Source of the DNA: a virus
Reading direction: 5' to 3' (one strand)
DNA length: 64,000 nucleotides
IMG/VR virus record: IMGVR_UViG_3300035684_000001
Coordinates: 124,001-188,000 of that record
The position numbers were made by a program, and so were the translations under genes. This document shows positions 1-64,000 of this stretch, piece after piece. Below the pieces are notes generated by a model. It was not told the DNA's origin and searched no databases. It saw nothing but the letters and a program-made list of their open reading frames with translations. The first letter of the stretch is position 1. Each line of letters opens with the position of its first letter.

Positions 1-1503
1 CGTTTCCATTGCCGTATCGACAGCCGCAACCTTTGCAGAATTTTGCTCTATTGACAGTAAAGATGCAGCTTCCCGCAAGCTAGCTTCTCGAATACGCTGC
101 CTTGGAGATACTGCGGTTTTGCACTTGCTTAAAATTTCTTTGATCTTAGCAAAAGCAGCTTTTTTTTCATCAACGTCTACCTGTTCCAGCTCTGTCGATT
201 CCTCTGTTGGCACAACTTCTTCGGTTTCTTCTATCTCTTCCCCGATCGTCGCTTCAATCAATTTTTCCGGTTCTGGTGCAACCAAAGCACTGATTGGGAC
301 GATCGCCGTAGCATAAGTTGGCAGGCAGTTGGCAATCGCCTGTTCAGGAGATATTCCTAGCGCCTCTTGCTTGGCAGCTTCTTCGCCAGCACGGATTAAC
401 TGTTGGCGAGCAGCATCGGCGACAGCGCGAACTACGGGGGCTTTAGCCAAACTTCTCGCAGCATTTGCAGCAGCTTCCGTACCAGTAGCACCTACTTTCC
501 CTCGCTGGTCTTGGGTGATCGCCTCCCCAACAATCCGTTCCGGTACGCCCCGCAATCTGTATCCAAAGGGAACAAGGCGGCTGCCGAGTTCTTCGCCTGA
601 AAGATATTCCTCCCACAACAACTGGGCGATCGGGTCTGCATCGCCCGATTTTAGTTCGCGGATTGTAGCCTTGGTATACCCCTCCGGGGAATTAATGTTG
701 ATGCACTGCTGAGCGTATATCAGTAGCTTGTAGAAAAAATCCTGTTGTTGAGTCTGGTTGACCGAACTGAGCTTTGCGGAACTTTCGTCCAATGCTTGAA
801 CTTCAGTTGTAACGACAAGCTCTGGTTTATTTTTAACCGTGTCAAAAATCTTTTCGGCATTTGTCTTTGTCGTTAGTCGATCCTCTTGGTCAATTATATT
901 TTCAAAGTCTTCCCCACCCCCTTTTTTGTTTATTGCTGGCTTCGGTTTTACCGATCGCCCTACTGGAGTGGGTTTGTTTTGATAAAGTCTTTCTGAATAG
1001 GTATTTTGATATGATTTGTCACCATTCGACAAATCGAGGTGATCAGATTTGACAGATCGATGTGTTCTGTTTTGACAAATGCAGAGCGGCGCACGTTTCA
1101 GTAGCTCAGCTAGCTTGGTGTAATTTACCGTGTAATATTTACACTGATCCCAGAATTGGGCTCGAAGTTTTTCGGAAATGATGAGCCCAGTTTCTTCGAG
1201 ATAATTAAAGATTCTGCGGAGCTTGGCAAAAGTAGCCCAAGTAAAATTCGACAGCCAATCTATCAGCTTCCCGTGTTCCCGACTTTTTTCTAGTTTGCGC
1301 TGGCTCGTGCAGGCGATCGGATTGCGGATGTACTTTGCGCCGTCGGGGGCGATCGTCCCTGCCATATCTGGGTTTTCGACGCACCACTGAATTTTAGAAA
1401 AGACTGTTGCGGCCTCTACGCCTACTATCTCAGCCACGTCTGGCGAGAAGAAGGAAAGTTTTTCTGTTTCTCGAACGACGTTTTGCGAATTATGTGATAT
1501 CAT
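1..1503 (-). CDS. Replication-type winged-helix protein, copy A (C terminus beyond the window)
   Basis: An open frame of 501 codons runs from ATG at 1503 to the window edge without a stop. Blocks WCVENP, IRNPIACT, IDWLSNF, KLRRIF and DQCKYY in the first ~125 residues, and GEELGSRLVP and NCLPTYA further on, occur in the same order in the gene at 60501, so the two are clear paralogues. The N-terminal part resembles the winged-helix region of phage replisome organisers or plasmid Rep proteins; a low-complexity acidic linker follows. The replication role is inferred from architecture only. A possible promoter (TGGACA at 1549-1544, TAAAAT at 1525-1520) lies just upstream. Confidence 0.8.
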   Translation of the reverse strand, partial: MISHNSQNVVRETEKLSFFSPDVAEIVGVEAATVFSKIQWCVENPDMAGTIAPDGAKYIRNPIACTSQRKLEKSREHGKLIDWLSNFTWATFAKLRRIFNYLEETGLIISEKLRAQFWDQCKYYTVNYTKLAELLKRAPLCICQNRTHRSVKSDHLDLSNGDKSYQNTYSERLYQNKPTPVGRSVKPKPAINKKGGGEDFENIIDQEDRLTTKTNAEKIFDTVKNKPELVVTTEVQALDESSAKLSSVNQTQQQDFFYKLLIYAQQCININSPEGYTKATIRELKSGDADPIAQLLWEEYLSGEELGSRLVPFGYRLRGVPERIVGEAITQDQRGKVGATGTEAAANAARSLAKAPVVRAVADAARQQLIRAGEEAAKQEALGISPEQAIANCLPTYATAIVPISALVAPEPEKLIEATIGEEIEETEEVVPTEESTELEQVDVDEKKAAFAKIKEILSKCKTAVSPRQRIREASLREAASLLSIEQNSAKVAAVDTAMET

Positions 1504-1915
1504 GGTGGTTATACACAAAATTTTATCTTCAAGGAAGTACGACTGTCCAGGTCGCGCTTCCTATTTTTTTGAGTATAATCGATGATCGCCATTTGCGCTA
1601 GCCTTGGACGCAAAAAAACAATAACCCGCGATAACTTTCGATTAAGGGCGGGCGATCGCGTACAATTACTTTTAACACTATATTTTATTGCAATTTTGTG
1701 AGCGATAAATTAAAACTGCTTTGTGGTACAAACGAAGTTACTGAAAATAACCATAGATAATTAACGCTGTTTTGCTAAAGTGCTGGTGATCGGTGAGACA
1801 AACTTCTCTACCGGGCAATCACAATTTTCCACAATCTTTACCCCATCGCCCGCGTGATAAGAGCTTAGGCTTTTTGTTGCGGTTGTTTGAACGGTGGAGT
1901 GATCAATGGTAATAT
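1504..1915. other. Intergenic region with promoter for copy A
   Basis: About 410 bases hold no convincing gene. On the minus strand TGGACA (1549-1544) and TAAAAT (1525-1520), 18 bases apart, could drive the gene starting at 1503. An AGGAAG/CTTCCT pair brackets the upstream sequence. Nothing else recognisable. Confidence 0.4.
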
Positions 1916-2161
1916 TTAATCATTTACAACAAGGGAGGGATCGTCCGGAGGTATCCAAACGCCATTTGCGTCAAATAAGCAATCCACCGCTTGAGCTAAG
2001 TATGGGTTGATCGCCCGATCTTTCTCGCCGGCACCGATATCCCAAACTCCAGTCCGATCGCCCCTTTCAAGCAAAGGCTCAAGACCTATCATTTCTCGCG
2101 CTTGGTTTACGGTTATTACACGATAGAAACAAAGTGCTTCTGCTGTTGCGCGATTGCTCAT
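1916..2161 (-). CDS. Small protein with a portal-like C-terminal motif
   Basis: 81 codons from ATG at 2161. The segment ITVNQAREMIGLEPL followed by ERGD is of the kind found near the C terminus of phage portal proteins (typical form ITVNEAR.xxGLPPL.GGD). The rest is acidic and short, with no other recognisable domain. It may be a detached or duplicated portal tail, or a small protein that borrowed this motif. It shows only loose similarity to the portal encoded at 26041 (ITKNESRRRVGEKPL). It lies downstream of the inverted head-completion module on the same strand. Confidence 0.5.
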   Translation of the reverse strand: MSNRATAEALCFYRVITVNQAREMIGLEPLLERGDRTGVWDIGAGEKDRAINPYLAQAVDCLFDANGVWIPPDDPSLVVND

Positions 2162-2250
2162 GTTTTTAAAATTGAATTAATGTAACGGTAAGTTACAGCT
2201 ATAATAGCAAAAACGTCTGAATACGCCTTTTGTAACATAAATTGCTAATT

Positions 2251-2400
2251 ATGTCAAATATTCCTTTGCTTATTACTGAAAAGTGGCGATCCAGCTCACT
2301 TTCATTGCGAATACCAGAACGTCAATTGTCTGTTGTTGTGAAATTTGACGATAATAAAGAATGTGTATATTTCTGTAAAGATGAGTACGTTGCTTTCTGA
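2251..2400 (+). CDS. Small hypothetical protein (49 aa)
   Basis: ATG at 2251 to TGA at 2398-2400. The product begins MSNIPLLITEKW and contains VVVKFDDNKECVYFCKDEYV, a beta-rich pattern. There is no clear Shine-Dalgarno sequence. The family is not recognised. It precedes the gene at 2455 on the same strand. Confidence 0.4.
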   Translation: MSNIPLLITEKWRSSSLSLRIPERQLSVVVKFDDNKECVYFCKDEYVAF

Positions 2401-2454
2401 CTAATCAAAAATGGTTATTGTGTTACAGCCCCTTGTTACCCTAAGAATTAGAAA

Positions 2455-2847
2455 ATGAAAATAGTAAGATTTCGATCGCCCGAGTCGCCTGAAACCGCAC
2501 AACAGATGGCAAAAAAAGTTCAAGCACATTTGTACGACGTTATAAAAGAGGAAAATGAGCTGACATTTTCTAAATTTGATAAACAAGCTTTTGATTGCGT
2601 TATTGCTTTAGAAGGTCTTAACGAACAAGATTATTTTTTTGTTGACACTGAACTTTCCTCTGCACTTTTTTCTGGTTTTACGCAACTTAATATTTGTATA
2701 GAGATAGTTATTCAATCGTCACAAAGTAATTCTAGTATGTCTGGTCATTTTTACAATCATTTAGTTTGCAACTATTTTCAATGCTTGGGAGGTGCAAATG
2801 AATTTTTTTCGCAATCACTCCAAGGTTGGTTGGATTTATCAATTTAA
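2455..2847 (+). CDS. Hypothetical protein (130 aa)
   Basis: ATG at 2455, stop at 2845-2847. Acidic, mixed alpha/beta composition with no transmembrane segment or recognisable motif. The base composition is AT-richer than the late genes, like the other small accessory genes of this element. Its 3' end overlaps the start of the next reading frame (2798), suggesting co-translation. Confidence 0.5.
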   Translation: MKIVRFRSPESPETAQQMAKKVQAHLYDVIKEENELTFSKFDKQAFDCVIALEGLNEQDYFFVDTELSSALFSGFTQLNICIEIVIQSSQSNSSMSGHFYNHLVCNYFQCLGGANEFFSQSLQGWLDLSI

Positions 2848-3062
2848 TTTTGAGAGAACTAATAACAAGCTCTACACTGACACTTTTAAATCCTATATTA
2901 AGCACAAATGAAATAACTGAATTTGTTTATATAACGGATTGTATTTACAATCCTACAATACACGTTTTAAGATTTAAAAGAAATGGAGAGCTGCAATTAC
3001 ATCAATTTTTCCCAACCAGGTTAACGATTAGTTTATTTGAGAATTTTACTGAGTATTTATAA
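2798..3062 (+). pseudogene. Small gene, possibly frameshifted
   Basis: ATG at 2798 follows a strong gggaggtg Shine-Dalgarno and gives a 37-residue product (MNFFRNHSKVGWIYQFNF...) ending at TGA 2909-2911. The next frame stays open to 3062 and reads NEITEFVYITDCIYNP then FKRNGELQLHQFF, which looks like protein rather than noise but has no good start of its own except TTG at 2826. The simplest reading is one gene of about 87 residues broken by a frameshift near 2900. A genuine 37-residue peptide is the alternative. Confidence 0.4.
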
Positions 3063-3374
3063 CCGATCGCCCCTACTTTCGCCTCCATCATCTTCAACAG
3101 TTTGCTCAATATCTACCCGATCGATATGCCCTACTCGTGTCTGCTCTTGCCTTCTTTCTTTTGACTGGGGATTGTAAGTACCGCAAGCACCTGTTAATGC
3201 TGAACCTGCAACACCAAGGGCAATCGCAAATTTTTCGGAGGACAAGTTTGTTGCAGTAATAACGTAAATAGCAACCACCGCTCCAGAAGCCGTAAGCGCT
3301 AACGGTGTGAACGATCTAACTATTTCGGCGAGCGCGTAATAATGTTCGGGCGTGTTTTTCACTTTATTTACCAC
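3057..3374 (-). CDS. Small membrane protein (105 aa)
   Basis: GTG start at 3374 overlaps the stop of the 31-residue gene upstream. Two hydrophobic stretches (about residues 20-45 and 48-65, including VVAIYVITAT and FAIALGVAGSAL) predict membrane insertion, followed by a polar, charged tail (KERRQEQ, VEDDGGE). The position at the end of the head-completion operon would suit a small phage membrane protein. The family is not recognised. Confidence 0.55.
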   Translation of the reverse strand: MVNKVKNTPEHYYALAEIVRSFTPLALTASGAVVAIYVITATNLSSEKFAIALGVAGSALTGACGTYNPQSKERRQEQTRVGHIDRVDIEQTVEDDGGESRGDRL

Positions 3375-3463
3375 TTGGTGTTTCTATCTAAACAAGAAAA
3401 TAACAATACAGCCATTGTTAGACCCGTCAAACAAATTACTACTAAAACCTCATACCATTCCAT
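3368..3463 (-). CDS. 31-residue single-span membrane peptide
   Basis: ATG at 3463 (MEWYEVLVVICLTGL...), stop TAA at 3370-3368. One transmembrane segment (VLVVICLTGLTMAVLLF) and a short charged end (DRNTKW). The stop overlaps the GTG of the downstream gene, an arrangement typical of translational coupling. Small size makes the call moderate. Confidence 0.45.
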   Translation of the reverse strand: MEWYEVLVVICLTGLTMAVLLFSCLDRNTKW

Positions 3464-3475
3464 ATTAATATTCCT

Positions 3476-3874
3476 TTAATTTCCATCTGTTTTAACTAGA
3501 CTATACTTGTACTGCAACACGACGCCGCGACTGTAAATTTCATCAACCAGTTCCATTTGATAATAAATGCTTCCTACCAGCAATCTAGAATTGGGCAAAA
3601 CATCTTTATTCGTAAACCCCTCGATCGCCAGTATATAGGCAAAAATTTTTTCTGTCGTTACCCAGCCTGCGTCTGTTGGAATTCTTGACTGTTTCCGCTC
3701 GATATGACCCTGAACAGATCGCCTAGTAAATCCAACTTGTGCTTTTACCGCGTATTCAGGATTTGCTGGTTCCACAATTCCTTTTTGACATAGAAACAGT
3801 GGAGTCCCCTGCTCTAGAGAACATTGTCTAAATGCCTCCATGTCAAACCAAGGCGAGTTCATGTCTAGAACCAT
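3476..3874 (-). CDS. Putative head-tail joining (head closure) protein
   Basis: 132 codons from ATG at 3874, overlapping the end of the upstream connector gene by 10 bases. Size, position directly after a gp6-like connector, and beta-rich composition match head-closure or head-tail adaptor proteins of tailed phages. No signature motif is visible, so the assignment rests mainly on order and length. It is on the minus strand, opposite to the other structural genes. Confidence 0.5.
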   Translation of the reverse strand: MVLDMNSPWFDMEAFRQCSLEQGTPLFLCQKGIVEPANPEYAVKAQVGFTRRSVQGHIERKQSRIPTDAGWVTTEKIFAYILAIEGFTNKDVLPNSRLLVGSIYYQMELVDEIYSRGVVLQYKYSLVKTDGN

Positions 3875-4482
3875 AGTTTTTTCCGGTAGCGTTCCAGCGG
3901 CGACATCAAATCGTCGAGGTTGGTTGAGGATCGCTGGTTTTTGGCTTCTTTCCCCACCGCGAAAGTTTGAGAAATTCCGCCTTGCAGCCCAACGTTTATT
4001 AAATGGCGGGTGCGATCACCCAACACAACTCCTGCCATCAGTCGTCTTAATATGTTGAACATAACTTGAGGGACGATCTTCGGCAAAGGGTCGTAACCAG
4101 CGGTATAAGTTACTTTATACCGCTGACCGACAGGCGAACAGCAAAATCCGCCTACTTCAACGCTCTGACCGCCGCGCCATATAGCTTGAACTTCAATGTC
4201 TGGCTGCGGATGTCCCACAAGTGAGGGCAAAGTTGTGGTTATCCCTTTGATTTCGATTACGGGCGATCGGGAAATGCTCAGCATTCCTCGATAGTTAGCC
4301 GGCAAGACTTCCACGTACTCCTTGACCAGCAAAGATTGGTGAAGCCAGTTGTCCATTTCTTCCTGGGCGATCGTCAACCAGTTTTCCAGTTCCGGCAAAT
4401 CTGGTAAAGTCTCTAGAGAACAAAGTCGAGCTGCCAGCAATCTACTTGAAGCTTCGTCAGGTGTAAGATAAAGTTTTCGCAC
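3865..4482 (-). CDS. Putative head-tail connector protein (gp6-like)
   Basis: 205 codons, GTG at 4482. The plan fits the phage head-tail connector family: an N-terminal helix pair (LTPDEASSRLLAARL), an ENWL..AQEEMDNWL helix, beta segments with RSPVIEIKGI, the typical VTYTAGYDPLP turn, and the C-terminal helix PQVMFNILRRLMAGV. These proteins form the ring under the portal that receives the tail. It starts a minus-strand operon with 3476-3874 and lies far from the portal gene at 26041, which suggests an inversion of the head-completion module. Confidence 0.7.
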   Translation of the reverse strand: MRKLYLTPDEASSRLLAARLCSLETLPDLPELENWLTIAQEEMDNWLHQSLLVKEYVEVLPANYRGMLSISRSPVIEIKGITTTLPSLVGHPQPDIEVQAIWRGGQSVEVGGFCCSPVGQRYKVTYTAGYDPLPKIVPQVMFNILRRLMAGVVLGDRTRHLINVGLQGGISQTFAVGKEAKNQRSSTNLDDLMSPLERYRKKLWF

Positions 4483-4558
4483 AACTTGATTCCAATCGTT
4501 TCTAGTGCTAGCATACGCTAAATACTAAAAATACTTCAACCTATGCAACGGGTCTAAA

Positions 4559-4695
4559 AGCCCCTTTTGTCGTTTAAGGCGATCTCAACCCATGTTGTCG
4601 CTGGCGATTCAGTAACTACCAGCTTTCAATCTAAACCCATGCAGGGGCTCCTAGGGCCCCTTTCGTCGTTTAAGGCGATCTCAACCCATGTTGTC
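4559..4695. repeat. Direct repeat duplicating the leader and start codon of the next gene
   Basis: A segment of about 40 bases (core gtcgtttaaggcgatctcaa, then cccATGttgtc) occurs at about 4559-4599 and again at 4655-4695, 96 bases apart. The second copy supplies the ATG of the gene at 4688; the first would start only a 7-codon peptide. A hairpin (AGGGGC 4643-4648 with GCCCCT 4656-4661, then TTT) precedes the second copy and is degenerate before the first. Confidence 0.75.
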
Positions 4696-5041
4696 AAAAG
4701 TTCCTCATAATTTATCGCTAAGTGCTGATCAACTTGAAGTGCTATCCGAAATGGGTATTGCACCAACATCTGTCTACATTATCAAAGCTGAAACCCTCCA
4801 CCAAACGGCAGTAAGAGTTGATGGCTACACCAACGGGCATTATGTTTTTTTTCTGGAAGGTGATGCCCGCGACCACGCCATGTTTTTGAAGTATCTGTAC
4901 GGAGAAAGCTACAGCATTGTAATGCCTACGCGCTTCCGAAATATCACTATTTACGGAAGTCCGACAGAGAAGTACGTTATCCCTGCAAATTTAGTCAATT
5001 TACAATCAGCGCCGATCAGCCCCATCAACTACAGCGCCTAA
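4688..5041 (+). CDS. Small late protein, tandem paralogue 1
   Basis: 117 codons from ATG at 4688. It shares SADQ.EVL..MGI, the block YTNGHYVFFLEG and a following FLK.LYG with the next gene, so the pair arose by tandem duplication. No function is recognised; position ahead of the tail genes suggests a small virion or assembly protein. The product is predicted soluble. Confidence 0.6.
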   Translation: MLSKVPHNLSLSADQLEVLSEMGIAPTSVYIIKAETLHQTAVRVDGYTNGHYVFFLEGDARDHAMFLKYLYGESYSIVMPTRFRNITIYGSPTEKYVIPANLVNLQSAPISPINYSA

Positions 5042-5042
5042 T

Positions 5043-5360
5043 ATGCCTACAGCGACTCCAGCTTCTCTAACTCTCACCGCCGATCAAAAAGAAATTCTAG
5101 GTCAACTGGGAATCGACGTTACAAAGTTAAATTTTGTCAACAACACCGCTGTCGATCCCGGAATTCTTTGCGACGCTTATACATCGGGTCACTACCTGAT
5201 TTTTGTAGACGGACTTCAAGAACAGCACGTCAATTTTTTCAAAAAAATGTACGCGACTCAGACAATTCCAGAACTTGCAATCAAGGTTCCAGGATTGTGG
5301 GTTTACGAAACTCCATCTGCCAAGTTCAACAAACCAGAAACTAAAGTAACTGTGAATTAG
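5043..5360 (+). CDS. Small late protein, tandem paralogue 2
   Basis: 105 codons from ATG at 5043, one base after the stop of its paralogue. TADQKEILGQLGID and YTSGHYLIFVDG match the corresponding blocks of the upstream protein. Unknown function. The tight spacing indicates a two-gene transcription unit, closed by the hairpin at 5389. Confidence 0.6.
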   Translation: MPTATPASLTLTADQKEILGQLGIDVTKLNFVNNTAVDPGILCDAYTSGHYLIFVDGLQEQHVNFFKKMYATQTIPELAIKVPGLWVYETPSAKFNKPETKVTVN

Positions 5361-5388
5361 ACGCGATGCAAAATTCAATACTCACCCA

Positions 5389-5419
5389 AGCCGGGCTAAC
5401 CAAATTAGTCCGGCTTTTT
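5389..5419 (+). promoter_or_regulatory. Late-gene leader hairpin
   Basis: AGCCGG (5389-5394) pairs with CCGGCT (5410-5415), followed by a T run. The start codon of the next gene is only 15 bases beyond, with ggag between. CAATACT lies upstream. This is one of a series of similar hairpins before late genes. Confidence 0.65.
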
Positions 5420-5433
5420 AAATTGGAGAAAAA

Positions 5434-5856
5434 ATGACACTCGTACAAGCTCACCTCAGATTTGGTCGCGAACCCTTACAGATTCCATATCCCGAAGATT
5501 TTGAAGGGGATAAATACGACGGTGGAAATACAGACTTTGACGATGCTGAAATTTACATTTCTACTGAACCGAGATTTTTTACCCCTGACGAGATCGAAGT
5601 TGTTCAAGAGTACCTAAAAACCCTTCTTTATTCGCAAGAGTTGATTGAGACGGGCTGCATCATGATCGACGAAGACGATCCGCTCCTTGAATTCGATCAC
5701 GACCAATTAGATGCTCTCGAACAAGATCAGTCGTTGCCTCAAACTCGCAAACCGATCGGCGGTGGAACTCGCCAGTTGTTCGAGCGGGTTTTGCTGATCA
5801 GGGAATACGGCTACAGAGGTACGGGGTTTAAAGGATTACCAGGAGCTAAAGAATAA
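5434..5856 (+). CDS. Late protein between connector and sheath genes (140 aa)
   Basis: ATG at 5434 with Shine-Dalgarno ggag 7 bases upstream. The product is acidic and has a conserved-looking C-terminal block GGGTRQLFERVLLIREYGYRG. Its stop overlaps the sheath start (taATGc). A tail-terminator or neck role would fit the position, but no motif proves it. Confidence 0.55.
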   Translation: MTLVQAHLRFGREPLQIPYPEDFEGDKYDGGNTDFDDAEIYISTEPRFFTPDEIEVVQEYLKTLLYSQELIETGCIMIDEDDPLLEFDHDQLDALEQDQSLPQTRKPIGGGTRQLFERVLLIREYGYRGTGFKGLPGAKE

Positions 5857-8800
5857 TGCCCAGCGCTTTGCAACAATCAATCAAAATTTACGGACCCCCA
5901 GAAGGCGCACCCGGTGTGTCTGTAATCGAGCAGCGGTCAGTAAGTATGCTCGGCGATCCTCAATTTGGCGCGATCGCCCTTTGGGGAAATTTGCGTCGGG
6001 GTCCAGTCGGTTTGCCCGTAGCTATTTCATCGAAAAAGCAGTACCTAGAACTGTTCGGCGATCCCAAAAACCCGGCGTGGCACTTGTACGAAAACAGCGC
6101 CCACCTTTGCCCGGATGCAATTGACGGTTTTTTTGCAACTTCAAGGGGTAAAGGAATTCTATTCCTGTCGCGCCTCGAAATAGATAATGCTAGACCGGCC
6201 GAAATAATTATCAAGAACCGTCAAGGTGCGGACGCACTCAGAATCACCGCCGCCAACCCAGGTCGCTGGGGCGGATACAGAAATGAAATTCCGATTTCTA
6301 CCGTTGTCGTGGCTACTTCACGGACGTTTACGCTCGTCGCACCTTCGGTAAAATCCAATGAATTCATTGGAGCTAAGGTTCGTTTTACGTCCAACTCCGG
6401 CAAAACCTACGAAATAGTTGCAAACACGGCAGCAACAGATTCTGGTGAAGTAGTCTTCACAGTAGGAGCTCAGTACGATCTTGTAGCTGATGGAATTTCG
6501 GGTCCAATTTCCATCGACGGAACAGCCAGTTACGCAACAACGAGATCGCTCTCCGGTACAATTTCTTTTCCGCTTTTGGTTAATTTATCGGGTCAGTGTA
6601 CGGCTAACCTGACTACAATTACTGGATTCTCAACCTTGTTTGTTTCCGAGTTGAAAGTAGGTGCAAACATCTATTTAAACGGCGAAGCGAGAAGGATCGA
6701 AAGCATTACTTCAGACACTACTTTAACTATCTCAGAACCCTTTAGCAGCGATGGTCGAGATTTAGTAATGCAGCGCGACAATCTCGTTGTAACAGGAGTA
6801 GGTACGGAATTTGTTTCGGAATTAAAACCAGGAGATTCAATTTATTACTCACACGATGGCGAAGAATATAGCAGAGAAATTGCTGCGATCGCCTCTGCAA
6901 CTTCTTTGACCCTTGTATCGGGTTTTGATTTTCCAATTTTAGCTGGCTCATCTGCTTACGCAGACAATCTGTGGGTGACAGGACAAAACTCGGAATACGA
7001 AATTGATATCAAGACTGGCGATGCAATTATCGATCCAAATCGCCGGGGCGAAGCTGCTACTGTAGTTGAAATTGATGCAGCCAATCAGAGGTTTAAGGTA
7101 TTCCCCCGTTTTTCTTCAAGCTTTACCGACGCCCAATTGACGAAACAGTCTCAAAAAGTGCAGGTCAAGCTGGAACAACCAGAAAACGTTGGGCTGGCAA
7201 TCGAAATTGGACAAGGAACTAAATATCCCGAAACTCATTTTTCATTGAAATGTTATTTCAATGGAACTTTGATGATTTCGGTTCCAGATGCTTCTCTAGA
7301 GAGGGAAGATCCTTATTTTGTCGAGACTATCGTCAATGACGGCAATATCGGCTACCGCACCTCCGGACAAAATTATCAAACGTGGATTGTGGTTGAGTCG
7401 TTGTGGAGTTCGACTTACACGACGGGAATACAGTCTGACGTTCGCCCCTGCAACGGTACTGGCCAAGTTTTGGAGTTGGCAGCTCAAAAACTTTATACAG
7501 TCGGTCAATTTGATTACAACGCGGTCATCGGTCGCCTGTTTGCCCCAAATCCTTACAAATATTCCCGCAACGCGCTGAGAATAAAAAATGCCAGCGCTCC
7601 TTTGACCTTAGAAGGAACGATAAGTTCCAGCGGCGTAGATGTTAGGGGTACGGGAACAATTTTCCGCAAGCAGTTGAAGCGCGGCGATTACCTTTACGAT
7701 CCGGCATCGGGAACCGTTCGCAAAATTAGGTTGATTCCGAGCGACACCGAATTAATTCTTGAAACCATGTTTCTAAAGAATGTTCGGTCAGGGACAAAAG
7801 CACTGCGCTCTGGATATCTGCTTGTAGATCAAGGTAACGATCTTACGAACTACTGTAAAGTTGGTGATCGGTTTTTGGTGTCTTACCCTGAATATTTAAA
7901 ATTTGGGTATGATGGCGACACGGCTCGTTTAACTTCCTACAACTTTACCAAATATTTCGATCTTGATCGCAACTATTTAGTAACAGCAGTTTTTGGGAGA
8001 AATGTTGGACTCGTAAGAATGGCTGTTCCCGGTGTTTCCGACATATCAACTCAAAAAGCTGGCATTGAGTATGCGTATCAAAACGCTTTTGAGTATCGAG
8101 CAGAAATACCTTCCAATATCAACAATTCAGCAGTAGCGGAAGTTTTTATCGAGCAAGATTTGGAGCGCAACAATTATATGTCTGTTGCGTTTCCTTCTTA
8201 TGGATATGTTTCCAACCCGAGGGGAACTGGCGATCGGTTTGTTTCACTTTCGGGCGACATTATGGGACTAGAAAGTGCCAAAGCAAGTTTAGCAGAAGGC
8301 TATCACCATCCCGCTGCTGGGCTTGACGCTCGTTTGTCAAGAGTAACAAAACTACCGTTTACGCCCACTCCCAGCGATGAAGCAATTTTGAATTTAGTCG
8401 GCATTCAACCGATTAAAGTTTATGCCGGCAAAGTTATTGTTTGGGGTGCTAGGTGTCCGTCTGTTGACGATATTTATACCTTTCTCCATGTCAGGCGAAT
8501 TCAGTCGAATTACCTGCGAGTGTTTATGGAAGCTAGAAGCTTCTTGCAAACACTGTTTCAGCCAAATCAACCTGAATTAGCGCAGCAAATTGTACTAATT
8601 CTCGAAAGTTTTGCGCGACGGGAATACCAGAAAGGAGTTTACACTCGATATCTTTCTTTCGATCAAGCCGTAAGAATTGATTCTTCCGGTGGGGAGTCTG
8701 GCGATTTTGACGTAGTAGTTTCAATTCTCAATGGAGAATTGAATATTTATTACGGGTACATTCCAACAGGTGTATTAGAAAGGTTGCAAATTTTTGTAGC

Positions 8801-8858
8801 CCCAGAAACAATTGTTTCTCGCGTTGGAAATAGCAGTGTAAATGCTAACTTTCTATAG
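5856..8858 (+). CDS. Contractile tail sheath protein with repeat insertion
   Basis: 1000 residues, well above the 400-700 usual for sheath proteins. The N terminus has the sheath hallmarks PGVSVIEQRS, ALWGNLRRGPVGLPV, LFGDP and, at about residue 130, ANPGRWGGYRNEI. The C-terminal third carries the conserved sheath domain (PIKVYAGKVIVWGARC, VRRIQSNYLRVFMEA). Between them is an insertion with four related units (about residues 250, 308, 371 and 586) of the form GTxFxxELKxGDxIY...I.SDT.L. The units are probably beta-rich outer decorations. The protein makes the contractile outer tube. Confidence 0.9.
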   Translation: MPSALQQSIKIYGPPEGAPGVSVIEQRSVSMLGDPQFGAIALWGNLRRGPVGLPVAISSKKQYLELFGDPKNPAWHLYENSAHLCPDAIDGFFATSRGKGILFLSRLEIDNARPAEIIIKNRQGADALRITAANPGRWGGYRNEIPISTVVVATSRTFTLVAPSVKSNEFIGAKVRFTSNSGKTYEIVANTAATDSGEVVFTVGAQYDLVADGISGPISIDGTASYATTRSLSGTISFPLLVNLSGQCTANLTTITGFSTLFVSELKVGANIYLNGEARRIESITSDTTLTISEPFSSDGRDLVMQRDNLVVTGVGTEFVSELKPGDSIYYSHDGEEYSREIAAIASATSLTLVSGFDFPILAGSSAYADNLWVTGQNSEYEIDIKTGDAIIDPNRRGEAATVVEIDAANQRFKVFPRFSSSFTDAQLTKQSQKVQVKLEQPENVGLAIEIGQGTKYPETHFSLKCYFNGTLMISVPDASLEREDPYFVETIVNDGNIGYRTSGQNYQTWIVVESLWSSTYTTGIQSDVRPCNGTGQVLELAAQKLYTVGQFDYNAVIGRLFAPNPYKYSRNALRIKNASAPLTLEGTISSSGVDVRGTGTIFRKQLKRGDYLYDPASGTVRKIRLIPSDTELILETMFLKNVRSGTKALRSGYLLVDQGNDLTNYCKVGDRFLVSYPEYLKFGYDGDTARLTSYNFTKYFDLDRNYLVTAVFGRNVGLVRMAVPGVSDISTQKAGIEYAYQNAFEYRAEIPSNINNSAVAEVFIEQDLERNNYMSVAFPSYGYVSNPRGTGDRFVSLSGDIMGLESAKASLAEGYHHPAAGLDARLSRVTKLPFTPTPSDEAILNLVGIQPIKVYAGKVIVWGARCPSVDDIYTFLHVRRIQSNYLRVFMEARSFLQTLFQPNQPELAQQIVLILESFARREYQKGVYTRYLSFDQAVRIDSSGGESGDFDVVVSILNGELNIYYGYIPTGVLERLQIFVAPETIVSRVGNSSVNANFL

Positions 8859-8885
8859 TTTTTTCATTCTTGAGACTTTTTTACA

Positions 8886-9452
8886 ATGCGTAAAGCAACA
8901 TTATCTCCAAATCCGATTCCGCAAAACAAACAGCGATTTATTGTTGAAGGATTGCCAGAATGCGACCGAATTATTACTAGAGATGCAATCAATCTTGAGA
9001 TTACAACTGCCGATCGCCCGGATAAAACTAAGGTTCCAATTGGTCGAGTCAATCCCGGTGATTTTGGCATCACTTTAGACTTTGCTGACGACAAAGCCAG
9101 AAATGAATATTTGGGATGGTTTGAAATGTGCATCGATCGAGGTTCTGCTTTGCGAGCTACTAACGCTCGCACTAGGGAATTGATTGGAGCTGGTGGCGAT
9201 GTTGCATCTAGAACTTACGGGGGGGTTCCGGGTATCGATCCTAAATACAAAAAATTGGCGTCAATTATTTATCAAAGATTGTACATACAAGAACCGCCAA
9301 TTGTTTGTAAATTAATTGGCGTATTTCCGTCGTCATGCGAATTTCCGGATTACGATATGGACGGCGAAGATTTGTGTACTCTGTCTATGACGCTTTCTTA
9401 CGACGACGTTGAACCGATTGGCGATTTCAGAGCGTTTGGAAACAGTTTTTAA
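8886..9452 (+). CDS. Tail tube protein
   Basis: 188 codons directly downstream of the sheath gene, the standard place for the inner tube of contractile tails. Features such as IPQNKQRFIVEGLPECDR, IGRVNPGDFGITLDFADD, YLGWFEMC and the late beta strands LCTLSMTLSYDDVEPIG are consistent with a tube beta-barrel. Identification rests on order, size and the overall pattern. Confidence 0.7.
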   Translation: MRKATLSPNPIPQNKQRFIVEGLPECDRIITRDAINLEITTADRPDKTKVPIGRVNPGDFGITLDFADDKARNEYLGWFEMCIDRGSALRATNARTRELIGAGGDVASRTYGGVPGIDPKYKKLASIIYQRLYIQEPPIVCKLIGVFPSSCEFPDYDMDGEDLCTLSMTLSYDDVEPIGDFRAFGNSF

Positions 9453-9453
9453 T

Positions 9454-10275
9454 ATGGTACTTAAAACTCCTCGCATTGTATCGATCGCCCCTTGGTTGGC
9501 GCTGCCAAATCAAAAAATCGTAATTAACGGTAGCGGATTTACAAAGGATGTTGCCGTTAAACTAGGAGAATCTGTAAGTTTAACGGTAACATTCCACAGT
9601 CCGACTCAAATTTCGGCGATTGTCCCGGTCGTCTCTCCGGGAAGTTATTTTATTGTTGTTGATCGCGCCGGGGTAAAATCTAATGCGGTACGGGTGGCGA
9701 TCGACAACAACTCTGCAATTACTCCACCGCCCCCGCCAATAAAACCGCAACCTTCTCCTGAGATTGAGATTGTTTGCGTCGATTATCCTGTTGTTGGGGC
9801 GATCGCCACCATTAAAGGCTCTGGATTTACGCCAGCAACATCTGTATTTTTTGGCGATGTGTCGGCGACAGACGTTGCTGTAGTTGATTCCGGCAAGATT
9901 CGGGTCAAAATTCCCGTCGTTGAACCGGGGAACCTCACTCTAAAGGTTAAAACAGTTGCAGGCGAAGATTCAGAGTCGTTCCAAGTTTTGCATCCCATCC
10001 CGAACCCTACTTTTAGGACTGTGGACGACGAATTTGAGTATTGGAATATGGCAACAAATACTTGGACTCGCTGGGAATCTAAAACTCCAGAATCTACACC
10101 TCAAGATGTTTTAATGGCGATGGTCGGTAATTTGAGTGCAATGGCGATCGCTCAGTCGAAGCAAATATCAGAACTTGAAAATCGGGTGTCGGTACTGGAT
10201 TCGGTACAGTTAAATTTGGATCTGGCGATCGCTATTCTCAAAGCACAGGGAAATAGCTTGAGCTTGATTGTGTAG
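9454..10275 (+). CDS. Tail-associated protein with two IPT/TIG domains
   Basis: ATG at 9454 chosen over in-frame upstream TTG codons because it follows the stop of the tube gene directly. 273 residues: IPT/TIG domain 1 at about 5-80 (PRIVSIAPWLALPNQKIVI), a proline-rich linker (TPPPPPIKPQP), IPT domain 2 at about 105-185 (VGAIATIKGSGFTPATSVFF), then a C-terminal coiled coil (KQISELENRVSVLDSVQ). Such immunoglobulin-like folds occur on phage virions and often bind surface glycans. It is probably a tail decoration or fibre protein. Confidence 0.75.
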   Translation: MVLKTPRIVSIAPWLALPNQKIVINGSGFTKDVAVKLGESVSLTVTFHSPTQISAIVPVVSPGSYFIVVDRAGVKSNAVRVAIDNNSAITPPPPPIKPQPSPEIEIVCVDYPVVGAIATIKGSGFTPATSVFFGDVSATDVAVVDSGKIRVKIPVVEPGNLTLKVKTVAGEDSESFQVLHPIPNPTFRTVDDEFEYWNMATNTWTRWESKTPESTPQDVLMAMVGNLSAMAIAQSKQISELENRVSVLDSVQLNLDLAIAILKAQGNSLSLIV

Positions 10276-10290
10276 GCAAATTTAAACAGC

Positions 10291-10330
10291 AAAAAGCCCG
10301 CACCCTGTTAGTTTAGGGCGCGGGCTTTTT
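10291..10330. terminator. Bidirectional hairpin terminator
   Basis: AAAAAGCCCGC...GCGGGCTTTTT with loop gttagttt. Serves both the tail operon (plus) and the small gene at 10343-10624 (minus). Confidence 0.85.
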
Positions 10331-10342
10331 GTTTTTTATTTC

Positions 10343-10624
10343 TTATTGACTCTGAGCAACTTGCTGATCTGAATAACCGTAGCCATGCTTGGCGTCTATT
10401 GCCAACTTATGCTGACTCTCTATGCTTTCACTTTCAAGTATTTCACGAATGCAATTCCTGTTCTTAACTCTGTAAAAACTAGCGTAGCTGTGAATTACTG
10501 CCGCAGCATATAGCATTTCCTGCCTGCTATTAAGATCAGTTTTAGTAAGATGTTTGCTCAGGTCTTCTGGAGTTTCGACTCCAAAAGCTTTCATTAGATT
10601 TTGTTTTACATGAAAAGTATTCAT
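10343..10624 (-). CDS. Moron-like hypothetical protein (93 aa)
   Basis: ATG at 10624, preceded on the minus strand by GTTATAAT and an A/C-rich leader (cacaaaaacaATG) without Shine-Dalgarno. The product is helical and soluble (KQNLMKAFGVETPEDLSKHL). It stands opposite to the late operon with its own promoter and terminator. Function unknown. Confidence 0.6.
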   Translation of the reverse strand: MNTFHVKQNLMKAFGVETPEDLSKHLTKTDLNSRQEMLYAAAVIHSYASFYRVKNRNCIREILESESIESQHKLAIDAKHGYGYSDQQVAQSQ

Positions 10625-10750
10625 TGTTTTTGTGTTTGCTCGTACATATTAATATTATAACGTAGGTAAATAAAACAAGCTAGTATTTATCGTTATTTTC
10701 AAGGTACAAGGCAGCAGTTTGAGTTTGATATTGTAGCCAAAAATAAACAC

Positions 10751-10790
10751 AAAAAAGCCCGCAACCTAATTAATGGGTTGCGGGCTTTTT
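10751..10790. terminator. Hairpin terminator
   Basis: AAAAAAGCCCGCAACC...GGTTGCGGGCTTTTT. Closes the 34-codon gene whose stop lies in its T run. Confidence 0.85.
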
Positions 10791-10893
10791 ACGGGCTAGA
10801 AGTTGTTATTTTGCTAGAAGTTCGCGACAAATCGCAAGTAAATCTGATCACTAACTGCTTGAATTGCCCTTGAAAATCGATGAAATAACCCAT
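10789..10893 (-). CDS. 34-residue peptide in a complete expression cassette
   Basis: ATG at 10893 gives MGYFIDFQGQFKQLVIRF..., stop at 10791-10789. The 45 bases before it (tataataaagaggta...ttaaac on the minus strand) are almost the same as those before the gene at 11939, and a terminator follows immediately. The duplicated promoter and leader and precise terminator support a real short gene, or a gene whose body was deleted. Confidence 0.4.
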   Translation of the reverse strand: MGYFIDFQGQFKQLVIRFTCDLSRTSSKITTSSP

Positions 10894-10969
10894 GTCGTTT
10901 AAATTGTTTAGATTTGTGTCTACCTCTTTATTATACTTTTAGTATATAGAATAAATAACAAAAAGCCCG

Positions 10970-11000
10970 CAACCTAAATTAATAGGTTGCGGGCTTTTTT
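10970..11000. terminator. Hairpin terminator
   Basis: AAAAGCCCGCAACCT...AGGTTGCGGGCTTTTTT; nearly the same stem as at 10751, showing duplication of the cassette end. Serves the gene at 11016-11315. Confidence 0.85.
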
Positions 11001-11015
11001 AAGCTAAACCAGACG

Positions 11016-11315
11016 TTACATTATTTTTCCGTAAAGAATGGATGTTTTAGTGGGAAACCCTATAACGTAACTTCTTTCTTCTATCTTTGCTACGATCGCC
11101 TCACGAGTACACTTGATACCGTGATACTTAGCAAAATCTTTAAAAGAAGATTCTGCGTAGTCCTGATCTATTACACCGATATCAAACTCCCAGTCTTCTC
11201 CGAGAGTTTCTTCAATGTAGTCATATAAAATCCTGAGTCCTTTATTAGAGAAATTGTCTGGACTTGCAGATTTAACGCGCCTGAAAAAATCTTTGAAAGA
11301 CATTTGCATTTTCAT
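11016..11315 (-). CDS. Phage accessory protein (99 aa)
   Basis: ATG at 11315. TTGCTT and TATAAT 17 bases apart lie upstream, followed by an A-rich leader. The pattern FSNKGLRILYDYIEE followed by a D..FDIG.IDQDYAE strand recalls a widespread family of small phage proteins of unknown function that read F..EGLEALFEYLEE and FDVIAICCDY. Likely soluble and acidic. No activity can be assigned. Confidence 0.6.
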   Translation of the reverse strand: MKMQMSFKDFFRRVKSASPDNFSNKGLRILYDYIEETLGEDWEFDIGVIDQDYAESSFKDFAKYHGIKCTREAIVAKIEERSYVIGFPTKTSILYGKIM

Positions 11316-11376
11316 TGTGTTTCTGAAGAGTGTTTATAATACTATTATAACTCGAATAAATAAATAAAGCAAACGC

Positions 11377-11415
11377 AAAAAGCCTGCAATCTATTAGTTT
11401 AGATTGCAGGCTTTT
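11377..11415. terminator. Hairpin terminator
   Basis: AAAAGCCTGCAATCT...AGATTGCAGGCTTTT, downstream of the minus-strand gene 11427-11939. Confidence 0.85.
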
Positions 11416-11426
11416 GTTAATGAGAT

Positions 11427-11939
11427 TTATTTAATCTCAGTTTTTTTGGTAATAACATAACTGTTGTTGACAACAGTTATTGTTCCTGTGTTTGTCTCAT
11501 CACCTTTTTCGCCACGCCATTCGACGCAGCCGTTGACAATGACACCCCAAGGTCTTAAAAAATTGTCAATGAGGTAGTCCAACCATTCTGAGGGATAATG
11601 AAACGAGTCATTTCCATCCCATTGGAGGAAGTCACCTTCTGTTGAAGGTATCCAATTACAGTACAAGCTAGGTTGGTTGGTAGGTGGTTCATTGGGATGA
11701 ACGACAGATAGAGAGTCACAATCTTGACCCATAAGTACCATCGATCCGACATAATATTCTGCTTCCCAACCTATTGGTAGTTTGACAGCTTTTCTTATTG
11801 GATCTGGGAGCTTTTCAGCAATTAGCTGATCTCGTTTCATCCGCCTCGTTCTTGCGAATTTCATTAGATAATTAACTTGCTCCGTTGTTAGTTTTGGGGA
11901 TAGATTGAATTTTCCGTGAAACGTGGTTGCGTGACTCAT
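11427..11939 (-). CDS. Conserved phage/bacterial hypothetical protein (170 aa)
   Basis: ATG at 11939. The central block YCNWIPSTEGDFLQWDG, then YPSEWLDYLIDNFLRPWG, NGCVEWRGE and a final beta strand match a family common in actinobacteria and their phages (W.P..DG..LEWDG.EKFYDY..WL.YLI..FL.PWGY.LNGEV.W.GE). Its function is not known. It has a private promoter (TTGTTT, 17 bases, TATAAT) and terminator. Confidence 0.65.
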   Translation of the reverse strand: MSHATTFHGKFNLSPKLTTEQVNYLMKFARTRRMKRDQLIAEKLPDPIRKAVKLPIGWEAEYYVGSMVLMGQDCDSLSVVHPNEPPTNQPSLYCNWIPSTEGDFLQWDGNDSFHYPSEWLDYLIDNFLRPWGVIVNGCVEWRGEKGDETNTGTITVVNNSYVITKKTEIK

Positions 11940-11975
11940 GTTGTTTAAATTGTTTAGATTCGTGTTTACCTCTTT

Positions 11976-12004
11976 ATTATAAAGCCGAAAAATAAAATAA
12001 ACAA
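11976..12004 (-). promoter_or_regulatory. Promoter of the gene at 11939
   Basis: On the minus strand TTGTTT (12004-11999) and TATAAT (11981-11976) are separated by 17 bases. The leader downstream (about 45 bases) is duplicated before the small gene at 10893. Confidence 0.65.
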
Positions 12005-12007
12005 GTA

Positions 12008-12334
12008 TTAGTCAGTACACACGTCAACTATTTCTACGTTCATTACACTTGGCTCTCCGAGTTCGCTTTTTGAACTCAAATGCACGGTAAATTCGCGATC
12101 AAAATCCAAACTATTGTCTTCAAATATCGGAATTTCAATATCGCACTGCCTTTGACCGGGTATGAACAACAATAGGCGATCGAGGTGATCGAAATCAACT
12201 CCTGCCCTAGCTGTTCCGTTTTGTGAAGTAACCCGGACTTTTTCTGGCAATGAAATATCTAACTTTCTGATTACGGCAAATCGTGCCATTCGACCTTCCG
12301 CCACAATTAACGAGGGACTACTCAATAAAAACAT
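12008..12334 (-). CDS. Single Calx-beta-like domain protein (108 aa)
   Basis: ATG at 12334 is preferred to upstream in-frame codons because those lie inside the tRNA gene. The protein begins MFLLSSPSLIVAEG and contains NGTARAGVDFDHLDRLLLF and EDNSLDFDREFTVHLSS, the classic Calx-beta pattern (G.A..G.DY...F..G, D...E.DE.F.V.L). A related protein begins MFFFRQENYSVREG at 24095. Probably a calcium-stabilised surface or virion decoration. Confidence 0.65.
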   Translation of the reverse strand: MFLLSSPSLIVAEGRMARFAVIRKLDISLPEKVRVTSQNGTARAGVDFDHLDRLLLFIPGQRQCDIEIPIFEDNSLDFDREFTVHLSSKSELGEPSVMNVEIVDVCTD

Positions 12335-12375
12335 CTTGACAATATCCAGAAACAACGATATTATTAAAACTGCAA

Positions 12376-12449
<74 letters not shown>

Positions 12450-12456
12450 TTAAAAA

Positions 12457-14367
12457 ATGCCACATTCCCGTCGCCTTTTTGAAATGCTTCCGCTGTACGC
12501 ACAGTTGGCGGACGAGATCGGTTTATTGCAGCATTTGTGCGACGTAGGAGTCCAACCACAACTGGACATCCTCTACAAGATAGTCCAACTCCAAGAGTAT
12601 CTCTACGATCCAGATCACCCCGCATCTTTCCCGCATTTGGACTGGCTGGGTCAATTTGTAGGTCTGGGGAAAATTGAAGATCACTATTTGGGAATTGGCA
12701 TCAATCCCGAGTGGTCAACCATCCATAAGCGAAACCTAATCAAGTCCGCGTGGAAGTATTGGCGGATCAAGGGAACCGAGAAAGGAATTCGGATGGCGAT
12801 CGCCCTGTGGCTGCTTTGGGACAAATCCGACGATCGCCAGCTACTAGAAATCAGGCAGCCTCTGGGTCGGTTCCCGCTAGAAGAACCTCCCAACTGGATA
12901 ACCTGCGGAACCCGCTACAATCACTTTCGCACTCAAACTTTCAACGACTTGCAGCGCATGGGCTGGGGCGACGCTCCCGGAAGGACTTATCGACCTCGTT
13001 ACAAAATATTTACAGATCCCGGTGGAAGTTGGGTTTATGGCAACAGGTACAGCGATCGCCGACTGTTGTACCGCAAGCCCAACGAAATTTCTAAAGAATG
13101 TTCGATGATGGGGATATACCGCCCCTGGATGCACTTCAACGAATTAGACGAAACCAACTGGCACAAAATATTTCCCGACATATTCGATCTCAATCACGAG
13201 ATTTGGATGGCAACATCAACCCCGACCGTAATTGGCTGGTTTCATTTTCCCGTCAAAGCATTGGAACCAAAAGTTTTACCTCCAAAACCGATCGCCCACA
13301 AGTACAAATTTGAGTGCGACGGCATCCACTACGGCGATCGCTACCAACCTCGAATTGTCAAAAAACAAGAAATTGTTAGAATCCAGAAACGCTGGACTTT
13401 TTGGGAGAAAGCTTGTTGGTACGGCGACGCTTTTGGATGGACGAAGCCAACAACTGTTATTCCTCCTCCTCGCCCGCCGATGGCATTAGCTTTTTACGGG
13501 GATATCTACGGAACTGTCGCCAAGGTTTCCAATGAGTCAAGACGATCGCGCATACACCCCGCCAAGTTTTATTACGGCGATGGAGTTTTAACTGAGTCTG
13601 CAAAAATAGAAACTTTAATTTGCAGCCCGGGAATCTGGCTTCAGGTTTCAAAAAAAACTGCGGGCGAGCGTCGTTTTAACGAACAAATCTTAACGATAGA
13701 GGTTACGACTGTCGAAACGGAAATACCAGCGGGCAATCGGCTCACGAATATTTCAGCGCTGCAGGGCGATCGTTTTTTTGACTTGCGACAAAATTTTCTA
13801 CAGCCCTATGCTGCAACCAAAATTGAGGAAATTAAAAAAATTGGCTCAATAATTGCCTCTGGTTTTTGGAATTCTGGTGCACCTTGGAATTACTTCGTTA
13901 GAAAACCCGGGCAAGGGCAATCGAGCGCTGAAACTACTGAGTTAATTCAGTTGTGCCACTTCACTCGCCGATACAGCCGGCGCATCTTAACGATTGTTGA
14001 GAAAAAAACAATTCCACAGCGGGCGATCGCCTTGCACGAGTTATTCCCAATGTTGAAGCAGGCGTCAGACTCAAAGAATTGGGAGTGTCAACTATCGACG
14101 ACGCTTGGCTGGCTGGTCTATCCCCCTATCTCTATAGTTGCGCTGAGCAATGCGAACTGGAAAACAGCAAGGCGATCAACTGCTGTTTCTAGAGATTTTC
14201 CGTACTTGCTGGTTGAATTTTTGGGACGATCGGAATCTGACACATTGGTCGATTCTATCAAAATATACTTAGCTGGCAAGTTAGTTGAGGCGCGCTACTT
14301 TGACAAATCACTGTTTATGGGGGAAATCGGTGGGTTTGGCGTAAGAATAATTTTACAATTAACTTGA
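12457..14367 (+). CDS. Baseplate/tail protein, phage gpI-like
   Basis: 636 codons from ATG at 12457. The N-terminal ~120 residues have the tail-protein-I plan: LYDPDHPASFPHLDWLGQFV, then NPEWSTIHKRNLIKSAWKYW and RIKGTEKGIRMAIALW (compare WLA..LG.....W....R..L......Y..RGT..GL...L). GpI-family proteins are baseplate wedge components. The rest has many YGD/YGDRY turns and is probably an extended beta-rich arm. There is no Shine-Dalgarno; a tRNA gene abuts the start. Confidence 0.75.
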   Translation: MPHSRRLFEMLPLYAQLADEIGLLQHLCDVGVQPQLDILYKIVQLQEYLYDPDHPASFPHLDWLGQFVGLGKIEDHYLGIGINPEWSTIHKRNLIKSAWKYWRIKGTEKGIRMAIALWLLWDKSDDRQLLEIRQPLGRFPLEEPPNWITCGTRYNHFRTQTFNDLQRMGWGDAPGRTYRPRYKIFTDPGGSWVYGNRYSDRRLLYRKPNEISKECSMMGIYRPWMHFNELDETNWHKIFPDIFDLNHEIWMATSTPTVIGWFHFPVKALEPKVLPPKPIAHKYKFECDGIHYGDRYQPRIVKKQEIVRIQKRWTFWEKACWYGDAFGWTKPTTVIPPPRPPMALAFYGDIYGTVAKVSNESRRSRIHPAKFYYGDGVLTESAKIETLICSPGIWLQVSKKTAGERRFNEQILTIEVTTVETEIPAGNRLTNISALQGDRFFDLRQNFLQPYAATKIEEIKKIGSIIASGFWNSGAPWNYFVRKPGQGQSSAETTELIQLCHFTRRYSRRILTIVEKKTIPQRAIALHELFPMLKQASDSKNWECQLSTTLGWLVYPPISIVALSNANWKTARRSTAVSRDFPYLLVEFLGRSESDTLVDSIKIYLAGKLVEARYFDKSLFMGEIGGFGVRIILQLT

Positions 14368-14425
14368 CTTTTAATATTGTTTGAGTTTTAATAATATTAA
14401 AAGTCACACAATACTTTATCAAGTT

Positions 14426-14713
14426 ATGCGTATAAAAGTTACAAAAAACAACGAACATACTTTTGAGGGAATCGCTTTAGAGCTTCATGAGACAATTTTC
14501 ATAGATCGCCAAGGAGGTTTAATTGAAAAATACCATATTTTTGAAGGACAAAAAATATGGGGTTGGCATAAAAATTTACCAGTAGATAAGGAGATAGAAG
14601 TTCAACGACTCGTTGCAAAAAGCAGCTTTGGGATTGTGGGACACCCAGAAGGTCAACTCGTATTAATTGAGTTTCCATCTGAAAAAGTTTCAGAACGCAT
14701 AATTTACCTTTAA
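14426..14713 (+). CDS. Hypothetical protein (95 aa)
   Basis: ATG at 14426 (MRIKVTKNNEHTFEGIALEL) is preferred to the in-frame TTG at 14381. Beta-rich, soluble, AT-rich. It precedes the nucleotide phosphatase gene by 16 bases, so the two are probably co-transcribed. Not recognised. Confidence 0.5.
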   Translation: MRIKVTKNNEHTFEGIALELHETIFIDRQGGLIEKYHIFEGQKIWGWHKNLPVDKEIEVQRLVAKSSFGIVGHPEGQLVLIEFPSEKVSERIIYL

Positions 14714-14729
14714 TTCGAGACTTAAAAAC

Positions 14730-15326
14730 ATGAAATTTTCAGAAATAACACCGGATACTAAGTTGAATTCTCCTCTCCTTGTCGGCGTTGCAGGAACAAG
14801 CAAAATAAAAGTCGATGCAACTAGAAACGCAATTGATAGGCTAAATTTATATTGTGGTGTAATCTCGATCGAGATTGGTAATACTGGCACGAATGAGCAA
14901 CCATGTGGCTATCCTGAAATTTATCAGGGTGCGAGAAAAAGAGCAAAAATGGCAAAAGAATCTCAGCCAGAACACATCGATGTTTACTTTGGGATAGAAA
15001 ATGGGATAGATTTAGTTGAACAATCAGGAATAATAGAATTAGATACGTGGATTGATTATGCGATTATTTACGCAATCGTACCAGGAAAATCGATTGTGTG
15101 TACAAAGTCGGACAAATGTGTTTTCCCGACAGGGGCTGTACTCGCTACAGAACAACTGCCAGGTGGTTTTAAAAAGAATACAGTTGGCAAGTATATGGCT
15201 GAGCAAAAAATTGTTTCGCGTCATGATAACCCGCACATCGATCTTTGCAGAAAAAGTCGTCTTCAGTTTTTAGAAGATGCGGTTTTTGAAGCGTTATTAC
15301 ATATTTTTCCGAAAATGCGTCAATAA
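14730..15326 (+). CDS. YjjX-like inosine/xanthosine triphosphatase (DUF84 family)
   Basis: 198 codons. The N-terminal VGVAGTSKIKVDATRNAI corresponds to the VGS.NP.KI.A...A nucleotide-binding start of the YjjX/ITPase family; NEQPCGYPEIYQGARKRA matches the SEQP....ET..GA..RA motif; YFGIENGID matches GIEGG. Enzymes of this family remove non-canonical purine nucleoside triphosphates. In a phage it may clean the nucleotide pool or interfere with nucleotide-based immunity (inference). It sits within the structural region, together with the gene at 14426. Confidence 0.75.
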   Translation: MKFSEITPDTKLNSPLLVGVAGTSKIKVDATRNAIDRLNLYCGVISIEIGNTGTNEQPCGYPEIYQGARKRAKMAKESQPEHIDVYFGIENGIDLVEQSGIIELDTWIDYAIIYAIVPGKSIVCTKSDKCVFPTGAVLATEQLPGGFKKNTVGKYMAEQKIVSRHDNPHIDLCRKSRLQFLEDAVFEALLHIFPKMRQ

Positions 15327-15431
15327 CTAATTGTGATCGCCAGACCAATTCGCTATATTGTAACCAATGAATTGTACAAAATCTTGTTGTATCTCAATAC
15401 TTGACAGCCAAAATAAGGAGATCAAAAAACA

Positions 15432-15640
15432 ATGAAACTAGAAGTGGGCGATGTTTTTGAATCAATTACGGTGATGGCAATATTAACAACAGAACTATTG
15501 AAATTAAAGCCTTGTTTGACAATTATGTTGTCATCAAAACACTGAAAGCTGCAAGGACTCGTACTCATCCTTATGAAATTGAACATGAATATTTTTTTGA
15601 ATGTGCAGCAGCAAGAGGATATATGTCAAAATATGATTGA
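15432..15640 (+). pseudogene. Small gene with a frameshift
   Basis: aaggag precedes ATG at 15432 (MKLEVGDVFESIT). That frame ends after 37 codons, but a sister frame entered near 15470 reads GDGNINNRTIEIKALFDNYV and on through HPYEIEHEYFFECAAARG to TGA at 15638-15640. The joined product (~69 residues) resembles small MKFKVGDVY...-type phage proteins. One extra base near 15470 explains it: natural decay, programmed shift or sequencing error. Confidence 0.55.
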
Positions 15641-15777
15641 AAGCGCAATTACCAAAATGTAATATTCCTTTTAACGTCTTATTCCGATCGCCCAAAATTA
15701 ATTGTGTTGCGATCGCCCCCCCGATCCGGTATAATCGACCCAGTGTATTAATTGCACCTTACCCTGTTATATTTTCC

Positions 15778-15818
15778 CAAGCCGGGACTCCCTCAAACGA
15801 GTCTTGGTTATTTTTTTT
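15778..15818 (+). promoter_or_regulatory. Late-gene leader hairpin
   Basis: CCAAG-ccg-GGACTC pairs with GAGTC-TTGG (15778-15808), followed by a long T run. The GTG of the next gene is at 15833, with ggagaag between. The sequence before it (ttccCAAGCCGGG) recurs before other late genes. Confidence 0.65.
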
Positions 15819-15832
15819 GGAGAAGCATTTGT

Positions 15833-18049
15833 GTGGCTGAAGTATTTCAGAGAAAAGTTAACGATTTGGCGGTCAATCCCAAGGCTCCAGAAGGTATAGG
15901 AGACATATCTGTCCTTCTCGCGGAGGAAGTTAACCTCAACAACGATATTCAAGTTCAATATATTTACTGCTCCCGAGGACAGCCGAAGTGGCTGAAACAG
16001 CCCCAAGTCACCCCGATCGCCTCCGAACAAAACGTCTACCAAGTTCACGGTAAAGCGCACCTGCCGATCTACCCGAACGACGGACTCAGCTTAGACTTTA
16101 ACCTAAAAATTCCATCTATTAAGGCGTCAGCCGGGTCGATTGTCAACCGGGAAGACTATTTATACTTAATTGCATTCAGTTGCGAAGTTGGCGCAGAACA
16201 AGACCCAGAACTGGGTCAGCTAGAGTTTTCGTATCGCGATCAAGACGAGCAGACGCAGGAAATTCAGATTAAGCAGATGGTAGGCGAGAACTCCCGCAGG
16301 AAAAGGGTGTTTTTCATTGCCATTTTGTCTCCCGAACCGATCGCCTCAGAAGATTTTCGCCAACTGACGGCAATTCCCCGCAGCGGCGACATTGACGCGC
16401 ACCACCGATTTACCGTAACTAAAAAAGGCGGTACTGGGTTTCCGTTTGGCGAACATCACGTCTGGGCGATCGACGACAACTGGACAGAATCAAAAAGCTA
16501 TCGAGTTTTCCCAGATCATATAGATGTACTGCAAATTTGTACGGTTCGCCGCAAAGCCAACTATACAGAAGGAGGCTACACGGGGGGCGACGGCATTGAC
16601 ATTATCGGGATCATTTTAGATGGTGCCGCTTCGACGGAGGATGTCAACACGATCGCGTGGAAGCGAATAGTCGATTTATTTTCCGGTTTCAGTCGCAACT
16701 ATTCCCGGACAGTCCAAAACTTGGTTCTTGGAACTGTCCAGGGAAACAGTTCTCCCGGAGAAGCGGCGATCGCCTCGAACGGAACAAACATGATTGCCAA
16801 CGGGCAGCGCATGACCTTTTTGGATCAAGCTGTTACCGACAATATTTCGGTGGTAAAGGTTCGAGCGGAAAACGATGGAACCGACCGCGCGCTGGTATCG
16901 ATCGTCTTGCAGCAACCGACTCCCTACGGTACATACTTTTCAGAAAATCTTGCGCTCCATAAAATTTACAGTCCCGACGGTAAAGATCAATCTAGTTTGG
17001 GGCGATTTACCAGGCTCGGACATTCAGGGGTGTTGGCTTGGATTGCCAGCGAAGATTCTTCGATCAAACCCGGTGGCATTGCTTACTGCGTCCCGGCAAT
17101 TTGCTACCCGCCCGGATGCGGTTTTCAAGTTCCTTTCCGCCGCTGCGAAAAAGTTTGGTTTGCTGGAAAGGAATTGGCTGAGGGCAACATTCGAGAAGGC
17201 GGACAAAACGACTTAGTAGAGTATCAAGAACCTGCCGGAGATCAGTCGATAATTGCTGTTATGGCGCGGGAGCGGTCAGGAATTCTTTATCTATACGAAG
17301 ATGTGGTCGTTCAGTCCAATGAGTTTGGGATGGTAGTTGTTCCGGACGAACCCGCTGGTTGTTTTGCTTTCATAGAAGGAGTACCGGAAAGACTGGATTC
17401 GCCGATCGCCAGAGTCCCGCGTCCAAACACCGCCTACCGAGCGCTAGTTTACCGCAGCCCCCGTCCTTCAGACAAACTGCAATTTCTTTTGGCTTATCCC
17501 AAGTATGAAGGTCTGGGAGATGCAGGTTTGCTCGACGGTGCGGAAATTATTTCCGATCCGCTGTTTGTTGCACACTCTCAAGGCGGCGGCAACACCGTAC
17601 ACCGGGGGGAGGCTACGTTCCGCTTTTCGCCGATCGCCAAATACCTACCGCAAGCTAGCGCAGCTAGAGCGCCAGAACTTTACGGACCGATTCACCTTGC
17701 CGGCGAGACTTATCCGGGGCCGCTAACAATGCGAGTCTTGCCGATTCAGGCAAGTCCGGGATTGGCACTTCCTTTCTTGGGTCAGAAAATCGAGTACGTT
17801 AAAAACTCAATTGCTCCAATTCAGGGAGATCGGTCGATTGAGGGAAGGCTGACGATCGGGGGCGAAACGATGGGTTTCAGGCTCCCAAACCTGTCTCACG
17901 ATTCTTTGTTTCAAGGCGTTGTGGCGATCGTTATTCGGAAAGAAAAAGAAATTCGACTGCTGGTTATAACGCACGATGGAATTGGTGGGACTGCGGCTGC
18001 TTGCGACACTTCTGCCGGAACTGCATTCGATCTATTTACCTTGGTTTAA
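15833..18049 (+). CDS. Large baseplate or tail-fibre-base protein (738 aa)
   Basis: GTG at 15833 is preferred because ggagaag ends 7 bases upstream; no ATG fits and upstream sequence is the leader hairpin. It begins VAEVFQRKVNDLAVNPKAPE and has an N-terminal beta domain, RSGDIDAHHRFTVTKK, a helical ADxxT-like middle and repeated beta segments. Length, position after gpI and before the fibres suggest a baseplate/fibre-attachment component. No certain family assignment. Confidence 0.6.
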   Translation: MAEVFQRKVNDLAVNPKAPEGIGDISVLLAEEVNLNNDIQVQYIYCSRGQPKWLKQPQVTPIASEQNVYQVHGKAHLPIYPNDGLSLDFNLKIPSIKASAGSIVNREDYLYLIAFSCEVGAEQDPELGQLEFSYRDQDEQTQEIQIKQMVGENSRRKRVFFIAILSPEPIASEDFRQLTAIPRSGDIDAHHRFTVTKKGGTGFPFGEHHVWAIDDNWTESKSYRVFPDHIDVLQICTVRRKANYTEGGYTGGDGIDIIGIILDGAASTEDVNTIAWKRIVDLFSGFSRNYSRTVQNLVLGTVQGNSSPGEAAIASNGTNMIANGQRMTFLDQAVTDNISVVKVRAENDGTDRALVSIVLQQPTPYGTYFSENLALHKIYSPDGKDQSSLGRFTRLGHSGVLAWIASEDSSIKPGGIAYCVPAICYPPGCGFQVPFRRCEKVWFAGKELAEGNIREGGQNDLVEYQEPAGDQSIIAVMARERSGILYLYEDVVVQSNEFGMVVVPDEPAGCFAFIEGVPERLDSPIARVPRPNTAYRALVYRSPRPSDKLQFLLAYPKYEGLGDAGLLDGAEIISDPLFVAHSQGGGNTVHRGEATFRFSPIAKYLPQASAARAPELYGPIHLAGETYPGPLTMRVLPIQASPGLALPFLGQKIEYVKNSIAPIQGDRSIEGRLTIGGETMGFRLPNLSHDSLFQGVVAIVIRKEKEIRLLVITHDGIGGTAAACDTSAGTAFDLFTLV

Positions 18050-18052
18050 AAA

Positions 18053-19696
18053 ATGGGAAAAATTAATTTCGGAATTAAAGGTACGTTCGGGGATTTTTAC
18101 CAAGGTAGATTTCCTACATTTAGCAGATCTTCTCCTTTATTTCTTGAAAAAGAAATAAATGGCTCTTTAGACTTAATCCCGATATCAAGCAATGAACCGG
18201 CTATTTACGACAACGGCAATTTTGTGATTGCCCCAGAAATTAGCAATTTGCTGACATACTCTGACGATTTAAAGAGTTCGGAGTGGATAGCAGGTTCTAA
18301 TGTTTTTGTGAGGCGCGAAACAACTCGCGGCGCGGTGTCGATAAGGCAGGAAGCAGACTCGATCGCCGTCATTGCTGGTAAAGGGCAGGATGAAGAAAGT
18401 CGAAAACGGCAAATACTAAGGCGATCAATCTACCTAGAAACGGGAAAAACGTACACGGCTTGGACGATTTTGCGACTTGCCAACGGTAGTGCTGGGGCGG
18501 GCGACACATTTCGCGTAATTCAATCGGGCAAAATTTTGGCTCAGGCTTCTTTGGGCGAAATGCTGAACGACGCGATCGATGCAAACAAGCGAATTGACAT
18601 TCAGTTTGTCCCCATCGACGAAACCTTAGTTCACATTGAGTTTTTCATGGAAAATTCAATGACGCTTGAAGTGACGATCGTCCAGATTGAAGAGAGAAAT
18701 TTTCCGACTTTCCCGGTCTACCAACAATCAGTTATCGTACCAGTAGAGCCAACAATCCTCTACTACCACCAATCGCCGCTGCAAGGCTTGAGGACTTTTG
18801 GGGTGATGGGCGCGATTGAGTATTGGAGAGGCGATGGCAATGTTGTCGAATGCGGTGATTTTAAAATAGCGATTAAAGGTAAAAAATTGTATGTAGAAAT
18901 TGGCACTTCTTCTGTTTTAAGTGAAGAATTGCCCAGCAGCTTTAAGTTTTACGTTCAAGTTGTCAGCGAAACTGGACTGACAAACGTCTACATAGATGGA
19001 AAACTAGCAGCCAAAACACCTACTCCGAATCTGTACCGAGCATCTGAGTCTGCAATGGTTTTATCGAGCGAAGGGGTGAGATGTTTTCAGCACTTGGTTT
19101 GCACCGAGGGCTTAATGGAGGATGGAAGAGTTGAAATCGGGCATCTTGCACTCAAAGATATAAAACGATTGTTTGAAGGAATCCCTATTCCGGCTGAAAT
19201 TATAGGATCTTCTTCACAAAAATTTATCGGCAAACCCGTAGAGGTTCCAGCCGCTTCGATTGATGAGTCTGGTTTTCTTATTCCCGGGTATGCTGCGGTA
19301 AGGATGCCGTTTTTGGCGATCGACCCGCAGGAGATTGAAAAAGTATTTCCTTCGACGCAAGAAGTCCAAATCAATTCTACTTTATCCTTTAAAGTGGGGA
19401 AAGCGTTCGTGCAAACCCTTGCAGGCGCAGATATTCGGACTGTCGAAGTAGTTGCCACTGACAATGCCTCTCGCAGGTTAAAGCTTGATACCGTAGAGTT
19501 GTTGCTTCCCGGTCAGGTGATCTCGCAGCCGACGCCCAACGGTGAGACTATCGTCCCCTGGATGAATTACGGGATAGACTTTTTGTATCCGTCGCCAAAT
19601 GTTTCTGTCGTCGCTAGTTATGGAGACGGTATAATATTAGCAAATAAAGGTTCAGAACCTTGCAGCGTAATTCCTGAGTACAAGATAAACCTATGA
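18053..19696 (+). CDS. Putative tail fibre protein (547 aa)
   Basis: ATG at 18053, 3 bases after the preceding stop. The middle of the protein has two beta-sandwich-like segments: SNLLTYSDDLKSSEWIAGSN with RRSIYLETGKTYTAWTI (carbohydrate-binding-module style, about 65-200) and FKFYVQVVSETGLTNVYIDG (concanavalin/LamG style, about 270-340). A receptor-binding or fibre role is therefore likely. The C terminus ends in VIPEYKINL and overlaps the next start. Confidence 0.55.
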   Translation: MGKINFGIKGTFGDFYQGRFPTFSRSSPLFLEKEINGSLDLIPISSNEPAIYDNGNFVIAPEISNLLTYSDDLKSSEWIAGSNVFVRRETTRGAVSIRQEADSIAVIAGKGQDEESRKRQILRRSIYLETGKTYTAWTILRLANGSAGAGDTFRVIQSGKILAQASLGEMLNDAIDANKRIDIQFVPIDETLVHIEFFMENSMTLEVTIVQIEERNFPTFPVYQQSVIVPVEPTILYYHQSPLQGLRTFGVMGAIEYWRGDGNVVECGDFKIAIKGKKLYVEIGTSSVLSEELPSSFKFYVQVVSETGLTNVYIDGKLAAKTPTPNLYRASESAMVLSSEGVRCFQHLVCTEGLMEDGRVEIGHLALKDIKRLFEGIPIPAEIIGSSSQKFIGKPVEVPAASIDESGFLIPGYAAVRMPFLAIDPQEIEKVFPSTQEVQINSTLSFKVGKAFVQTLAGADIRTVEVVATDNASRRLKLDTVELLLPGQVISQPTPNGETIVPWMNYGIDFLYPSPNVSVVASYGDGIILANKGSEPCSVIPEYKINL

Positions 19697-19998
19697 GCAA
19701 TTTTACCGTTGATGGTGTAACGCTTGAAGTTGGCGATAAAATTTCAATTTTTCTTGTTGCAACGAACAAAGAAGATTTAGCCAAAGAATGCGATTGCACT
19801 CCGCTGTACCCCCAAGAAGAATTGATCGAAATGGAGGGAGTTCATTTTAGAAGGGCGTTTATCCTTCAAGATTCCGATCTCAAATATAACGGTATGCTTC
19901 TTGTTCCTTGGGACAAAGAAAAAAATGCACGGGCGATAGCTTACCAACAAGCTAATCCTAAGGTTAACGGTATTTACAAAGTTCGATCTGGATCTTAG
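19693..19998 (+). CDS. Short fibre-family protein (101 aa)
   Basis: ATG at 19693 overlaps the previous stop (ctATGA). DGVTLEVGDKISIFLVATN, then a long polar loop and NPKVNGIYKV at the C terminus, recall the tail-fibre motif D..VL...Q..P..NG.Y.V. It is a degenerate relative of the proteins at 20048, 21447 and 22295. Probably an accessory fibre or adaptor. Confidence 0.5.
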   Translation: MSNFTVDGVTLEVGDKISIFLVATNKEDLAKECDCTPLYPQEELIEMEGVHFRRAFILQDSDLKYNGMLLVPWDKEKNARAIAYQQANPKVNGIYKVRSGS

Positions 19999-20047
19999 TC
20001 TGATGGGGTCGATCAATTTAAAAAGACTCTTGGTAAAATATAAAACC

Positions 20048-20623
20048 ATGAACTATTACACCGCCGATGACGTAAAGCGCTTAAATGGTGACGATACCTT
20101 GAATATTCTTCTTTGCTCGGGTGGAAAACCTGTTTTCAATAATGAACCTATTGACAAAGAAGAATATTTGTATAGATTTATGGGGTCTTTATATCGAAGG
20201 GTTGTGTTAGCGTTGCAAGCAGATCCGAGAGATAATGGAGTTCATTATGTACCTATTGCTAAATCACTAACTAAAAATTTTCCCGAAGATCGGATTCGTA
20301 CAATTTTATTACCTTCGGAAGCAGAAAACGTAAAACGTTTAATTGGTGATGAAACTCCAATTCGTTTGACAAATCCAGTTGAAGAATTTAATCTTAATAG
20401 GACACCCCTTGATAAAGAAGAAAATTTGTACAGATTTGGTGAAAATTTGTATCGAAAAATTTTACTTCAATCACAGAGAGAACCAAAAGATAACGGAATC
20501 TGGTATATGAAAGTTTCTGACTCACTGGCTGCGAACGTCCCCGAAGATCGAATTCTTACAATTTTATCACCTTCGGATTCAAACCTTTATTTCGCTAAAG
20601 AAGCAAATGCCTCAAAATCTTGA
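20048..20623 (+). CDS. Two-repeat fibre-family protein (191 aa)
   Basis: ATG at 20048 (MNYYTADDVKRLNGDD); an in-frame ATG at 20003 is an alternative. Two tandem repeats of about 85 residues are plain: VKRLNGDD...KEEYLYRF...DPRDNGVHYV...PEDRIRTIL and VKRLIGDE...KEENLYRF...EPKDNGIWYM...PEDRILTIL. The DNG.Y core again resembles the ENGPYV element of fibre proteins. Unknown function; likely a virion or chaperone-like fibre component. Confidence 0.55.
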   Translation: MNYYTADDVKRLNGDDTLNILLCSGGKPVFNNEPIDKEEYLYRFMGSLYRRVVLALQADPRDNGVHYVPIAKSLTKNFPEDRIRTILLPSEAENVKRLIGDETPIRLTNPVEEFNLNRTPLDKEENLYRFGENLYRKILLQSQREPKDNGIWYMKVSDSLAANVPEDRILTILSPSDSNLYFAKEANASKS

Positions 20624-20963
20624 ATTTTATCCCGAAGATTTCTCCTTCCCTTCCACCCTTTCCCCAGAAGAACAGATGGCGAGAATGGAAGCTCGCTTCG
20701 TTCAGTCCATTTTTCAAGGGCTTGCTTACCAGCGACGAGCGACGGCAGCCCAGATCCGCGCCGAGAAAGCTTCTATGATCGTGGGCGATCGCCTACCATC
20801 TCCTTCCGTCGCCCCGGACATTCATTTACTTGACAATCAAACGAAACCTGCTACAGTAGAACAGTATAGAGCTGTTTGCGGTTCTATACTGAACATACTA
20901 AATCAAGTTCAACAATGGCAGTTAGTCGCCCCATCATGCAACAGTGAGGGCGAAAAGCTATAA
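20607..20963 (+). CDS. Small late protein (118 aa)
   Basis: ATG at 20607 overlaps the 3' end of the preceding gene by 17 bases. Starts MPQNLEFYPEDFSFP, with a central helix rich in A and R (RATAAQIRAEKAS) and a C-terminal helix (CGSILNILNQVQQW). Not recognised. Position suggests a late operon member. Confidence 0.5.
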   Translation: MPQNLEFYPEDFSFPSTLSPEEQMARMEARFVQSIFQGLAYQRRATAAQIRAEKASMIVGDRLPSPSVAPDIHLLDNQTKPATVEQYRAVCGSILNILNQVQQWQLVAPSCNSEGEKL

Positions 20964-20993
20964 AAATAAGCTTAAAAACAAAATACCAACTCA

Positions 20994-21023
20994 TGCCGAG
21001 GTTCATTACCTCGGTATTTTTTT
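20994..21023 (+). promoter_or_regulatory. Late-gene leader hairpin
   Basis: TGCCGAGGT pairs with ACCTCGGTA (20994-21017) and a run of seven T follows. Upstream aATACC could alternatively pair with GGTATT. The next start is at 21045. Confidence 0.65.
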
Positions 21024-21044
21024 GTCTAGTTCTGGGGATTCTCA

Positions 21045-21443
21045 ATGACAAGCGCGATCAACAGTCTTGCTCAAAAAGTTCAAGAAAGCTTGGAAGATAT
21101 AACCGAATCGGTTGACGATGTTATCCAGCAATCTACGGACACCCGAGAAAACACACAGTCAGCCATATTGGCTTTGAGTACAGCGACGATCGCCCTCCAA
21201 TCAAGGCAGATTGAAAATGATTTTGAGCAAGCCAGTAACGCAAAAAAACGAGATCGATGGCTGGAAACCTACATCCAGTGGGCGATCAAAGTTGTTAGCG
21301 ATTGTAGTAAAAAAATTATCTCTGACAGCGAGGTGCGAGCAAGGCGCGAGCGCGAAAAAGAGTTGCAATTAGGTAGCTTGATAGAACTAGCTACTGCAAC
21401 AATTAACACCCAAAAGTCAATAATTCAACATCTATTTGAATAA
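21045..21443 (+). CDS. Coiled-coil late protein (132 aa)
   Basis: ATG at 21045. Almost wholly helical: heptad-like NSLAQKVQESLEDITESVDD, then a basic stretch NAKKRDRWLE and a second helix pair. It may trimerise, like fibre stalks or their chaperones. It is 3 bases upstream of the first ENGPYV-type fibre gene. No family recognised. Confidence 0.5.
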   Translation: MTSAINSLAQKVQESLEDITESVDDVIQQSTDTRENTQSAILALSTATIALQSRQIENDFEQASNAKKRDRWLETYIQWAIKVVSDCSKKIISDSEVRARREREKELQLGSLIELATATINTQKSIIQHLFE

Positions 21444-21446
21444 TAT

Positions 21447-22256
21447 ATGCCGACATATTCTGACCATCTAAACGTTAACAATTATTCGATTTTTAATTTA
21501 CAGGAAAGCGAAGACCCCTCTTCAGCAGTTCGTCGAGATTATGTGATGGCTCTAGTTGCTGCAATTGAAAAAAAGTTGATGGCGGCGATTGAATCTCGCA
21601 CGACTGGCATGAACTACAAAAATTTGAAGTCTCCGTGCGAGATCGCCCTAACCTCTCATTTTAACATTGGCGTAGGTGGATTACCACCACTACAAGGAGT
21701 CACCTTGTCAGCAAATTCGCGAGTTTTGCTGACGGGTCAACAAAATCCAGCCGAAAACGGTCCATACGTTGCTCGTTCTGGAACATGGGTAAGAGCTTTC
21801 GATTCTAACGACCCAGCAGATTTTACGTTTGGGTTTACGGTCGAAATTTTGGGGGGCGATCCGGCAAATAAAGGGTTTTGGATGCTTACAACTCCAGATC
21901 CGATCGTCTTGGATCAAACGGCTTTAGTTTTTAAAAAACAAGAACGGGGTGGAATTGAATTTTTGGGCGGGGGTGTGGGAGGTAACACGCCCGAAGCTGT
22001 TCGCAAATATTTGGGTGCAGCCGAAGAAATAATTTTTTCACCCCTAGGTGATGGCTCGACTACTGTTTTTACCGTTACTCACGGATTGAACAATCGATTT
22101 GTTCAAAAGCCAAGCATTATTCATTTAGCTGAAGGGCTAAATAAATATATGGAACCATCCGTTCGAGTCCTGGATGAAAACAGGGTAGAAGTTACTTTTG
22201 GTCGCCCTCCTGATACTAATAGTTTTGCCATCACTATCGTCGGATTGCGCCATTAA
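21447..22256 (+). CDS. Tail fibre protein A (269 aa)
   Basis: Starts MPTYSDHLNVNNYSIFNL. Contains the fibre hallmark NSRVLLTGQQNPAENGPYVA followed by WVRAFDSN, GFTVEILGG and DPIVLDQTALVFKK. A C-terminal domain (DGSTTVFTVTHGLNNRFV...ITIVGLRH) is shared with the next two genes. Such modules form trimeric distal fibres that touch the host surface. It is a paralogue of 22295-23293. Confidence 0.75.
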   Translation: MPTYSDHLNVNNYSIFNLQESEDPSSAVRRDYVMALVAAIEKKLMAAIESRTTGMNYKNLKSPCEIALTSHFNIGVGGLPPLQGVTLSANSRVLLTGQQNPAENGPYVARSGTWVRAFDSNDPADFTFGFTVEILGGDPANKGFWMLTTPDPIVLDQTALVFKKQERGGIEFLGGGVGGNTPEAVRKYLGAAEEIIFSPLGDGSTTVFTVTHGLNNRFVQKPSIIHLAEGLNKYMEPSVRVLDENRVEVTFGRPPDTNSFAITIVGLRH

Positions 22257-22294
22257 CCACACACAATTCACAAATATTTACAAGGAGCAACTAA

Positions 22295-23293
22295 ATGCTA
22301 TTAGGCAGTAATATTAATGCCAACAATCTAACAATCAACCAGCTTGATCGTTCAATCGTCGATGGTTCTTCTGCTTGTCGCAATGATCGCGTCAGCAGTA
22401 TTGAGAATGATTTCAACGCGCAAGCTGCGGCTCTTGAAGCGCAATTTCAAGCAGCAATAAACAACCTCGACACTAAAGAGTCTTGCCTTGTTGCCGCTAC
22501 TGAAAACGTCGATATTGCAACAGGCGGACTGCTGACTATTCAAGATACTGTACTGGCAATACGCGATCGCGTCCTGCTTACAGCGCAAACAGATCGCACT
22601 GAGAATGGTCCTTATGTTGTTGCTGCGGGCGCTTGGGCGCGCGCTGCAGACGCAGATGCAGATGCAGAAGTTACGTCAGGGATGGCGGTTCCTGTTGTTG
22701 GTGGCGACCTTGACAACCGCACTTTGTGGTTGCTGACAACTCGCGATCCGATCGTCCTAGATACAACCGATCTGACGTTCATTCGCAGTCGTTCGCCATA
22801 CGAAACTACCGTCGCTGGCGGTGGTTTAGATTTAACCCCAGCCCACGTACTTTCGCTGATCGGTACACCGGATCGCGTTAGCGTTTCTGGTCCCGGGATT
22901 GACATTGCTCCTAACTACGCAGGTCAAGCATCTATCGCGGCTGTCGGCAATATTGTCAATCCCGAAGCTCAATGGAATGGTCAGAAGATATCGATCGAGA
23001 GAGGCGGTACGGGCGAAACTACTGTTGCTGCGGCAAAGCTTGCTTTTGGTATCCCAGAAGAAATTTCGGCGACGATCGGTAACGGTACGGATACTGAATA
23101 CCTTGTTACTCACGGATTGAACAACACAAAAACAGTGTTTGTTAAAGTGATGCGACGTTCCGACAACGAAGAAATTCAGGTTGGTGTAAAATACGCACTT
23201 AATAGCGTTACAGTCAAATTTGACGGCGCAGCACCTCCAACAGACTCTTATGAAGTCTCAATTATGGGGATAAAGAAACCTTTTTTGGGCTAA
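22295..23293 (+). CDS. Tail fibre protein B (332 aa)
   Basis: aaggag lies 8 bases before ATG. The N terminus (SNINANNLTINQLD) is followed by a coiled coil, then DRVLLTAQTDRTENGPYVV, a repeat-type fibre motif ISIERGGTGETTVAAAKLAF and the common C-terminal domain NGTDTEYLVTHGLNNTKTVF...YEVSIMGIKK. Paralogue of fibre A with an extra GGTG repeat module. Confidence 0.8.
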   Translation: MLLGSNINANNLTINQLDRSIVDGSSACRNDRVSSIENDFNAQAAALEAQFQAAINNLDTKESCLVAATENVDIATGGLLTIQDTVLAIRDRVLLTAQTDRTENGPYVVAAGAWARAADADADAEVTSGMAVPVVGGDLDNRTLWLLTTRDPIVLDTTDLTFIRSRSPYETTVAGGGLDLTPAHVLSLIGTPDRVSVSGPGIDIAPNYAGQASIAAVGNIVNPEAQWNGQKISIERGGTGETTVAAAKLAFGIPEEISATIGNGTDTEYLVTHGLNNTKTVFVKVMRRSDNEEIQVGVKYALNSVTVKFDGAAPPTDSYEVSIMGIKKPFLG

Positions 23294-23354
23294 ATTTTTT
23301 AATTGAAACTCCAACTAGGATTTGGTCGTGGATTTCAACTAACGTCTGAAGATA

Positions 23355-23383
23355 GCCTCACTTTGCACCGCGCTTGGTGAGGT
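23355..23383 (+). promoter_or_regulatory. Late-gene leader hairpin
   Basis: CCTCA pairs with TGAGG, followed by ttatttatattttt; the start codon of the next gene is at 23405. Confidence 0.55.
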
Positions 23384-23404
23384 TATTTATATTTTTAAAA
23401 AATC

Positions 23405-23674
23405 ATGGAAGAAATTACGATTATTCCACTCGATCCACTACCAGAATGTTCGTCTAACGAAGTACGTAAAATATGCGTCAAAATTGGTGACGGAGTTAAG
23501 ACTAGATTTAAGTTTATTTTGCCATTTGCAATAATTGTTTCTTGGAGATTGCTTACGTGTCTTGATGAAGTAATCGAACCAGACTGCTTGTTGCGCGACA
23601 AAGAATTAATTTTACATTTTGGTAGACCTCCGTTGTTTCACGAGTTTACTTTTGAAATTTTGGGAATTTTATGA
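23405..23674 (+). CDS. Isolated fibre C-terminal domain (89 aa)
   Basis: The segment from KIGDGVKTRFKFILPF to LHFGRPPLFHEFTFEILGIL lines up with the C-terminal domains of fibres A and B (DGSTTVFTVTHGL...FGRPPDTNSFAITIVG). It lacks the ENGPYV module and the stalk. It could be a fibre tip protein or a remnant of a third fibre. Its stop overlaps the lysozyme start. Confidence 0.6.
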   Translation: MEEITIIPLDPLPECSSNEVRKICVKIGDGVKTRFKFILPFAIIVSWRLLTCLDEVIEPDCLLRDKELILHFGRPPLFHEFTFEILGIL

Positions 23675-24078
23675 AAACAAATGAAGCTGGACTGAACCTG
23701 ATTAAATCTTTTGAAGGTTTGCGACTAGAAGCTTATCTTTGTTCTGCTGGTATTTGGACAATTGGTTACGGACATACTGGCGATGTACAAGAAGGCTATA
23801 TTATCACAGAAACAGAAGCAGAAGAACTATTTTTGAGAGATTTGCAAAATGCAGAATCTATAGTCAATGATTTAGTGAAAGTTAAACTTAATGACAATGA
23901 ATTTTCTGCATTGACAAGTTTCGTGTTTAATGTGGGTTTAAGCCAATTCTCTGAATCCACTTTGCTCAAAATGCTGAACGATCAAGAATATCAAAAAGCT
24001 GCCGATCAATTTTTGAGGTGGAACAAAAATGGCGAGGATAGACGACGAATTTTGGAACGAAGATTGTTTCTATCTTAA
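23671..24078 (+). CDS. Phage lysozyme (GH24 endolysin)
   Basis: 135 residues. E15, C24 and T30 fit the endolysin E-x8-(D/C)-x5-T catalytic pattern within IKSFEGLRLEAY and GIWTIGYGHT. SFVFNVGL and FLRWNKNGEDRRRILERR complete the fold; the loop that normally reads GGKVLPGL before RRR is missing, making it slightly short. No signal or SAR peptide is seen, so it needs a holin or other export. Cleaves host peptidoglycan. Confidence 0.9.
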   Translation: MKTNEAGLNLIKSFEGLRLEAYLCSAGIWTIGYGHTGDVQEGYIITETEAEELFLRDLQNAESIVNDLVKVKLNDNEFSALTSFVFNVGLSQFSESTLLKMLNDQEYQKAADQFLRWNKNGEDRRRILERRLFLS

Positions 24079-24094
24079 AGGAAAAATAAATTAA

Positions 24095-24445
24095 ATGTTC
24101 TTTTTTCGCCAAGAAAATTATTCGGTAAGGGAAGGCGAGTCTATCGAAATTTCCGTAGTTCGACACGATAGCTCTCGACCTGCGTCGGTTCGAGTTGCGA
24201 CCAGCAACAGGAGTGCCAAAGAAACTGACTACGTTCCAATAAATCAAGTTCTTTCTTTTGATGTTGACGAAACTCACAAAGTAGTCAGAGTTTTTGCAAA
24301 AAAAGATTACCTTGTAGAAGGAGATGAATTTTTCACTCTACAACTGTTAGCGACAGAACCAAATACTATTGGATCTCCGTCGATCGCCACGATCAAAATT
24401 ATCGATATGCCCGTACCAACTGACGGTTTACCTACTTTTGATTGA
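24095..24445 (+). CDS. Single Calx-beta domain protein (116 aa)
   Basis: aaagga lies upstream of ATG 24095. MFFFRQENYSVREGESIEIS, then RVATSNRSAKETDYV and GDEFFTLQLLATEP give a complete Calx-beta module, with a short tail. It resembles the minus-strand protein at 12008-12334. Probably a surface-binding virion decoration, cotranscribed with lysozyme. Confidence 0.7.
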   Translation: MFFFRQENYSVREGESIEISVVRHDSSRPASVRVATSNRSAKETDYVPINQVLSFDVDETHKVVRVFAKKDYLVEGDEFFTLQLLATEPNTIGSPSIATIKIIDMPVPTDGLPTFD

Positions 24446-24526
24446 GTTAATTTTACAAAAAAATGGCAAAATTAAGCAAGTTATTTTAAAAATAATAATT
24501 GTGCATAATGTTACACTAAGGTGTGT

Positions 24527-24532
24527 TATAAT
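24527..24532 (+). promoter_or_regulatory. Extended -10 promoter element
   Basis: TGTGTTATAAT ends about 25 bases before ATG 24558; no clear -35. Same extended -10 form as the other accessory genes. Confidence 0.45.
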
Positions 24533-24557
24533 AATCATGTTCACGTTGGTTAAACAC

Positions 24558-25109
24558 ATGACACTTGATAATGCAATGAAATTAATGGATGTGCAAGTAG
24601 TTTTCACTCTTGAAAATATATTTTCCATTGAAAAAACAATTGAACTAGAGAATAATACTTCTTTTGAAAAACTGGTGTTTAAGATTGACAAACCTTTTGA
24701 AATGTTTGCCTTACAAGGTTGTACTACATTTTTGGTTGTCTGTAAAGATGTAGCAATACAAGCAATGAAGTCTGTCAATACTGCAAAAGGAGGCGGACTA
24801 CCTCTTGATGCTGATGATTCTTTTTCAAATTACCCCGACAAAAATAGCGCTGATATTCTTGGTCTTATAACTTCAGCAAAGATCGAGAGTTCAGATTTCT
24901 TTGTAAAAGGACATTTGTTTCCTTGGAGTCCAAAAAATAAAGCAGGCGACATTATAAACCCAAACAATTTGGGAATATTTTTGAATGGAAAAGTTTTGGG
25001 AAATATTGTCGAAATTAATGAATCAAAAGTGTTACAAGTATCTAGCCTCGAATTTCTAGGGGGAAATCTTTTTCTCACGAACAACAACTCTGCTCTGCTG
25101 CCAGCTTAG
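24558..25109 (+). CDS. Duplicated, catalytically dead capsid-protease domain (183 aa)
   Basis: ATG at 24558 is preferred because the promoter -10 is at 24527. From FKIDKPFEMFALQG on, the protein follows the protease domain of the gene at 27541: KGGGLPLDADDSFSN, GLITSAKIESSDFFVKGHLF, NPNNLGIFLNGKVLGNIVE, SSLEFLGGNLFL. The putative catalytic His of the parent (SKHANED) is replaced by Y, and the putative Ser (GMSLNG) by F. It lacks the N-terminal region and the scaffold. Likely inactive, possibly dominant-regulatory or simply a relic. Confidence 0.65.
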   Translation: MTLDNAMKLMDVQVVFTLENIFSIEKTIELENNTSFEKLVFKIDKPFEMFALQGCTTFLVVCKDVAIQAMKSVNTAKGGGLPLDADDSFSNYPDKNSADILGLITSAKIESSDFFVKGHLFPWSPKNKAGDIINPNNLGIFLNGKVLGNIVEINESKVLQVSSLEFLGGNLFLTNNNSALLPA

Positions 25110-25160
25110 AACTTCAAAGTCATAGCTAGCATAAAATTTTTAGCATTTTACTGGTCAATT

Positions 25161-25205
25161 AAAAAGAGGGGCGATCGAATTATTATCCTATCGCCCCTCT
25201 TTTTG
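25161..25205. terminator. Bidirectional hairpin terminator
   Basis: AAAAAGAGGGGCGAT...ATCGCCCCTCTTTTT between convergent genes 24558-25109 (plus) and 25217-25606 (minus). Confidence 0.85.
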
Positions 25206-25216
25206 TGAATCAAATT

Positions 25217-25606
25217 TCAGTTATTTAGCGGGAACGACAATTCGATCGCTGTTATTTGCGTCAAAAAATATACTGCGCTAGGATTGCGTTCTCCAACTTG
25301 CTCTTGCATTTGAATTTTTAAGTATTGTAAGTATCCCGGAGTTAGGGACGATTCAATTAATTTTGCTGATTCCGCGATATACTTTGCAGACTCCAATTTA
25401 GCCATCGCATCTTGTACTTGTGCTTTTTTTGAATATTCTGCACGGGCTAGTGCTGCCCTTCCGTCTTGTTCGGAACTGTACACATTGTAGTTAGGGATAA
25501 ACCAAAGCACAAATGCAATTGCAAACAACAAAACTATAAATCCTAAAAAACTAAAATTGAATTGGTTTGACAGATCGATTTTGAAGCCATATTTTGCCAG
25601 TGACAA
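25217..25606 (-). CDS. SPFH/band-7-derived phage membrane protein (129 aa)
   Basis: TTG at 25606 appears to be the start; a TATAAT lies about 30 bases upstream. One transmembrane helix (FSFLGFIVLLFAIAFVLWF) is followed by IPNYNVYSSEQDGRAALARA, an A/K/E helix and TPGYLQYLKIQMQ. This matches small phage proteins reading P.YNVW...L.G.A.L..AE and N..YLRYLWIQ, cut-down SPFH-type membrane organisers of unknown role. Located at the inner membrane. Confidence 0.65.
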   Translation of the reverse strand: MSLAKYGFKIDLSNQFNFSFLGFIVLLFAIAFVLWFIPNYNVYSSEQDGRAALARAEYSKKAQVQDAMAKLESAKYIAESAKLIESSLTPGYLQYLKIQMQEQVGERNPSAVYFLTQITAIELSFPLNN

Positions 25607-25707
25607 CCGCTTTTAACGCTTTTTATTATACGTTGCTTGTTTGGAAAATAGCGCACTTTTGTATAAAATTAATAATTTGTTTTAATAAATCTGTGATTTT
25701 CCAGAAG

Positions 25708-25983
25708 TTAAGCTTCCGGGTGACGCAGGAACTCAGAACCCCGATCGCCCGCCCGTTGAACTTTGACTTCCATTCCCGGATACATTTCGTCAAAAACCGA
25801 ACCGACCTCGTTTTGGATCAAAAATTCCCGGACGTTCCGGGGTTCTCCGTTATTTTCGAGCAAAAAGTAAGGAATCAGAGTATCGTTGTAGATACTTGTT
25901 TTATTTGATTTCCTTGGGATGTCGCGACCGTAAATAACTGGTGGCGACGCTCTGCGGGTAATCGAATCCCATATTAGAGTCAT
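25708..25983 (-). CDS. Hypothetical protein (91 aa)
   Basis: ATG at 25983 (MTLIWDSITRRASPPVIYGR), with aggaaat upstream. Basic, soluble, contains REFLIQNEVGSVFDEMYPG. Divergent from the portal gene, sharing a 57-base gap that holds an imperfect hairpin. No family recognised. Confidence 0.45.
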   Translation of the reverse strand: MTLIWDSITRRASPPVIYGRDIPRKSNKTSIYNDTLIPYFLLENNGEPRNVREFLIQNEVGSVFDEMYPGMEVKVQRAGDRGSEFLRHPEA

Positions 25984-26040
25984 AAAAATAAATAAATTTC
26001 CTAGCCGGAGTCCCTGCAGATTGCGGTATTTTTTTTCGTT

Positions 26041-27468
26041 ATGGTTCAAAACAGCCTAACCCGATCGCCCGTCCCAGACTTTCAGTATCAGCAACGCGCC
26101 ATTGCCTCATTATACAGTGCCTCGGAATACTTCAACCCGGTGGGTCACTTTAATAAATCGCTCAACTGCGATCCAGTGAGTCCCCAAAAATTGAGGTCGA
26201 TTTCTAAAAAGACACTGTTCTCGCGGGCGATCGAGCGGATTTCGAATGCTGTTGTGGCAATGCCGTGGACGATCGCCCCACCAGAAGAACTGAGCGATGA
26301 TGAAGGAGCTCGAAAAAAAGCGCTCGAATTGACCAAGGCACTGAGCCAGCCGAACAACGCGGAACACGACTTGTACAGCAGTTTTGTCAAGGCAGTAATC
26401 CGGGATATTCTGGTCATGGGGGTTGCAGCGGTAGAGAGGCAACCGGGAACTCAAGGATTTCAGCCTTTTTGGCTGTGGGTAGTGCCACCGGAAAAAGTTT
26501 ACCTAGATGGAAATTGGGATGCGTCTAGGGAGGGTATACACCCCAAGTTTTGGTACTGTCAAAACCAAGACAGAAGTTCTTATCGTTATTTGGACGATAC
26601 TAACTGGATACCGATCCTCAGTAAAAATCTTTTTTTAATTCAGAACCGATCCGCGAGTAACGAATTATTTCCGCCGTCTCCAGTCGCTTGTGCTTACGAA
26701 CGGTTAAATACGTGGTTGGATCTCGATAACTATCAAAGCCGGATAGTGAACAATCCGGTACGAGATTACATGATCACAGTTGAAAATGCTACTCACGATG
26801 AATTGCAACCGTTCCGAGAGTATTGGAAAGTCAACGTTGTAGGCTCGGGAGAGGTTCCGATCCTAGCAGGCAAAGTAGATGTCATAAAATTTGGAGCCAG
26901 AAACGACGAAGAGTTATTTTTGAAGTTCTCAGACTATCTGGCTGGGCTGATCGCGATCGAGTTTGGACTATCGAAGCGCGACTACGGAATTGATCCCCAT
27001 GATAACCGATCAACGATGGGGCCCGCAGCGGATTTAACGTTCCAAGATGCAATCTTGCCGATCGCCACCTGCGTAATTGAAAATTTAAACATCAAAGTTA
27101 TTGACTTCTATGCTCCTGGATACACGTTGACGTTAACTGACACGGAGCCGAGAAAAGAAAGCGAGGAAGCTGACACAGCAAGCACTCTGTACACTAACGG
27201 AATTATTACAAAAAATGAAAGTAGACGGCGGGTCGGTGAAAAACCTTTAAGTGAAGAGGGGGGAGATAAATTTTTTGAAGGAAAAACGGGAACAACTGAG
27301 GAGACTCTTGCAATTCCAGCAGAACCTCCGATACTACCAATGGAGCTTCCAACAATTCCGCCGCAGTCTAAACGAGAATCCCAAGGCAGAACTCGGCGCA
27401 AATCCCCGCGAAAACCCAAAAGGTCTTCCATTGAAGAAACTAATAGTATACAATTATCATTATTCTAA
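26041..27468 (+). CDS. Portal protein
   Basis: 475 residues, usual portal size. Features: KTLFSRAIERISNAVVAMPW near the start, RDILVMGVAAVERQPG and the wing segment, YLAGLIAIEFGLSKRDYG, and the C-terminal clip/stem region TASTLYTNGIITKNESRRR with GEKPLSEEGGD. Portals form the dodecameric gate of the capsid for DNA packaging and tail attachment. The tail is followed by a proline/arginine-rich end. It starts the head module. Confidence 0.85.
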   Translation: MVQNSLTRSPVPDFQYQQRAIASLYSASEYFNPVGHFNKSLNCDPVSPQKLRSISKKTLFSRAIERISNAVVAMPWTIAPPEELSDDEGARKKALELTKALSQPNNAEHDLYSSFVKAVIRDILVMGVAAVERQPGTQGFQPFWLWVVPPEKVYLDGNWDASREGIHPKFWYCQNQDRSSYRYLDDTNWIPILSKNLFLIQNRSASNELFPPSPVACAYERLNTWLDLDNYQSRIVNNPVRDYMITVENATHDELQPFREYWKVNVVGSGEVPILAGKVDVIKFGARNDEELFLKFSDYLAGLIAIEFGLSKRDYGIDPHDNRSTMGPAADLTFQDAILPIATCVIENLNIKVIDFYAPGYTLTLTDTEPRKESEEADTASTLYTNGIITKNESRRRVGEKPLSEEGGDKFFEGKTGTTEETLAIPAEPPILPMELPTIPPQSKRESQGRTRRKSPRKPKRSSIEETNSIQLSLF

Positions 27469-27486
27469 AATCACACACGCACCTTT

Positions 27487-27530
27487 GCCGGGGAACTGCT
27501 AATACAGCAGATTTCCGGCTATTTTGTTTT
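27487..27530 (+). promoter_or_regulatory. Late-gene leader hairpin
   Basis: GCCGG (27487-27491) pairs with CCGGC (27515-27519); inside, CTGCT pairs with AGCAG. A T-rich tail follows and ATG is at 27541. Confidence 0.65.
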
Positions 27531-27540
27531 TTACCCAAAG

Positions 27541-29187
27541 ATGGACAAGGAACTAGCCGGAGCCGGAAAAATGCTATCTCAATTAAACAGCGGTCGCTTG
27601 ACAGCGGCTTTTGTTGAGATAGGTAAAACGCTCATAGCCGCAGGCGCAATCTCCGCATCAGATTTAGGAACTCTGTTTGAAGGGGTTGCAGAAACTTTTG
27701 AGGGTGAAAACACCTTAGAAGCGGGTGCAGCTATGAGCCTTCGGGAGCGATACAAGCGAGAGATTGTCTGGAGCAATTTTCGCCATTTGCTCAGCAACCT
27801 AGAATCTATGTGTAATGGAATTCTTTCCACACCTAAGGATTCAGCAGATCGACTATCTGCAATCGTTTCTGACTTTAAAGACACTTTTAACGAAATACTC
27901 AAAGAAGCATCAACCCTCGATCCGATTCCAGACGATTTTGGAATGATGCACAGAGGCGGTCTTTACTGCGCTAAAACAGAAGATCCTAGCGAGTTATCGG
28001 CTTTGCAGTTAGTGGAGTCTGCATCTCAATTAGTTGATGTAGAACTGCATTTTGGTATTGAAAAGCCGCTAATCCTTGAAAAAGCAATCGAAATTAATTC
28101 CGACGAATCTGTAGAAACTGTAGAGGCTTCTAGTCCAAATCAAAATATTACTCCGCTAAAAGGGGTGTTATTTAAAATTGACGAACCTTCCGAGTCAGCT
28201 CCTTCAAAAGGTTCTGATTATCCTCTGCTTATCCCTATGGATGTAGCGGAAAGAGCAATGGAATTTGTTAATGCCGCAAAAGGACTGCCTCTTGATGCTG
28301 ACGATTCTTTGTCAAAACACGCCAACGAAGATATTATCGGCATCATGACTTCAGCGGAAATTGATGCTTCCGATTTCGTTGTTAAAGGACATCTATTCCC
28401 TTGGAACCAAAAAGACAAGGTAGACGCAATCGCCCTAAACCAAAACAACTTGGGGATGTCTTTAAACGGAAAAGCTTCTGGGAAAATTGTCGAGATGAAC
28501 GGCTCAAAAGTTTTTGAGTTGTCCAACCTCGAAATTTTAGGGGCAAACATTCTACTTAAGAACAGAGCGACATATCAAAAAACGCGAATTTATCCGCTGG
28601 GTGAAATCGCAGCATCCGCACCAAATGAACTAGAAAACCAATCAACAGAAGGAGTAAAACCAAATATGGACTTAGAACGGGCGATCGGGGAACTCCAAAA
28701 AACTTTAGGAGAAATCAGAGCAGATGGCGCCAAGGAGGCTGAAATTGCAAAAGCCAGAATTCAGCAACTAACAGAAACAGTTAGCGCTCAACAACATTTG
28801 CTACAAACGATTCAAGCCGAACGCGACCAATCAATCGCAGTAGCTCAATCGCAAACTTTGGCGGCCCAAAAAGCCCAAGAACACCAAGAGTTAATTGCAG
28901 CTATTGGTACTGCGGTGCAATCACAAGTTCAGGCTCAAGTAGGTTCATTAAAAGAAGAAATTATCGACTCGATTAATCCTAAGCGAGTACCCCCGCGCAT
29001 GACTGGTTCTTTGGTGGGTATAACAGCAGCCGGACAGGAAAACCAACAGTCAAATGCGGTGCGCGATAAACTTTTAATTATCTCTGGAGAACTAAAAGCG
29101 TTAGGCGAGGATCAAGCTACTAATCCTCGACGTATCGCTCTATTAGACGAAGCTCACAGACTGAACCAACAATTATCTGTAAGCTAG
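27541..29187 (+). CDS. Capsid maturation protease fused to scaffold (548 aa)
   Basis: Three parts are visible. Residues 1-200 are helical and unrecognised. Residues ~205-350 form a prohead-protease-type domain: SDYPLLIPMDVAERAMEFVN, SKHANEDIIGIMTSAEI with the likely catalytic His, GHLFPWN, NLGMSLNGKA with the likely catalytic Ser, and SNLEILGANILLKNRATY. From 376 on a long coiled coil (ERAIGELQKTLGEIRADGA) is the likely internal scaffold. Protease-scaffold fusions are well known in tailed phages. An internal start at 28666 may yield the scaffold alone. Confidence 0.8.
   Translation: MDKELAGAGKMLSQLNSGRLTAAFVEIGKTLIAAGAISASDLGTLFEGVAETFEGENTLEAGAAMSLRERYKREIVWSNFRHLLSNLESMCNGILSTPKDSADRLSAIVSDFKDTFNEILKEASTLDPIPDDFGMMHRGGLYCAKTEDPSELSALQLVESASQLVDVELHFGIEKPLILEKAIEINSDESVETVEASSPNQNITPLKGVLFKIDEPSESAPSKGSDYPLLIPMDVAERAMEFVNAAKGLPLDADDSLSKHANEDIIGIMTSAEIDASDFVVKGHLFPWNQKDKVDAIALNQNNLGMSLNGKASGKIVEMNGSKVFELSNLEILGANILLKNRATYQKTRIYPLGEIAASAPNELENQSTEGVKPNMDLERAIGELQKTLGEIRADGAKEAEIAKARIQQLTETVSAQQHLLQTIQAERDQSIAVAQSQTLAAQKAQEHQELIAAIGTAVQSQVQAQVGSLKEEIIDSINPKRVPPRMTGSLVGITAAGQENQQSNAVRDKLLIISGELKALGEDQATNPRRIALLDEAHRLNQQLSVS
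28666..29187 (+). CDS. Nested scaffold protein (alternative internal start)
   Basis: In-frame ATG at 28666 (codon 376 of the fusion) is preceded by AAGGAG at 28649-28654, 11 bases away. The product, 173 residues beginning MDLERAIGELQKTLG, is almost entirely coiled coil and corresponds to the scaffold alone. This matches the lambda C/Nu3 arrangement. The spacing is somewhat long, so translation is plausible rather than certain. Confidence 0.5.
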   Translation: MDLERAIGELQKTLGEIRADGAKEAEIAKARIQQLTETVSAQQHLLQTIQAERDQSIAVAQSQTLAAQKAQEHQELIAAIGTAVQSQVQAQVGSLKEEIIDSINPKRVPPRMTGSLVGITAAGQENQQSNAVRDKLLIISGELKALGEDQATNPRRIALLDEAHRLNQQLSVS

Positions 29188-29219
29188 AACCGCGCAAAAT
29201 ACCGCGAATACAACCTCAG

Positions 29220-29249
29220 CCGGGAAACCATCAAGTTTCCCGGTTTTTT
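29220..29249 (+). promoter_or_regulatory. Late-gene leader hairpin
   Basis: CCGGGAAAC (29220-29228) pairs perfectly with GTTTCCCGG (29235-29243), then T6. GAATAC lies about 12 bases upstream; the capsid gene begins at 29276. Confidence 0.7.
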
Positions 29250-29275
29250 ATTCTTTTCGTATCAGGTTTAAATAA

Positions 29276-30331
29276 ATGGCTAATCACGTAAGCGACATTC
29301 GATTTGAAGATCCCCTTGCTGTTCAAGATTCCATGATTCAAGCAGGAGCTAGCAACCTAGGCGGGTTTGCAGTTCGCCAAGATTTTTTACCTTTGATTGG
29401 AGATTACCGCGTCAAAGTTACACAATTCTGGAAAAGAATTACTAACAAGCTTCCGGCAGCTTCCCCGATTATTCAAGAAATGATAACTTCTTCGTTGCCA
29501 ACAGTTGCGTTTGCACCTAGAGGCAACTTAGAAGCTGTTCCCACTCAACCACCAATTTCGCTTGGGTATGGTCCTGGGCAAGAAGTTAAAGCAATAGTTG
29601 GTCGCATTCACTGCGAACACTTTGCTATGAGTATGGTTCACCAACAAAATAATGCTTACGGCGATCAAATGTCAACAGACACTCACAACTTGATTCTGTC
29701 GGCAATGCGTTTCTTGGAAAGGTCTTTGTTTACCGGAAATGCAAGCGTTAACCAACTTGCTTTTAACGGAATGGTGGCGCAAATGCCACCTGAAAACCTT
29801 TTTACGGCAGACATTACGAGCGATAATCCAGACGCAATTCACGATAAAATCGACGAAATTTGCTCAAGATCGGCGTATCGACCTAACTCGCTGATCGAAC
29901 ACTATCCAACACATATCTTTTGTAGTGGGGCTGGTGATCGACTAATCAAAAAAGAAATCAAGCAACTTCAGTTATATCACAACGTAAAAGAGATAACTCC
30001 TGGCGTTAAAGTGCCAGCTATTTCTACTTCATTTGGAGATGTAGAAATTGTTCCTACTGTTTATTTGCAAGATAAATCAGAAGAAGATGCAGATATCATT
30101 TCCTACTATATAGTCGATATGAATAATTTTGCTTGGTTCGGCGTTTATCCCTACGGCGGTCAAAGAAAATTCGAGCCGCAAATATTTGACTTGAGCCACG
30201 TAGTGAACGGACTGCCGACCCTGCGAGAAAGAATGATTATTCTCTACGGGACTCCAAAAGCTATGGACGAAGGTAGGGGAATCTTTAGGCTCGACGTAAA
30301 AGCTCCTCGCGGTTCTAAGTTTGAGGGTTAA
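29276..30331 (+). CDS. Major capsid protein
   Basis: 351 residues directly after the protease-scaffold gene, the standard position of an HK97-fold capsid protein. Long N-terminal arm, then PRGNLEAVPTQPPISLGYGP, LILSAMRFLERSLFTGNASV, YPTHIFCSGAGDRLIKKEIK and the beta-rich P-domain segment DIISYYIVDMNNFAWFGVYP. Its central and 3' parts are partly duplicated downstream. Forms the icosahedral head. Confidence 0.85.
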   Translation: MANHVSDIRFEDPLAVQDSMIQAGASNLGGFAVRQDFLPLIGDYRVKVTQFWKRITNKLPAASPIIQEMITSSLPTVAFAPRGNLEAVPTQPPISLGYGPGQEVKAIVGRIHCEHFAMSMVHQQNNAYGDQMSTDTHNLILSAMRFLERSLFTGNASVNQLAFNGMVAQMPPENLFTADITSDNPDAIHDKIDEICSRSAYRPNSLIEHYPTHIFCSGAGDRLIKKEIKQLQLYHNVKEITPGVKVPAISTSFGDVEIVPTVYLQDKSEEDADIISYYIVDMNNFAWFGVYPYGGQRKFEPQIFDLSHVVNGLPTLRERMIILYGTPKAMDEGRGIFRLDVKAPRGSKFEG

Positions 30332-30376
30332 AAATATCAATCACAATAGCGAAGAGGATTTTAACGGGACAAGATT

Positions 30377-30870
30377 ATGAATAAAAATCACGACAAATTA
30401 CTGGAAAGTCTAGATGTCGTAGGGTGTCGGGTTGTTTTGAACGGAATGGTAGCTCAAATACCTACTGACAACCTTTTTGAAGCGGACATCACTAGCCATA
30501 ATCCCGATGTGATTAGCGAAAAGATTGAGGAAATCTGCACAAAATCAGCGTTTCGACCAAAATCGCCAATCAAACCGACACATATTTTTTGTAGCGGAGC
30601 TGGTGTTCGATTAATGATTGCAGAAATCAAACAGTTGCAGTTGTTTCACAAGGTAAAGAGATAACTCCCGGCGTTAAAGTACCATTTATTTCTACTCCAT
30701 TCGGGGATGTAGAAATCGTTTCTACCGTCTATTTACAAGATAGAACAGAGCCAGGTGCAGATATCATTTCGTACTATATCGTTGACATGAAAAATTTCGT
30801 CGATCAAGGAACGTTTAGGCTCGACGTAAAAGCTCCTCGCGGTTCTAAGTTTGAGGGTTCAAAATGCTAA
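30377..30870 (+). pseudogene. Partial, frameshifted copy of the major capsid gene
   Basis: From LNGMVAQIPTDNLFEADITS the sequence follows the capsid protein, then an A is missing in the run at ~30655 (aaag instead of aaaag), so the frame ends at KVKR. The other frame continues EITPGVKVPFISTPFGDVEI and DIISYYIVDMKNF, skips the WFGVYPYGG-to-MDEGR section and ends LDVKAPRGSKFEG. The last 43 bases before the end (30817-30859) are the same as in the parent (30288-30330), indicating recent recombination. Not expected to make a functional capsid protein. Confidence 0.8.
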
Positions 30871-31343
30871 GTATTTCTCTTATCGTTACTAATAAATGGC
30901 GATCGCGCCCACCAATATTGATTGTTCCGGGTCACGGTATTGTTCGCCGACCCGGAATAGGAGGGCGTTTGGTTGTGAGCTATCAGGTGGTGGCAAATTG
31001 GTTAGTCAGTAACGGGTTTTGCAAGTTGGTGGAACCAGGAGAACCTCCAGAACCGCAACCTACAGAAGTACCAGTAATAGATCGCCAGCTATATATCACT
31101 CAAGACTCAAACTTGGAGTTCATTCCACCGCTAACAATCGATGTTCCGATCGAGAACGTGCGCTTGATCAACTTTTTTATGACAGCCGAACCCACTGAGA
31201 TTAACAGTGCAATTTCGGCTATTAGCCTCAAAAAAGCTCAAGAGCTCAAGCAAGTCGAAATTTTGCAGTGGTCGGATGTGGTGAGAGTTCTGAGTGATCG
31301 CGCGATCGAGGCAGCAATCAAGTGGGTTCAGACTGTGCCATAG
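30864..31343 (+). CDS. Head-region protein of unknown function (159 aa)
   Basis: ATG at 30864 overlaps the end of the capsid pseudogene. An N-terminal VPGHGIVRRPGIGG segment, a proline-rich linker (EPPEPQPTEVPV) and a C-terminal helical domain with AISLKKAQELKQV and DRAIEAAIKWVQ. The latter loosely resembles a helix-hairpin-helix; a neck or head-completion role is conceivable. Not assigned to a family. Confidence 0.55.
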   Translation: MLSISLIVTNKWRSRPPILIVPGHGIVRRPGIGGRLVVSYQVVANWLVSNGFCKLVEPGEPPEPQPTEVPVIDRQLYITQDSNLEFIPPLTIDVPIENVRLINFFMTAEPTEINSAISAISLKKAQELKQVEILQWSDVVRVLSDRAIEAAIKWVQTVP

Positions 31344-31373
31344 AAAAGCCCGCAACACTCCAAAGTTGCGGGC
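31343..31373 (+). terminator. GC-rich hairpin after the head gene
   Basis: AAAAGCCCGCAAC pairs with GTTGCGGGC just after the stop. The T run is absent, so termination may be weak. Confidence 0.5.
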
Positions 31374-31428
31374 GATCGATAGTATACGCTCAAGAAATAA
31401 CACTTCTGAAATCTCAAAGAGCAAACGA

Positions 31429-31596
31429 ATGAATATCTTTCTTAAACCGGAACACGAGAAGTTTATTAAAGAACTGCGCCAAAAAATAGAAGTCGGAGCT
31501 GCACAAATTGTTAAGGGGCAAACAACAGACGGAGAGCTTGTGTTTGCTAGACTTCAAGAAAAATTGACGAAATACAATTCTCAGGATCGCGAGTAA
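31429..31596 (+). CDS. Truncated ParD-like antitoxin, no toxin partner
   Basis: 55 codons from ATG 31429. MNIFLKPEHEKFIKELR combines the start of ParD/CopG antitoxins (MNI.L.PE.EKFI) with the C-terminal, toxin-wrapping half found in cyanobacterial members (LR.KI.VG..QI.KGQ.TDGE.VFARLQEK). The part between, normally SGRYTSASEVVREALRL and needed for the ribbon-helix-helix dimer, is missing. No ParE-like toxin gene follows. It may act as an anti-toxin decoy against host modules (inference). Confidence 0.65.
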   Translation: MNIFLKPEHEKFIKELRQKIEVGAAQIVKGQTTDGELVFARLQEKLTKYNSQDRE

Positions 31597-31909
31597 CCCA
31601 GCTTTTAAACACATTCAATCCAATCAGCAATTAAGTCGAATCAGCTTGTGCCATAGAAAAACCTGCAGCTTTTGATTGTTGCCGACGGGCGATCACCCTA
31701 AGAACAGACAACAAAAAGCCCCCGGATGGGTTGGGAGCCTCAAGTCTGTTGATATACTCCAGCGCTTTGTCAAGGCGCTAGTTTACTCGCTCAGTCTAAC
31801 ACGAATCGATCCAGCAATTTCGGCGTGATCGCGCCGAAAAAATCAATATTCAACCTCAACCAGGGAGCCTATTGCTTCCCGGTTTTTTGTAAAATCACAC
31901 CCAAAAATC
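31597..31909. other. Intergenic region with gene remnant and hairpins
   Basis: At about 31625-31665 the sequence repeats the 3' end of the gene at 30864 (gcaattaagt...tgtgccatagaaaa versus gcaatcaagt...tgtgccatagaaaa), a leftover of duplication. TTCGGCG/CGCCGAA near 31818-31840 forms a hairpin followed by A's. A leader hairpin with GGGAGC/GCTTCCC (31863-31880) and T6 precedes ATG 31910. No gene seen. Confidence 0.6.
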
Positions 31910-32743
31910 ATGACCATCCAAGCACTGAAAGCTACCGTCTTAAAAGCTAAATTGAAAGATGCAGCAAGCCTGCAACCTTCAGAAAAAGCCTCGATCGCCC
32001 TCAGTCAAAGTTTATTCAATTACTCCGACCTAACCCCAGTTCGAGATCAGCACTATCAAATAATGCTTGCCGACGGCATTGAGGCGATCGACGGCACCTT
32101 GATTAAAAAGGGCTACATTTACGCCCCGCACTGGCAGCTACCAAAATCTACGACTCGACTGGATGTCAGGTATTTTAGCCAGGTTGACAATTACAGCGGT
32201 TATTTCGGCCCCGGAACGCGCCAGTGCAACCTGACAGCCTGTGCGATGTTTGCCGAACACCTGCTGGAAAAATTCGGTAAAAAAACCCTTTCCCAAAGAG
32301 CTGAGGATGACGGTTTGCAGGAGCCGGAAGACTACTACGGCAAAATTTTAAACAAGTACGGCGACACGATCGACCACGGTGCTCAAACAAAAGCCCTGAG
32401 AGATCTAGGGATTGACAGTTATTTTAGTTACACCCTTGACGTTCCAGAAGCGATCCATTCTCTTGAAAACGGCTATCCCGTGGTGCTAGGAGTCACTTAC
32501 AAAGTTAGTGGCCACATGATTTTGTTGGTTGGGTACGATCGCGCCAAACGAGAATTTTACGTTCACGACCCCTACGGTTCTCGGGCCGGTATTGCCGACT
32601 ACTACGCGGTGGTCGGTGGCGATAGCGGAAAATATGATGTCTACACCCAAGAATCTTTAGAGGCTATTTGGGGCGACAGCGGGTGGGGGCGGATTCCGGT
32701 TGCCGTTGGAGGGCGATCGACTGGACTGCCGACGAATTGGTGA
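31910..32743 (+). CDS. C39-like cysteine peptidase (277 aa)
   Basis: Residues ~85-250 carry the peptidase C39-like pattern: LDVRYFSQVDN, the nucleophile in GTRQCNLTACAM (C106 expected; C111 also present), the His in KVSGHMILLVGYD near residue 202 and HDPYGSR as third residue. The family cleaves peptides, and related phage or bacterial proteins act on cell-wall peptides or leader peptides. A virion or lysis role is possible. No signal peptide; N-terminal 80 residues are unassigned. A leader hairpin precedes the gene. Confidence 0.75.
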   Translation: MTIQALKATVLKAKLKDAASLQPSEKASIALSQSLFNYSDLTPVRDQHYQIMLADGIEAIDGTLIKKGYIYAPHWQLPKSTTRLDVRYFSQVDNYSGYFGPGTRQCNLTACAMFAEHLLEKFGKKTLSQRAEDDGLQEPEDYYGKILNKYGDTIDHGAQTKALRDLGIDSYFSYTLDVPEAIHSLENGYPVVLGVTYKVSGHMILLVGYDRAKREFYVHDPYGSRAGIADYYAVVGGDSGKYDVYTQESLEAIWGDSGWGRIPVAVGGRSTGLPTNW

Positions 32744-32820
32744 GCGGGTATGTTATGAGCAGGTGGATTACCCAAACCACTCATAGTTCGTTGCCTCGGG
32801 TTCGACTCCCAGTGCGCCTT
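32744..32820 (+). other. tRNA-like sequence, probably degenerate
   Basis: The stretch directly after the peptidase gene has a perfect T-arm core (GGGTTCGACTCCC at its 3' end) and a GTGG/CCAC stem around attacccaaa, followed by gtgcgcctttt. The anticodon loop is too large and the acceptor does not close well (GGTGAGC opposite GTGCGCC has a mismatch). It may be a decayed tRNA gene. Confidence 0.3.
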
Positions 32821-32844
32821 TTAATTGAGCAAAGTTTAGACAAC

Positions 32845-32878
32845 AAAAAAGCCACCCAAACTAATTGGGTGGCTTTTT
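32845..32878. terminator. Bidirectional hairpin terminator
   Basis: AAAAAAGCCACCCAA...TTGGGTGGCTTTTT between convergent 31910-32743 and 32913-33170. Confidence 0.85.
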
Positions 32879-32912
32879 ACTTATAAAACAAGGACGGAAA
32901 GCGGAAATATCA

Positions 32913-33170
32913 TTAACTCAAGTTGTGAGGAACCTGACTTGCCTCCATTTTTCCTGCGTAATTGCCTGCGCGGTCGTAGAGGCTTCCATCTTTGTGCATT
33001 ATTACTTCCTTGCCGTAATCTCGGAGATTCCGAACAAAACATTCTTCTTCTGCCTTATCGTAATAATTTGTCCCCTTTCCTTGCACTTTCCCTATCTTTT
33101 TTCTTTTGTTTGTTGCGGTATTTAGGATATACCAAAAATTCGATGAGGTGCATGAAGTTACGATCCACAT
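32913..33170 (-). CDS. Moron-like hypothetical protein (85 aa)
   Basis: ATG at 33170 (MWIVTSCTSSNFWYILN). TTGTTACAAT upstream acts as an extended -10. Basic, with Y-rich segments NYYDKAEEECFVRNL and a C-terminal KDGSLYDRAGNYAGK. Terminator at 32845. Not recognised. Confidence 0.45.
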   Translation of the reverse strand: MWIVTSCTSSNFWYILNTATNKRKKIGKVQGKGTNYYDKAEEECFVRNLRDYGKEVIMHKDGSLYDRAGNYAGKMEASQVPHNLS

Positions 33171-33300
33171 AATTTTTGATTTTGTCTTTGACTTGTGTTT
33201 ATACTTTATTGTAACAAATTTTAGTGTTCAAATCAAGTAAAATACTTTGCGGATTAATCAAATAATTTTCTAATTGATGAGCGATCGAATTTTAGGTAGC

Positions 33301-33337
33301 AAAAAGCCTCGCGATCGATTTGATCGCGAGGCTTTTT
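33301..33337. terminator. Hairpin terminator
   Basis: AAAAAGCCTCGCGATC...GATCGCGAGGCTTTTT, closing the minus-strand gene at 33345. Confidence 0.85.
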
Positions 33338-33344
33338 GCTGATC

Positions 33345-33599
33345 TTAATGGAAATAGACAAAAGCTAAGGTTTTTGTCAAATCAGTTAATTCCGCTTTCT
33401 CTAGACAGCAGATTTCATTTACTGCATCTGTAAAATCCTTAGATGGATTCTCAACAGAACGACTGACCAGACCTCTAACTGTTTCGGGACCGTGTGATGA
33501 GCAATAAACTGCTCCTATTATAAGCAGTTTTTCTTGTCGAGAAAGTTTGTTTAACTCTCGCAAAATTCGTGTTATGTCATACGATCGTACTTTTGTCAT
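33345..33599 (-). CDS. Moron-like hypothetical protein (84 aa)
   Basis: ATG at 33599, preceded by TGTTATACTATAAT and the leader aaaaaacaATG. Helical, with ITRILRELNKLSRQEKLLII and a cysteine pair (ICCLEK). Own promoter and terminator. Unknown function. Confidence 0.55.
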   Translation of the reverse strand: MTKVRSYDITRILRELNKLSRQEKLLIIGAVYCSSHGPETVRGLVSRSVENPSKDFTDAVNEICCLEKAELTDLTKTLAFVYFH

Positions 33600-33703
33600 T
33601 GTTTTTTATTTTGTGATTTATTATAGTATAACATATATTGTGTGTTTGCATTTATTTGTAGTTTAGTATATTTAGTATAATATTTTGTTACAATTTATGC
33701 AGT

Positions 33704-33739
33704 AAAAAACCTCGCTATTTAATCGATAGCGAGGTTTTT
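33704..33739. terminator. Hairpin terminator
   Basis: AAAAAACCTCGCTAT...ATAGCGAGGTTTTT, downstream of the minus-strand gene 33757-34089. Confidence 0.85.
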
Positions 33740-33756
33740 AATTAAACAACAGACTT

Positions 33757-34089
33757 TTACTGCTGATTGAACAAGAAGTAGTTACTTAGTTCGGTTGTTG
33801 ATGTTTTGTGAATTTTTTTTGCCAATTCTTTGGCGGTCAAGGGAACTTCGGGAAGTTCGTCAATCAGGAATGCAAGATCGTCGGCAGTGCAGTACAACTG
33901 TTTCTCGAATACTGTAAGGCGATCGTGCTTAACCGCAATTTGTACAGCTTTTTCCCAAGAACATCCTAAAATACTTGAAATGCCGTAAAAGTCGCAAAGG
34001 ATCAATCCATCGCATTTGTAAATGTGATGAATTTTTGTACCTAATATGCTAAACACTTCTGTGGGCTGAATTGTCAGTATGTTTGTCAT
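33757..34089 (-). CDS. Moron-like hypothetical protein (110 aa)
   Basis: ATG at 34089 with leader aatcaaaaacATG and TTGTTATAAT upstream. Segments GCSWEKAVQIAVKHDR and LYCTADDLAFLIDELPE look globular and helical, similar in style to helix-turn-helix accessory proteins, but no family is certain. Confidence 0.5.
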   Translation of the reverse strand: MTNILTIQPTEVFSILGTKIHHIYKCDGLILCDFYGISSILGCSWEKAVQIAVKHDRLTVFEKQLYCTADDLAFLIDELPEVPLTAKELAKKIHKTSTTELSNYFLFNQQ

Positions 34090-34214
34090 GTTTTTGATTT
34101 TCTATTGTTATTTTATTATAACAAATAAATCAAGTTAATACATTTATATTTGGGTTTAAAAAAAATATGTGTCGTGTTTTGAGATAAAATTAGTAGATAC
34201 GGCATTTAGACAGC

Positions 34215-34250
34215 AAAAAGCCTTGGAATCAATTGATTCCAAGGCTTTTT
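34215..34250. terminator. Hairpin terminator
   Basis: AAAAAGCCTTGGAATC...GATTCCAAGGCTTTTT, closing the LRR gene at 34263. Confidence 0.85.
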
Positions 34251-34262
34251 GGCTAGATCGAT

Positions 34263-34985
34263 TTAGATAGTGATACCACATTTTGGAAGTTTCTTGCACA
34301 ACCAGTTGATATCACGATCGCTAATTTGATTGCCTCCGAGGTAGAGTCTTGTCAGATTAGTCAGCGATGCTAGTGGTTTGATATCGCTAATCTGATTGTT
34401 TTCGAGGGATAGCCCGACCAGATTAGTCAAAGTTGTTAGTGGCGTAAGATCGGTAACTTGACTGTCGCTGAGAGCAAGCCATTCCAAATTAGTCAAAGCT
34501 TGTAACGGTTCGAGGTTGGTAAATTGATAACCGTAGAGGTGATCGTAGATTACGAGATTAGTCAACTTAGTCAAAGCTCGTAACGCTTCAAGACTGCCGA
34601 TCTGGTTTGTTAAGTGTCTTGGCGGTTCAACGTCGCTAATCCGATTATTTCCTATGAAAAGCTCAGTTAGATTAATCAAAGAAGCTAGCGAATCAAAATT
34701 GCTGATTTGATTGCTTACCAGCATGAGCCAAGTTAGATTAGTCAAAGTTGTTAGTGGTGTAATATCGCTAACCGGATTGTCTCTGAGACAGAGCCGACTC
34801 AGGTTACTTAAAGAGGATAACGGCTTAATGTCGCTAATTTGATTGTTTTCAAGGTAAAGTGCCGTTAGGTTGACTAAAGATTCTAGCGGTTTAATCTCGC
34901 TGATTTGATAGTCAGCGAGATCAAGCTCTGTTAAATTGTTTAGGTCAAATTGAGCTAGAATTTTTTCAGTGTGTTGGATTGTCAT
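34263..34985 (-). CDS. Leucine-rich-repeat protein 1 (240 aa)
   Basis: Nearly the whole protein is built of ~22-residue SDS22/internalin-type repeats, e.g. LVNLTALYLENNQISDIKPL and LTNLTWLMLVSNQISNFDSL, about nine copies with one irregular 30-residue insert around residue 120. It ends NWLCKKLPKCGITI, shared in form with three other LRR genes here. No signal peptide or anchor, so it is cytoplasmic. Binding target unknown; curved LRR proteins usually mediate protein-protein contacts. Confidence 0.85.
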   Translation of the reverse strand: MTIQHTEKILAQFDLNNLTELDLADYQISEIKPLESLVNLTALYLENNQISDIKPLSSLSNLSRLCLRDNPVSDITPLTTLTNLTWLMLVSNQISNFDSLASLINLTELFIGNNRISDVEPPRHLTNQIGSLEALRALTKLTNLVIYDHLYGYQFTNLEPLQALTNLEWLALSDSQVTDLTPLTTLTNLVGLSLENNQISDIKPLASLTNLTRLYLGGNQISDRDINWLCKKLPKCGITI

Positions 34986-35051
34986 TGTTTTAAGTTTGCG
35001 ATCATGTTACTTTTTTATTGTAACAATTAATTAATAAAAATACAACAAACC

Positions 35052-35585
35052 ATGAAATTTAAAGCAACCAAAAACGAGTTCCCTGCGCTCCGATCGCGCC
35101 TAACACAACTACAAAAACAAGTAGTACCAACTGGTCAAAAGTGGGCAGAAGAGGCAGCGAAAGAATTTGAGGAAAAATACCGATCACACTTAGCGACACA
35201 GGGTAGGGGCGGCGCGCCTCCTCCGCTATCGGAGGCAACCGAGTATATGTACAGTCAGTACGGGGAAACGGACGGCTCTGGCATATTGAATCACATCGAA
35301 TTTGGAAGCAAGACTAATGCCAAGGGTGCGATCTCCTGGGTGGGAATTCCGTCTGGGAAACCGACCGTGGTGGCGATCGTCCAAGACAGGGGGGCAACAA
35401 TTACCGTTACCCCCAAAATGCGGGGTTTCCTTGCTTCACGGGGGATTTTCTTGCGGGCCGATACGATGGCGATCGTTGTGCCGGGGCGCGGGTCTTGGAG
35501 CGAATCGATTCATCGGGCGATCGGCGAAGCAAAAACTCGACTAAAGCGGGATTTTGGTATCATCCTTGGCGCAGGCAAAAAATAA
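35052..35585 (+). CDS. Tail-joining protein, HK97 gp10-like
   Basis: 177 residues. The pattern of a helical N terminus (SRLTQLQKQVVPTGQKWAEE), KEFEEKYRSHL, the turn RGGAPPPLSEATEYMYSQYG and a C-terminal RGSWSESIHRAIGEAKTRL is typical of HK97-gp10/virion-morphogenesis proteins that join head and tail. Leader acaacaaaccATG lacks Shine-Dalgarno. It is on the plus strand, separate from the inverted connector genes at 3.5-4.5 kb. Confidence 0.65.
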   Translation: MKFKATKNEFPALRSRLTQLQKQVVPTGQKWAEEAAKEFEEKYRSHLATQGRGGAPPPLSEATEYMYSQYGETDGSGILNHIEFGSKTNAKGAISWVGIPSGKPTVVAIVQDRGATITVTPKMRGFLASRGIFLRADTMAIVVPGRGSWSESIHRAIGEAKTRLKRDFGIILGAGKK

Positions 35586-35614
35586 GACCGTAAGATTTTT
35601 GGTCTTACGGTCTT
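35584..35614. terminator. Bidirectional hairpin terminator
   Basis: AAGACCGTAAGA...TCTTACGGTCTT between convergent 35052-35585 and 35619-35912. Confidence 0.8.
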
Positions 35615-35618
35615 ATTT

Positions 35619-35912
35619 TTAAATAGCTATACAGTAAACTAGCAGAGCTAATTCTAGCACTGCATTTACTGAATGTTTTGAGTACCCGCTTTTGCAGGAA
35701 ATCAAAAATGCTAAGGCATATTGAATTATTGTTAAGCCTATTATTTCAGTTACAAAATGAATTGGGATATGTATGATATATCCGTGTCCGTAGGACATCT
35801 CAATTGTTTTGACGATCGCCTCACCAAACTCCAACAAAGTAGTCGCTAGTGGAAAGATCTCCAGCAAAAATTGGATCGGATTACTTCGATCAACGTGATT
35901 ATTTAAGTTCAT
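35619..35912 (-). CDS. Small membrane protein (97 aa), moron-like
   Basis: ATG at 35912; TTTAAA and TATAAT 17 bases apart upstream. Hydrophobic segments at about 15-30, 48-70 (IPIHFVTEIIGLTIIQYALA) and 80-96 (ALLVYCIAI) predict two or three membrane spans. Could be a holin-like or superinfection-exclusion protein, but nothing proves this. Confidence 0.5.
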   Translation of the reverse strand: MNLNNHVDRSNPIQFLLEIFPLATTLLEFGEAIVKTIEMSYGHGYIIHIPIHFVTEIIGLTIIQYALAFLISCKSGYSKHSVNAVLELALLVYCIAI

Positions 35913-36033
35913 GATGCTTTGTTCTGTGTTTATAATAATATTATATCATAAAAATATATTAATTTAAACGTTAAATAGAATTTTCAGTATTATTTTGCTA
36001 TAATGTCAATTTTATAGTTTTAAAGTTTGAATA

Positions 36034-37074
36034 ATGGAAATAATTCGCACTTTTGATACTTCGATCACCCCTATTGGGATTAAAAACATAGCAAAATTTG
36101 AGAAGTTTTGGACAACCAAAGATCGAAAAAATTCAGCAGAAATCTTGCTTCCCCTCCTTCACCCAAGGCTTGCAGATAGCTGGATGGGATTTGAGTTGAA
36201 CGGATTTGGCGTGATGAGTGCAGCGATCGCCTCGACGGGCGACAATTGGTTTTACTTCGACAACGGGTGCTGGCAAGAGTCTGAATTTCCTGTTTTTGCT
36301 ACCGCTGCGGAGATTCGCGAAGGAATGTCGAAATGGGCTGGAGCAATTCAATTTTTAGTCCGCGTCGAGCCTAACTCTTTGTTCCGCGAACTGAAGATAG
36401 GTTACTCGGTTCGCCAAGATATGGTGGAATACATTCTAGAAACTGCACTGCCTCAAAAACTGACAGCGCCGATCACCTTTGCCCAGAACGTCGCAATCAA
36501 CAGCGACGGATATTCAACCCCATTCCCGCAGGGCTTTGACGGAAGCGCTCTGACAGACGTAAAATTCCAGCTATTTAACGAGTTCCCCGTCTCGGCAACG
36601 CCCGTGCCAGAGTTGGGAAATATACAGCTTTCTGAAAAATTAACAGGTGGGGTGATCGGGCAACTGCTATTCTCTGTCGCCCCCAGCGTCGAGTTCAGTC
36701 AGTACCTCTACCAAATATCGACTGTTCCCTGCGTCGTAATTCGCGAACTCGAAGAAGGTGTTCATCACCGACCGCAGTGGGAAGATACCATCCAAGTCTC
36801 AGAAACCGAAAGCATTAAAGTGCCGCTGGTTTACGGAAGCGATCGCGCGATCGAGATTTCTTGCATTGCATCGAAAGAAGGCGAAGCGAGACAGGTGGCG
36901 ATCGGGCTGATGTCGTTAATTCAGCAAAATGGAAAAGTTTATTCCCCGCCACACGATCTGGCGATCGGGTTGCAAGTAGTGGGAAATTTTAAAAAAGGAA
37001 CGCAGAACTATATTAAAAGTGGAAGTTTGCCAACAATGAGTTTTAAAGTTTTAATGCGTAATATTAGCAACTAA
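36034..37074 (+). CDS. Phage structural protein of unknown role (346 aa)
   Basis: ATG at 36034, with TGCTATAAT upstream. Mixed alpha/beta; two internally similar beta halves seem present (around PRLADSWMGFELNGFG and PPHDLAIGLQVVGNF). Position after the gp10-like protein suggests a neck, tail-terminator or tail-associated role. No recognisable family motif. Confidence 0.5.
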   Translation: MEIIRTFDTSITPIGIKNIAKFEKFWTTKDRKNSAEILLPLLHPRLADSWMGFELNGFGVMSAAIASTGDNWFYFDNGCWQESEFPVFATAAEIREGMSKWAGAIQFLVRVEPNSLFRELKIGYSVRQDMVEYILETALPQKLTAPITFAQNVAINSDGYSTPFPQGFDGSALTDVKFQLFNEFPVSATPVPELGNIQLSEKLTGGVIGQLLFSVAPSVEFSQYLYQISTVPCVVIRELEEGVHHRPQWEDTIQVSETESIKVPLVYGSDRAIEISCIASKEGEARQVAIGLMSLIQQNGKVYSPPHDLAIGLQVVGNFKKGTQNYIKSGSLPTMSFKVLMRNISN

Positions 37075-37118
37075 TTATGTTATACTAAAAAAGTAAATCA
37101 CAAACCAAATAAACAAAA

Positions 37119-37706
37119 ATGAAAATTGCAAAACAAAGTATTGCACAATATTTAACTGTTGTCAGTGCAACTCAACTCAGCAACTACAGCTTATTGACTT
37201 CTTTTATAGACCTCAGTCATGTTGCACTCAAAGACCATCAGATTAACGATATTAGTTTTATATCTTTTTGTAGAAAACTAAGCTGGCTCGGACTCGGAGA
37301 CAATCAAATTGAAGATATTAGTTCGCTGTCTTCGTTAATTTCTTTGACCGACTTATTTCTTGGACAAAATCAAATTAAAGACATTAGTCCGCTAGCTGGC
37401 TTGATTAATTTGACCGGTCTTGGTCTTGGCGACAATCCGATCAAAGAAATTGATCCGTTAAGTTCTTTGATCAATTTGACTCATCTCGAATTTGGAAATA
37501 ATCAAATTGAAAGTATCAGTTCGTTAGTTTCTTTGGTTAATTTAAAATGTCTCGCTCTTGGAAACAATTGCATCACAGATATTAGCCCGTTAGCATCTCT
37601 GGGTAATTTGACTTTACTCCACCTTGGAAGTAATCGCGTTAGCGACAAAAATATGAGTTGGCTACGCAACAAATTACCAAATTGCCGTATCACAATGGAC
37701 GAGTAA
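37119..37706 (+). CDS. Leucine-rich-repeat protein 2 (195 aa)
   Basis: ATG at 37119 after TGTTATACT and an A-rich leader. About six repeats of the type LINLTGLGLGDNPIKEIDPL. Ends SWLRNKLPNCRIT, parallel to LRR protein 1. Hydrophilic, no signal peptide. Paralogue in the moron island; target unknown. Confidence 0.85.
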   Translation: MKIAKQSIAQYLTVVSATQLSNYSLLTSFIDLSHVALKDHQINDISFISFCRKLSWLGLGDNQIEDISSLSSLISLTDLFLGQNQIKDISPLAGLINLTGLGLGDNPIKEIDPLSSLINLTHLEFGNNQIESISSLVSLVNLKCLALGNNCITDISPLASLGNLTLLHLGSNRVSDKNMSWLRNKLPNCRITMDE

Positions 37707-37714
37707 TAAAAACC

Positions 37715-37748
37715 AACACGCAGTTAAATTAGAATTTAACTGCGTGTT
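37715..37748. terminator. Hairpin terminator
   Basis: AACACGCAGTTAAAT...ATTTAACTGCGTGTT follows LRR gene 2. Confidence 0.8.
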
Positions 37749-37823
37749 GTTGTGTTTAATACTTGCGTCAATAAGTTGATTGCGTTACAATAGGTGTGGT
37801 TTACAATTGACAAACACAAAGCA

Positions 37824-38246
37824 ATGAAATTACTAACAGTCGGAATTCTTTCTTCACTACAGATGGTTACAAATCACTGGGGCAATAGAGAAAGATTGTG
37901 TGATCTGCTTGAACAATTAGTGGGCGATCGTAATCCTAGTTGGGAAACAGAAATTTCACCTCAAAAGTTTAAAACTGAATACCCCAAAACCTTTGATTTG
38001 ATCGAAACAACAAAGGTGGATGTAATGAAAAGAACCTATGTTCGCAACTCTTTAGACACATGGACGATTGAAGAATCAGGCGTAAGCATCGAAGATGCGG
38101 TAAAGACAATAAATGCGTACCCCCGCAATTTCATCATGGTTTCTAAGGCAGCGTCTGAGTTGATGAAAGATAAGCTCACTTGTGATACTTATTTTGTCGA
38201 TGGCTTTGTTCATTTGAGCGGGAAACAAATTAAAGCGTATGACTAG
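37824..38246 (+). CDS. Hypothetical protein (140 aa)
   Basis: ATG at 37824 with the leader caaacacaaagcaATG is preferred over the in-frame GTG at 37794. Soluble, helical, with WETEISPQKFKTEYPKTFDL and an IEDAVKTINAYPRNF segment. A private terminator follows at 38312. Not recognised. Confidence 0.5.
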   Translation: MKLLTVGILSSLQMVTNHWGNRERLCDLLEQLVGDRNPSWETEISPQKFKTEYPKTFDLIETTKVDVMKRTYVRNSLDTWTIEESGVSIEDAVKTINAYPRNFIMVSKAASELMKDKLTCDTYFVDGFVHLSGKQIKAYD

Positions 38247-38311
38247 CCTACTAAACTATTTAGTTAAATGTCGTAGCGCGATTACCCGCAGCATTCTAGA
38301 TTGATTTAGTT

Positions 38312-38349
38312 GAAAAAACCTTGGAGTTAATTCAATTCCAAGGCTTTTT
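38312..38349. terminator. Hairpin terminator
   Basis: AAAAAACCTTGGA...TTCCAAGGCTTTTT, downstream of 37824-38246. Confidence 0.8.
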
Positions 38350-38444
38350 CATGCGAATTTGTTAATAAGCTTTTAAGTATTAATATTTAAAATTGGGTAA
38401 TTAATATGTTATAATTAAAATGTAAACACTCAATTCACAAAACA

Positions 38445-38921
38445 ATGACAATGCGATTTACCCAAAGCAAATTTTATGTCTTTGACGATCTAAACAATCT
38501 TACTGGATTGACCGTCGCGGACAGTCAAATCAATGACGTTAAATTTTTGACTCCTCTAACAAACCTGAGAATGCTCAGACTTAACAACAATGACATTAGC
38601 AACATTAAACCGTTAGAATCTTTAGTAAATCTAGAAAGACTTGATCTTAACAACAATCAAATTAGCGACATTAAATCATTAGCTAATTTAACCAATTTGC
38701 ATTGGCTTTATCTTGAGAACAATCCAGTAAAAGATATTGAGCCATTAGCTAATTTAACTAAGCTAACAAGGCTCAATCTGAGCAAGACGCTAACAACAAC
38801 TTCTCGTGTAATGTGGTTAAAAAAACGACTCCCACATTGCGAAATTCGTTACGCATTCGTAAAAAACAACATACATTACGTAAAAAGGAATAATGAATGG
38901 TATATTCATACAGAAGAATAA
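38445..38921 (+). CDS. Leucine-rich-repeat protein 3 (158 aa)
   Basis: ATG at 38445 after TGTTATAAT and leader ttcacaaaacaATG. Four to five repeats (LVNLERLDLNNNQISDIKSL), then the conserved cap MWLKKRLPHCEIR and a 20-residue tail unlike the others. Cytoplasmic. Same family as LRR 1, 2 and 4. Confidence 0.85.
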   Translation: MTMRFTQSKFYVFDDLNNLTGLTVADSQINDVKFLTPLTNLRMLRLNNNDISNIKPLESLVNLERLDLNNNQISDIKSLANLTNLHWLYLENNPVKDIEPLANLTKLTRLNLSKTLTTTSRVMWLKKRLPHCEIRYAFVKNNIHYVKRNNEWYIHTEE

Positions 38922-38949
38922 TGTGTTAGTATAAAGACTAATACAACTG

Positions 38950-38986
38950 AAAAAGCTTTGGAACCGAATTAGTTCCAAAGCTTTTT
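38950..38986. terminator. Hairpin terminator
   Basis: AAAAAGCTTTGGAAC...GTTCCAAAGCTTTTTT follows LRR gene 3. Confidence 0.85.
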
Positions 38987-39016
38987 TGTACAAGTTTATC
39001 AAAAATATCAAAATTA

Positions 39017-39045
39017 TTGCACGATTGATAAAATTAAGTTATAAT
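39017..39045 (+). promoter_or_regulatory. Promoter of the SAP membrane protein gene
   Basis: TTGCAC (39017-39022), 17 bases, TATAAT (39040-39045, in aGTTATAAT). The leader ends acacaaaacaatcATG. Confidence 0.65.
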
Positions 39046-39107
39046 TAGGTATAAGCAAGAGAACACTTCACAAACCTTTTGCAAGCAATTTACAACACAA
39101 AACAATC

Positions 39108-39890
39108 ATGAAAGTTCAAAACATTTTCATGTCAGCAGCGATGCTGGCAATCTTTGTATTGGCGACACTGAATTTAATCATCGGATTATTTCAGCGTGTC
39201 ATCGAAATCATGCAAGCAGTCTTAGTTACAACCCTTGTTATAGCCAAAATTGCTTGCAAAGCAGTCAAAGTATTCCAGCAACTGCTGGAAGTTTTTGACT
39301 GGGTATTGTCGGAAATCGTCAACACTGTTGATTCGATTCATTCTTCCCTTGAGGACTGGATGGTATCGACTGTACCAATTCCGACAATCGCGCCCCCCAA
39401 CAAATCAACCCTAATCCTCACCAGCGCAGCAAGTTTCCTCTCGGAAATAACTGCATTTGAGGAAAGAGCGATCGTCTCCCTTGAGTCGATAATATTCCAA
39501 TGTAAACCACTGATGCTTGTCGGTGCAGCACCTATCCCCTTGGAAAGAACTGCATTCGAGTATCATGCCATAAGCGCGATCGCCCGCTCCCTTGAGTTGG
39601 CAATTGTAGAACCAGATGAGGCGATCAAATCCCTTGAGGCGATCGTCGAAGTAACTACCAAGCCCCTCGGCAAGGTGATTACTATCGGAAAAAAAACAGA
39701 GCTAATACCTTTGTCAGTCCCGGGAGTTTACGTGCAACGGACTCCCAATAAAAAACGCTCGAAAGGTGAACTTAGCAAACTCACTGTACCCAAGCTCCGC
39801 GAGCTAATTGCGGAAAGCAACTCCTCAGTTGCAAAACCAAAAAAATCAGCCAAAAAATCAGTCCTTGTGGACTGGTTGATGGTTAATTAA
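39108..39890 (+). CDS. Membrane protein with C-terminal SAP-like domain (260 aa)
   Basis: Residues ~8-30 (AAMLAIFVLATLNLIIGLF) and ~38-55 are hydrophobic and likely membrane-embedded. The middle has degenerate SLE units (SSLED, VSLES, RSLEL, KSLEA). The C terminus (GELSKLTVPKLRELIAES, then KPKKSAKKSVLVDWL) fits a SAP nucleic-acid-binding domain. Membrane plus SAP is unusual; tethering of DNA to the membrane is one guess. In-frame sequence after the stop keeps coding for the SLE repeat (to 39947), so the gene was probably longer. Confidence 0.65.
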   Translation: MKVQNIFMSAAMLAIFVLATLNLIIGLFQRVIEIMQAVLVTTLVIAKIACKAVKVFQQLLEVFDWVLSEIVNTVDSIHSSLEDWMVSTVPIPTIAPPNKSTLILTSAASFLSEITAFEERAIVSLESIIFQCKPLMLVGAAPIPLERTAFEYHAISAIARSLELAIVEPDEAIKSLEAIVEVTTKPLGKVITIGKKTELIPLSVPGVYVQRTPNKKRSKGELSKLTVPKLRELIAESNSSVAKPKKSAKKSVLVDWLMVN

Positions 39891-39947
39891 CGACGGGCGA
39901 TCAAATCCCTAGACCAGATCGCTCATAACTCCCTTGAGTTGAAATAA

Positions 39948-39980
39948 AAACCGATTTAATCCCTTGATTAAGTCGGTTTT
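39948..39980 (+). promoter_or_regulatory. Leader hairpin / terminator before the next gene
   Basis: AAACCGATTTAATC pairs with GATTAAGTCGGTTTTTT (one mismatch). The next ATG is at 39988, only a few bases after the T run, as with the late leaders. Confidence 0.65.
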
Positions 39981-39987
39981 TTAGTAT

Positions 39988-40536
39988 ATGCTTAAATTAG
40001 CTAGTAAATACAAAGAACTTATGTCAATGTTAAACAACAAAAGACCAATTGAAGCAAAATACAGCCAATCGTCATTGCTACACATATTATCGAACAAAGA
40101 TTACTTAAATTACTGCTGTGACTCTCAACTGATTCAAAATTACTGGCGCAGTCCTGAGTATATGGTGTATCCAATGAACGAGGTTATGCAACAACCTATA
40201 CCCGTTGTAGCAAGCAATATAAATCCAGGAGATTTTTTTAATTTAGGGAATTCAAAAAAAGCACAAATTGCAATGGTTACAGAAAAACAAACAGTATGCC
40301 AATCTGCATTAAAAGAACAATCATGGAAACCTTCAGTACACAAGCCAGGAGGTGACTATTTGCGATACCATATTCAAAGCGATCGGGGTGGATTTTTTTA
40401 CGAACAGCCACATAAGGAAATGATTTCCGGTTTTTTTCAATGGTTGCCATTGCCTTGCCAGTTGACTGCAATAGGGATGATTGCTGAAGCTCAAGAATTG
40501 CAAGAGATCCTGTTTGTGGTGGCTAGTTTTAAATAA
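39988..40536 (+). CDS. Hypothetical protein (182 aa)
   Basis: ATG at 39988 directly after the leader hairpin; a second in-frame ATG occurs at codon 12. Soluble, with aromatic-rich C terminus (GGFFYEQPHKEMISGFFQWL). Family not recognised. It ends the plus-strand block before the minus-strand early operon. Confidence 0.5.
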   Translation: MLKLASKYKELMSMLNNKRPIEAKYSQSSLLHILSNKDYLNYCCDSQLIQNYWRSPEYMVYPMNEVMQQPIPVVASNINPGDFFNLGNSKKAQIAMVTEKQTVCQSALKEQSWKPSVHKPGGDYLRYHIQSDRGGFFYEQPHKEMISGFFQWLPLPCQLTAIGMIAEAQELQEILFVVASFK

Positions 40537-40582
40537 AAAATAAATTGGTTATTTAATTGTCCGTAAATCCTTTGTTAAAATT

Positions 40583-40620
40583 AAAAGCCCGATTCAATCC
40601 TTGGATTGCGTTGGGTTCTT
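40583..40620. terminator. Imperfect hairpin terminator
   Basis: AAAAGCCC...CAATCC-tt-GGATTG...GGGTTCTTT between convergent genes. Confidence 0.6.
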
Positions 40621-40642
40621 TGTTATTAAAAAGTAAGTACCG

Positions 40643-40756
40643 CTAGAAATTTAACTGAGCAAACAACTTGTCGAGAGCTTTTAGGATGCGAACTTGGGTA
40701 ACAGGTTTCATGGTTTTTGGTTTGGCTAGAGTAAGTAATTTTTGATTAACAAGCAT
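40643..40756 (-). CDS. 37-residue basic peptide coupled to the methyltransferase
   Basis: ATG at 40756 overlaps the end of the methyltransferase gene out of frame; stop TAG at 40645-40643. Product MLVNQKLLTLAKPKTMKPVT plus VRILKALDKLFAQLNF, basic and amphipathic. Coupling by overlap suggests a real small gene, but evidence is limited. Confidence 0.35.
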   Translation of the reverse strand: MLVNQKLLTLAKPKTMKPVTQVRILKALDKLFAQLNF

Positions 40757-41999
40757 GGCATTGAACTCCGTTACTGCTGGAATTAATTTGTCGTTCAAGT
40801 GCCGTATAAATAGTTTCAGCAACTTCTACAGCAACGCCATTACCAATTCCTTCGCTAGCAAGTGCATTGTTGGTAGGTAACTTGTAGTCGTCACGCAAGC
40901 CCTGCAACCTTGCCAACATCCTTGTAGAAAATTTCACAAAAATGCAGTTTTCAAGAATAAATTGAAGTTGAGATTCAGGAGATTGCAACGGATTCAATTT
41001 TATCCGATCGCCCGACAAGACTCCTGTAGGGTACGCACCGGGAGTTACGGTCACTGTTGGCTTGTCCCCCAAGCGAATAGTTGGAGAATTGTTACCAGCA
41101 TTTGCACCCGGAACGAGTATCGCTGTCGGCCAGTGACTTTCGGAGTTACAACTGCCGATGATCGTGTATGCGGGTTTTTGTTCGTCACAGAAGGTAATTT
41201 CGCGACCAGCATTTTTGCCGTCTACAATCAAGGAGTTAAATTCTTTAAGCTTACCAAGGGCGATCGCCTCCTTCAGTCGATTCATCTGCCATTTAGCTAA
41301 ACCGTTTGTCCTGCGATCGCCCTTGGTTTGATGAAAAAGCCAATCAGATTTTTCAGAATCCCAGGTATAGTAGGGGCGATCGGGTAACAAATCTGTTACC
41401 GCTTCAAGCCAGCCTTTCCAAGGTTTAATAGGATCACCGAATAGTTGTGGTATCGGGTTCTTGGCGTGTGTTGGGGCGATCGCTGGTACTGAACCAATAT
41501 CTTTGCGAGTCGCAATCAAAAACATTCGCTTCCGTGTTTGGGGTGTGCCGTAGTCAGCGGCATTCAGCACAAAGGTTTGTGTGTTATAGAACAATTGCCA
41601 CAATTCCCTTTTTAAATGATTGTAACTCCTAGAGCCGATGTAGCCCTCTACATTTTCGACAACCACACACTTGGGCATTAGTATTTTTATATGATCCGCG
41701 ACTGCAAAAGCAGAACTTGTTTGTTCTAGTCCTTCTGCACCGCCTTTTTTTCCTCTTGAAAACTCGTCACACTCGGGTGATACCCAATAGATGTCTAGAT
41801 TACCTTTGCCAATTTTAAAATTTTCTGCACAGACATCTTGGACTTTTGAAATCAAAAGATGTTCAGCGCCGTGATTCGGGATATACATTTCTTTTGCTAT
41901 TTTTTCCCAAAATTCAACTGCAAAGATCAATTTCCCACCGCGTTGTTTAAAGGCTTCATCGACTGTCCCAGCTCCGCTGAATTCAGTTCCACACAACAT
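40746..41999 (-). CDS. DNA (cytosine-5) methyltransferase 1 (417 aa)
   Basis: agagga precedes ATG 41999. Motif I variant CGTEFSGAGTVDEAF, catalytic motif IV SPECDEFSRG (C77), motif VI ENVEGY (115-120), motif VIII QTRKRMFLIA, and motif X-like GNGVAVEVAETI near the end. Together these define a C5 methyltransferase; the SPEC variant of PC is seen in phage and other orphan enzymes. Target sequence unknown; no restriction partner nearby, so self-protection of phage DNA is likely. The second enzyme is at 42962-44092. Confidence 0.85.
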   Translation of the reverse strand: MLCGTEFSGAGTVDEAFKQRGGKLIFAVEFWEKIAKEMYIPNHGAEHLLISKVQDVCAENFKIGKGNLDIYWVSPECDEFSRGKKGGAEGLEQTSSAFAVADHIKILMPKCVVVENVEGYIGSRSYNHLKRELWQLFYNTQTFVLNAADYGTPQTRKRMFLIATRKDIGSVPAIAPTHAKNPIPQLFGDPIKPWKGWLEAVTDLLPDRPYYTWDSEKSDWLFHQTKGDRRTNGLAKWQMNRLKEAIALGKLKEFNSLIVDGKNAGREITFCDEQKPAYTIIGSCNSESHWPTAILVPGANAGNNSPTIRLGDKPTVTVTPGAYPTGVLSGDRIKLNPLQSPESQLQFILENCIFVKFSTRMLARLQGLRDDYKLPTNNALASEGIGNGVAVEVAETIYTALERQINSSSNGVQCHAC

Positions 42000-42074
42000 A
42001 TTGAAATCCTCTTTCTAACTACCATTACCCCAAAGCCTTGCGAATTGTTGAGATTTGCGAGGCTTTGTTTTGTC

Positions 42075-42962
42075 CTACAGCACGAAACCCGCTGCGTGTT
42101 CGTAACCGCCACCGCCCAGCGAAGTCGCAATTATCTCGACATCAGCACCGCCGTAACGGCGCGATCGTAGGGAAACTTGTTTCGGATCATCAGTTGTTAG
42201 GGCCACGAACGGATGTTGCGGAAGCCGAATAGCCGCCCGCGCCCCCACCATTGAGTAATGTCGGTGCAGGTCGGGGCGATCGCGCAAATCGAAATAAGGA
42301 ACCGACACGCCAGCGACATCCATAAATTCAAGAGATTTATCGTCTAAATATTGATCGATCAACCTATTGCGTTCAGCAATTTTTGGCAATCCTTCCTGTA
42401 TGAGTATAGATTTAGGAATCCCGCACAGTTCGTCAAAAAACTTAAACGCAGCTACACCGGAACCGTACTCGCGACGACGAGCACTCATCGCCTCTCCGAT
42501 CGCCTCTGACTCAGGAATTTCGCCCTGATAGTAACCGTCAGCACCGATGTCGCGCTGGCGGACATAGGGGAGAAACCAGGGCATTGCCAATCTTCCTGCA
42601 ATCCCAGTACCGTGAAAATATTTCCAGGCAAGTGTCGCACCGCATTCGGCAATGTCGAATACTCCAAATTTTGCAACAAACTCTTTGCCTTTGTGGTGAT
42701 CCAAGACCACCAGTTTATTAGCTTGCCTCTTTATTTGATTAAGAATCGATTCAGGATAACTGATATCTACTAAATAAAGGTCATTACCCATTGACTTGAA
42801 AGGCAAAGATTCAAACCTATAGTCGTCTGATTTGAGGTGGACTTGCGGAATTAATTCCCACCCATGCCCCCCGATTGCCCGTGCAGCAATCCATGAAGCG
42901 CAGATAGCGTCAGGACAATCAATTCCGTCTTTGATTTGGTGGTAAACAATGTTAATCCACAT
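42075..42962 (-). CDS. DHH-family phosphoesterase (295 aa)
   Basis: ATG at 42962 overlaps the upstream stop (TAATG). DH-motifs: DCPDAICASWIA, LVDISYP, VVLDHHKGKEF (DHH), and a C-terminal GGGYEHAAGFVL of the DHHA type. The family includes RecJ-like nucleases, nanoRNases and cyclic-dinucleotide phosphodiesterases. In a phage, degradation of cyclic-nucleotide immune signals or nanoRNA is possible; the substrate cannot be read from sequence. Lies between two methyltransferase genes in one operon. Confidence 0.75.
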   Translation of the reverse strand: MWINIVYHQIKDGIDCPDAICASWIAARAIGGHGWELIPQVHLKSDDYRFESLPFKSMGNDLYLVDISYPESILNQIKRQANKLVVLDHHKGKEFVAKFGVFDIAECGATLAWKYFHGTGIAGRLAMPWFLPYVRQRDIGADGYYQGEIPESEAIGEAMSARRREYGSGVAAFKFFDELCGIPKSILIQEGLPKIAERNRLIDQYLDDKSLEFMDVAGVSVPYFDLRDRPDLHRHYSMVGARAAIRLPQHPFVALTTDDPKQVSLRSRRYGGADVEIIATSLGGGGYEHAAGFVL

Positions 42963-44092
42963 TAGAATTCTCCGTTTTTTAAGTGTTTTGCGTAGGCGAC
43001 CATCGGCTCGATCGCTACTCCATTTCCGATCATTTTGGAATCCTCGACGTTCTTGCCCGAAAGCTTGAAGTCGTCGGGCAGTCCCTGAAGTCGAGCCAAG
43101 CACCGAGGCGACAGTTGCACGACTTTAAGAGATTTCAAATATTCATCGATCGCCCCAGTCTTAGCAGTTCCGCCAAACACGCAGTCCATGCGGTGCCAGT
43201 GTCCGTCCTTACCAAAAGCTCGGATCGTGTTGCTGGGATACTCAGGGGCGATCGCGCTCAATGGCCCGTTCCTTGCTCCGGTTTTTCCAACGAGCACTTT
43301 TGGTATACCTTTTTGGCGGAACTTGTGCTTGGAGGCGATCGCCCCTGACGCTAGGCGTTGAATTTGCCAAAGTGCTAAACCATTTTTTGTGGTGCGCTCC
43401 CCGTTACAAATCCACTGGTACTGACCGTTTGGCTTTTTCTGAGGTATCCCGTCAGCGATCACCACCGTGTAAACGGGCAACTCGGTCAATAAGTCGGCGA
43501 TCGCCCCATACCAGCCTCGCCAAGCAGGTAGCCCGTAAATAGAGGTATCGAACAAAGTGCCTTCATCTTTCCGTTTAGCGTGAGACGGTGGCACGATAGG
43601 TAGCTTACCGCGACTGTAAATAGCAAAACCCCTCTCCCTATCTTGGGGAGTTCCAAAGTTAGCTGCATTGACGCGATCAACCCTGACTTTATACCCCATC
43701 CGCTTTAAAGCAGACTCTACGATCGCCCAACTCTTTGATTTTTCGCCAAAATAGGGAAGAACTTGCTCTATAATCCCGAACTTAGGATTGAGCAACTCTA
43801 TTTTCCGCACCAAAGCTTGTGCCAGCAAAATGTCTAACTCAGTTTCTAAGCCAGTACCGACCTCGCTGAACCTTTGGCACGGCGGAGAGTCTTGGCAGAT
43901 ATCGATTGACCCGATCGCCGACCAATCCACGTCAGCGATCGATTTAACCTCTAAGTGTGTTTGAGAAAAATTCATCGTATAAATCTCTGCCGCGCTGGGA
44001 TTATTCTCGACTGCGTGTACGACTTTAACCCCCGCTAGTTCTAGGGCGATCGAACTCAGTCCACCCCCCGCAAATCCGATTGAAGCTCTCAT
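42962..44092 (-). CDS. DNA (cytosine-5) methyltransferase 2 (376 aa)
   Basis: ATG at 44092 overlaps the previous gene. Motif I IGFAGGGLSSIAL, catalytic SPPCQRFSE (C72), motif VI degenerate (IIEQVLPYF instead of ENV), motif VIII TPQDRERGFAIY, and GNGVAIEPM at the end. The altered ENV motif is a deviation that may affect activity. Different from methyltransferase 1 in sequence, so probably a different target. Part of the early operon 40.6-44.8 kb. Confidence 0.8.
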   Translation of the reverse strand: MRASIGFAGGGLSSIALELAGVKVVHAVENNPSAAEIYTMNFSQTHLEVKSIADVDWSAIGSIDICQDSPPCQRFSEVGTGLETELDILLAQALVRKIELLNPKFGIIEQVLPYFGEKSKSWAIVESALKRMGYKVRVDRVNAANFGTPQDRERGFAIYSRGKLPIVPPSHAKRKDEGTLFDTSIYGLPAWRGWYGAIADLLTELPVYTVVIADGIPQKKPNGQYQWICNGERTTKNGLALWQIQRLASGAIASKHKFRQKGIPKVLVGKTGARNGPLSAIAPEYPSNTIRAFGKDGHWHRMDCVFGGTAKTGAIDEYLKSLKVVQLSPRCLARLQGLPDDFKLSGKNVEDSKMIGNGVAIEPMVAYAKHLKNGEF

Positions 44093-44484
44093 AGCCTTGC
44101 CTCAAGACTTAGGGACAATTTTCCGTTGACAAACGGGTTTAACCAAGAAACATTTGGTCGATAATGACAGGCATAACCTTCCTCCTCTTCCTGACTGTCA
44201 AAAACACATTCATCCAACAATTCGTACAGTTCACCGTGACAACACAGATTGTCTTTCAACTCCTTAAGTAAATCATCGTCATGGTCTTGACGAATGAAGT
44301 TGATTATTTCTTGACACTGCAAACAAGTGTAAAAAGTCTGAAATCCGCCATCGTAAAGTGCATCTACTTTTTCCGCTTTTTCTGCGATAGCGATCCGATT
44401 CCCGCATTCTACACATTTATGCTTTTTCCGGGTCGTTACCAATTTTGACTTATACACTCTCGGGTAGTCACAGTCACAGTTCAT
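44089..44484 (-). CDS. Cysteine-rich zinc-finger-like protein (131 aa)
   Basis: ggagaaataaag before ATG 44484. Cys pairs at the start (MNCDCDYP), KHKCVECGNRI, TCLQCQEI and further Cys/His suggest two zinc sites. Acidic C-terminal half (FDSQEEEEGYACHYRP). Overlaps methyltransferase 2 by 4 bases. Unknown function, probably nucleic-acid related. Confidence 0.6.
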   Translation of the reverse strand: MNCDCDYPRVYKSKLVTTRKKHKCVECGNRIAIAEKAEKVDALYDGGFQTFYTCLQCQEIINFIRQDHDDDLLKELKDNLCCHGELYELLDECVFDSQEEEEGYACHYRPNVSWLNPFVNGKLSLSLEARL

Positions 44485-44486
44485 CT

Positions 44487-44813
44487 TTATTTCTCCTTGA
44501 TAACTCTTGGTGTATCTACCTTAGGATGCAAAGTAAAACGCATTACAACAACTGGAACAGTTAGCAAAACTTCCTTTGCTATTTTGTTTTTAAGCTCATA
44601 TTCTGCTTGGATCGCTTGCTTGATCGCCTTAATGCAATCTTCCACACATCTGTCGTACCTGCGTTTCCCAAATCCCGCCAAAGGGCTGTTTGATTCTGGT
44701 TTAACCGCGTCCCAGTATTCGGCTACCATTAAAAATTGATAATTGCCGTAAGTTGTAAAGTTACAACCCGAGCAAGTAAATGAGTCGTATCTTTTAATGT
44801 TGATTTTAGACAC
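44487..44813 (-). CDS. Hypothetical protein (108 aa)
   Basis: GTG at 44813 preceded by aggaaag. Starts SKINIKRYDSFTCSGCNF with a single CxxC; central RRYDRCVEDCIKAIKQAI helix. It lies 2 bases before the downstream zinc-finger gene. Family not recognised. Confidence 0.5.
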   Translation of the reverse strand: MSKINIKRYDSFTCSGCNFTTYGNYQFLMVAEYWDAVKPESNSPLAGFGKRRYDRCVEDCIKAIKQAIQAEYELKNKIAKEVLLTVPVVVMRFTLHPKVDTPRVIKEK

Positions 44814-44913
44814 AATTACTTTCCTAAAAAGATTGGGGATTCTCAGATTGGATCTACACCTCTAAGAGAATTTTACTAAAATCGACTTCTCTTGGGTTGG
44901 CTCAAACGATCCG

Positions 44914-45207
44914 TTAGTATATTTTCAAGATTTTTCCTTTCACTCCAGTCCCATATTCCTCTCCGTCACGGTCAAAACCAACAAATAACGTCAGTGTGTC
45001 TCCGTGTACTGTCGCTAAATCTTGTTTGTCGATAACGTAATCACCGCTAACTTGAATCGGAAAGCCAAAACACAATCTAGTAAAATAATTCGTAATAGTC
45101 ACCGAGCCAATAATCGCAAAAATTACCTGCTCGTATATTACGTTGTCGTCATCTTCTTCGATCTTAATTTCTATAGTTTTTCCGAGAGACTGCTCCAAAT
45201 TAAACAT
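44914..45207 (-). CDS. Hypothetical protein (97 aa)
   Basis: ATG at 45207 is preferred since AAGGGAGGA lies just upstream. Beta-rich: TIEIKIEEDDDNVIYEQVIF, GDTLTLFVGFDRDGEEYG. Acidic. No family recognised; early-operon member. Confidence 0.5.
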   Translation of the reverse strand: MFNLEQSLGKTIEIKIEEDDDNVIYEQVIFAIIGSVTITNYFTRLCFGFPIQVSGDYVIDKQDLATVHGDTLTLFVGFDRDGEEYGTGVKGKILKIY

Positions 45208-45354
45208 GATTCCTCCCTTGTCGTTCGTTGTTTTGCTAGAAATTCTCGAAATTGCAAATCCGCAGGAAGTTTGACAACACCACCTAGAAACCCAATCTAA
45301 TATCTTATTCAGACCACGTTTCAATCGTCGATTGATCGATCCAAGAAAAAATCT

Positions 45355-46353
45355 TTACTTTCCTAAAAAGCGTGGAAATTCTCGAATCTGTATATCCAAA
45401 GGAAGCTCAGTAATATCGCCCCCTTTGGGATTTTTAAGCTTTACCTGGAAGTGAGTTTGAACAACTCCATCAATGTATGGAGTTGAGTTGATCGCCTGAC
45501 TTCCCCATTGCTTGACAAACACCGCCGTTTTGGTTTGCTGGCATTGGCGCACGAGCGATCGAATCCACTCAATGTGGCAGGGACGAGCACTGGAACCAGA
45601 CTCGCCGCCAATAATTACTTGATTAATGCTTTTATCAGTAAAAGGGGATATCCGACCTCCAGCAACCGCGCCACCAGCACCAGATATACGAGGCTCCCAC
45701 GTATTGAGAAGGTAGTTATAGATACCATTTTGGCGTTCATGGGAAACTAAATTCAACTCCTCTAAAAGTGGTTCACAAGATAAAAATCGCACCGCCACGG
45801 GAGCGTCAAGTAACAGCGGAATCCGATCAACTGCAGCTTGCTGATTTTCAACCGACGTTCCCAACCAAACATTAGGTAGTGGCCAATCAAAATCACAAGT
45901 TTCATAGGCTTCGTAGCGCTTTTGTGCTAGTTTTAACTCTCGTCCCAAATCAACAGCGCCACGTCTGATGCGCTGCTTAGCACCCTGTTGTAGATAAGGT
46001 CGTATCCGCTCTGGGCGTTTTGTCAGAACTTGAAACGTGTGTTGCTTGGCGAGTGCCATTACTGCAAAAATCTTGTCCAACCATTCGTCTTTGACGTTTT
46101 TATGGAAAATATCAGACATCGAGCAGACAAACACTTTTTTGGGTGATCGCCACGACAAGGGTTTTACTAATTGATTTTCAACAAATTCGATCGTACCGTT
46201 CCACTCTTTCACTTTTTGGTATTGAGGGAATTGCTGCAACCGTGCAGATTTAGCAGCTTCAGCAGCGTAACATTCTTTACAGCCGATACTTATTTTTGAG
46301 CATCCCACTAAAGGATTCCAAGTTTCATCTGTCCAAGGAATTAAAGTAGCCAT
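45355..46353 (-). CDS. Phage Gp37/Gp68 family protein (DUF5131)
   Basis: 332 residues, ggagaaaaattag before ATG. IPWTDETWNPLVGCSKISIG and GCKECYAAEAAK give the C-x6-C-x2-C pattern typical of the family, with WRSPKKVFVCSMSDIFHKNV, QVLTKRPER, NVWLGTSVENQ and IIGGESGSSARPCHIEW further on. The family looks like a radical-SAM relative and is widespread in phages; its biochemical function is not settled. Confidence 0.85.
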   Translation of the reverse strand: MATLIPWTDETWNPLVGCSKISIGCKECYAAEAAKSARLQQFPQYQKVKEWNGTIEFVENQLVKPLSWRSPKKVFVCSMSDIFHKNVKDEWLDKIFAVMALAKQHTFQVLTKRPERIRPYLQQGAKQRIRRGAVDLGRELKLAQKRYEAYETCDFDWPLPNVWLGTSVENQQAAVDRIPLLLDAPVAVRFLSCEPLLEELNLVSHERQNGIYNYLLNTWEPRISGAGGAVAGGRISPFTDKSINQVIIGGESGSSARPCHIEWIRSLVRQCQQTKTAVFVKQWGSQAINSTPYIDGVVQTHFQVKLKNPKGGDITELPLDIQIREFPRFLGK

Positions 46354-46466
46354 CTAATTTTTCTCCAAAATTAATGCGATAAAGTTACTAAGACTTGCTC
46401 CCTGATTTATTGTTTGAACTGGTGTCTAGGTTTGTATTTTCGTGTGCGACCACTGTTAACGACCGC

Positions 46467-46724
46467 CTAGTATGCCACACCTTCTACGTCATAGTATTTT
46501 GTCTTAGCGAAATGCTCTTCTTGTGCTAAGATTTCGATACTGAGATAATCACTGTCCACTAGCTCCGGCTTTTGTACTTGCAAAAATACCGTGTTTGAGA
46601 CGGGGCAAAACTCAATAAATTTTAATTCGGTTTCTACTGTTAGATCTCCATCCATAATAGAGACGATCGCGTCGGGATGACACTTTTGAAGTATTTGGAT
46701 GAGTTGTTCTACATTTATTGACAT
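46467..46724 (-). CDS. Small hypothetical protein (85 aa)
   Basis: aaggaagtaaatc before ATG 46724. LIQILQKCHPDAIVSIMDG resembles the start of small phage proteins reading L...L...P.DA.V. ..D. Acidic, soluble. Unknown function. Confidence 0.55.
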   Translation of the reverse strand: MSINVEQLIQILQKCHPDAIVSIMDGDLTVETELKFIEFCPVSNTVFLQVQKPELVDSDYLSIEILAQEEHFAKTKYYDVEGVAY

Positions 46725-46785
46725 GATTTACTTCCTTAATTGCGATTTACCTGAACTAGGGCGATCGTCCGATCGCCCTATACGT

Positions 46786-47208
46786 TTAATTGTCTAGGTA
46801 CGCAGCTAGATCGAATGTTTCTTTGCCAAACGGCGAATAGAGAATTTTTTCACCAAGTTTAACTCGAATCTCTAATGACTCTCTATTCTCCATGCTATGC
46901 AAAAAGAAACTGTCATTTTGAAGCTTTAATTCTGCAATATTTACAGAATTAGTGTTTGAATGAATAAAATATTCCGTAGCTTCTTTTTGGAGATTGGGGC
47001 GACCGCGCAACAAATGACACTGATGCGCGTCTGAGTATTTACTGCATCCTGACGACGATTGCAAAGAAGCTCTGTAAGCACAGGGACATTTGATTTCCGT
47101 ACACACGTTTATTGTTTCTGATACGTTTATAGTTGACGCTTCTTCGTCTCTTTCCGCCCTGACTAGCGCCTTTGCTATTTGACGAAATTTGTTCCAATCG
47201 ATAGACAT
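46786..47208 (-). CDS. Cysteine-containing hypothetical protein (140 aa)
   Basis: ATG at 47208 (MSIDWNKFRQ) is preferred because ggag ends 8 bases before it; GTG at 47220 is an alternative. Several Cys (CTEIKCPCAYR, GCSKYSDAHQCHLL) may bind zinc. First gene of the minus-strand early operon, transcribed divergently from 47351. Confidence 0.5.
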   Translation of the reverse strand: MSIDWNKFRQIAKALVRAERDEEASTINVSETINVCTEIKCPCAYRASLQSSSGCSKYSDAHQCHLLRGRPNLQKEATEYFIHSNTNSVNIAELKLQNDSFFLHSMENRESLEIRVKLGEKILYSPFGKETFDLAAYLDN

Positions 47209-47259
47209 AATTTGCTCCACTTGTTAGACTAAACCAATAGTCGCATACTTGTACGACCC

Positions 47260-47322
47260 GTGTCAAGGGGTAAATCATTTAACCAAGAATCCTTGACAAG
47301 TGGGTAACATAAGTAGCATACT
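47260..47322. promoter_or_regulatory. Divergent promoter region with inverted TTGACA motifs
   Basis: Plus strand: TTGACA (47293-47298), 18 bases, CATACT. Minus strand: TTGACA reading left from about 47265, followed by cgggtcgtacaagtatg. Both boxes are flanked by GGGTAA/TTACCC, so the two arms share an inverted repeat that could bind a regulator. Confidence 0.55.
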
Positions 47323-47350
47323 CACAATAGTCCTACCCAGAATCACAAAA

Positions 47351-47557
47351 ATGCCAAAACCACTAGGTAAAGATACAGTGAATGTTTTTCTTCATCCTTC
47401 GGATAAAAGAGGTTTTAAAAAACTATGTGCAGAGCTAGATACTCCAATGTGTGGCAGGCTTGAAGCTTGGGCAATATTCGACAAGCTTTACTTCGAGGAA
47501 TATGGAAGACCGTTCGACATCGAAGATCTCGAAACAACCTACTTTGGGAAAAAATAA
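47351..47557 (+). CDS. Small DNA-binding-like protein (68 aa)
   Basis: ATG at 47351 (MPKPLGKDTVNVFLHPSDK) with a leader cacaaaaATG. VNVFLHPSDKRGFKKLCAEL resembles ribbon-helix-helix style proteins (V...L....R..FK.LC...), as does the gene at 55323. TAATG overlap with the ASCH gene. It may regulate the divergent promoter just upstream. Confidence 0.5.
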   Translation: MPKPLGKDTVNVFLHPSDKRGFKKLCAELDTPMCGRLEAWAIFDKLYFEEYGRPFDIEDLETTYFGKK

Positions 47558-47982
47558 TGGATACCTACCTGATTTCCGTCAAACCAAACTGGGCAGACAA
47601 GTTTTTTTTGATCGCCACCCCAAAAACAGTCGAACTCCGCAAGGGAAGTTTCGGTCAATCCTTAAAAGCAGGCGATCGGCTGCTAATCTATGCCACGCTC
47701 CCGGTAGGCGAGGTCATTGGCGAAGTTAGGGTGCGCCATCGCGCCCAATACTGGATAGACAAGCTCCGCAGCGAAACTGAAAATTTTGCACAGGTATCAT
47801 CAGAAGATTTCAATGCTTACTACCGAGGCAAAGATCACGGTGTGGCAGTTTGGGTTGATCGACCCAAAAAGTTTGAAAGCGCGATCGCCCTTGCTTCATT
47901 AAAAGAGATTGGCATCACTTCCCCGCAGCAGCTTTTGAAGTTAACCGAGAAACAAGTCGATGCGTTACTTCAAATCCCATAA
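47557..47982 (+). CDS. ASCH-domain protein (141 aa)
   Basis: ATG at 47557 overlaps the previous stop. The N-terminal LISVKPNWADKFF, TPKTVELRKGSF, AGDRLLIYATLPVGEVIGEV matches the ASCH domain (predicted RNA-binding, PUA-like fold). The C-terminal half, with GKDHGVAVWVDRPKKF, is helical. Possibly a transcription or RNA-modification cofactor. Cotranscribed with the PAPS-reductase-like gene. Confidence 0.75.
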   Translation: MDTYLISVKPNWADKFFLIATPKTVELRKGSFGQSLKAGDRLLIYATLPVGEVIGEVRVRHRAQYWIDKLRSETENFAQVSSEDFNAYYRGKDHGVAVWVDRPKKFESAIALASLKEIGITSPQQLLKLTEKQVDALLQIP

Positions 47983-48003
47983 ACTAATTAAGGAAATACA
48001 ACG

Positions 48004-49212
48004 ATGCAAAAACAGCAACAATTGTCATTTTTTGAGAACGATCGCACAACTCAATCAGAAGCGATCGCCATTACCACCGAATACCTAAAAGATTATTTCA
48101 CCCGTTACAACTACGTGGCGATCGCCTACAGTGGCGGCAAAGATTCAAGCGCAACAGTCAGTTTAATTCTCCACTTGATAGAAACAAAGCAGGTTCCGCG
48201 CCCCCGATCGCTCACAGTAATTTACGCGGACACTCGACTGGAGCTTCCGCCACTACACGAAGCAGCAATGGCAATGCTCAGGGAGGTTGAACGACGGGGT
48301 TTTAACACAAAAATAGCTATAGCCCCGATCGCCAAACGTTTCCTTCCCTACATCCTCGGTCGGGGCGTGACTCCACCAAACAATTCGACTTTCCGCTGGT
48401 GTACTGAGAAAATAAAAGTCAACCCAATGGACGAGGCACTTGCAGAAATCAGAAACGCTATGCCAGAAGGTGATCGCTTATTGATGATTACAGGTGTGCG
48501 GATCGGAGAATCCGCTGTGCGCGATCGACGCATCTTAACTTCTTGCTCGATCAACGGTGCAGAGTGCGGGCAAGGTTGGTTTCAAAACGGCACTTACGAC
48601 CGTACCGACAAGCTTGCCCCTATCCTGCATTGGCGCGTCTGCCAAGTCTGGGAATGGTTAATAGCAGGAGAATTAGAACACGGATTCCCAACTTATGCGG
48701 TCGCTGAAGTGTACGGAGGCGACGAGGCTCAAGAATTAAATGCGCGAACCGGGTGCATTGGATGCCCGCTCACTAAAAAGGATACCGCTTTGGATGCACT
48801 GGTATCGCAGGACAAATGGAGTTACCTAGCACCGCTCAAGAAACTAAAACCTATTTATGAAGAAATGCGGCTGTTTGAAAACCGCCTGCAAAAAAACGGA
48901 GAAGAACGCAAAAAAGATGGAACCCTAGTAGCAAATCCCAATAGAAGAGGCCCGCTAACGTTAGAGGCAAGAAGCAGATTCCTCGATCGCATCTTAGCGA
49001 TTCAATCAGAAATCAACGAACGGGCGATCGAGTTGAATTCCCCGCAAGTATTTTTAATCGATGCAGAGGAAGAGGAATTTATTCGAGAGGCGATATCCAA
49101 CAAGTTATTCCCTAACAAGTGGAGTGGAAACGAACCCAACGCTAGCGAACTGTTGCCTCACGTTTATCAAGACGGTTCAGTTCAATTGTTACTATTTCAG
49201 CAAAAACATTGA
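48004..49212 (+). CDS. PAPS-reductase/DndC-like PP-loop protein (402 aa)
   Basis: aaggaaatacaacgATG start. ATP-pyrophosphatase loop AYSGGKDSSA (residues 41-50), Asp-rich VIYADTRLELPP, STFRWCTEKIKV, GVRIGESAVRDRR and the Cys pair RTGCIGCPL (Fe-S type) identify the family used in DndC-type sulfur DNA modification and in sulfate assimilation. No dndB/D/E or cysteine desulfurase is present here, so the substrate is unclear; phage homologues often stand alone. Confidence 0.8.
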   Translation: MQKQQQLSFFENDRTTQSEAIAITTEYLKDYFTRYNYVAIAYSGGKDSSATVSLILHLIETKQVPRPRSLTVIYADTRLELPPLHEAAMAMLREVERRGFNTKIAIAPIAKRFLPYILGRGVTPPNNSTFRWCTEKIKVNPMDEALAEIRNAMPEGDRLLMITGVRIGESAVRDRRILTSCSINGAECGQGWFQNGTYDRTDKLAPILHWRVCQVWEWLIAGELEHGFPTYAVAEVYGGDEAQELNARTGCIGCPLTKKDTALDALVSQDKWSYLAPLKKLKPIYEEMRLFENRLQKNGEERKKDGTLVANPNRRGPLTLEARSRFLDRILAIQSEINERAIELNSPQVFLIDAEEEEFIREAISNKLFPNKWSGNEPNASELLPHVYQDGSVQLLLFQQKH

Positions 49213-49293
49213 CAAACTAAACAAGATATTGGCAATCCTTGAAAAAAATAATCTTGTCCCTAGTCCGATCGTCAACCAACACAAAACAAGAAC

Positions 49294-51034
49294 AATGTAC
49301 AAACTGAGAAATTATCAAGAAGAAATAGAAGCCAAAGTAAACGAATTGTGGGAAAATGATATTCGCTGCATTATGGTGCAACTCGCTACTGGCGGTGGTA
49401 AAACACCTACGTTCGGGACGATTAGCGCACCTTTTTTAAAAAACGGGCTGCGTGTTTTAGTCATCGCCCACAGGGAAGAACTGCTTTTACAAGCCCAAGA
49501 AAAAATGGAGGCTATTTCTGGGGTTTCGGCGGGAATCATTAAAAACGGATACAAACCAAACCCTCTCTACAACTTACAGATTGCGTCGATCCAGTCGCTC
49601 GCCCGCCGCCAATATCTACCGCTAGCAGATTTGGTGATCGTTGACGAAGCACACCACGCTTGCAGCCAGAGCTACACAAAAGTTTTAGAAAAATATCCCG
49701 ATACCAAAATCTTGGGATTCACCGCAACACCGTGCAGAAATGACGGTCAAGGATTTAAGTATCTATTTCAATAACTAATCTGCGGGCCGTCCACCAAGGA
49801 ACTGATTGATCGCGGATATCTATCTCCGTACAAGCTGTACCAAGCTGGCAAAACAATCAATACCAACAAAATCAAAAGCAGCGGTGGAGACTTCAATGCT
49901 GAAAAATTGAGCGAAGCGGTTGCCGAACAAATAGAGCCAAACGACGTAGTAGCTGAATGGAAGCGACGAGCAGGTGGCAAGCGGACGGTAGTTTTTGCCG
50001 TAGACGTTGCTAGGAGTCGCGAATATTCAGAAGCTTTTCAAGCTTCTGGAATTCCAGCGGAACATTTAGATGGAGAAACGGAAACGGGCGATAGGCGGGA
50101 TGTTTTGCACAGGTTTGACTCAGGGGAGACGATCGTACTTTGCAACTGCGGAATCATTTCGGAAGGTTTCGACCTTCCCGGTATTGAAGTTGTTCAGATT
50201 GTGCGACCTACAAAAAGCTTGAGCCTGTGGCTCCAGATGGTCGGTCGCGGACTGAGACTGGCAGACGGCAAGACTTTTGCCACAATCATCGACCATGGTA
50301 AAAGCTGGGAATCGCTGGGACTGCCAGACGAAGAAAGAGAATGGTCGCTGGAACCTCAAAGCCTCGGGATAGAAGCTAAACGGTTCCTGCACGCTGTGTG
50401 CGAGTCGTGTTCTCACATCTTCAAGCCGCTGTCGCACGAGATTCCCGATCTAAAATGTCTTTGTCCAAACTGTCTAACTGAAAACACGTTCAAAGTAGGT
50501 AGCGGTGGAGCGGACAAACCAAAGCCAGTTTTAAACGCAAATGACAAAGACAAAGAGATCGATTTAACACCCAACCCAGCACACATTGCAATAATTGATG
50601 ATTTATTGGCTAACTGCCGACGCCTTGAGTATCCAATTGCTTGGGTCTACCATCAATTTATAGAAAAAAGCAAAGAGTGGCGATCGGAAATTTCTCTCGG
50701 TACTTGGCGATACTTAGCCAAAAAACTGGGTCATTCAACCAAGTGGGCCCGGCTCAAGTATCAGGAAGCCAACGAAGAAAGTAAGCCGTTAAGCGCGATC
50801 GAGTTACACCGCTTGTGGAGTAAAGCCTTAAACGAGGTTAGACCCTACGGAACGCAGGCATTATTGAGACAGCACGGTCGCCTCGTTGATTTTACGAATA
50901 ACACCGCAGAGATTAGAATTAACTCGCTTCCTCTATTAAAGATGGTCAAAGATCGAGTTTGTAATATCGAAATAGCATTTAGAAAAGTTCTACAGCGAGA
51001 AATCTCAGCAAAACTAGGTGTTAAAAATAGCTAA
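49294..51034 (+). pseudogene. SF2 DEAD/DEAH helicase interrupted by an in-frame TAA
   Basis: From ATG 49294: Q-motif-like NYQEEIEAKV, Walker A ATGGGKT, VIAHREELL, Walker B VDEAHHA, GFTATP. TAA at 49772-49774 then stops the frame after KYLFQ, but the same frame stays open to 51034: LICGPSTKELIDRGYLSPYK, then VVFAVDVARS, GFDLPGIE and the motif VI QMVGRGLR. A Cys4 element (CESCSHIF, CPNCL) follows. Apart from the stop codon the enzyme is complete. Likely inactive, unless read through or an artefact. Confidence 0.8.
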
Positions 51035-51036
51035 AA

Positions 51037-51343
51037 ATGATTTACTTCACAGCATTTTCTAAATGGGAATTTCAGTTTGGCGAACTTCAGTCGATCACCA
51101 AGTATATAAATACTGCAAGTCAATCCACCGCAATGATGGGTATATGTATTCGTTTTCCACGAATATCCCATGATAAATTAGTGACTAGAGGTGTATCGAT
51201 CGGAAGGCTGGAGTTTTCGAGTCAGATCACCCGGATCTTTTCATTACGATTTTGGAGCGGACGCGGGTGATCGGACATTGAGCGCACCGCATCCAACTCC
51301 CGAAAAAGCTTGGCTAGCTGCTGAAAAGTTTTTGGAAAATTGA
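51037..51343 (+). pseudogene. Frameshifted remnant of a small gene
   Basis: ATG at 51037 follows the helicase by 2 bases. Frames switch: MIYFTAFSKWEFQFG... in frame 1, ESDHPDLF around 51220 in a second, and HYDFGADAGDRTLSAPHP then KAWLAAEKFLEN ending at 51343 in a third. The composite looks like a real protein broken by small insertions or deletions. Family unknown. Confidence 0.5.
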
Positions 51344-51390
51344 AAAAGTGGGCGATCGGAATAGCAATTTAAACTTTATTTGGTATCAAA

Positions 51391-51879
51391 ATGAAAATCC
51401 TAAACAGGTTAAACACTTCTTTCAAGGACAAACAAGAGATAACACTAGATCTTGATGGATCGCAACTGAACGCAATCGTAGGGCAGAACTGTTCGGGCAA
51501 AACTTACGTCTTGAAAACTATAGCGCTTGAATTTAGTGGGTCTTACCACAAACTCAGTTTTGCAGATCTTAGTAAAAATGTTAAGACAATTCCTTGGAGT
51601 GTTGATCAGGAACAAGTTCAAAGCGATGGTGGCTATTTGTGTAATGTACTTAGTTATATTTCTGAAAATGCGCCGAATAATTTTAGCTTTTTGCAAAATT
51701 GCTTGATCCGAATTATCCCTAATGTAGAAGCTGTATCAGTACACCCCTTTGAGGGGGGTACTGAAATCCAATTTAAAACAAAAAATATCGCGTGTATCCT
51801 AGTACGGGCGAAAGTTACAAGCAAATTGGGAATTCGGTTTGTGTATCGGTGGTGGAGGCGATCGCGCAAGAGATACTAA
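51391..51879 (+). pseudogene. N-terminal fragment of an AAA/RecF-like ATPase
   Basis: Starts MKILNRLNTSFKDKQEITLD, with Walker A IVGQNCSGKTYVLK at residue ~29. A beta/alpha region (YLCNVLSYISENAPNNFSFL) follows, then the frame ends abnormally in WWRRSRKRY, without signature or Walker B motifs. A full ATPase of this type has over 300 residues, so this is a truncated relic. Confidence 0.6.
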
Positions 51880-51977
51880 GTCAAAATTTGTTGTCAAGTT
51901 GAAACAATTTGGCGATCTAAATAAACCTTTACAGGTTTTATTGTGCTAAGCTTAAATAGTAAAAATCAACAAAAACA

Positions 51978-52358
51978 ATGACACGCAAAAACATCGAAAA
52001 TCAATTAGCGATATCAGGGCTTACTTTAGCAAGTGTTCGTAATTTTTTCCAATCTCCGCCCCCTACCTATTTGAACAAGGAACAGGCGGTATGCTACATT
52101 CTCTCGGTCTTGTTACAAAGGGATTCCTATGGAACGGAATTGACGAGTCACTTGGAAGAAAATTTTCCTACTTATCGTCTTTCGGATACGGTACTTTATA
52201 GTGCGTTAATTTTTCTTGAGAAAGAAGGGATAACGATCGCCTACTGGAAAAAAACAGAAGGGCGCGGGCGACCGCGCCGAATGTACAGTATAGCAGCACA
52301 ATGGCGGGAAGAAGCTCGGGTACTAGCTCATTTTTGGAACACACAGCACAATCAATAA
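51978..52358 (+). CDS. PadR-family transcriptional regulator (126 aa)
   Basis: Leader atcaacaaaaacaATG. The winged-helix pattern is clear: AVCYILSVLLQRDSYGTEL, FPTYRLSDTVLYSALIFLEK, KTEGRGRPRRMYSIAAQWREEA. The basic wing (GRGRPRR) matches PadR regulators. It stands between decayed genes and may regulate the accessory block. Target unknown. Confidence 0.85.
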   Translation: MTRKNIENQLAISGLTLASVRNFFQSPPPTYLNKEQAVCYILSVLLQRDSYGTELTSHLEENFPTYRLSDTVLYSALIFLEKEGITIAYWKKTEGRGRPRRMYSIAAQWREEARVLAHFWNTQHNQ

Positions 52359-52361
52359 AAT

Positions 52362-52667
52362 CAATGAATTCATCCCACCCAGTCAAGCTAAACTTTCTGA
52401 AACTCTTGAAACAGTTCAAAGATTACAGACACAAATAAAACATGAAATCAGATTAGAAAGTATCTCAATGGAATGTGATGGATTTACTGTCTTCTGGACA
52501 AGGAAAATGATGGAAATCTGGTAAAATACTACGTCAACCCACGTGTAGAAATACCGGGCAATTTCATGATTAATCGGTACAATCCAGATGCGTTCGATCT
52601 CCCTTGCTTTTTATTGTGGTTACAGACGATCGATTCTAATGATTGGGTAGAGATCGATAGCTATTAA
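52362..52667 (+). pseudogene. Frameshifted gene fragment
   Basis: One frame reads NEFIPPSQAKLSETLETVQR and ...RLESISMECDGFTVFWT, another, entered near 52490, reads LLDKENDGNLVKYYVNPRVE...DSNDWVEIDSY and ends at 52667. Together they make a plausible ~95-residue protein with no convincing start. Decayed gene of unknown family. Confidence 0.45.
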
Positions 52668-52681
52668 TATTGAATCAATCC

Positions 52682-52717
52682 CAAAAGCCTTTCAGCTTTT
52701 AGCTGAGGGGCTTTTGT
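52682..52717. terminator. Hairpin terminator
   Basis: CAAAAGCC...CAGCT-ttt-AGCTG...GGGCTTTTG after the decayed block. Confidence 0.7.
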
Positions 52718-52778
52718 TTGCGTATCACCACAACTTGTGATACCATCAAAACAAAATGGATTTCTACCCATATATCTA

Positions 52779-53264
52779 ATGACATACATTTACCCTGCCG
52801 CATATACCGCCGAACAGTTAGAAAAAATTTCTAACATAGTCCTCCTAACGGACGTGGCTGCTGAAGACAAAGGCATTGAAGATTTATCGCCTTTCACCGA
52901 GCTCACGCGAATAGATCGTCTGTGGTTGAAAGGTAATAAAATTAGCGATCTCAGCCCGCTGACATCGCTAACCAAAATGGTACATTTAGATCTGAGAAAA
53001 AATAAAATAGTCAATCTCGCTCCACTGGCAGCGTTGACGAGATTGACTTGGCTTTACCTTGACGACAATCAAATTGTCGATCTTACACCGTTAGGTTCGT
53101 TAACCAACCTAACACGGCTAGATCTTATAAATAATAAAATTACGAGCCTCAAGCCATTAAGCTCGCTGCCCAACTTAGCCGAGCTTTTCATCACAGGAAA
53201 TGACATTAGCCCGGAGGAAAAAAGCTCGTTTCAGAAAGCGCTGCCAAATTGCATCATGCAGTAA
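52779..53264 (+). CDS. Leucine-rich-repeat protein 4 (161 aa)
   Basis: ATG at 52779 (MTYIYPAAYTAEQLEKISNI). Five repeats of the LTKMVHLDLRKNKIVNLAPL type, terminal cap EKSSFQKALPNCI. Same overall plan as the three LRR proteins at 34-39 kb, 14 kb away. Cytoplasmic; partner unknown. Confidence 0.85.
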   Translation: MTYIYPAAYTAEQLEKISNIVLLTDVAAEDKGIEDLSPFTELTRIDRLWLKGNKISDLSPLTSLTKMVHLDLRKNKIVNLAPLAALTRLTWLYLDDNQIVDLTPLGSLTNLTRLDLINNKITSLKPLSSLPNLAELFITGNDISPEEKSSFQKALPNCIMQ

Positions 53265-53289
53265 GCCTTTGTACCCACAATATTTCACG

Positions 53290-53321
53290 AAAAAGCCCAG
53301 CAAACAATTGCTGGGCTTTTG
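53290..53321. terminator. Hairpin terminator
   Basis: AAAAAGCCCAGCAA...TTGCTGGGCTTTTG, between convergent LRR 4 and 53361-53696. Confidence 0.85.
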
Positions 53322-53360
53322 TTGTGGGCGATCGCCCGAATCAGCTATTTCTGCTATGGA

Positions 53361-53696
53361 TTACTGCGGCAATTCAGTCGAGCAGTTAGCCTGTACTGTA
53401 CCCGCCAGAACAAATCTGTCTGCCTCGCCTTCCCGATCGCGCGAAATTTCCCCAACAATCTCAGCGCGATACCGACCGAAAAAATTCAGACAAACGCCGT
53501 CCGCAAAATCCCAGCGCCCTTGGCGACCTACTTGCCAGCACCTAACAGCTCCACCGGGCAAAGGTTTTTGCCAGCAATTAGTGAATCGGTGGCGATCGGG
53601 ATGAGAGTATCGTCCGTTTAATTTCACTTCCTCTTCTAAGGAAGACTTTTTTGCTGGTTCAAAAACTCTAACCTCGACTAATTTGCGATTTTTCAT
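53361..53696 (-). CDS. Hypothetical protein (111 aa)
   Basis: ATG at 53696 (MKNRKLVEVRVFEPAKKSS) with aaggtg upstream. Basic, beta-rich, with WQKPLPGGAVRCWQVGRQGR. Unknown family. It shares strand with the following small early genes. Confidence 0.45.
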   Translation of the reverse strand: MKNRKLVEVRVFEPAKKSSLEEEVKLNGRYSHPDRHRFTNCWQKPLPGGAVRCWQVGRQGRWDFADGVCLNFFGRYRAEIVGEISRDREGEADRFVLAGTVQANCSTELPQ

Positions 53697-53703
53697 GTGT
53701 TTG

Positions 53704-54189
53704 TCACCTTGTCTTGCCGCTCCGCTGAAACTCCCGGACAACAAAACCCAAAAATTTAGGGTTTTGATCACAAAGTTTTACAAACCGATCGGGTACAGAG
53801 GTAAAACCTAGTTGCACCAGCCATTCAGTCAAGAAAAAGACAGCATATCCGAGCCAAAACAATTTAGGGGCTACGTCACCGTTTTCGACAAACCCTTCTG
53901 TGTACATGAAAGAAGTGCCGCTACTATCAACGTATTTCACTATGTGGATAGTTCCACGAACACCATCACAGTTGAACGCTAACGATTCTCTGCCTACCTC
54001 TTGCATTGTACCGATCGGGCGATCATGTTTAAATGCGTCGTACATTTCAACTCTTAATGCCTTCATACGCTCTAATTTTTTAGTCAATCGTTCTGTTTCC
54101 GCCTTTATACTTTCCTTTTCTATCTTCAGACATTCTTTTTTTACACGTAGCTGTAAGTTTTCAATCAAAAGTTCAACGAAGTTAGTCAT
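53704..54189 (-). CDS. Coiled-coil hypothetical protein (161 aa)
   Basis: ATG at 54189. N-terminal charged coiled coil (IKAETERLTKKLERMKALRV), then a compact C-terminal half with LFWLGYAVFFLTEWLVQLGF, hydrophobic enough for membrane contact. The leader includes the element at 54227-54251. Unknown function. Confidence 0.5.
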   Translation of the reverse strand: MTNFVELLIENLQLRVKKECLKIEKESIKAETERLTKKLERMKALRVEMYDAFKHDRPIGTMQEVGRESLAFNCDGVRGTIHIVKYVDSSGTSFMYTEGFVENGDVAPKLFWLGYAVFFLTEWLVQLGFTSVPDRFVKLCDQNPKFLGFVVREFQRSGKTR

Positions 54190-54226
54190 ATTGTCTCTCT
54201 ATTTTTTGCATTTTTAGATAACTAAA

Positions 54227-54251
54227 TCTCGCGTGTACGATGCGCGACCCC
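54227..54251. repeat. Early-gene upstream repeat, copy 1
   Basis: tctcgcgtgtacgatgcgcg followed by acccc, about 40 bases before ATG 54189 (minus strand). Matches copy 2 at 54959-54983 in about 20 of 25 positions. Related to the -10 region at 55362. Confidence 0.6.
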
Positions 54252-54261
54252 GAGCTCGCCT

Positions 54262-54936
54262 CTAAACTACTAACTCTTCATCTTTTGAATCTAAGTCAAT
54301 CCCATTGCATTCTAATTGTCGATATAAATCAAAATTTTCCCATTGTCCTGTGAGTTTACCACCAAGTCTAAGCGGATCTATACTCCAGCCTGCACCAACT
54401 GTCCAAAACAATCCAGCTTTTTTGCCATGCCAGTCTAATTGCCAACTTTTTAAATCATCGAAATTAGAAATTAACTTGTCAAACTTAATCCCGATCGCCA
54501 CAAGTTCTTTTTGAATAAGCAAAAATTGTCGGTACTGTTTGACGCGCTCTCCGAAAATTGCAGCAACATTTTCAATTGCATCAAAATCCAGATTAAGTTT
54601 CTTATTGATTTTAACGTAATCGCTAGGTGCTGCAAACGCTTCTACAGAATTGGGTTCGTGTAATACCATCTCTCCAATTCTAGCATCCCACTTTGATCGC
54701 CATTCCGCCGCTTCAAACTTTGCGTCAATTTCACTTTTGAAAATTGCAACTTGATCTGGACTAAGTTTGTTTAGCATTTCAATCGTCCGCCCAACCTGCC
54801 AGAGAACAGATTTGTGCATTGTTTCAGTAGCTTTCAGCAAATCGTGACGCTCTTGTAATTGATCGAGTTGGTTCTGAAGCGTAGCAATTTTAGATTCAGA
54901 TTGAGCAATCAAGTCAGTCATTTTTGAGTCAGTCAT
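54262..54936 (-). CDS. Coiled-coil hypothetical protein (224 aa)
   Basis: ATG at 54936, leader taaaaaacaATG. Helical N terminus with heptads (SKIATLQNQLDQLQERHDLL), then a tryptophan-rich C terminus (WQLDWHGKKAGLFWTVGAGW). Structural homology unclear. Transcribed from the repeat element at 54959. Confidence 0.5.
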   Translation of the reverse strand: MTDSKMTDLIAQSESKIATLQNQLDQLQERHDLLKATETMHKSVLWQVGRTIEMLNKLSPDQVAIFKSEIDAKFEAAEWRSKWDARIGEMVLHEPNSVEAFAAPSDYVKINKKLNLDFDAIENVAAIFGERVKQYRQFLLIQKELVAIGIKFDKLISNFDDLKSWQLDWHGKKAGLFWTVGAGWSIDPLRLGGKLTGQWENFDLYRQLECNGIDLDSKDEELVV

Positions 54937-54958
54937 TGTTTTTTAGTTGTGTGTGTTT

Positions 54959-54983
54959 ACTCGCGTGTAGGATGCGCGCCCCC
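54959..54983. repeat. Early-gene upstream repeat, copy 2
   Basis: actcgcgtgtaggatgcgcg followed by ccccc, 23 bases before ATG 54936 (minus strand). Shares the core with copy 1 and contains the region expected for -10. Confidence 0.6.
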
Positions 54984-54993
54984 AATATCGATT

Positions 54994-55326
54994 CTAGAAA
55001 AGAACAGGGTCTGTATCAGGAACCTCTTCACCTGTCACAACTTTGTTGGACAGCGCTTCACTGGAAAGTGGTGCTTCGTTAAACAGAAGATCGATTGGAA
55101 TACCTGGGAACTTAGCGTAAAGCTTTTTCCGGTCTTCGTCGTCAAAGATTGATAGATGCGGACGTTCAATACCGTACTCTTCTCCAACGCCGATACTTGT
55201 ACCTAAATAGACTAAGGTGCGAAACCTTTTGTCGTATATACTCTGTTCATTCCAACAAATATCAGAAACGAGATTCATGTCGATCGTCCTGCCTAGCGAT
55301 GGAAGATGTAACCAATCTTTGCTCAT
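54994..55326 (-). CDS. Hypothetical protein (110 aa)
   Basis: ATG at 55326 overlaps the upstream stop (ATGA). WLHLPSLGRTIDMNLVSDIC resembles phage-type small proteins with a beta-hairpin; FDDEDRKKLYAKFPGIPIDL follows. Acidic. Promoter TTGACA-17-GATACT lies inside the upstream gene. Confidence 0.5.
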   Translation of the reverse strand: MSKDWLHLPSLGRTIDMNLVSDICWNEQSIYDKRFRTLVYLGTSIGVGEEYGIERPHLSIFDDEDRKKLYAKFPGIPIDLLFNEAPLSSEALSNKVVTGEEVPDTDPVLF

Positions 55327-55586
55327 AGAATTTGCTTTTTGCTTTGTGTTTCTCTACTCGTAGTATCTACCATGCAAGATACACTGTCAAGGTGATTTTG
55401 AAAGATTTTCCTTAAATAGTCCGCTTTGCTTACCCCGTCTGGGATTGAGGCTTCTAGCGCGGTTGACAAATCCGTATCCAACCAAACTTCCCATTTGACC
55501 CGCCTGCACCTGTAGGCAACGATCGCCGTTTGCTGCGCTTGTTTTCCTTTTTCCGTCCGCTTGTACCGCTTTTGCTTAGTTTCCAC
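55323..55586 (-). CDS. Ribbon-helix-helix-like small protein (87 aa)
   Basis: GTG at 55586 with aaggtaatagc upstream. Basic N-terminal KRYKRTEKGKQAQQTAIVAY and WEVWLDTDLSTALEASIPDG then SKADYLRKIFQNHL, the strand-helix-helix plan of RHH regulators. Possibly an early regulator of the divergent promoter at 55596. Confidence 0.55.
   Translation of the reverse strand: METKQKRYKRTEKGKQAQQTAIVAYRCRRVKWEVWLDTDLSTALEASIPDGVSKADYLRKIFQNHLDSVSCMVDTTSRETQSKKQIL
55362..55390 (-). promoter_or_regulatory. Internal promoter for 54994-55326
   Basis: Minus strand TTGACA (55390-55385), 17 bases, GATACT (55367-55362). Good match to a sigma-70 promoter; located within the upstream coding region. Confidence 0.65.
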
Positions 55587-55595
55587 GCTATTACC

Positions 55596-55624
55596 TTGAC
55601 ATTACATATTACATGATATACGCT
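55596..55624 (+). promoter_or_regulatory. Promoter for 55670-56008
   Basis: TTGACA (55596-55601), 17 bases, TACGCT (55619-55624). Confidence 0.5.
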
Positions 55625-55669
55625 AGCATAGTAATAGATGTCAGATTACCACAAAACAAAAACTTGAAT

Positions 55670-56008
55670 ATGGCAACTCTAACTACAAGCGATTATGTCA
55701 ACCACTGGCTCAAAGATGCTCAGGAAATGCAAGGCGAGTACGACGATTGCAAAACAATCTCTCAGGCGATCGTCCGCTATACCCAAATACTTGAAACCGA
55801 AAGGGCGATCGGGCTTCGGATTGATCCAACCGATACCGACTATTTTTTGGAGTTTATTCAGCAGGCTAAGCACTTATCAAAACTTTGGAAAGAAAGTAGT
55901 CAAGATAACAATAAATTTTTGGAGCTAGTGCGATCGCAGTCTCTGGGTTTTTGTGAAGAATTAGCGGAGATTCTTGTCTCTGGCAATTTCAATGAACTCT
56001 GTTTCTAA
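55670..56008 (+). CDS. Hypothetical protein (112 aa)
   Basis: ATG at 55670 (MATLTTSDYVNHWLKDAQEM). Acidic and helical throughout; no motif recognised. Own promoter (55596) and a strong terminator at 56051. Moron-like unit. Confidence 0.55.
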   Translation: MATLTTSDYVNHWLKDAQEMQGEYDDCKTISQAIVRYTQILETERAIGLRIDPTDTDYFLEFIQQAKHLSKLWKESSQDNNKFLELVRSQSLGFCEELAEILVSGNFNELCF

Positions 56009-56050
56009 TTAGTAGAGTTCACGATAACTTCGCAATCGCCCAAAAACTTA

Positions 56051-56092
56051 AACCTGCCCCGTGCTTTAAAAAAAAGCACGGGGCAGGTTTTT
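56051..56092. terminator. Strong bidirectional terminator
   Basis: AACCTGCCCCGTGCTT pairs with AAGCACGGGGCAGGTT, then T's. Confidence 0.9.
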
Positions 56093-56101
56093 GACGATCG
56101 C

Positions 56102-56307
56102 TCACTTTTCAAAACAGGTATATTTTTTCCACGTATAACAAGCACGATCGTCGTCGTTATCCGAATTCCAATACTCCCACCCTTTCGGAATACTTTTGAT
56201 TCCGAATTTCGACCATCCCCTTGGGCGATTGCAGCGGTGAAAACTGCCGTCTGCATTCTCGACTGCATAGTCATCGCCAATTCACCGCTTGTGTCGTTGA
56301 CACTCAC
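56102..56307 (-). pseudogene. Frameshifted small gene
   Basis: One frame begins SVNDTSGELA, then a sister frame reads DYAVENADGSFHRCNRPRGW and WEYWNSDNDDDRACYTW to a stop at 56104-56102. The second frame looks like a real protein end but has no start of its own. A frameshift near 56275 would join them. Not recognised. Confidence 0.4.
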
Positions 56308-56354
56308 TCGGCCTAAAGTATATTATAAAAAATAACTTTACAAATCAAAACCAA

Positions 56355-57017
56355 ATGAAAATCGTAAAATTGCTCAACGACAGCGGCGTGTTAATCAGCA
56401 AAAAACTAGCTGACACAATAGCAGCTTTTAAGTTCCATAACTGCGGAAGTATTGACGAGTTAGCAAGCGATTTTGTTAAAAAGTTGGTAAAATTCACCAA
56501 AGAAGCGTTGCAAGACTCCGAGAATTTCTACCAGGACGACGATTACCCCCGTAAAATTTACAACCTTATTTCCGAAGATGCTGCTTCCCGTGAACTGCAA
56601 GACGCGATCGACAAAATAGAAGATGATTTGCATGAATGGAAAGTCGGAGACGAGCTTGACAATTTGATTGTCGAAATTATTGCCTGCACGGTTGAATCTA
56701 CGACACACAGCAGTGATTTAAAACAACCACATCTATGTCAGTCATTACCTAATACTGAGGAAAACAGCGTCCTCTTAACAGTAGAGGGTTCTCAAGAGTA
56801 TATTGAACAACTTGTATCTTCCATCAAATCAGAAGATTTAAAAAAATTAAGCGATTTTCCCATCCTAGATGTTCAAATCTTGAGTAAAAATTCAGAGAAA
56901 AGTGAAGATGAAATAAAAAAGCCCCCAACACTAGAACAGCTAATGGAGGGAGTTACGGCAGAAAATATGCACTCAGAAACAGATTGGGGTTCTCCCGTTG
57001 GCAAAGAGATATGGTAA
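56355..57017 (+). CDS. Protein ending in a MazE-type toxin-binding tail (220 aa)
   Basis: ATG at 56355, leader aatcaaaaccaaATG. Residues 1-185 are helical and unlike MazE (no N-terminal AbrB swapped hairpin). The last ~30 residues, LEQLMEGVTAENMHSETDWG then SPVGKEIW, match the C-terminal MazF-neutralising tail of MazE antitoxins (typical form LEELLAGVTPENIH.E.DWG.PVGKEVW). No MazF-like toxin follows. The natural reading is a phage protein that carries a MazE decoy peptide to block host MazF; this is inference from sequence. Confidence 0.75.
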   Translation: MKIVKLLNDSGVLISKKLADTIAAFKFHNCGSIDELASDFVKKLVKFTKEALQDSENFYQDDDYPRKIYNLISEDAASRELQDAIDKIEDDLHEWKVGDELDNLIVEIIACTVESTTHSSDLKQPHLCQSLPNTEENSVLLTVEGSQEYIEQLVSSIKSEDLKKLSDFPILDVQILSKNSEKSEDEIKKPPTLEQLMEGVTAENMHSETDWGSPVGKEIW

Positions 57018-57035
57018 TCAACAAATAATTCACAA

Positions 57036-57503
57036 CTTGACACTCCCCAGCCTAAAGGCGTGGGGATTTTTAATTCAGCGACTGACCTTAAAATTGACTA
57101 TCCTTACGGCATTACTTAAACCAAATACCCGTTCAATTGAACCAAGTATCGAGCCTAACTTAGACAATCCCAGCGGGTCTATCTCCAAAAGCGTACTAGA
57201 ATATTTATCTAGAGTTTGGGTATGCCCTACCCTACTGTACAGACGTTCTGCCAGAACGTCTCTAAATAGTTTGTTTTTGCTGGTTTAAGGCTTACTGAAT
57301 TCAGCCTCTAGCTGTTTAAAGAGTTTTCGCTGCTCTGCGTCCAACAATTTATGCCTAAAAGTGTGTCTCATGTCCTGTTTCACGATGGCACAGGAGTTTA
57401 ACCTTGACTACTCTAGTATACTAGAAATTTCCTGACTTTTAGGAAGGGATTTAAGAAATTAAAGCCGTCCTAGAAGGACAGGGTTTTAAACCCAGATTTT
57501 TGA
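57036..57503. mobile_element. IS200/IS605-type remnant without transposase
   Basis: The left end (cttgacactccccagcct, hairpin CCCCAGCC-taaa-GGCGTGGGG) and right end (gccgtcctagaaggacaggg, then gttttaaaccc) are of the IS200/IS605 type common in cyanobacteria. About 470 bases lie between, with no intact TnpA or TnpB frame. A non-autonomous or decayed copy. No target duplication is expected for this family. Confidence 0.65.
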
Positions 57504-57628
57504 TAAAGAAGACAAATGAAAACCTCGAAACTTTGACCTCGCCCACCCAATATCGCTTAAAGACCAAGAATGGTTCTAAACGCATACAATGCCCACAAGA
57601 GACAAAATTAGACATTTGTCTCCGCTAG

Positions 57629-57721
57629 ATGAAACAAAACCACACATTAAACGATGAAAAAGAATTAGCTCCGGGCAATCAGATTATTGACGATACAGGA
57701 CGGACGATCGCCCATCCATAA
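57629..57721 (+). CDS. Possible 30-residue peptide
   Basis: ATG 57629 gives MKQNHTLNDEKELAPGNQII and so on, stop at the A run of the following terminator. No Shine-Dalgarno. Kept because a terminator starts right at its stop; otherwise weak. Confidence 0.25.
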   Translation: MKQNHTLNDEKELAPGNQIIDDTGRTIAHP

Positions 57722-57753
57722 AAAACCCGCAGTCTCTCAATCTTGCGGGTTTC
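57719..57753. terminator. Hairpin terminator
   Basis: AAAAACCCGCA...TGCGGGTTTCT; moderate T run. Confidence 0.65.
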
Positions 57754-58090
57754 TGATTTCGGTTGGCTTTGTCGGTTGTCTGGTAATCAGCATTGTAACA
57801 CCGATCGCCCGCAACCCAAAACAAACCCGGGCGATCGGTTCAATCAGCGTTCAAATTGCTTGACACACTTATTTGTACCTAGTAATATATTTATCGGAAA
57901 AGCGCATAGTTCGCTTACCAAAATCAAAAAATCCAACAAAATTCGCCAAAACCCGCTATGAAAAAAGCAAACGACAAAACTCTTGAAACAATAATAACAA
58001 GTTCAAGAATAAATTAAAATCGGCAAATCCGGCGACGGCAACAATGTTTTACAGCGACGAATTAAAGTTATTTCAGTTCGTCGCTAAATT
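57754..58090 (+). ncRNA. Promoter and short transcript, possible small RNA
   Basis: A near-consensus promoter, TTGACA (57860-57865), 17 bases, TAATAT (57883-57888), stands in a region without a normal gene. The transcript would contain two tiny frames (19 and 16 codons, starting near 57958 and 58044) and a perfect 9-bp hairpin AGCGACGAA/TTCGTCGCT (near 58051-58083) followed by aaattttaa. A small regulatory RNA or a peptide leader is possible. 57754-57859 holds nothing else recognisable. Confidence 0.4.
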
Positions 58091-58609
58091 TTAAACAAAT
58101 AAATTTTGTGAAAGAAGTAATCGCTGTTTCTCTCTTTTTACGTGACACGGCACACAGACGCATTGAACGTCTAAATGGTTGACGCCAGCGTAACCTTTGT
58201 AGTGATCGTATTCATGCTTGCGATCGCCCCCAATATGCCCGCAATCAAAACAAGACAAAGTTTTGGCAGCGGGGATCTTTCTACAAGCTACAGCATAATT
58301 CACCTTGTTTCTGGCTTGCCGCTTGTCACCATCTCTTGACGGTTTAGAGCGACCCGGTTTCCGCTGTTCGACAGGTTTGTACCTAGCTTTGTCAAACGAT
58401 CGCCGACATTCCCTACAAATCTTATCTTTGTCGTCGTGCGCGCTTCTGTTTTGGTTGAAATTGTGAATGTTCTGCCACGATTGACAAACTGAACACCATT
58501 TCAGGTTTAGATTGATCTTTTCTAAATAGTCTTCAATCGGTATTCCAAGCCGTTTTGCAGCCGACTTTCTTGCAGCTAAATATCTGTCGCTTAATACTAC
58601 TTGAGGCAT
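58091..58609 (-). CDS. HNH-type zinc-finger nuclease-like protein (172 aa)
   Basis: ATG at 58609 (MPQVVLSDRYLAARKSAAKR). Two Cys4 elements: WCSVCQSW...CRECRR in the N half and CFDCGHIGG with VCVPCHVKRE near the end; between the latter lies HEYDHYKGYAGVNHLDVQC, an HNH-like D-H pattern. Similar proteins occur in phages and cyanobacteria. Nuclease activity likely but not certain. Confidence 0.65.
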   Translation of the reverse strand: MPQVVLSDRYLAARKSAAKRLGIPIEDYLEKINLNLKWCSVCQSWQNIHNFNQNRSAHDDKDKICRECRRSFDKARYKPVEQRKPGRSKPSRDGDKRQARNKVNYAVACRKIPAAKTLSCFDCGHIGGDRKHEYDHYKGYAGVNHLDVQCVCVPCHVKREKQRLLLSQNLFV

Positions 58610-58712
58610 ATTTTTTGAGTATATAAAAAATAACGTGCGGAACACCCGTCAATGAAACTTCTGACCGAGGCTAGCACAAATCTCCGGTTCTACTAGAATG
58701 ATCGGCGGGCGA

Positions 58713-59126
58713 TCAACCGTCCATCCAATCGTCGAGTTCGACACCATAGCGCTTCTTGAACTGTTTCCGCACCGCCGCCAGCCACTCATCATACTCTCGC
58801 TGCGCCGGCACATCCAACTTGTGCGCTTCTTCGTCCGTGAAAGGATTAAGCTCAATCCGAAAAATCAATTTCCGGAAACCCTTAGAAAAAATGAAAGCCT
58901 GGTTGATTTCAAGTTCTTTCGCTTCCGGATCGGAAAAAGTATTCCATACTGTCATCATCGCCCAGCGTTTTTCCCACTCCCGATTACCAACATCCGGAAC
59001 TTGTATCTGCTCGGTCTTTTTTAACACCTCCCGATCGCCCGTGGCGTCATCCGGCGGACGGTGTTTAAACTCTACTTCAAAAGTGCGCGTCGGAATGCGG
59101 AGCTGCCGAAATCCTTTTACTGGCAT
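58713..59126 (-). CDS. Hypothetical protein (137 aa)
   Basis: ATG at 59126 (MPVKGFRQLRIPTRTFEVEF). Composition and the C-terminal EYDEWLAAVRKQFKKRYGVE helix suggest a soluble phage protein, possibly a small tail or assembly component (VGNREWEKRWAMMTVWNT). Not recognised with certainty. Upstream sequence lacks a clear promoter. Confidence 0.5.
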   Translation of the reverse strand: MPVKGFRQLRIPTRTFEVEFKHRPPDDATGDREVLKKTEQIQVPDVGNREWEKRWAMMTVWNTFSDPEAKELEINQAFIFSKGFRKLIFRIELNPFTDEEAHKLDVPAQREYDEWLAAVRKQFKKRYGVELDDWMDG

Positions 59127-59215
59127 AAGGTTTAAATTTGCTTGTGTTCAGTGGGTAATGTTCAGCTAGGCAGAATTTGAGGCTGCGGGCGATCGTCCCT
59201 AACAGCAATTCGGCA

Positions 59216-60061
59216 TTACTTTTTTGTTCTTAATTTCGATCCAATCCCTTCTACGTTAGTCCAAATTTTCCCTATATTGATAAGATAAATAGTCTGACTA
59301 GAAACACCAAACTTCTCTCCAATCTCTTTGAACGTCATGTTTCCTTCGATTAATAAATCTCGAATCTCTTTAACTTGGTCTACGTTCAATTTAATGTTAT
59401 TATTAGACTGCCTAGAACCTCTTATTCTAGATCCAACTCCTTCTATATTAGTCGAACTTCCACTTTTATTGATAAGTCCAATAGTTTGAGGAGAAACATT
59501 AAAAATTTCACCAATTTGTTTCATCGTAAACTTCTCTTCAACCAAAAGATCTTTAATTTCCGCAACCTTAGTGTTGTCAAGCTTGATACTACCTGTTCTT
59601 TTTGTTTTTATTTTTAACCCTATTCCTTCCACCTGAGTCCAAGATTCTCCGTTATTAATACGTCGGATTGTTTGACAAGAAACCCCAAACATCTTGGCAA
59701 TTTGTTTGAATGTAAGTTTCCCTTCAACCAACAAGTCTCTAATCCGCTTGACCTCGACTTCACTAAGTTTAGAACCACTTGTCGCCGAATTCGTCGTTTG
59801 ATTTCGTCTATTTTTGCCTAGGTAAAGATGATCGGGATTGATGCAAAGTAGGTTGTCACACCTGTGACAGACAAATCGATTTCCAGGGAGGTCGTCTTTG
59901 TATATCTTGTAGACTACACGAGCGAGTATACAAAATTTTCCGTCGATCATAATCCTGGATCTACCAGCCGAGTCAGGTTTGTAGTCAGTTATCCAGCAAT
60001 CATCTTTTGAGATAATATGAGCTTCGATGCGTTCTTTGACGGTCAGTTTGGGAGTAGCCAT
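59216..60061 (-). CDS. HNH endonuclease with three helix-turn-helix repeats (281 aa)
   Basis: ATG at 60061 (MATPKLTVKERIEAHI). HNH_3-type block CWITDYKPDSAGRSRIMIDG... FVCHRCDNLLCINPDHLYLG, then three repeats of ~63 residues, each with a helix-turn-helix: LTFKQIAKMFGVSCQTIRRI, FTMKQIGEIFNVSPQTIGLI, MTFKEIGEKFGVSSQTIYLI, and each ending EGIG or EGVG. Freestanding homing endonucleases use such modules; three tandem copies would read an extended site. Confidence 0.8.
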   Translation of the reverse strand: MATPKLTVKERIEAHIISKDDCWITDYKPDSAGRSRIMIDGKFCILARVVYKIYKDDLPGNRFVCHRCDNLLCINPDHLYLGKNRRNQTTNSATSGSKLSEVEVKRIRDLLVEGKLTFKQIAKMFGVSCQTIRRINNGESWTQVEGIGLKIKTKRTGSIKLDNTKVAEIKDLLVEEKFTMKQIGEIFNVSPQTIGLINKSGSSTNIEGVGSRIRGSRQSNNNIKLNVDQVKEIRDLLIEGNMTFKEIGEKFGVSSQTIYLINIGKIWTNVEGIGSKLRTKK

Positions 60062-60500
60062 AAAAATAATATACAAAAAAAAGAAGTTTCTATTTTAAAT
60101 GTATATTGTCACCCAGAGAGTTCACTAATTGCGCTCAATAACATTCTACTTGAATTTAGTTGTGCGGGTTTGTGGGGCGGGCGATCGGGCGATCAACAAG
60201 AAGTTTGGTCATTGGTCATTGGATTCTGGATTCTGGATTGTCCCGATCGCCCCGTCCACAGGCAAAATCTACAGCTATCCGGCAAACCTGTGATATCATC
60301 AAAACAAGAAGCCCCGCTATTCGACTAGCGGGGCTCCTCTAAATAACGTTCACGGTTCAGAAAACGCTATCTCTCAAGCGAAAAACTCTAAGCTGATTAT
60401 AGCACGATTTCACAAAAGTCAAGTTTTTCAAGAAAATCAGCGATTTGCGAGGGATAGTCTAAAGCGTGAGCGAGTCAGCCAAACTCGTGGTATTTGTGTC
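60062..60500. other. Intergenic region with low-complexity repeats and a terminator
   Basis: 439 bases without a convincing gene. Short repeats tggtcattggtcattgg and attctggattctgg (60207-60238) resemble cyanobacterial intergenic debris. Terminator-type hairpin AGCCCCGCTA/TAGCGGGGCT at 60310-60335. No clear promoter for 60501 was found. Confidence 0.55.
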
Positions 60501-61886
60501 ATGCAAGACTTAGGATTTTTCTGCCCAGACCTAGCGGCCGCCATCGGGCTCGACGAAGCAGTAATTTTCAACAAACTTCAGTGGTGCGTCGAGAACCCGG
60601 CGATGAGCGGCACGATCGCCCCTGACGGACTAAAGATGATCCGAAATCCGATCGCCTGTACAGACCCGCGCAAACTGAGCAAGTCCCACGGCAAGAAAAT
60701 AGACTGGCTCAGCAACTTCCCCTGGTTAACCGCCCACAAACTCCGCCGCATATTTGCTCGACTTGAGGGATTGGGCTTGATCGTTGTACGCCAACTTCGA
60801 GCTCATACTTGGGATCAGTGCAAATACTATTCGGTGAACTATAAGAAGCTAGCTGAGCTGCTAGAACCCGCACAACTCTCGATTTGTGCAAAACCGCCAA
60901 ATCGATCGCCCGAAAACGATCGCATCGATCTCGCGTCTGAGCGCAAATCATATCAAAATACATCTTCAGAAAAAGTCTTTCAAGAAATCTCTCCCGGAGA
61001 AGCGGGCGGAACTATTGATAAATTTTTAGAAACAAAAAAAGAACTCGAACAAGAGAAGAGGTTGCCTGAAGATGGTCTGCTAGAAGCAAAGGTAGTTTCT
61101 GAACCCTGGCAAAAAAATGAAATCTTTGAAAAGGATAAATGTTCCGTGCTGTCGAGTTCGGTTGAGCGGAAATTGTTTTTTGAGAGGTTATTGGAGTATT
61201 GCTACCAGCGGACAGACATCGATTGCCCCGAGGGGTATGCCAACTGGGTAATGCGCGAGTCTAAGTCGAAAACACCTGAAGCCAGCGTGGCCCTGCTGTG
61301 GGATGAGTTTACCGCCGGCGAGGAATTGGGCAGCCGCTTAGTTCCCCCCGGCTTCAGGTTGCGGGGAGCACCGGAACGGGTGGTAGCTGAGGCGATCGCC
61401 CAGGACTGCATCAACAAAGTCGGCGCGACGACGACAGAAGCGGCCAAAAATGCAGCGGGGCAGTTGCGGAGATTGCCAGTTGTGGCGGCGGTGGCGAATG
61501 CTGTGAAATTGGGATTGGAGCGGGCGATTGAGGATGCGACGCGGCAAGTAGAGTTGGGAGTGCCGAAGCAACGGGCGATCGCCAACAACCTTCCAACTTA
61601 TGCAAGTGCCTGCGTTGAAAATTCACTGCCGGAACTTCAGCTTGCTGCCGGCGGGGACGCAGTTGCAGAAGAAACAGAAGACCCTTACGCACCGACGCCG
61701 GAAAGTTTAGCAGCCCGGGAAAGAGCGCGATTGCTTCTCAACAAGAAGTTTGACAAACCGACTAAGGCAGAAGAGATTTTGGCTGCTAATATTGCTGAAT
61801 TTGTTGAAAAAGAAGCCTCCACAGTTGAATCTGCGAAGGCTGCAATTACCGAGAAACATGAAGACGAGGAACCAATACCTTGGTAG
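60501..61886 (+). CDS. Replication-type winged-helix protein, copy B (461 aa)
   Basis: ATG at 60501. N-terminal ~130 residues (GFFCPDLAAAIGLDEAVIFN, then WCVENP, RNPIACTD, IDWLSNFPWLTAHKLRRIF, DQCKYY) form a winged helix-like domain, followed by an acidic linker and a C-terminal GEELGSRLVPPGFRLRGAPE domain. It is the paralogue of the gene at 1-1503. Resembles phage replisome organisers and plasmid Rep-type proteins; role in replication is inferred. Confidence 0.75.
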   Translation: MQDLGFFCPDLAAAIGLDEAVIFNKLQWCVENPAMSGTIAPDGLKMIRNPIACTDPRKLSKSHGKKIDWLSNFPWLTAHKLRRIFARLEGLGLIVVRQLRAHTWDQCKYYSVNYKKLAELLEPAQLSICAKPPNRSPENDRIDLASERKSYQNTSSEKVFQEISPGEAGGTIDKFLETKKELEQEKRLPEDGLLEAKVVSEPWQKNEIFEKDKCSVLSSSVERKLFFERLLEYCYQRTDIDCPEGYANWVMRESKSKTPEASVALLWDEFTAGEELGSRLVPPGFRLRGAPERVVAEAIAQDCINKVGATTTEAAKNAAGQLRRLPVVAAVANAVKLGLERAIEDATRQVELGVPKQRAIANNLPTYASACVENSLPELQLAAGGDAVAEETEDPYAPTPESLAARERARLLLNKKFDKPTKAEEILAANIAEFVEKEASTVESAKAAITEKHEDEEPIPW

Positions 61887-61889
61887 GAC

Positions 61890-62576
61890 TCAAGCCCGAC
61901 AATTGAACTCTTCGCGGTTCGCTTTTTCGCAGCGTTCAAAATTTCCGCCTCGAAAAAGGGCCGTCAACTCGCACTGGTTTTGAGTGCGGTTTTCAAACAA
62001 ATTTTCGTGCAAAGTTTTTTTTAGGCTTGGCAGACCCAGCTCTTTTTCTAAATCGATAGAATGTTTGATTCGCTTGATCGTACTGAGGTTGCCATTTTTC
62101 AGGTGAACGTCCAAAGTATGGTTGTTGTTTACAAAACGCGAAACTGAAGCTTTCAATTTTTCTAGCGCGATTGCCAAAGAGTCTTCTTTTCTGCGACCAA
62201 TTTTTTGAGCGACTAATTCGGCTGTCCGAACATCAACAAACCACATTTTTAGAGTGGTGGTCGAAATAAAAACCGAATTGTTCTCGCGTTCGAGGAGGAT
62301 CTCCGTTGCCGTATCTACATTTCGCATACTGTTTAGAATTGCAGGCTGCACGATCGCCCGCAGTTCTGCAAACAGTTGATTGCTGGGGTTTTTCCCTAGT
62401 TCTACCGTTAAAAACGAGTAAAAAACAGTTTTAATTTTGGCATTGGGAGTATCCTCCCGCATGACAACCGAGATTTCCCCTTTTGTAGTCGAGTCGTTTT
62501 TGGTATTTTTTTTGAATTCCTCTTCAACTCGGGCTATTTGATCCCATACTGCATTAAACCGAAAAGAGTTGTTCAT
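61890..62576 (-). CDS. Hypothetical protein (228 aa), coupled to 62576-63649
   Basis: ATG at 62576 overlaps the upstream stop (TGATG). Mostly helical, with VWDQIARVEEEFKKNTKNDS and a middle beta region (NNSVFISTTTLKMWFVDVRT). Ends next to copy B, convergent with it. Not recognised. Confidence 0.55.
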   Translation of the reverse strand: MNNSFRFNAVWDQIARVEEEFKKNTKNDSTTKGEISVVMREDTPNAKIKTVFYSFLTVELGKNPSNQLFAELRAIVQPAILNSMRNVDTATEILLERENNSVFISTTTLKMWFVDVRTAELVAQKIGRRKEDSLAIALEKLKASVSRFVNNNHTLDVHLKNGNLSTIKRIKHSIDLEKELGLPSLKKTLHENLFENRTQNQCELTALFRGGNFERCEKANREEFNCRA

Positions 62577-63649
62577 CAGCTCGTCAACTCGTCGGAACCA
62601 TAAATGAACTGAGAAAGCTGCGGCCAGGGGATTTGGTGCTGCACGTTTTTTTGGCAGTGATAGCAGAAAATTTGGAACGTTTGAGCAGGTCCTATGTCTA
62701 ATAAAGGTTTTAAGCCCATTAGTACCGCTTTAATGTCGGCGATCGACATTGCATTGTAAAGTTCCTTGCCGAAAGGTCTAGAGTTTTTGGACTGCCCGTA
62801 GATTTCGCTTTCGGGTACGGCAACGATCATCTCGTGCATAACTTTGAACTCGCTGCTACCTTCTTGTTCCTGGTTTGCAACCTCTCCTACCTGAAACCAT
62901 TTCAACGGCTCCACAAAAAACTTAGTAATTTTTGTGGAACCTCCATCAGAAAACCCGCGCGGCAGTGCAATCTCAAAAACTGGTTTGGCTATCGAGTCGG
63001 TTTCGTACAGTTTCATTTCCACCAGTCGCAAGGAATATTCTCCCGTCTCTCGCGGGTCATGTTTGATCCGCTTTGCATCCTCACAACCGCATTCGGTGTC
63101 GATCGCGTAATCAAATGGCGTCCTCGGCTGCTGTTCCGGTTTTATGTCGCCTTGGAAAGCACAGGCGGAACCCACAACTTTCAGCCGGCAGGCATAAATC
63201 AAAGTGACGACATCTTCCCGGTACATCCGTTCAATGAGCATTTCGGTGGAGACGCTCATTTTTTTTGCAATGTCGGCGATCGGGTATTTTCCAAAATGCG
63301 TTACAGCTTTTGCGAGGAAACTTGATGCGATCTTCACGACTCGCTGGAGCGACAGTTTCTGCCTTTCCATCATTCTCGATAGCAGACCGTTATAGGCTCC
63401 TGTATCGATATTGTCTGCTAGCGTGTAATCTCGCAGTCTTTCTGTCGATCCGTCTTCTGTAGGTTGGCAATAAAGCCCAAACGGTAGCGTTGGAAGGCTT
63501 TCGGGACTGAAGTCGCCGTATTTAACGGTTGACAATCGAACTTCTTTGACTGGAATAGCGTTGGCTAGTTTGCCTGAAGAGGCTGGGCTGATGGAGTCTA
63601 TAGTGACTGCATCTGCCGGAAAACTGGGATTACCAGCGGTCGGAGTCAT
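62576..63649 (-). CDS. Phage tail-assembly-like protein with a zinc pair (357 aa)
   Basis: ATG at 63649. N-terminal part includes TVKYGDFSPESLPTLPFGLY and a helical region LQRVVKIASSFLAKAVTHFG. The C terminus SIADIKAVLMGLKPLLDIGP, then FCYHCQKNVQHQIPWPQL, matches a style seen in baseplate or tail-assembly chaperone proteins (CxxC near a final PW.QL), but family assignment is tentative. Translationally coupled to the next gene. Confidence 0.5.
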   Translation of the reverse strand: MTPTAGNPSFPADAVTIDSISPASSGKLANAIPVKEVRLSTVKYGDFSPESLPTLPFGLYCQPTEDGSTERLRDYTLADNIDTGAYNGLLSRMMERQKLSLQRVVKIASSFLAKAVTHFGKYPIADIAKKMSVSTEMLIERMYREDVVTLIYACRLKVVGSACAFQGDIKPEQQPRTPFDYAIDTECGCEDAKRIKHDPRETGEYSLRLVEMKLYETDSIAKPVFEIALPRGFSDGGSTKITKFFVEPLKWFQVGEVANQEQEGSSEFKVMHEMIVAVPESEIYGQSKNSRPFGKELYNAMSIADIKAVLMGLKPLLDIGPAQTFQIFCYHCQKNVQHQIPWPQLSQFIYGSDELTS

Positions 63650-63778
63650 TGTGCAAAGTATTAAAATTTCTATCTTTGAGGTTAGTACCTTTATTTTTAA
63701 ACGGACGAAAAAATTGCAAAAAGTTACTACTGACGATATATTGACTTATATTGGAATTTATTACGTATGTCGTGCATT

Positions 63779-64000
63779 ATGACCAATGTCAAGGTTCTCG
63801 ATATAACAATTAAGGAAGAAGCCTTGCTTCGCAGTTTGTACGATCAAGATTTGTACGGCTTGGAGATATCTCGTTTGATCTGTGAAAAAACAGACAATAC
63901 AACCAATTATCAATCTGACGCGCTTTATCCAGCTCTTAGAAAATTAGAACAAAAAGGCTGGATAATTTCAAGATGGGGGAATGAATTAGAAGGGGTGCGG
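63779..64000 (+). CDS. PadR-family regulator (C terminus beyond the window)
   Basis: ATG at 63779. The frame runs off the edge after 74 codons: ITIKEEALLRSLYDQDLYGL, DALYPALRKLEQKGWIISRW, typical PadR winged helix. Divergent from 62576-63649. Similar in type to the regulator at 51978. Confidence 0.8.
   Translation, partial: MTNVKVLDITIKEEALLRSLYDQDLYGLEISRLICEKTDNTTNYQSDALYPALRKLEQKGWIISRWGNELEGVR

Follow-up and report, generated by a model that had tools for sequence, protein, structure and literature searches.

The window analysed here, 64,000 nt in length, comprises bases 124001-188000 of a 188,553-bp virus record (IMG/VR record IMGVR_UViG_3300035684_000001). It carries a structural cluster in which tail-fibre-like genes are followed by a lysozyme (PF00959), a Calx-beta protein, a 183-aa ORF, two small minus-strand genes, a portal protein, a 548-aa ORF and a major capsid protein (MCP). 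We refer to the 548-aa gene as the parent, to the 183-aa ORF as the copy, and to one related phage record of 188,942 bp as the kin phage. The main features of the locus are these:

24095 to 24445, plus strand: Calx-beta protein (PF03160, E=9.7e-15; 93% amino acid identity in the kin phage), the 5' border of the slot that holds the copy
24524 to 24532, plus strand: extended -10 element TGTTATAAT, a putative promoter of the copy's own, kept in the kin phage
24558 to 25109, plus strand: the copy, a 183-aa paralogue of the prohead-protease domain, apparently catalytically dead (BLASTP E=1e-46 to 27541-29187; AF2/Foldseek match to gp21)
24831 to 24833, plus strand: Tyr codon TAC at the presumed catalytic His position (parent H260; H in 33/33 homologues)
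24978 to 24980, plus strand: Phe codon TTT at the presumed catalytic Ser position (parent S307; S in 33/33 homologues)
25161 to 25206, no strand assigned: inverted repeat with A/T tails, self-complementary over 44 bp, a probable bidirectional terminator closing the slot
26041 to 27468, plus strand: portal protein (PF04860, E=2.9e-22)
27541 to 29187, plus strand: the parent, 548 aa, with an N-domain, a prohead protease domain and a coiled-coil scaffold/targeting tail, between portal and MCP
29276 to 30331, plus strand: MCP, SU10-like (phrog_212 major head protein, E=7e-4; SU10_MCP, E=0.002, below its cut-off)

The copy opens at an ATG at 24558, an in-frame ATG at 24573 being also possible as a start. 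A preliminary description, made from the sequence, had aligned it with the protease domain of the gene at 27541-29187, and the homology is borne out by BLASTP (148 bits, E=1e-46, 45% identity, parent residues 158-342; 49% identity in a MAFFT alignment) and by a DNA identity of 71% over 341 bp (E=2e-42). Homology is confined to the middle, protease third of the parent; the copy has no counterpart of parent residues 1-157, of the terminal ATYQKT of the domain or of the coiled-coil tail, and is a paralogue of the same phage's protease cut at its C-terminal end. When the 548-aa protein was used as a query on the whole 188,553-bp record, matches were found at two places only, the parent itself and the copy.

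No Pfam or PHROG profile names the parent, no protease Pfam matches the parent, the copy or 26 relatives, and PF04586 (Peptidase_S78) was not found in the genome. Structure prediction of both domains, which the preliminary description had proposed as a check, gave T4 gp21 (5jbl) as the best PDB match for each. For the parent domain, the AF2 model (pLDDT 78) matches it at E=1e-4 in Foldseek, and each of the 50 matches listed is a capsid assembly protease, those of herpesviruses included. The copy (pLDDT 71) matches three gp21 chains of 5jbl at E about 2e-4, its only matches below E=0.001. Both models align to 5jbl with a probability of 1.00 and a TM of about 0.4-0.5, and the relationship is hence distant. 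For the copy the result is partly built in, as the alignment given to AF2 included the active family and biases the model to that fold; its confidence is also low (pLDDT<70) in two parts, near the loop that would have held the His and at the C-terminal end. Viral structure models agree with a prohead-protease fold of both proteins, and parent and copy alike are predicted to belong to the T4 gp21/herpesvirus prohead-protease fold. In Selenomonas and Paenibacillus plasmids, the parent homologue is located after terL and portal.

Invariance, order and fold together point to H260 (28318-28320) and S307 (28459-28461), spaced 47 residues, as the catalytic pair of the parent. Both are invariant in 33/33 family members other than the copy (29 distinct domain sequences), a set comprising the kin phage, a Nostoc plasmid, the Selenomonas and Paenibacillus plasmids and 29 viral-contig loci, one of which is the Selenomonas element again. 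The spacing of the pair and the G-[FM]-S motif of the family resemble, as we presume, those of phage S78-type proteases. In the copy the His is replaced by Y92 and the Ser by F141, so that the parent has the pair expected of an active prohead protease and the copy has neither residue. Of the other residues invariant across the 33 sequences (G267, G283, G305, G334, A335, L338, A343, T348), the copy retains all four glycines, carries A335G, L338F and A343N, and has no counterpart of T348. The two substitutions had been read in this way from the outset, with the proviso that the pair might lie elsewhere in the alignment and be conserved in the copy; we found no such pair. H284 ('KGHLF') was considered as the catalytic His and rejected: it is kept in the copy, yet present in only 5/33 members. 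Homology, the 33-member family alignment and the fold search thus agree on a second capsid-protease domain minus both catalytic residues.

The copy occupies a slot of its own. The '-10 box' noted earlier ahead of it corresponds to the extended -10 at 24524-24532, which lies within 14 nt (24521-24534) identical to positions 5534-5547 of the kin phage, there ahead of a different gene; within the slot, this is the clearest identity between the two genomes. Other single genes of this phage also have this kind of element ahead of them, about 15-40 nt before the start codon. The slot-closing hairpin is kept at about 84% in the kin phage, near 5918-5961, and the flanks of the slot are 85-91% identical. 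Between the Calx-beta stop codon and the hairpin, the kin phage has an unrelated 125-aa ORF. GC content is 34% in the copy (4th percentile of ORFs) and 37% in the kin slot gene. Because the -10 and the hairpin enclose an unrelated gene in the kin phage, the slot appears to behave like a moron site. Phage morons are single genes with their own promoter and terminator, inserted between structural genes and usually foreign. The copy would share with them its own extended -10, the closing hairpin (promoter and terminator being recognised as sequence motifs conserved with the kin phage), its AT-richness and the exchange of gene content at the slot; unlike the usual foreign moron, it has its homologue among the virion-assembly genes of the phage that carries it.

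Two observations concern the surroundings of the slot. The small minus-strand ORF at 25217-25606, which adjoins it and is conserved in the kin phage, has a match to phrog_11227 'protease' (E=7e-16). Just downstream of the MCP, a partial MCP duplicate at 30377-30865 is frame-broken in this phage, and its kin counterpart (11101-11586) is an intact 161-aa ORF; given this fragment and the copy, a truncated second version exists of the capsid gene as well as of the protease gene.

The protease of the kin phage is 71% identical to the parent, and we found no second protease copy in the kin record; the other family records likewise hold one copy only (17/17), many of these records being fragments. 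Over 170 common codons, copy and parent differ by 0.36, 0.24 and 0.42 at first, second and third positions, and the parent and the kin protease differ by 0.16, 0.09 and 0.41. The third-position divergence of the copy thus equals that between the two phages' protease genes, which dates the copy to about the time when those genes split, and it exceeds that between their neighbouring portal (0.24) and Calx-beta (0.20) genes, which led us to reject a recent tandem duplication. Tree placement does not distinguish three topologies, in which the copy branches before, at or after the split of parent and kin. The copy may go back to an old duplication and have been lost from the kin phage, or it may have been acquired from a third related phage; the earlier term 'duplicated' therefore stands as to homology and leaves both routes possible.

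Searches of viral contigs for protease, MCP and portal homologues returned the one kin record only, genome contigs returned no kin phage, and phage GenBank records gave no protease or MCP match and one weak portal match, in Faecalibacterium phage Roos. The closest named relative is a 223-kb Nostoc plasmid, in which homologues of portal, protease and MCP follow one another as they do here, and on account of this relative we consider the host of this large virus to be probably a cyanobacterium. The plasmid itself, pC052_F of Nostoc sp. C052, is circular, carries a tape measure gene besides these homologues, and is probably an unrecognised phage-plasmid. The phage genome has further features of note: a single 6319-aa ORF, about a tenth of the genome, at record positions 70921-89880, outside the window; a leucine-rich-repeat-like paralogue family (34263-34985, 37119-37706, 38445-38921 and 52737-53264), some members with their own extended -10; two replication-initiator-like proteins, ~50% identical, encoded on opposite strands, one close to each end of the window (window 60501-61886 and record positions 123920-125518); and a protein at 56355-57017 with a match to a TRADD-like N-terminal domain (PF20694, E=3e-6).

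The preliminary description had also proposed a comparison of dN/dS. In a three-branch codon model, omega is 0.66 (about 0.38-1.25) on the branch of the copy and 0.13 on the catalytic branches; a single omega for all branches is rejected (2dlnL=18.4) and omega=1 for the copy is not (2dlnL=1.6), so that the omega of the copy differs from that of the catalytic genes and is not distinguished from 1. Family-conserved sites have changed in the copy as often as variable ones (18/39 versus 16/37), which indicates that the constraint of the parent family is gone. Other measures point to a maintained frame. No stop occurs in 178 aligned codons, where neutral simulation at the fitted divergence yields a mean of 4-6 stops and a probability of none of 0.002-0.014, or of 0.014-0.033 at 0.25 substitutions/site, roughly the smallest amount of neutral change that would still fit the omega interval. 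The four indels that separate copy and parent are all multiples of three (about 0.01 if the frame were random), and replacements in the copy are of a more conservative kind than under neutral change (mean BLOSUM -0.12 versus about -0.6, P=0.007-0.04). The reading that fits best is that the frame of the copy is still kept open and its protein has been freed from the constraints of the parent.

We favour, with about even confidence, the view that the copy is a maintained, non-catalytic pseudoprotease that acts by binding. It would be carried as a small AT-rich transcription unit, with its own extended -10 and closing hairpin, in a moron-like slot of the structural cluster, and the protein would be expressed, keep its fold and be unable to cleave. 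Since the catalytic residues are missing, any function would have to be exerted by binding, with the active protease or its substrates as partners, or with the copy as a structural part. Most likely the copy would bind the active protease, or the sites that the protease recognises on scaffold and capsid proteins, and so temper or time head maturation in its own infection, or interfere with that of a related competitor. Having no coiled-coil tail, it presumably does not enter the prohead in the way the parent does. Such a brake or interference factor on head maturation is our preferred mechanism, offered as a guess, with decay as its main rival. We think it improbable that the copy is a dominant-negative pseudoprotease which jams the head maturation of related competitors from its moron slot, the phage's own full-length enzyme escaping by divergence.

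The preliminary description had named a relic, a decoy and a structural paralogue as possibilities. As a relic, the copy would have reached the slot as an incomplete duplicate, or as a piece of the protease gene of a related phage, and would be drifting neutrally, its frame open by luck. An omega not different from 1 and the failure to spare family-conserved sites count for this and against the pseudoprotease, and AT-rich drift to the 4th percentile of GC, the missing C-terminal end of the domain and the absence of the copy from the kin phage also suit it. The frame-broken capsid-gene fragment at 30377, in the same cluster, is counted on both sides, as a neighbour consistent with decay and as a contrast to the open frame of the copy. 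The selection data argue moderately against a simple relic: neutral drift of about 0.25-0.39 substitutions/site would leave 178 codons without a stop with a probability of about 0.002-0.03, the indels are in frame, and the replacements are conservative. The -10 and the hairpin, moreover, are conserved at the borders although the genes between them differ in the kin phage. This phage keeps many diverged paralogues open. Because the tests depend on model assumptions and on one copy sequence, from the one genome with the gene, we regard a decaying relic as a serious contender, somewhat less probable than a maintained pseudoprotease.

A structural paralogue, in which the dead domain is now a minor component of the virion or the prohead core, seems unlikely to us. 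Its location among structural genes and a fold without activity would accord with such a role, as would the diverged, presumably inactive protease paralogues of other giant phages (PMC5694885) and the common ancestry that procapsid proteases and tail tubes are thought to have (Fokine and Rossmann 2016, as cited in PMC9958956). Against it, its own -10, its AT-richness and its absence from the kin phage indicate that the copy is not a core virion part, and it has no coiled-coil tail of the kind that presumably carries the parent into the prohead. Less probable still is an assembly artefact, a metagenomic chimera of two related phages, which would be compatible with a single metagenomic contig and a kin phage without the copy: a chimera junction would not be expected to give a complete open gene that has a conserved -10 and hairpin at its borders and is about equally diverged from both known parents.

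The nearest precedents for a maintained pseudoprotease are the 'cryptic' prohead-protease paralogues of giant phages, namely gp117 of Salmonella phage SPN3US, gp206 of 201phi2-1, gp143 of PhiPA3 and those of Erwinia giant phages (PMC5694885). gp117 is diverged, truncated and presumably inactive, and is missing the C-terminal part, to which prohead targeting of the enzyme is ascribed (PMC5694885); the copy is likewise a second, truncated and presumably inactive paralogue of its own phage's prohead protease without the C-terminal part. gp117 retains the aligned Ser and Asp and lacks the aligned His, whereas the copy has neither His nor Ser; gp117 is so diverged that profile methods were needed, and the copy is 45-49% identical to its parent; gp117 is conserved in several related phages, and the copy is absent from its kin and sits in a moron-like slot. 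Given an unrelated-looking phage, the closeness to its own parent and the loss of both residues, the copy looks independent of the gp117 case. The fold predicted for parent and copy is that of T4 gp21 and herpesvirus assemblin (5jbl, HCMV protease), at about 10-14% identity; the parent has the His/Ser pair and fuses protease and scaffold in one 548-aa chain, and the copy is without either catalytic residue and without the scaffold.

Our search of the literature for pseudoproteases or catalytically inactive prohead protease paralogues found nothing besides the SPN3US gp117 kind. Dead prohead-protease paralogues are on record from a few unrelated giant phages; the divergence of these is such that their age is not easily estimated, nor are they easily tested for selection. 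The copy described here is close enough to its parent for codon-level tests, it lies in a defined variable slot, and a catalytic parent and copy-less kin are at hand for comparison. Should selection be confirmed in orthologues, the copy would clearly exemplify the recruitment of a capsid-maturation enzyme to a non-catalytic role.

What the first reader, a model, noticed from the sequence alone, without database searches (positions are those of the whole stretch)
56355..57017. Orphan MazE toxin-neutralising tail on a non-MazE phage protein
The last 30 residues match the C-terminal toxin-binding peptide of MazE antitoxins, while the other 190 residues lack the AbrB-type domain and no toxin gene follows. 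A phage protein carrying such a tail could neutralise the host MazF during infection. Seen: the tail and the missing partner. Known: MazE tails bind MazF. Inferred: anti-toxin function.
Basis: partly seen in the sequence, partly recalled or inferred. Interest (0 to 1): 0.78.

Follow-up and report, generated by a model that had tools for sequence, protein, structure and literature searches.

The report
Cyanophage protein with MazE antitoxin tail
A virus of cyanobacteria carries a patchwork protein that ends in the exact stretch bacteria use to switch off their own RNA-cutting MazF toxin, with no toxin gene alongside, so it probably disarms that toxin during infection, though this has not been tested in the laboratory.

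Summary
The 220-aa ORF at 56355-57017 is real and coding-like, and residues 192-220 are an ungapped match to MazE 54-82 (60 bits against a MazE-tail profile; best of 20,000 shuffles 11 bits). There is no AbrB domain, and no MazF in this 188.5-kb phage record or in the one related phage found. So the protein is a three-part chimera: orphan helical N-terminus, half TRADD-N, MazE tail. The tail holds both MazF-binding segments, including the 14-residue helix shown experimentally (PMC12557383) to be enough to inhibit E. coli MazF as a free peptide. MazF is in 263 of 293 genomes sampled from one cyanobacterial order. Other phages have independent orphan MazE tails on non-AbrB proteins, and some cyanobacterial chromosomes encode non-AbrB MazE-tailed antitoxins next to mazF. 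Best reading: an orphan antitoxin mimic against host MazF, confidence 0.55. Against it: the related phage has lost the gene by an out-of-frame deletion, so it is dispensable, and no function has been tested. Orphan phage antitoxins are known; the scaffold is new.

The parts
56355..57017 (+). whole ORF, 220 aa, three-segment chimeric phage protein with MazE-type C-terminal tail
   Evidence: in-frame codon bias 0.21 bits/codon, other five frames negative
56355..56744 (+). segment 1 (res 1-130): orphan, probably helical N-terminal region; no relatives found
   Evidence: no Pfam/NCBIfam/PHROG hit above chance; no credible relative in 293 cyanobacterial genomes (best E 0.009); AF2 single-sequence model unusable, pLDDT 36
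56754..56915 (+). segment 2 (res 134-187): C-terminal half of a TRADD-N domain (profile 27-68 of 69)
   Evidence: PF20694 E 3.4e-6; 49% identical to Trichormus TRADD-N; 78% DNA identity over 123 bp to the TRADD-N/pentapeptide gene of the related phage
56928..57014 (+). segment 3 (res 192-220): MazE-type toxin-binding tail TLEQLMEGVTAENMHSETDWGSPVGKEIW
56928..56969 (+). tail helix (res 192-205), equivalent to MazE 54-67, site II; the sufficient inhibitory peptide in E. coli
   Evidence: ungapped alignment; function of MazE 54-67 from PMC12557383
56970..57014 (+). extended tail end (res 206-220), equivalent to MazE 68-82, site I; does not inhibit by itself
   Evidence: ungapped alignment; PMC12557383
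57043..57068 (+). hairpin CTCCCCAGCCTAAAGGCGTGGGGATT 26 bases after the stop codon; resembles an IS200/IS605-type element end (identification from memory); a near-identical hairpin lies elsewhere in the related phage locus
57632..57691 (+). remnant of the 5' end of a TRADD-half/pentapeptide gene that is intact in the related phage (L044:4941-5483)
   Evidence: blastn 84% identity to L044:4916-4979; sequences

Best explanation
An orphan antitoxin mimic encoded by a cyanophage. During infection the protein inserts its C-terminal 29 residues into the substrate groove of a host MazF/PemK endoribonuclease: the helix (res 192-205) blocks the RNA-binding site at the edge of the MazF dimer, and the extended DWGSPVGKEIW end adds affinity along the concave face. 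MazF set free when host antitoxin decays is thereby kept from cleaving viral and host mRNA. Shown here: the tail is homologous to MazE and complete; there is no MazF partner in the phage; MazF is near-universal in candidate hosts. Known from the literature: this peptide segment is sufficient to inhibit E. coli MazF. Inferred: expression in infection, binding to the actual host's MazF, and benefit to the phage. The half TRADD-N domain is inferred to be a second host-derived binding module or a simple spacer/oligomerisation part.
For: Tail homology far above chance. It covers MazE 54-82 exactly, including the 54-67 segment that inhibits MazF as an isolated peptide, while 68-82 alone does not (PMC12557383). 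Coding bias in all three segments. No MazF in the record nor in the related phage, whose tail remnant lies about 50 bp from the next gene, so the tail was probably already without a toxin in their common ancestor. MazF family in 263 of 293 genomes of the Fischerella order, and strong HIP1 enrichment (34 sites, 0.9 expected) points to a cyanobacterial host. The tail functions on other scaffolds in nature: 262-aa non-AbrB proteins with this tail directly precede MazF in three cyanobacterial genomes. Independent phages carry orphan MazE tails on non-AbrB proteins: Paenibacillus larvae phages, MazF absent from 5 of 6 records, and a Phd/YefM-MazE tail chimera. Published precedents for phage antitoxin mimics and orphan antitoxins, including a MazE in cyanophage S-CREM1 (PMC9964418) and AdfB (PMC11481870).
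Against: No expression, binding or toxicity data. The only related phage found has lost the gene by an internal deletion that leaves the tail without an in-frame start, so it is dispensable at least in that lineage. No full-length relative was found in 2.9 million viral contigs or 84,980 species genomes by pattern scan, so long-term conservation cannot be shown. The host species is unknown, and cyanobacterial MazFs fall into several groups with different antitoxin tails, so the matching MazF may be absent from the real host.
Confidence: 0.55

Rival explanations
1. Decaying remnant: the locus once held (or the tail was picked up from) a MazEF-type module; the toxin is gone and the tailed protein is a neutral leftover in a hypervariable patch of the phage genome.
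For: The locus is visibly scrambled: IS-type hairpin 26 bases after the stop, remnant of a pentapeptide gene, out-of-frame deletion of the same gene in the related phage. No full-length relatives.
Against: The ORF is intact over 220 codons with the phage's codon bias in every segment (chance of a random open 220-codon frame about 2e-6). No trace of mazF remains in six frames. The related phage's layout suggests the tail was already orphan in the common ancestor. The tail is complete.
Confidence: 0.22
2. The protein is part of an unrecognised toxin-antitoxin or addiction unit of the phage, with a non-MazF toxin partner nearby or in its own N-terminus.
For: MazE tails do occur as antitoxin tails on other scaffolds next to toxins, and the N-terminal segment has no relatives and unknown activity.
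Against: Known MazE tails pair with MazF/PemK folds, of which there is none in the record. Neighbouring genes have no toxin-family hit, and the next gene downstream is not adjacent.
Confidence: 0.1
3. The protein is mainly a decoy of host TRADD-N immune-adaptor proteins; the MazE tail is a degron-like or accidental extension.
For: The half TRADD-N domain is close to host TRADD-N/pentapeptide proteins, and TRADD-N proteins are predicted conflict-system adaptors (PMC8195603). The related phage carries the same half-domain on pentapeptide repeats.
Against: Only half of the domain is present, while the tail is complete and matches MazE over its full functional length, which an accidental extension would not.
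Confidence: 0.13

Closest known systems
MazE antitoxin (E. coli MazEF, PDB 1ub4)
   Same: 29-residue C-terminal toxin-binding tail, ungapped match to MazE 54-82
   Different: no AbrB/SpoVT DNA-binding domain, no adjacent mazF, therefore no autoregulated operon
Orphan MazE of cyanophage S-CREM1 (PMC9964418)
   Same: cyanophage gene for a MazE-type antitoxin without its toxin, proposed to counter host MazF
   Different: there annotated as MazE; here only the tail, on an unrelated scaffold (the S-CREM1 protein itself was not examined)
Phage antitoxin mimic AdfB against DarTG (PMC11481870) and T4-type TA inhibitor TifA (PMC10853763)
   Same: phage protein that neutralises a host toxin-antitoxin system
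   Different: different toxin families; their function was tested, this one's was not
Halcyonevirus gp75 of Paenibacillus larvae phages (C7Cdelta, Tripp, Scottie and others)
   Same: small phage protein without AbrB domain ending in a complete MazE tail, no MazF in most records
   Different: unrelated N-terminus; overlaps a SocA/Panacea-domain gene placed where mazF usually starts
Cyanobacterial 262-aa MazE-tailed antitoxins (L056, L063, L064)
   Same: MazE tail on a non-AbrB N-terminus
   Different: directly followed by mazF, so a normal TA pair; N-terminus unrelated to this protein by inspection
TRADD-N/pentapeptide conflict proteins of cyanobacteria (PMC8195603)
   Same: C-terminal half of the TRADD-N domain, 49% identical
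   Different: host proteins have an additional N-terminal region, a full TRADD-N and pentapeptide repeats, and no MazE tail

Membership tests
MazE (AbrB-type) antitoxin | C-terminal MazF-binding peptide | tested here: met
MazE (AbrB-type) antitoxin | N-terminal AbrB/SpoVT swapped-hairpin DNA-binding domain | tested here: not met
   no AbrB hit in Pfam or NCBIfam; NCBIfam MazE equivalog 23 bits against cut-off 113
MazE (AbrB-type) antitoxin | operon with mazF/pemK | tested here: not met
   no PF02452 match in the 188.5-kb record; none in six frames of the window
Phage anti-toxin (antitoxin mimic) | encoded by a phage without its cognate toxin | tested here: met
   portal, sheath, lysozyme and head protein genes in the window; no MazF
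Phage anti-toxin (antitoxin mimic) | binds and neutralises a host toxin | not testable with these tools
   needs co-expression or binding assay; the sufficient peptide segment is present
Phage anti-toxin (antitoxin mimic) | target toxin present in hosts | tested here: inconclusive
   263 of 293 genomes of one cyanobacterial order carry the MazF family, but the actual host is not identified
TRADD-N conflict protein | complete TRADD-N domain | tested here: not met
   only profile positions 27-68 of 69 matched here, 28-68 in the related phage
TRADD-N conflict protein | effector/HTH N-terminus and repeat or NTPase C-terminus | tested here: not met
   no effector domain hit; C-terminus is the MazE tail

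The most novel reading that the evidence does not exclude
A bifunctional counter-defence protein: the phage fused a host-derived half TRADD-N adaptor (a dominant-negative decoy of predicted apoptosis-like conflict proteins of multicellular cyanobacteria) to a stand-alone MazF-inhibiting peptide, so that one protein blocks both the signalling and the toxin arm of host suicide responses. More generally, phages graft the bare 29-residue MazE tail onto unrelated proteins as a portable MazF inhibitor.
Probability: 0.15. Interest if true: 0.8.

Novelty: new variant of a known kind. Interest (0 to 1): 0.52.

Why it matters
Whether chromosomal MazF toxins really act in phage defence, especially in multicellular cyanobacteria, is debated. 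Phages that carry only the toxin-binding peptide of MazE, on scaffolds with no DNA-binding or operon role, would be indirect evidence that MazF is a barrier worth disarming, and would supply natural minimal MazF inhibitors. A recurrent 'bare tail' strategy would also be missed by antitoxin annotation that relies on the AbrB domain.

Tried and rejected
Close relatives of the full protein by pattern scan in viral and genome contigs: none. N-terminal relatives in 293 cyanobacterial genomes: only chance-level hits, E about 0.009. AlphaFold2 on the single sequence: mean pLDDT 36, so no fold search was made. Hidden or fragmentary mazF downstream: none in six frames; the overlapping ATGGTAATCAAC at the stop codon recalls the usual mazF start overlap, but an ATGGTAA arises whenever an A-ending codon precedes TGG-TAA, so it was not taken as evidence. 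A provirus of this phage in cyanobacterial genomes, using the head protein: none in 386, so no host could be named. PADLOC: no hit. CDI toxin-like Pfam hit at residues 8-81 rejected (E 0.12, below cut-off). The L012/L016/L017/L019 family (DFGKPEGKEVW upstream of a DNA-ligase-like ORF) is at chance level against the MazE-tail profile (E 0.12) and is not claimed as a MazE tail.

Full report
What is there. The ORF 56355-57017 (+, 220 aa) exists as described. The window is part of a 188,553-base virus record with portal, tail sheath, head and lysozyme genes. GCGATCGC (HIP1) is enriched 34 to 0.9 expected, which together with the TRADD-N relatives points to a cyanobacterial host; the host is not identified.

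The tail. Residues 192-220 align without gaps to E. coli MazE 54-82. Against a profile of 16 other MazE-type tails, most of them taken from genes directly followed by mazF, the protein scores 60.3 bits; 20,000 shuffles of the same protein reach at most 11.4. The homology is therefore not chance. In E. coli, MazE 54-67 as an isolated peptide inhibits MazF, while 68-82 binds another part of the toxin and does not inhibit by itself (PMC12557383). The phage tail contains both segments, residues 192-205 and 206-220.

The rest. Residues 134-174 are the C-terminal half of a TRADD-N domain (PF20694, above its curated cut-off), 49% identical to cyanobacterial TRADD-N/pentapeptide proteins. TRADD-N is a predicted adaptor of bacterial apoptosis-like conflict systems and normally sits between variable N- and C-terminal domains (PMC8195603). 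Residues 1-130 have no relatives. All three segments show the codon bias of the phage's own genes, in this frame only. The structure prediction was unusable.

The related phage. One other phage record (188,942 bases, 75-90% DNA identity in flanking genes) has the same start (ATGACAATCGTAAAA) joined directly to the tail. The join falls on the short shared sequence TAAAA and leaves the tail out of frame with the ATG; the tail remnant has also changed (DWS, PVKEIWWE). About 50 bp further on it has a separate gene: the same half TRADD-N followed by pentapeptide repeats. The window keeps only the first codons of that gene at 57632-57691. The simplest history is an ancestor with both genes side by side, the tailed gene lost in one phage and the pentapeptide gene in the other, with the TRADD half shared between the two genes by recombination or duplication. 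No mazF lies between the genes in the related phage, so the tail was probably orphan already; this is inference from two genomes. It also shows that the gene is dispensable.

Partner. No MazF/PemK anywhere in the record, none in six frames of the window with a subgroup-specific profile, none in the related phage. Candidate hosts are full of targets: 263 of 293 genomes of the Fischerella order have the family, often many copies. Cyanobacterial MazFs have several classes of antitoxin tail, so specificity matters.

How unusual is it? In cyanobacterial genomes, three loci encode a 262-aa protein without AbrB domain that ends in the same tail and is directly followed by mazF (L056, L063, L064): the tail works as a portable module. 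Scans of viral contigs and phage genomes found ordinary AbrB-MazE/MazF pairs, and also orphan tails on other scaffolds: the Paenibacillus larvae phages' gp75 (105 aa), overlapping a Panacea-domain gene where mazF would start, with MazF absent from 5 of 6 such records, and a Phd/YefM-MazE tail chimera with no mazF in its 22-kb record. Orphan antitoxins in phages are published, including a MazE in cyanophage S-CREM1, and an antitoxin mimic has been proven against DarTG. Hence 'new variant of a known kind'.

Verdict. Anti-MazF activity is the best-supported mechanism (0.55) but untested. The relic reading (0.22) is kept alive by the scrambled locus and by the deletion in the related phage. The TRADD half-domain is the most novel and least understood part.

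Noticed in passing
L003:2285-3060 (Paenibacillus phage C7Cdelta gp75-gp76); also L009, L014, L023, L028, L029, L030: Orphan MazE tail on a 105-aa protein without AbrB domain, whose stop overlaps the start of a SocA/Panacea antitoxin-domain gene, in the position and overlap typical of mazF. Looks like a two-antitoxin cassette in isolated phages.
   Followed up: partly
L056:868-1656, L063:871-1659, L064:871-1659: Cyanobacterial chromosomal MazEF-like pairs whose antitoxin has a 230-aa N-terminus with no significant Pfam match in place of the AbrB domain, keeping the MazE tail.
   Followed up: partly
L075, - strand, around 13170-13198: Viral contig protein with Phd/YefM N-terminus fused to a complete MazE tail, no mazF within the 22-kb record.
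   Followed up: partly
L044:4941-5483: Related phage carries a half TRADD-N domain on pentapeptide repeats, a truncated version of host conflict proteins (which have an extra N-terminal region and a full TRADD-N): possible decoy.
   Followed up: partly
window 34263-34985, 37119-37706, 38445-38921, 52737-53264: Four separate leucine-rich-repeat proteins of the same style scattered through the phage genome, on both strands (one confirmed by Pfam, the others by eye).
   Followed up: no
L012, L016, L017, L019: Viral family of about 119-133 aa ending in DFGKPEGKEVW, upstream of a DNA-ligase-like ORF; tail resemblance is at chance level against the MazE profile.
   Followed up: partly
window 57036-57500: Possible IS200/IS605-type remnant without transposase, with a sharp end hairpin; a near-identical hairpin sits about 800 bp past the tail remnant in the related phage's locus.
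   Followed up: no
window 40746-41999 and 42962-44092, - strand: Two genes that by eye resemble C5 cytosine methyltransferases close together in the phage.
   Followed up: no
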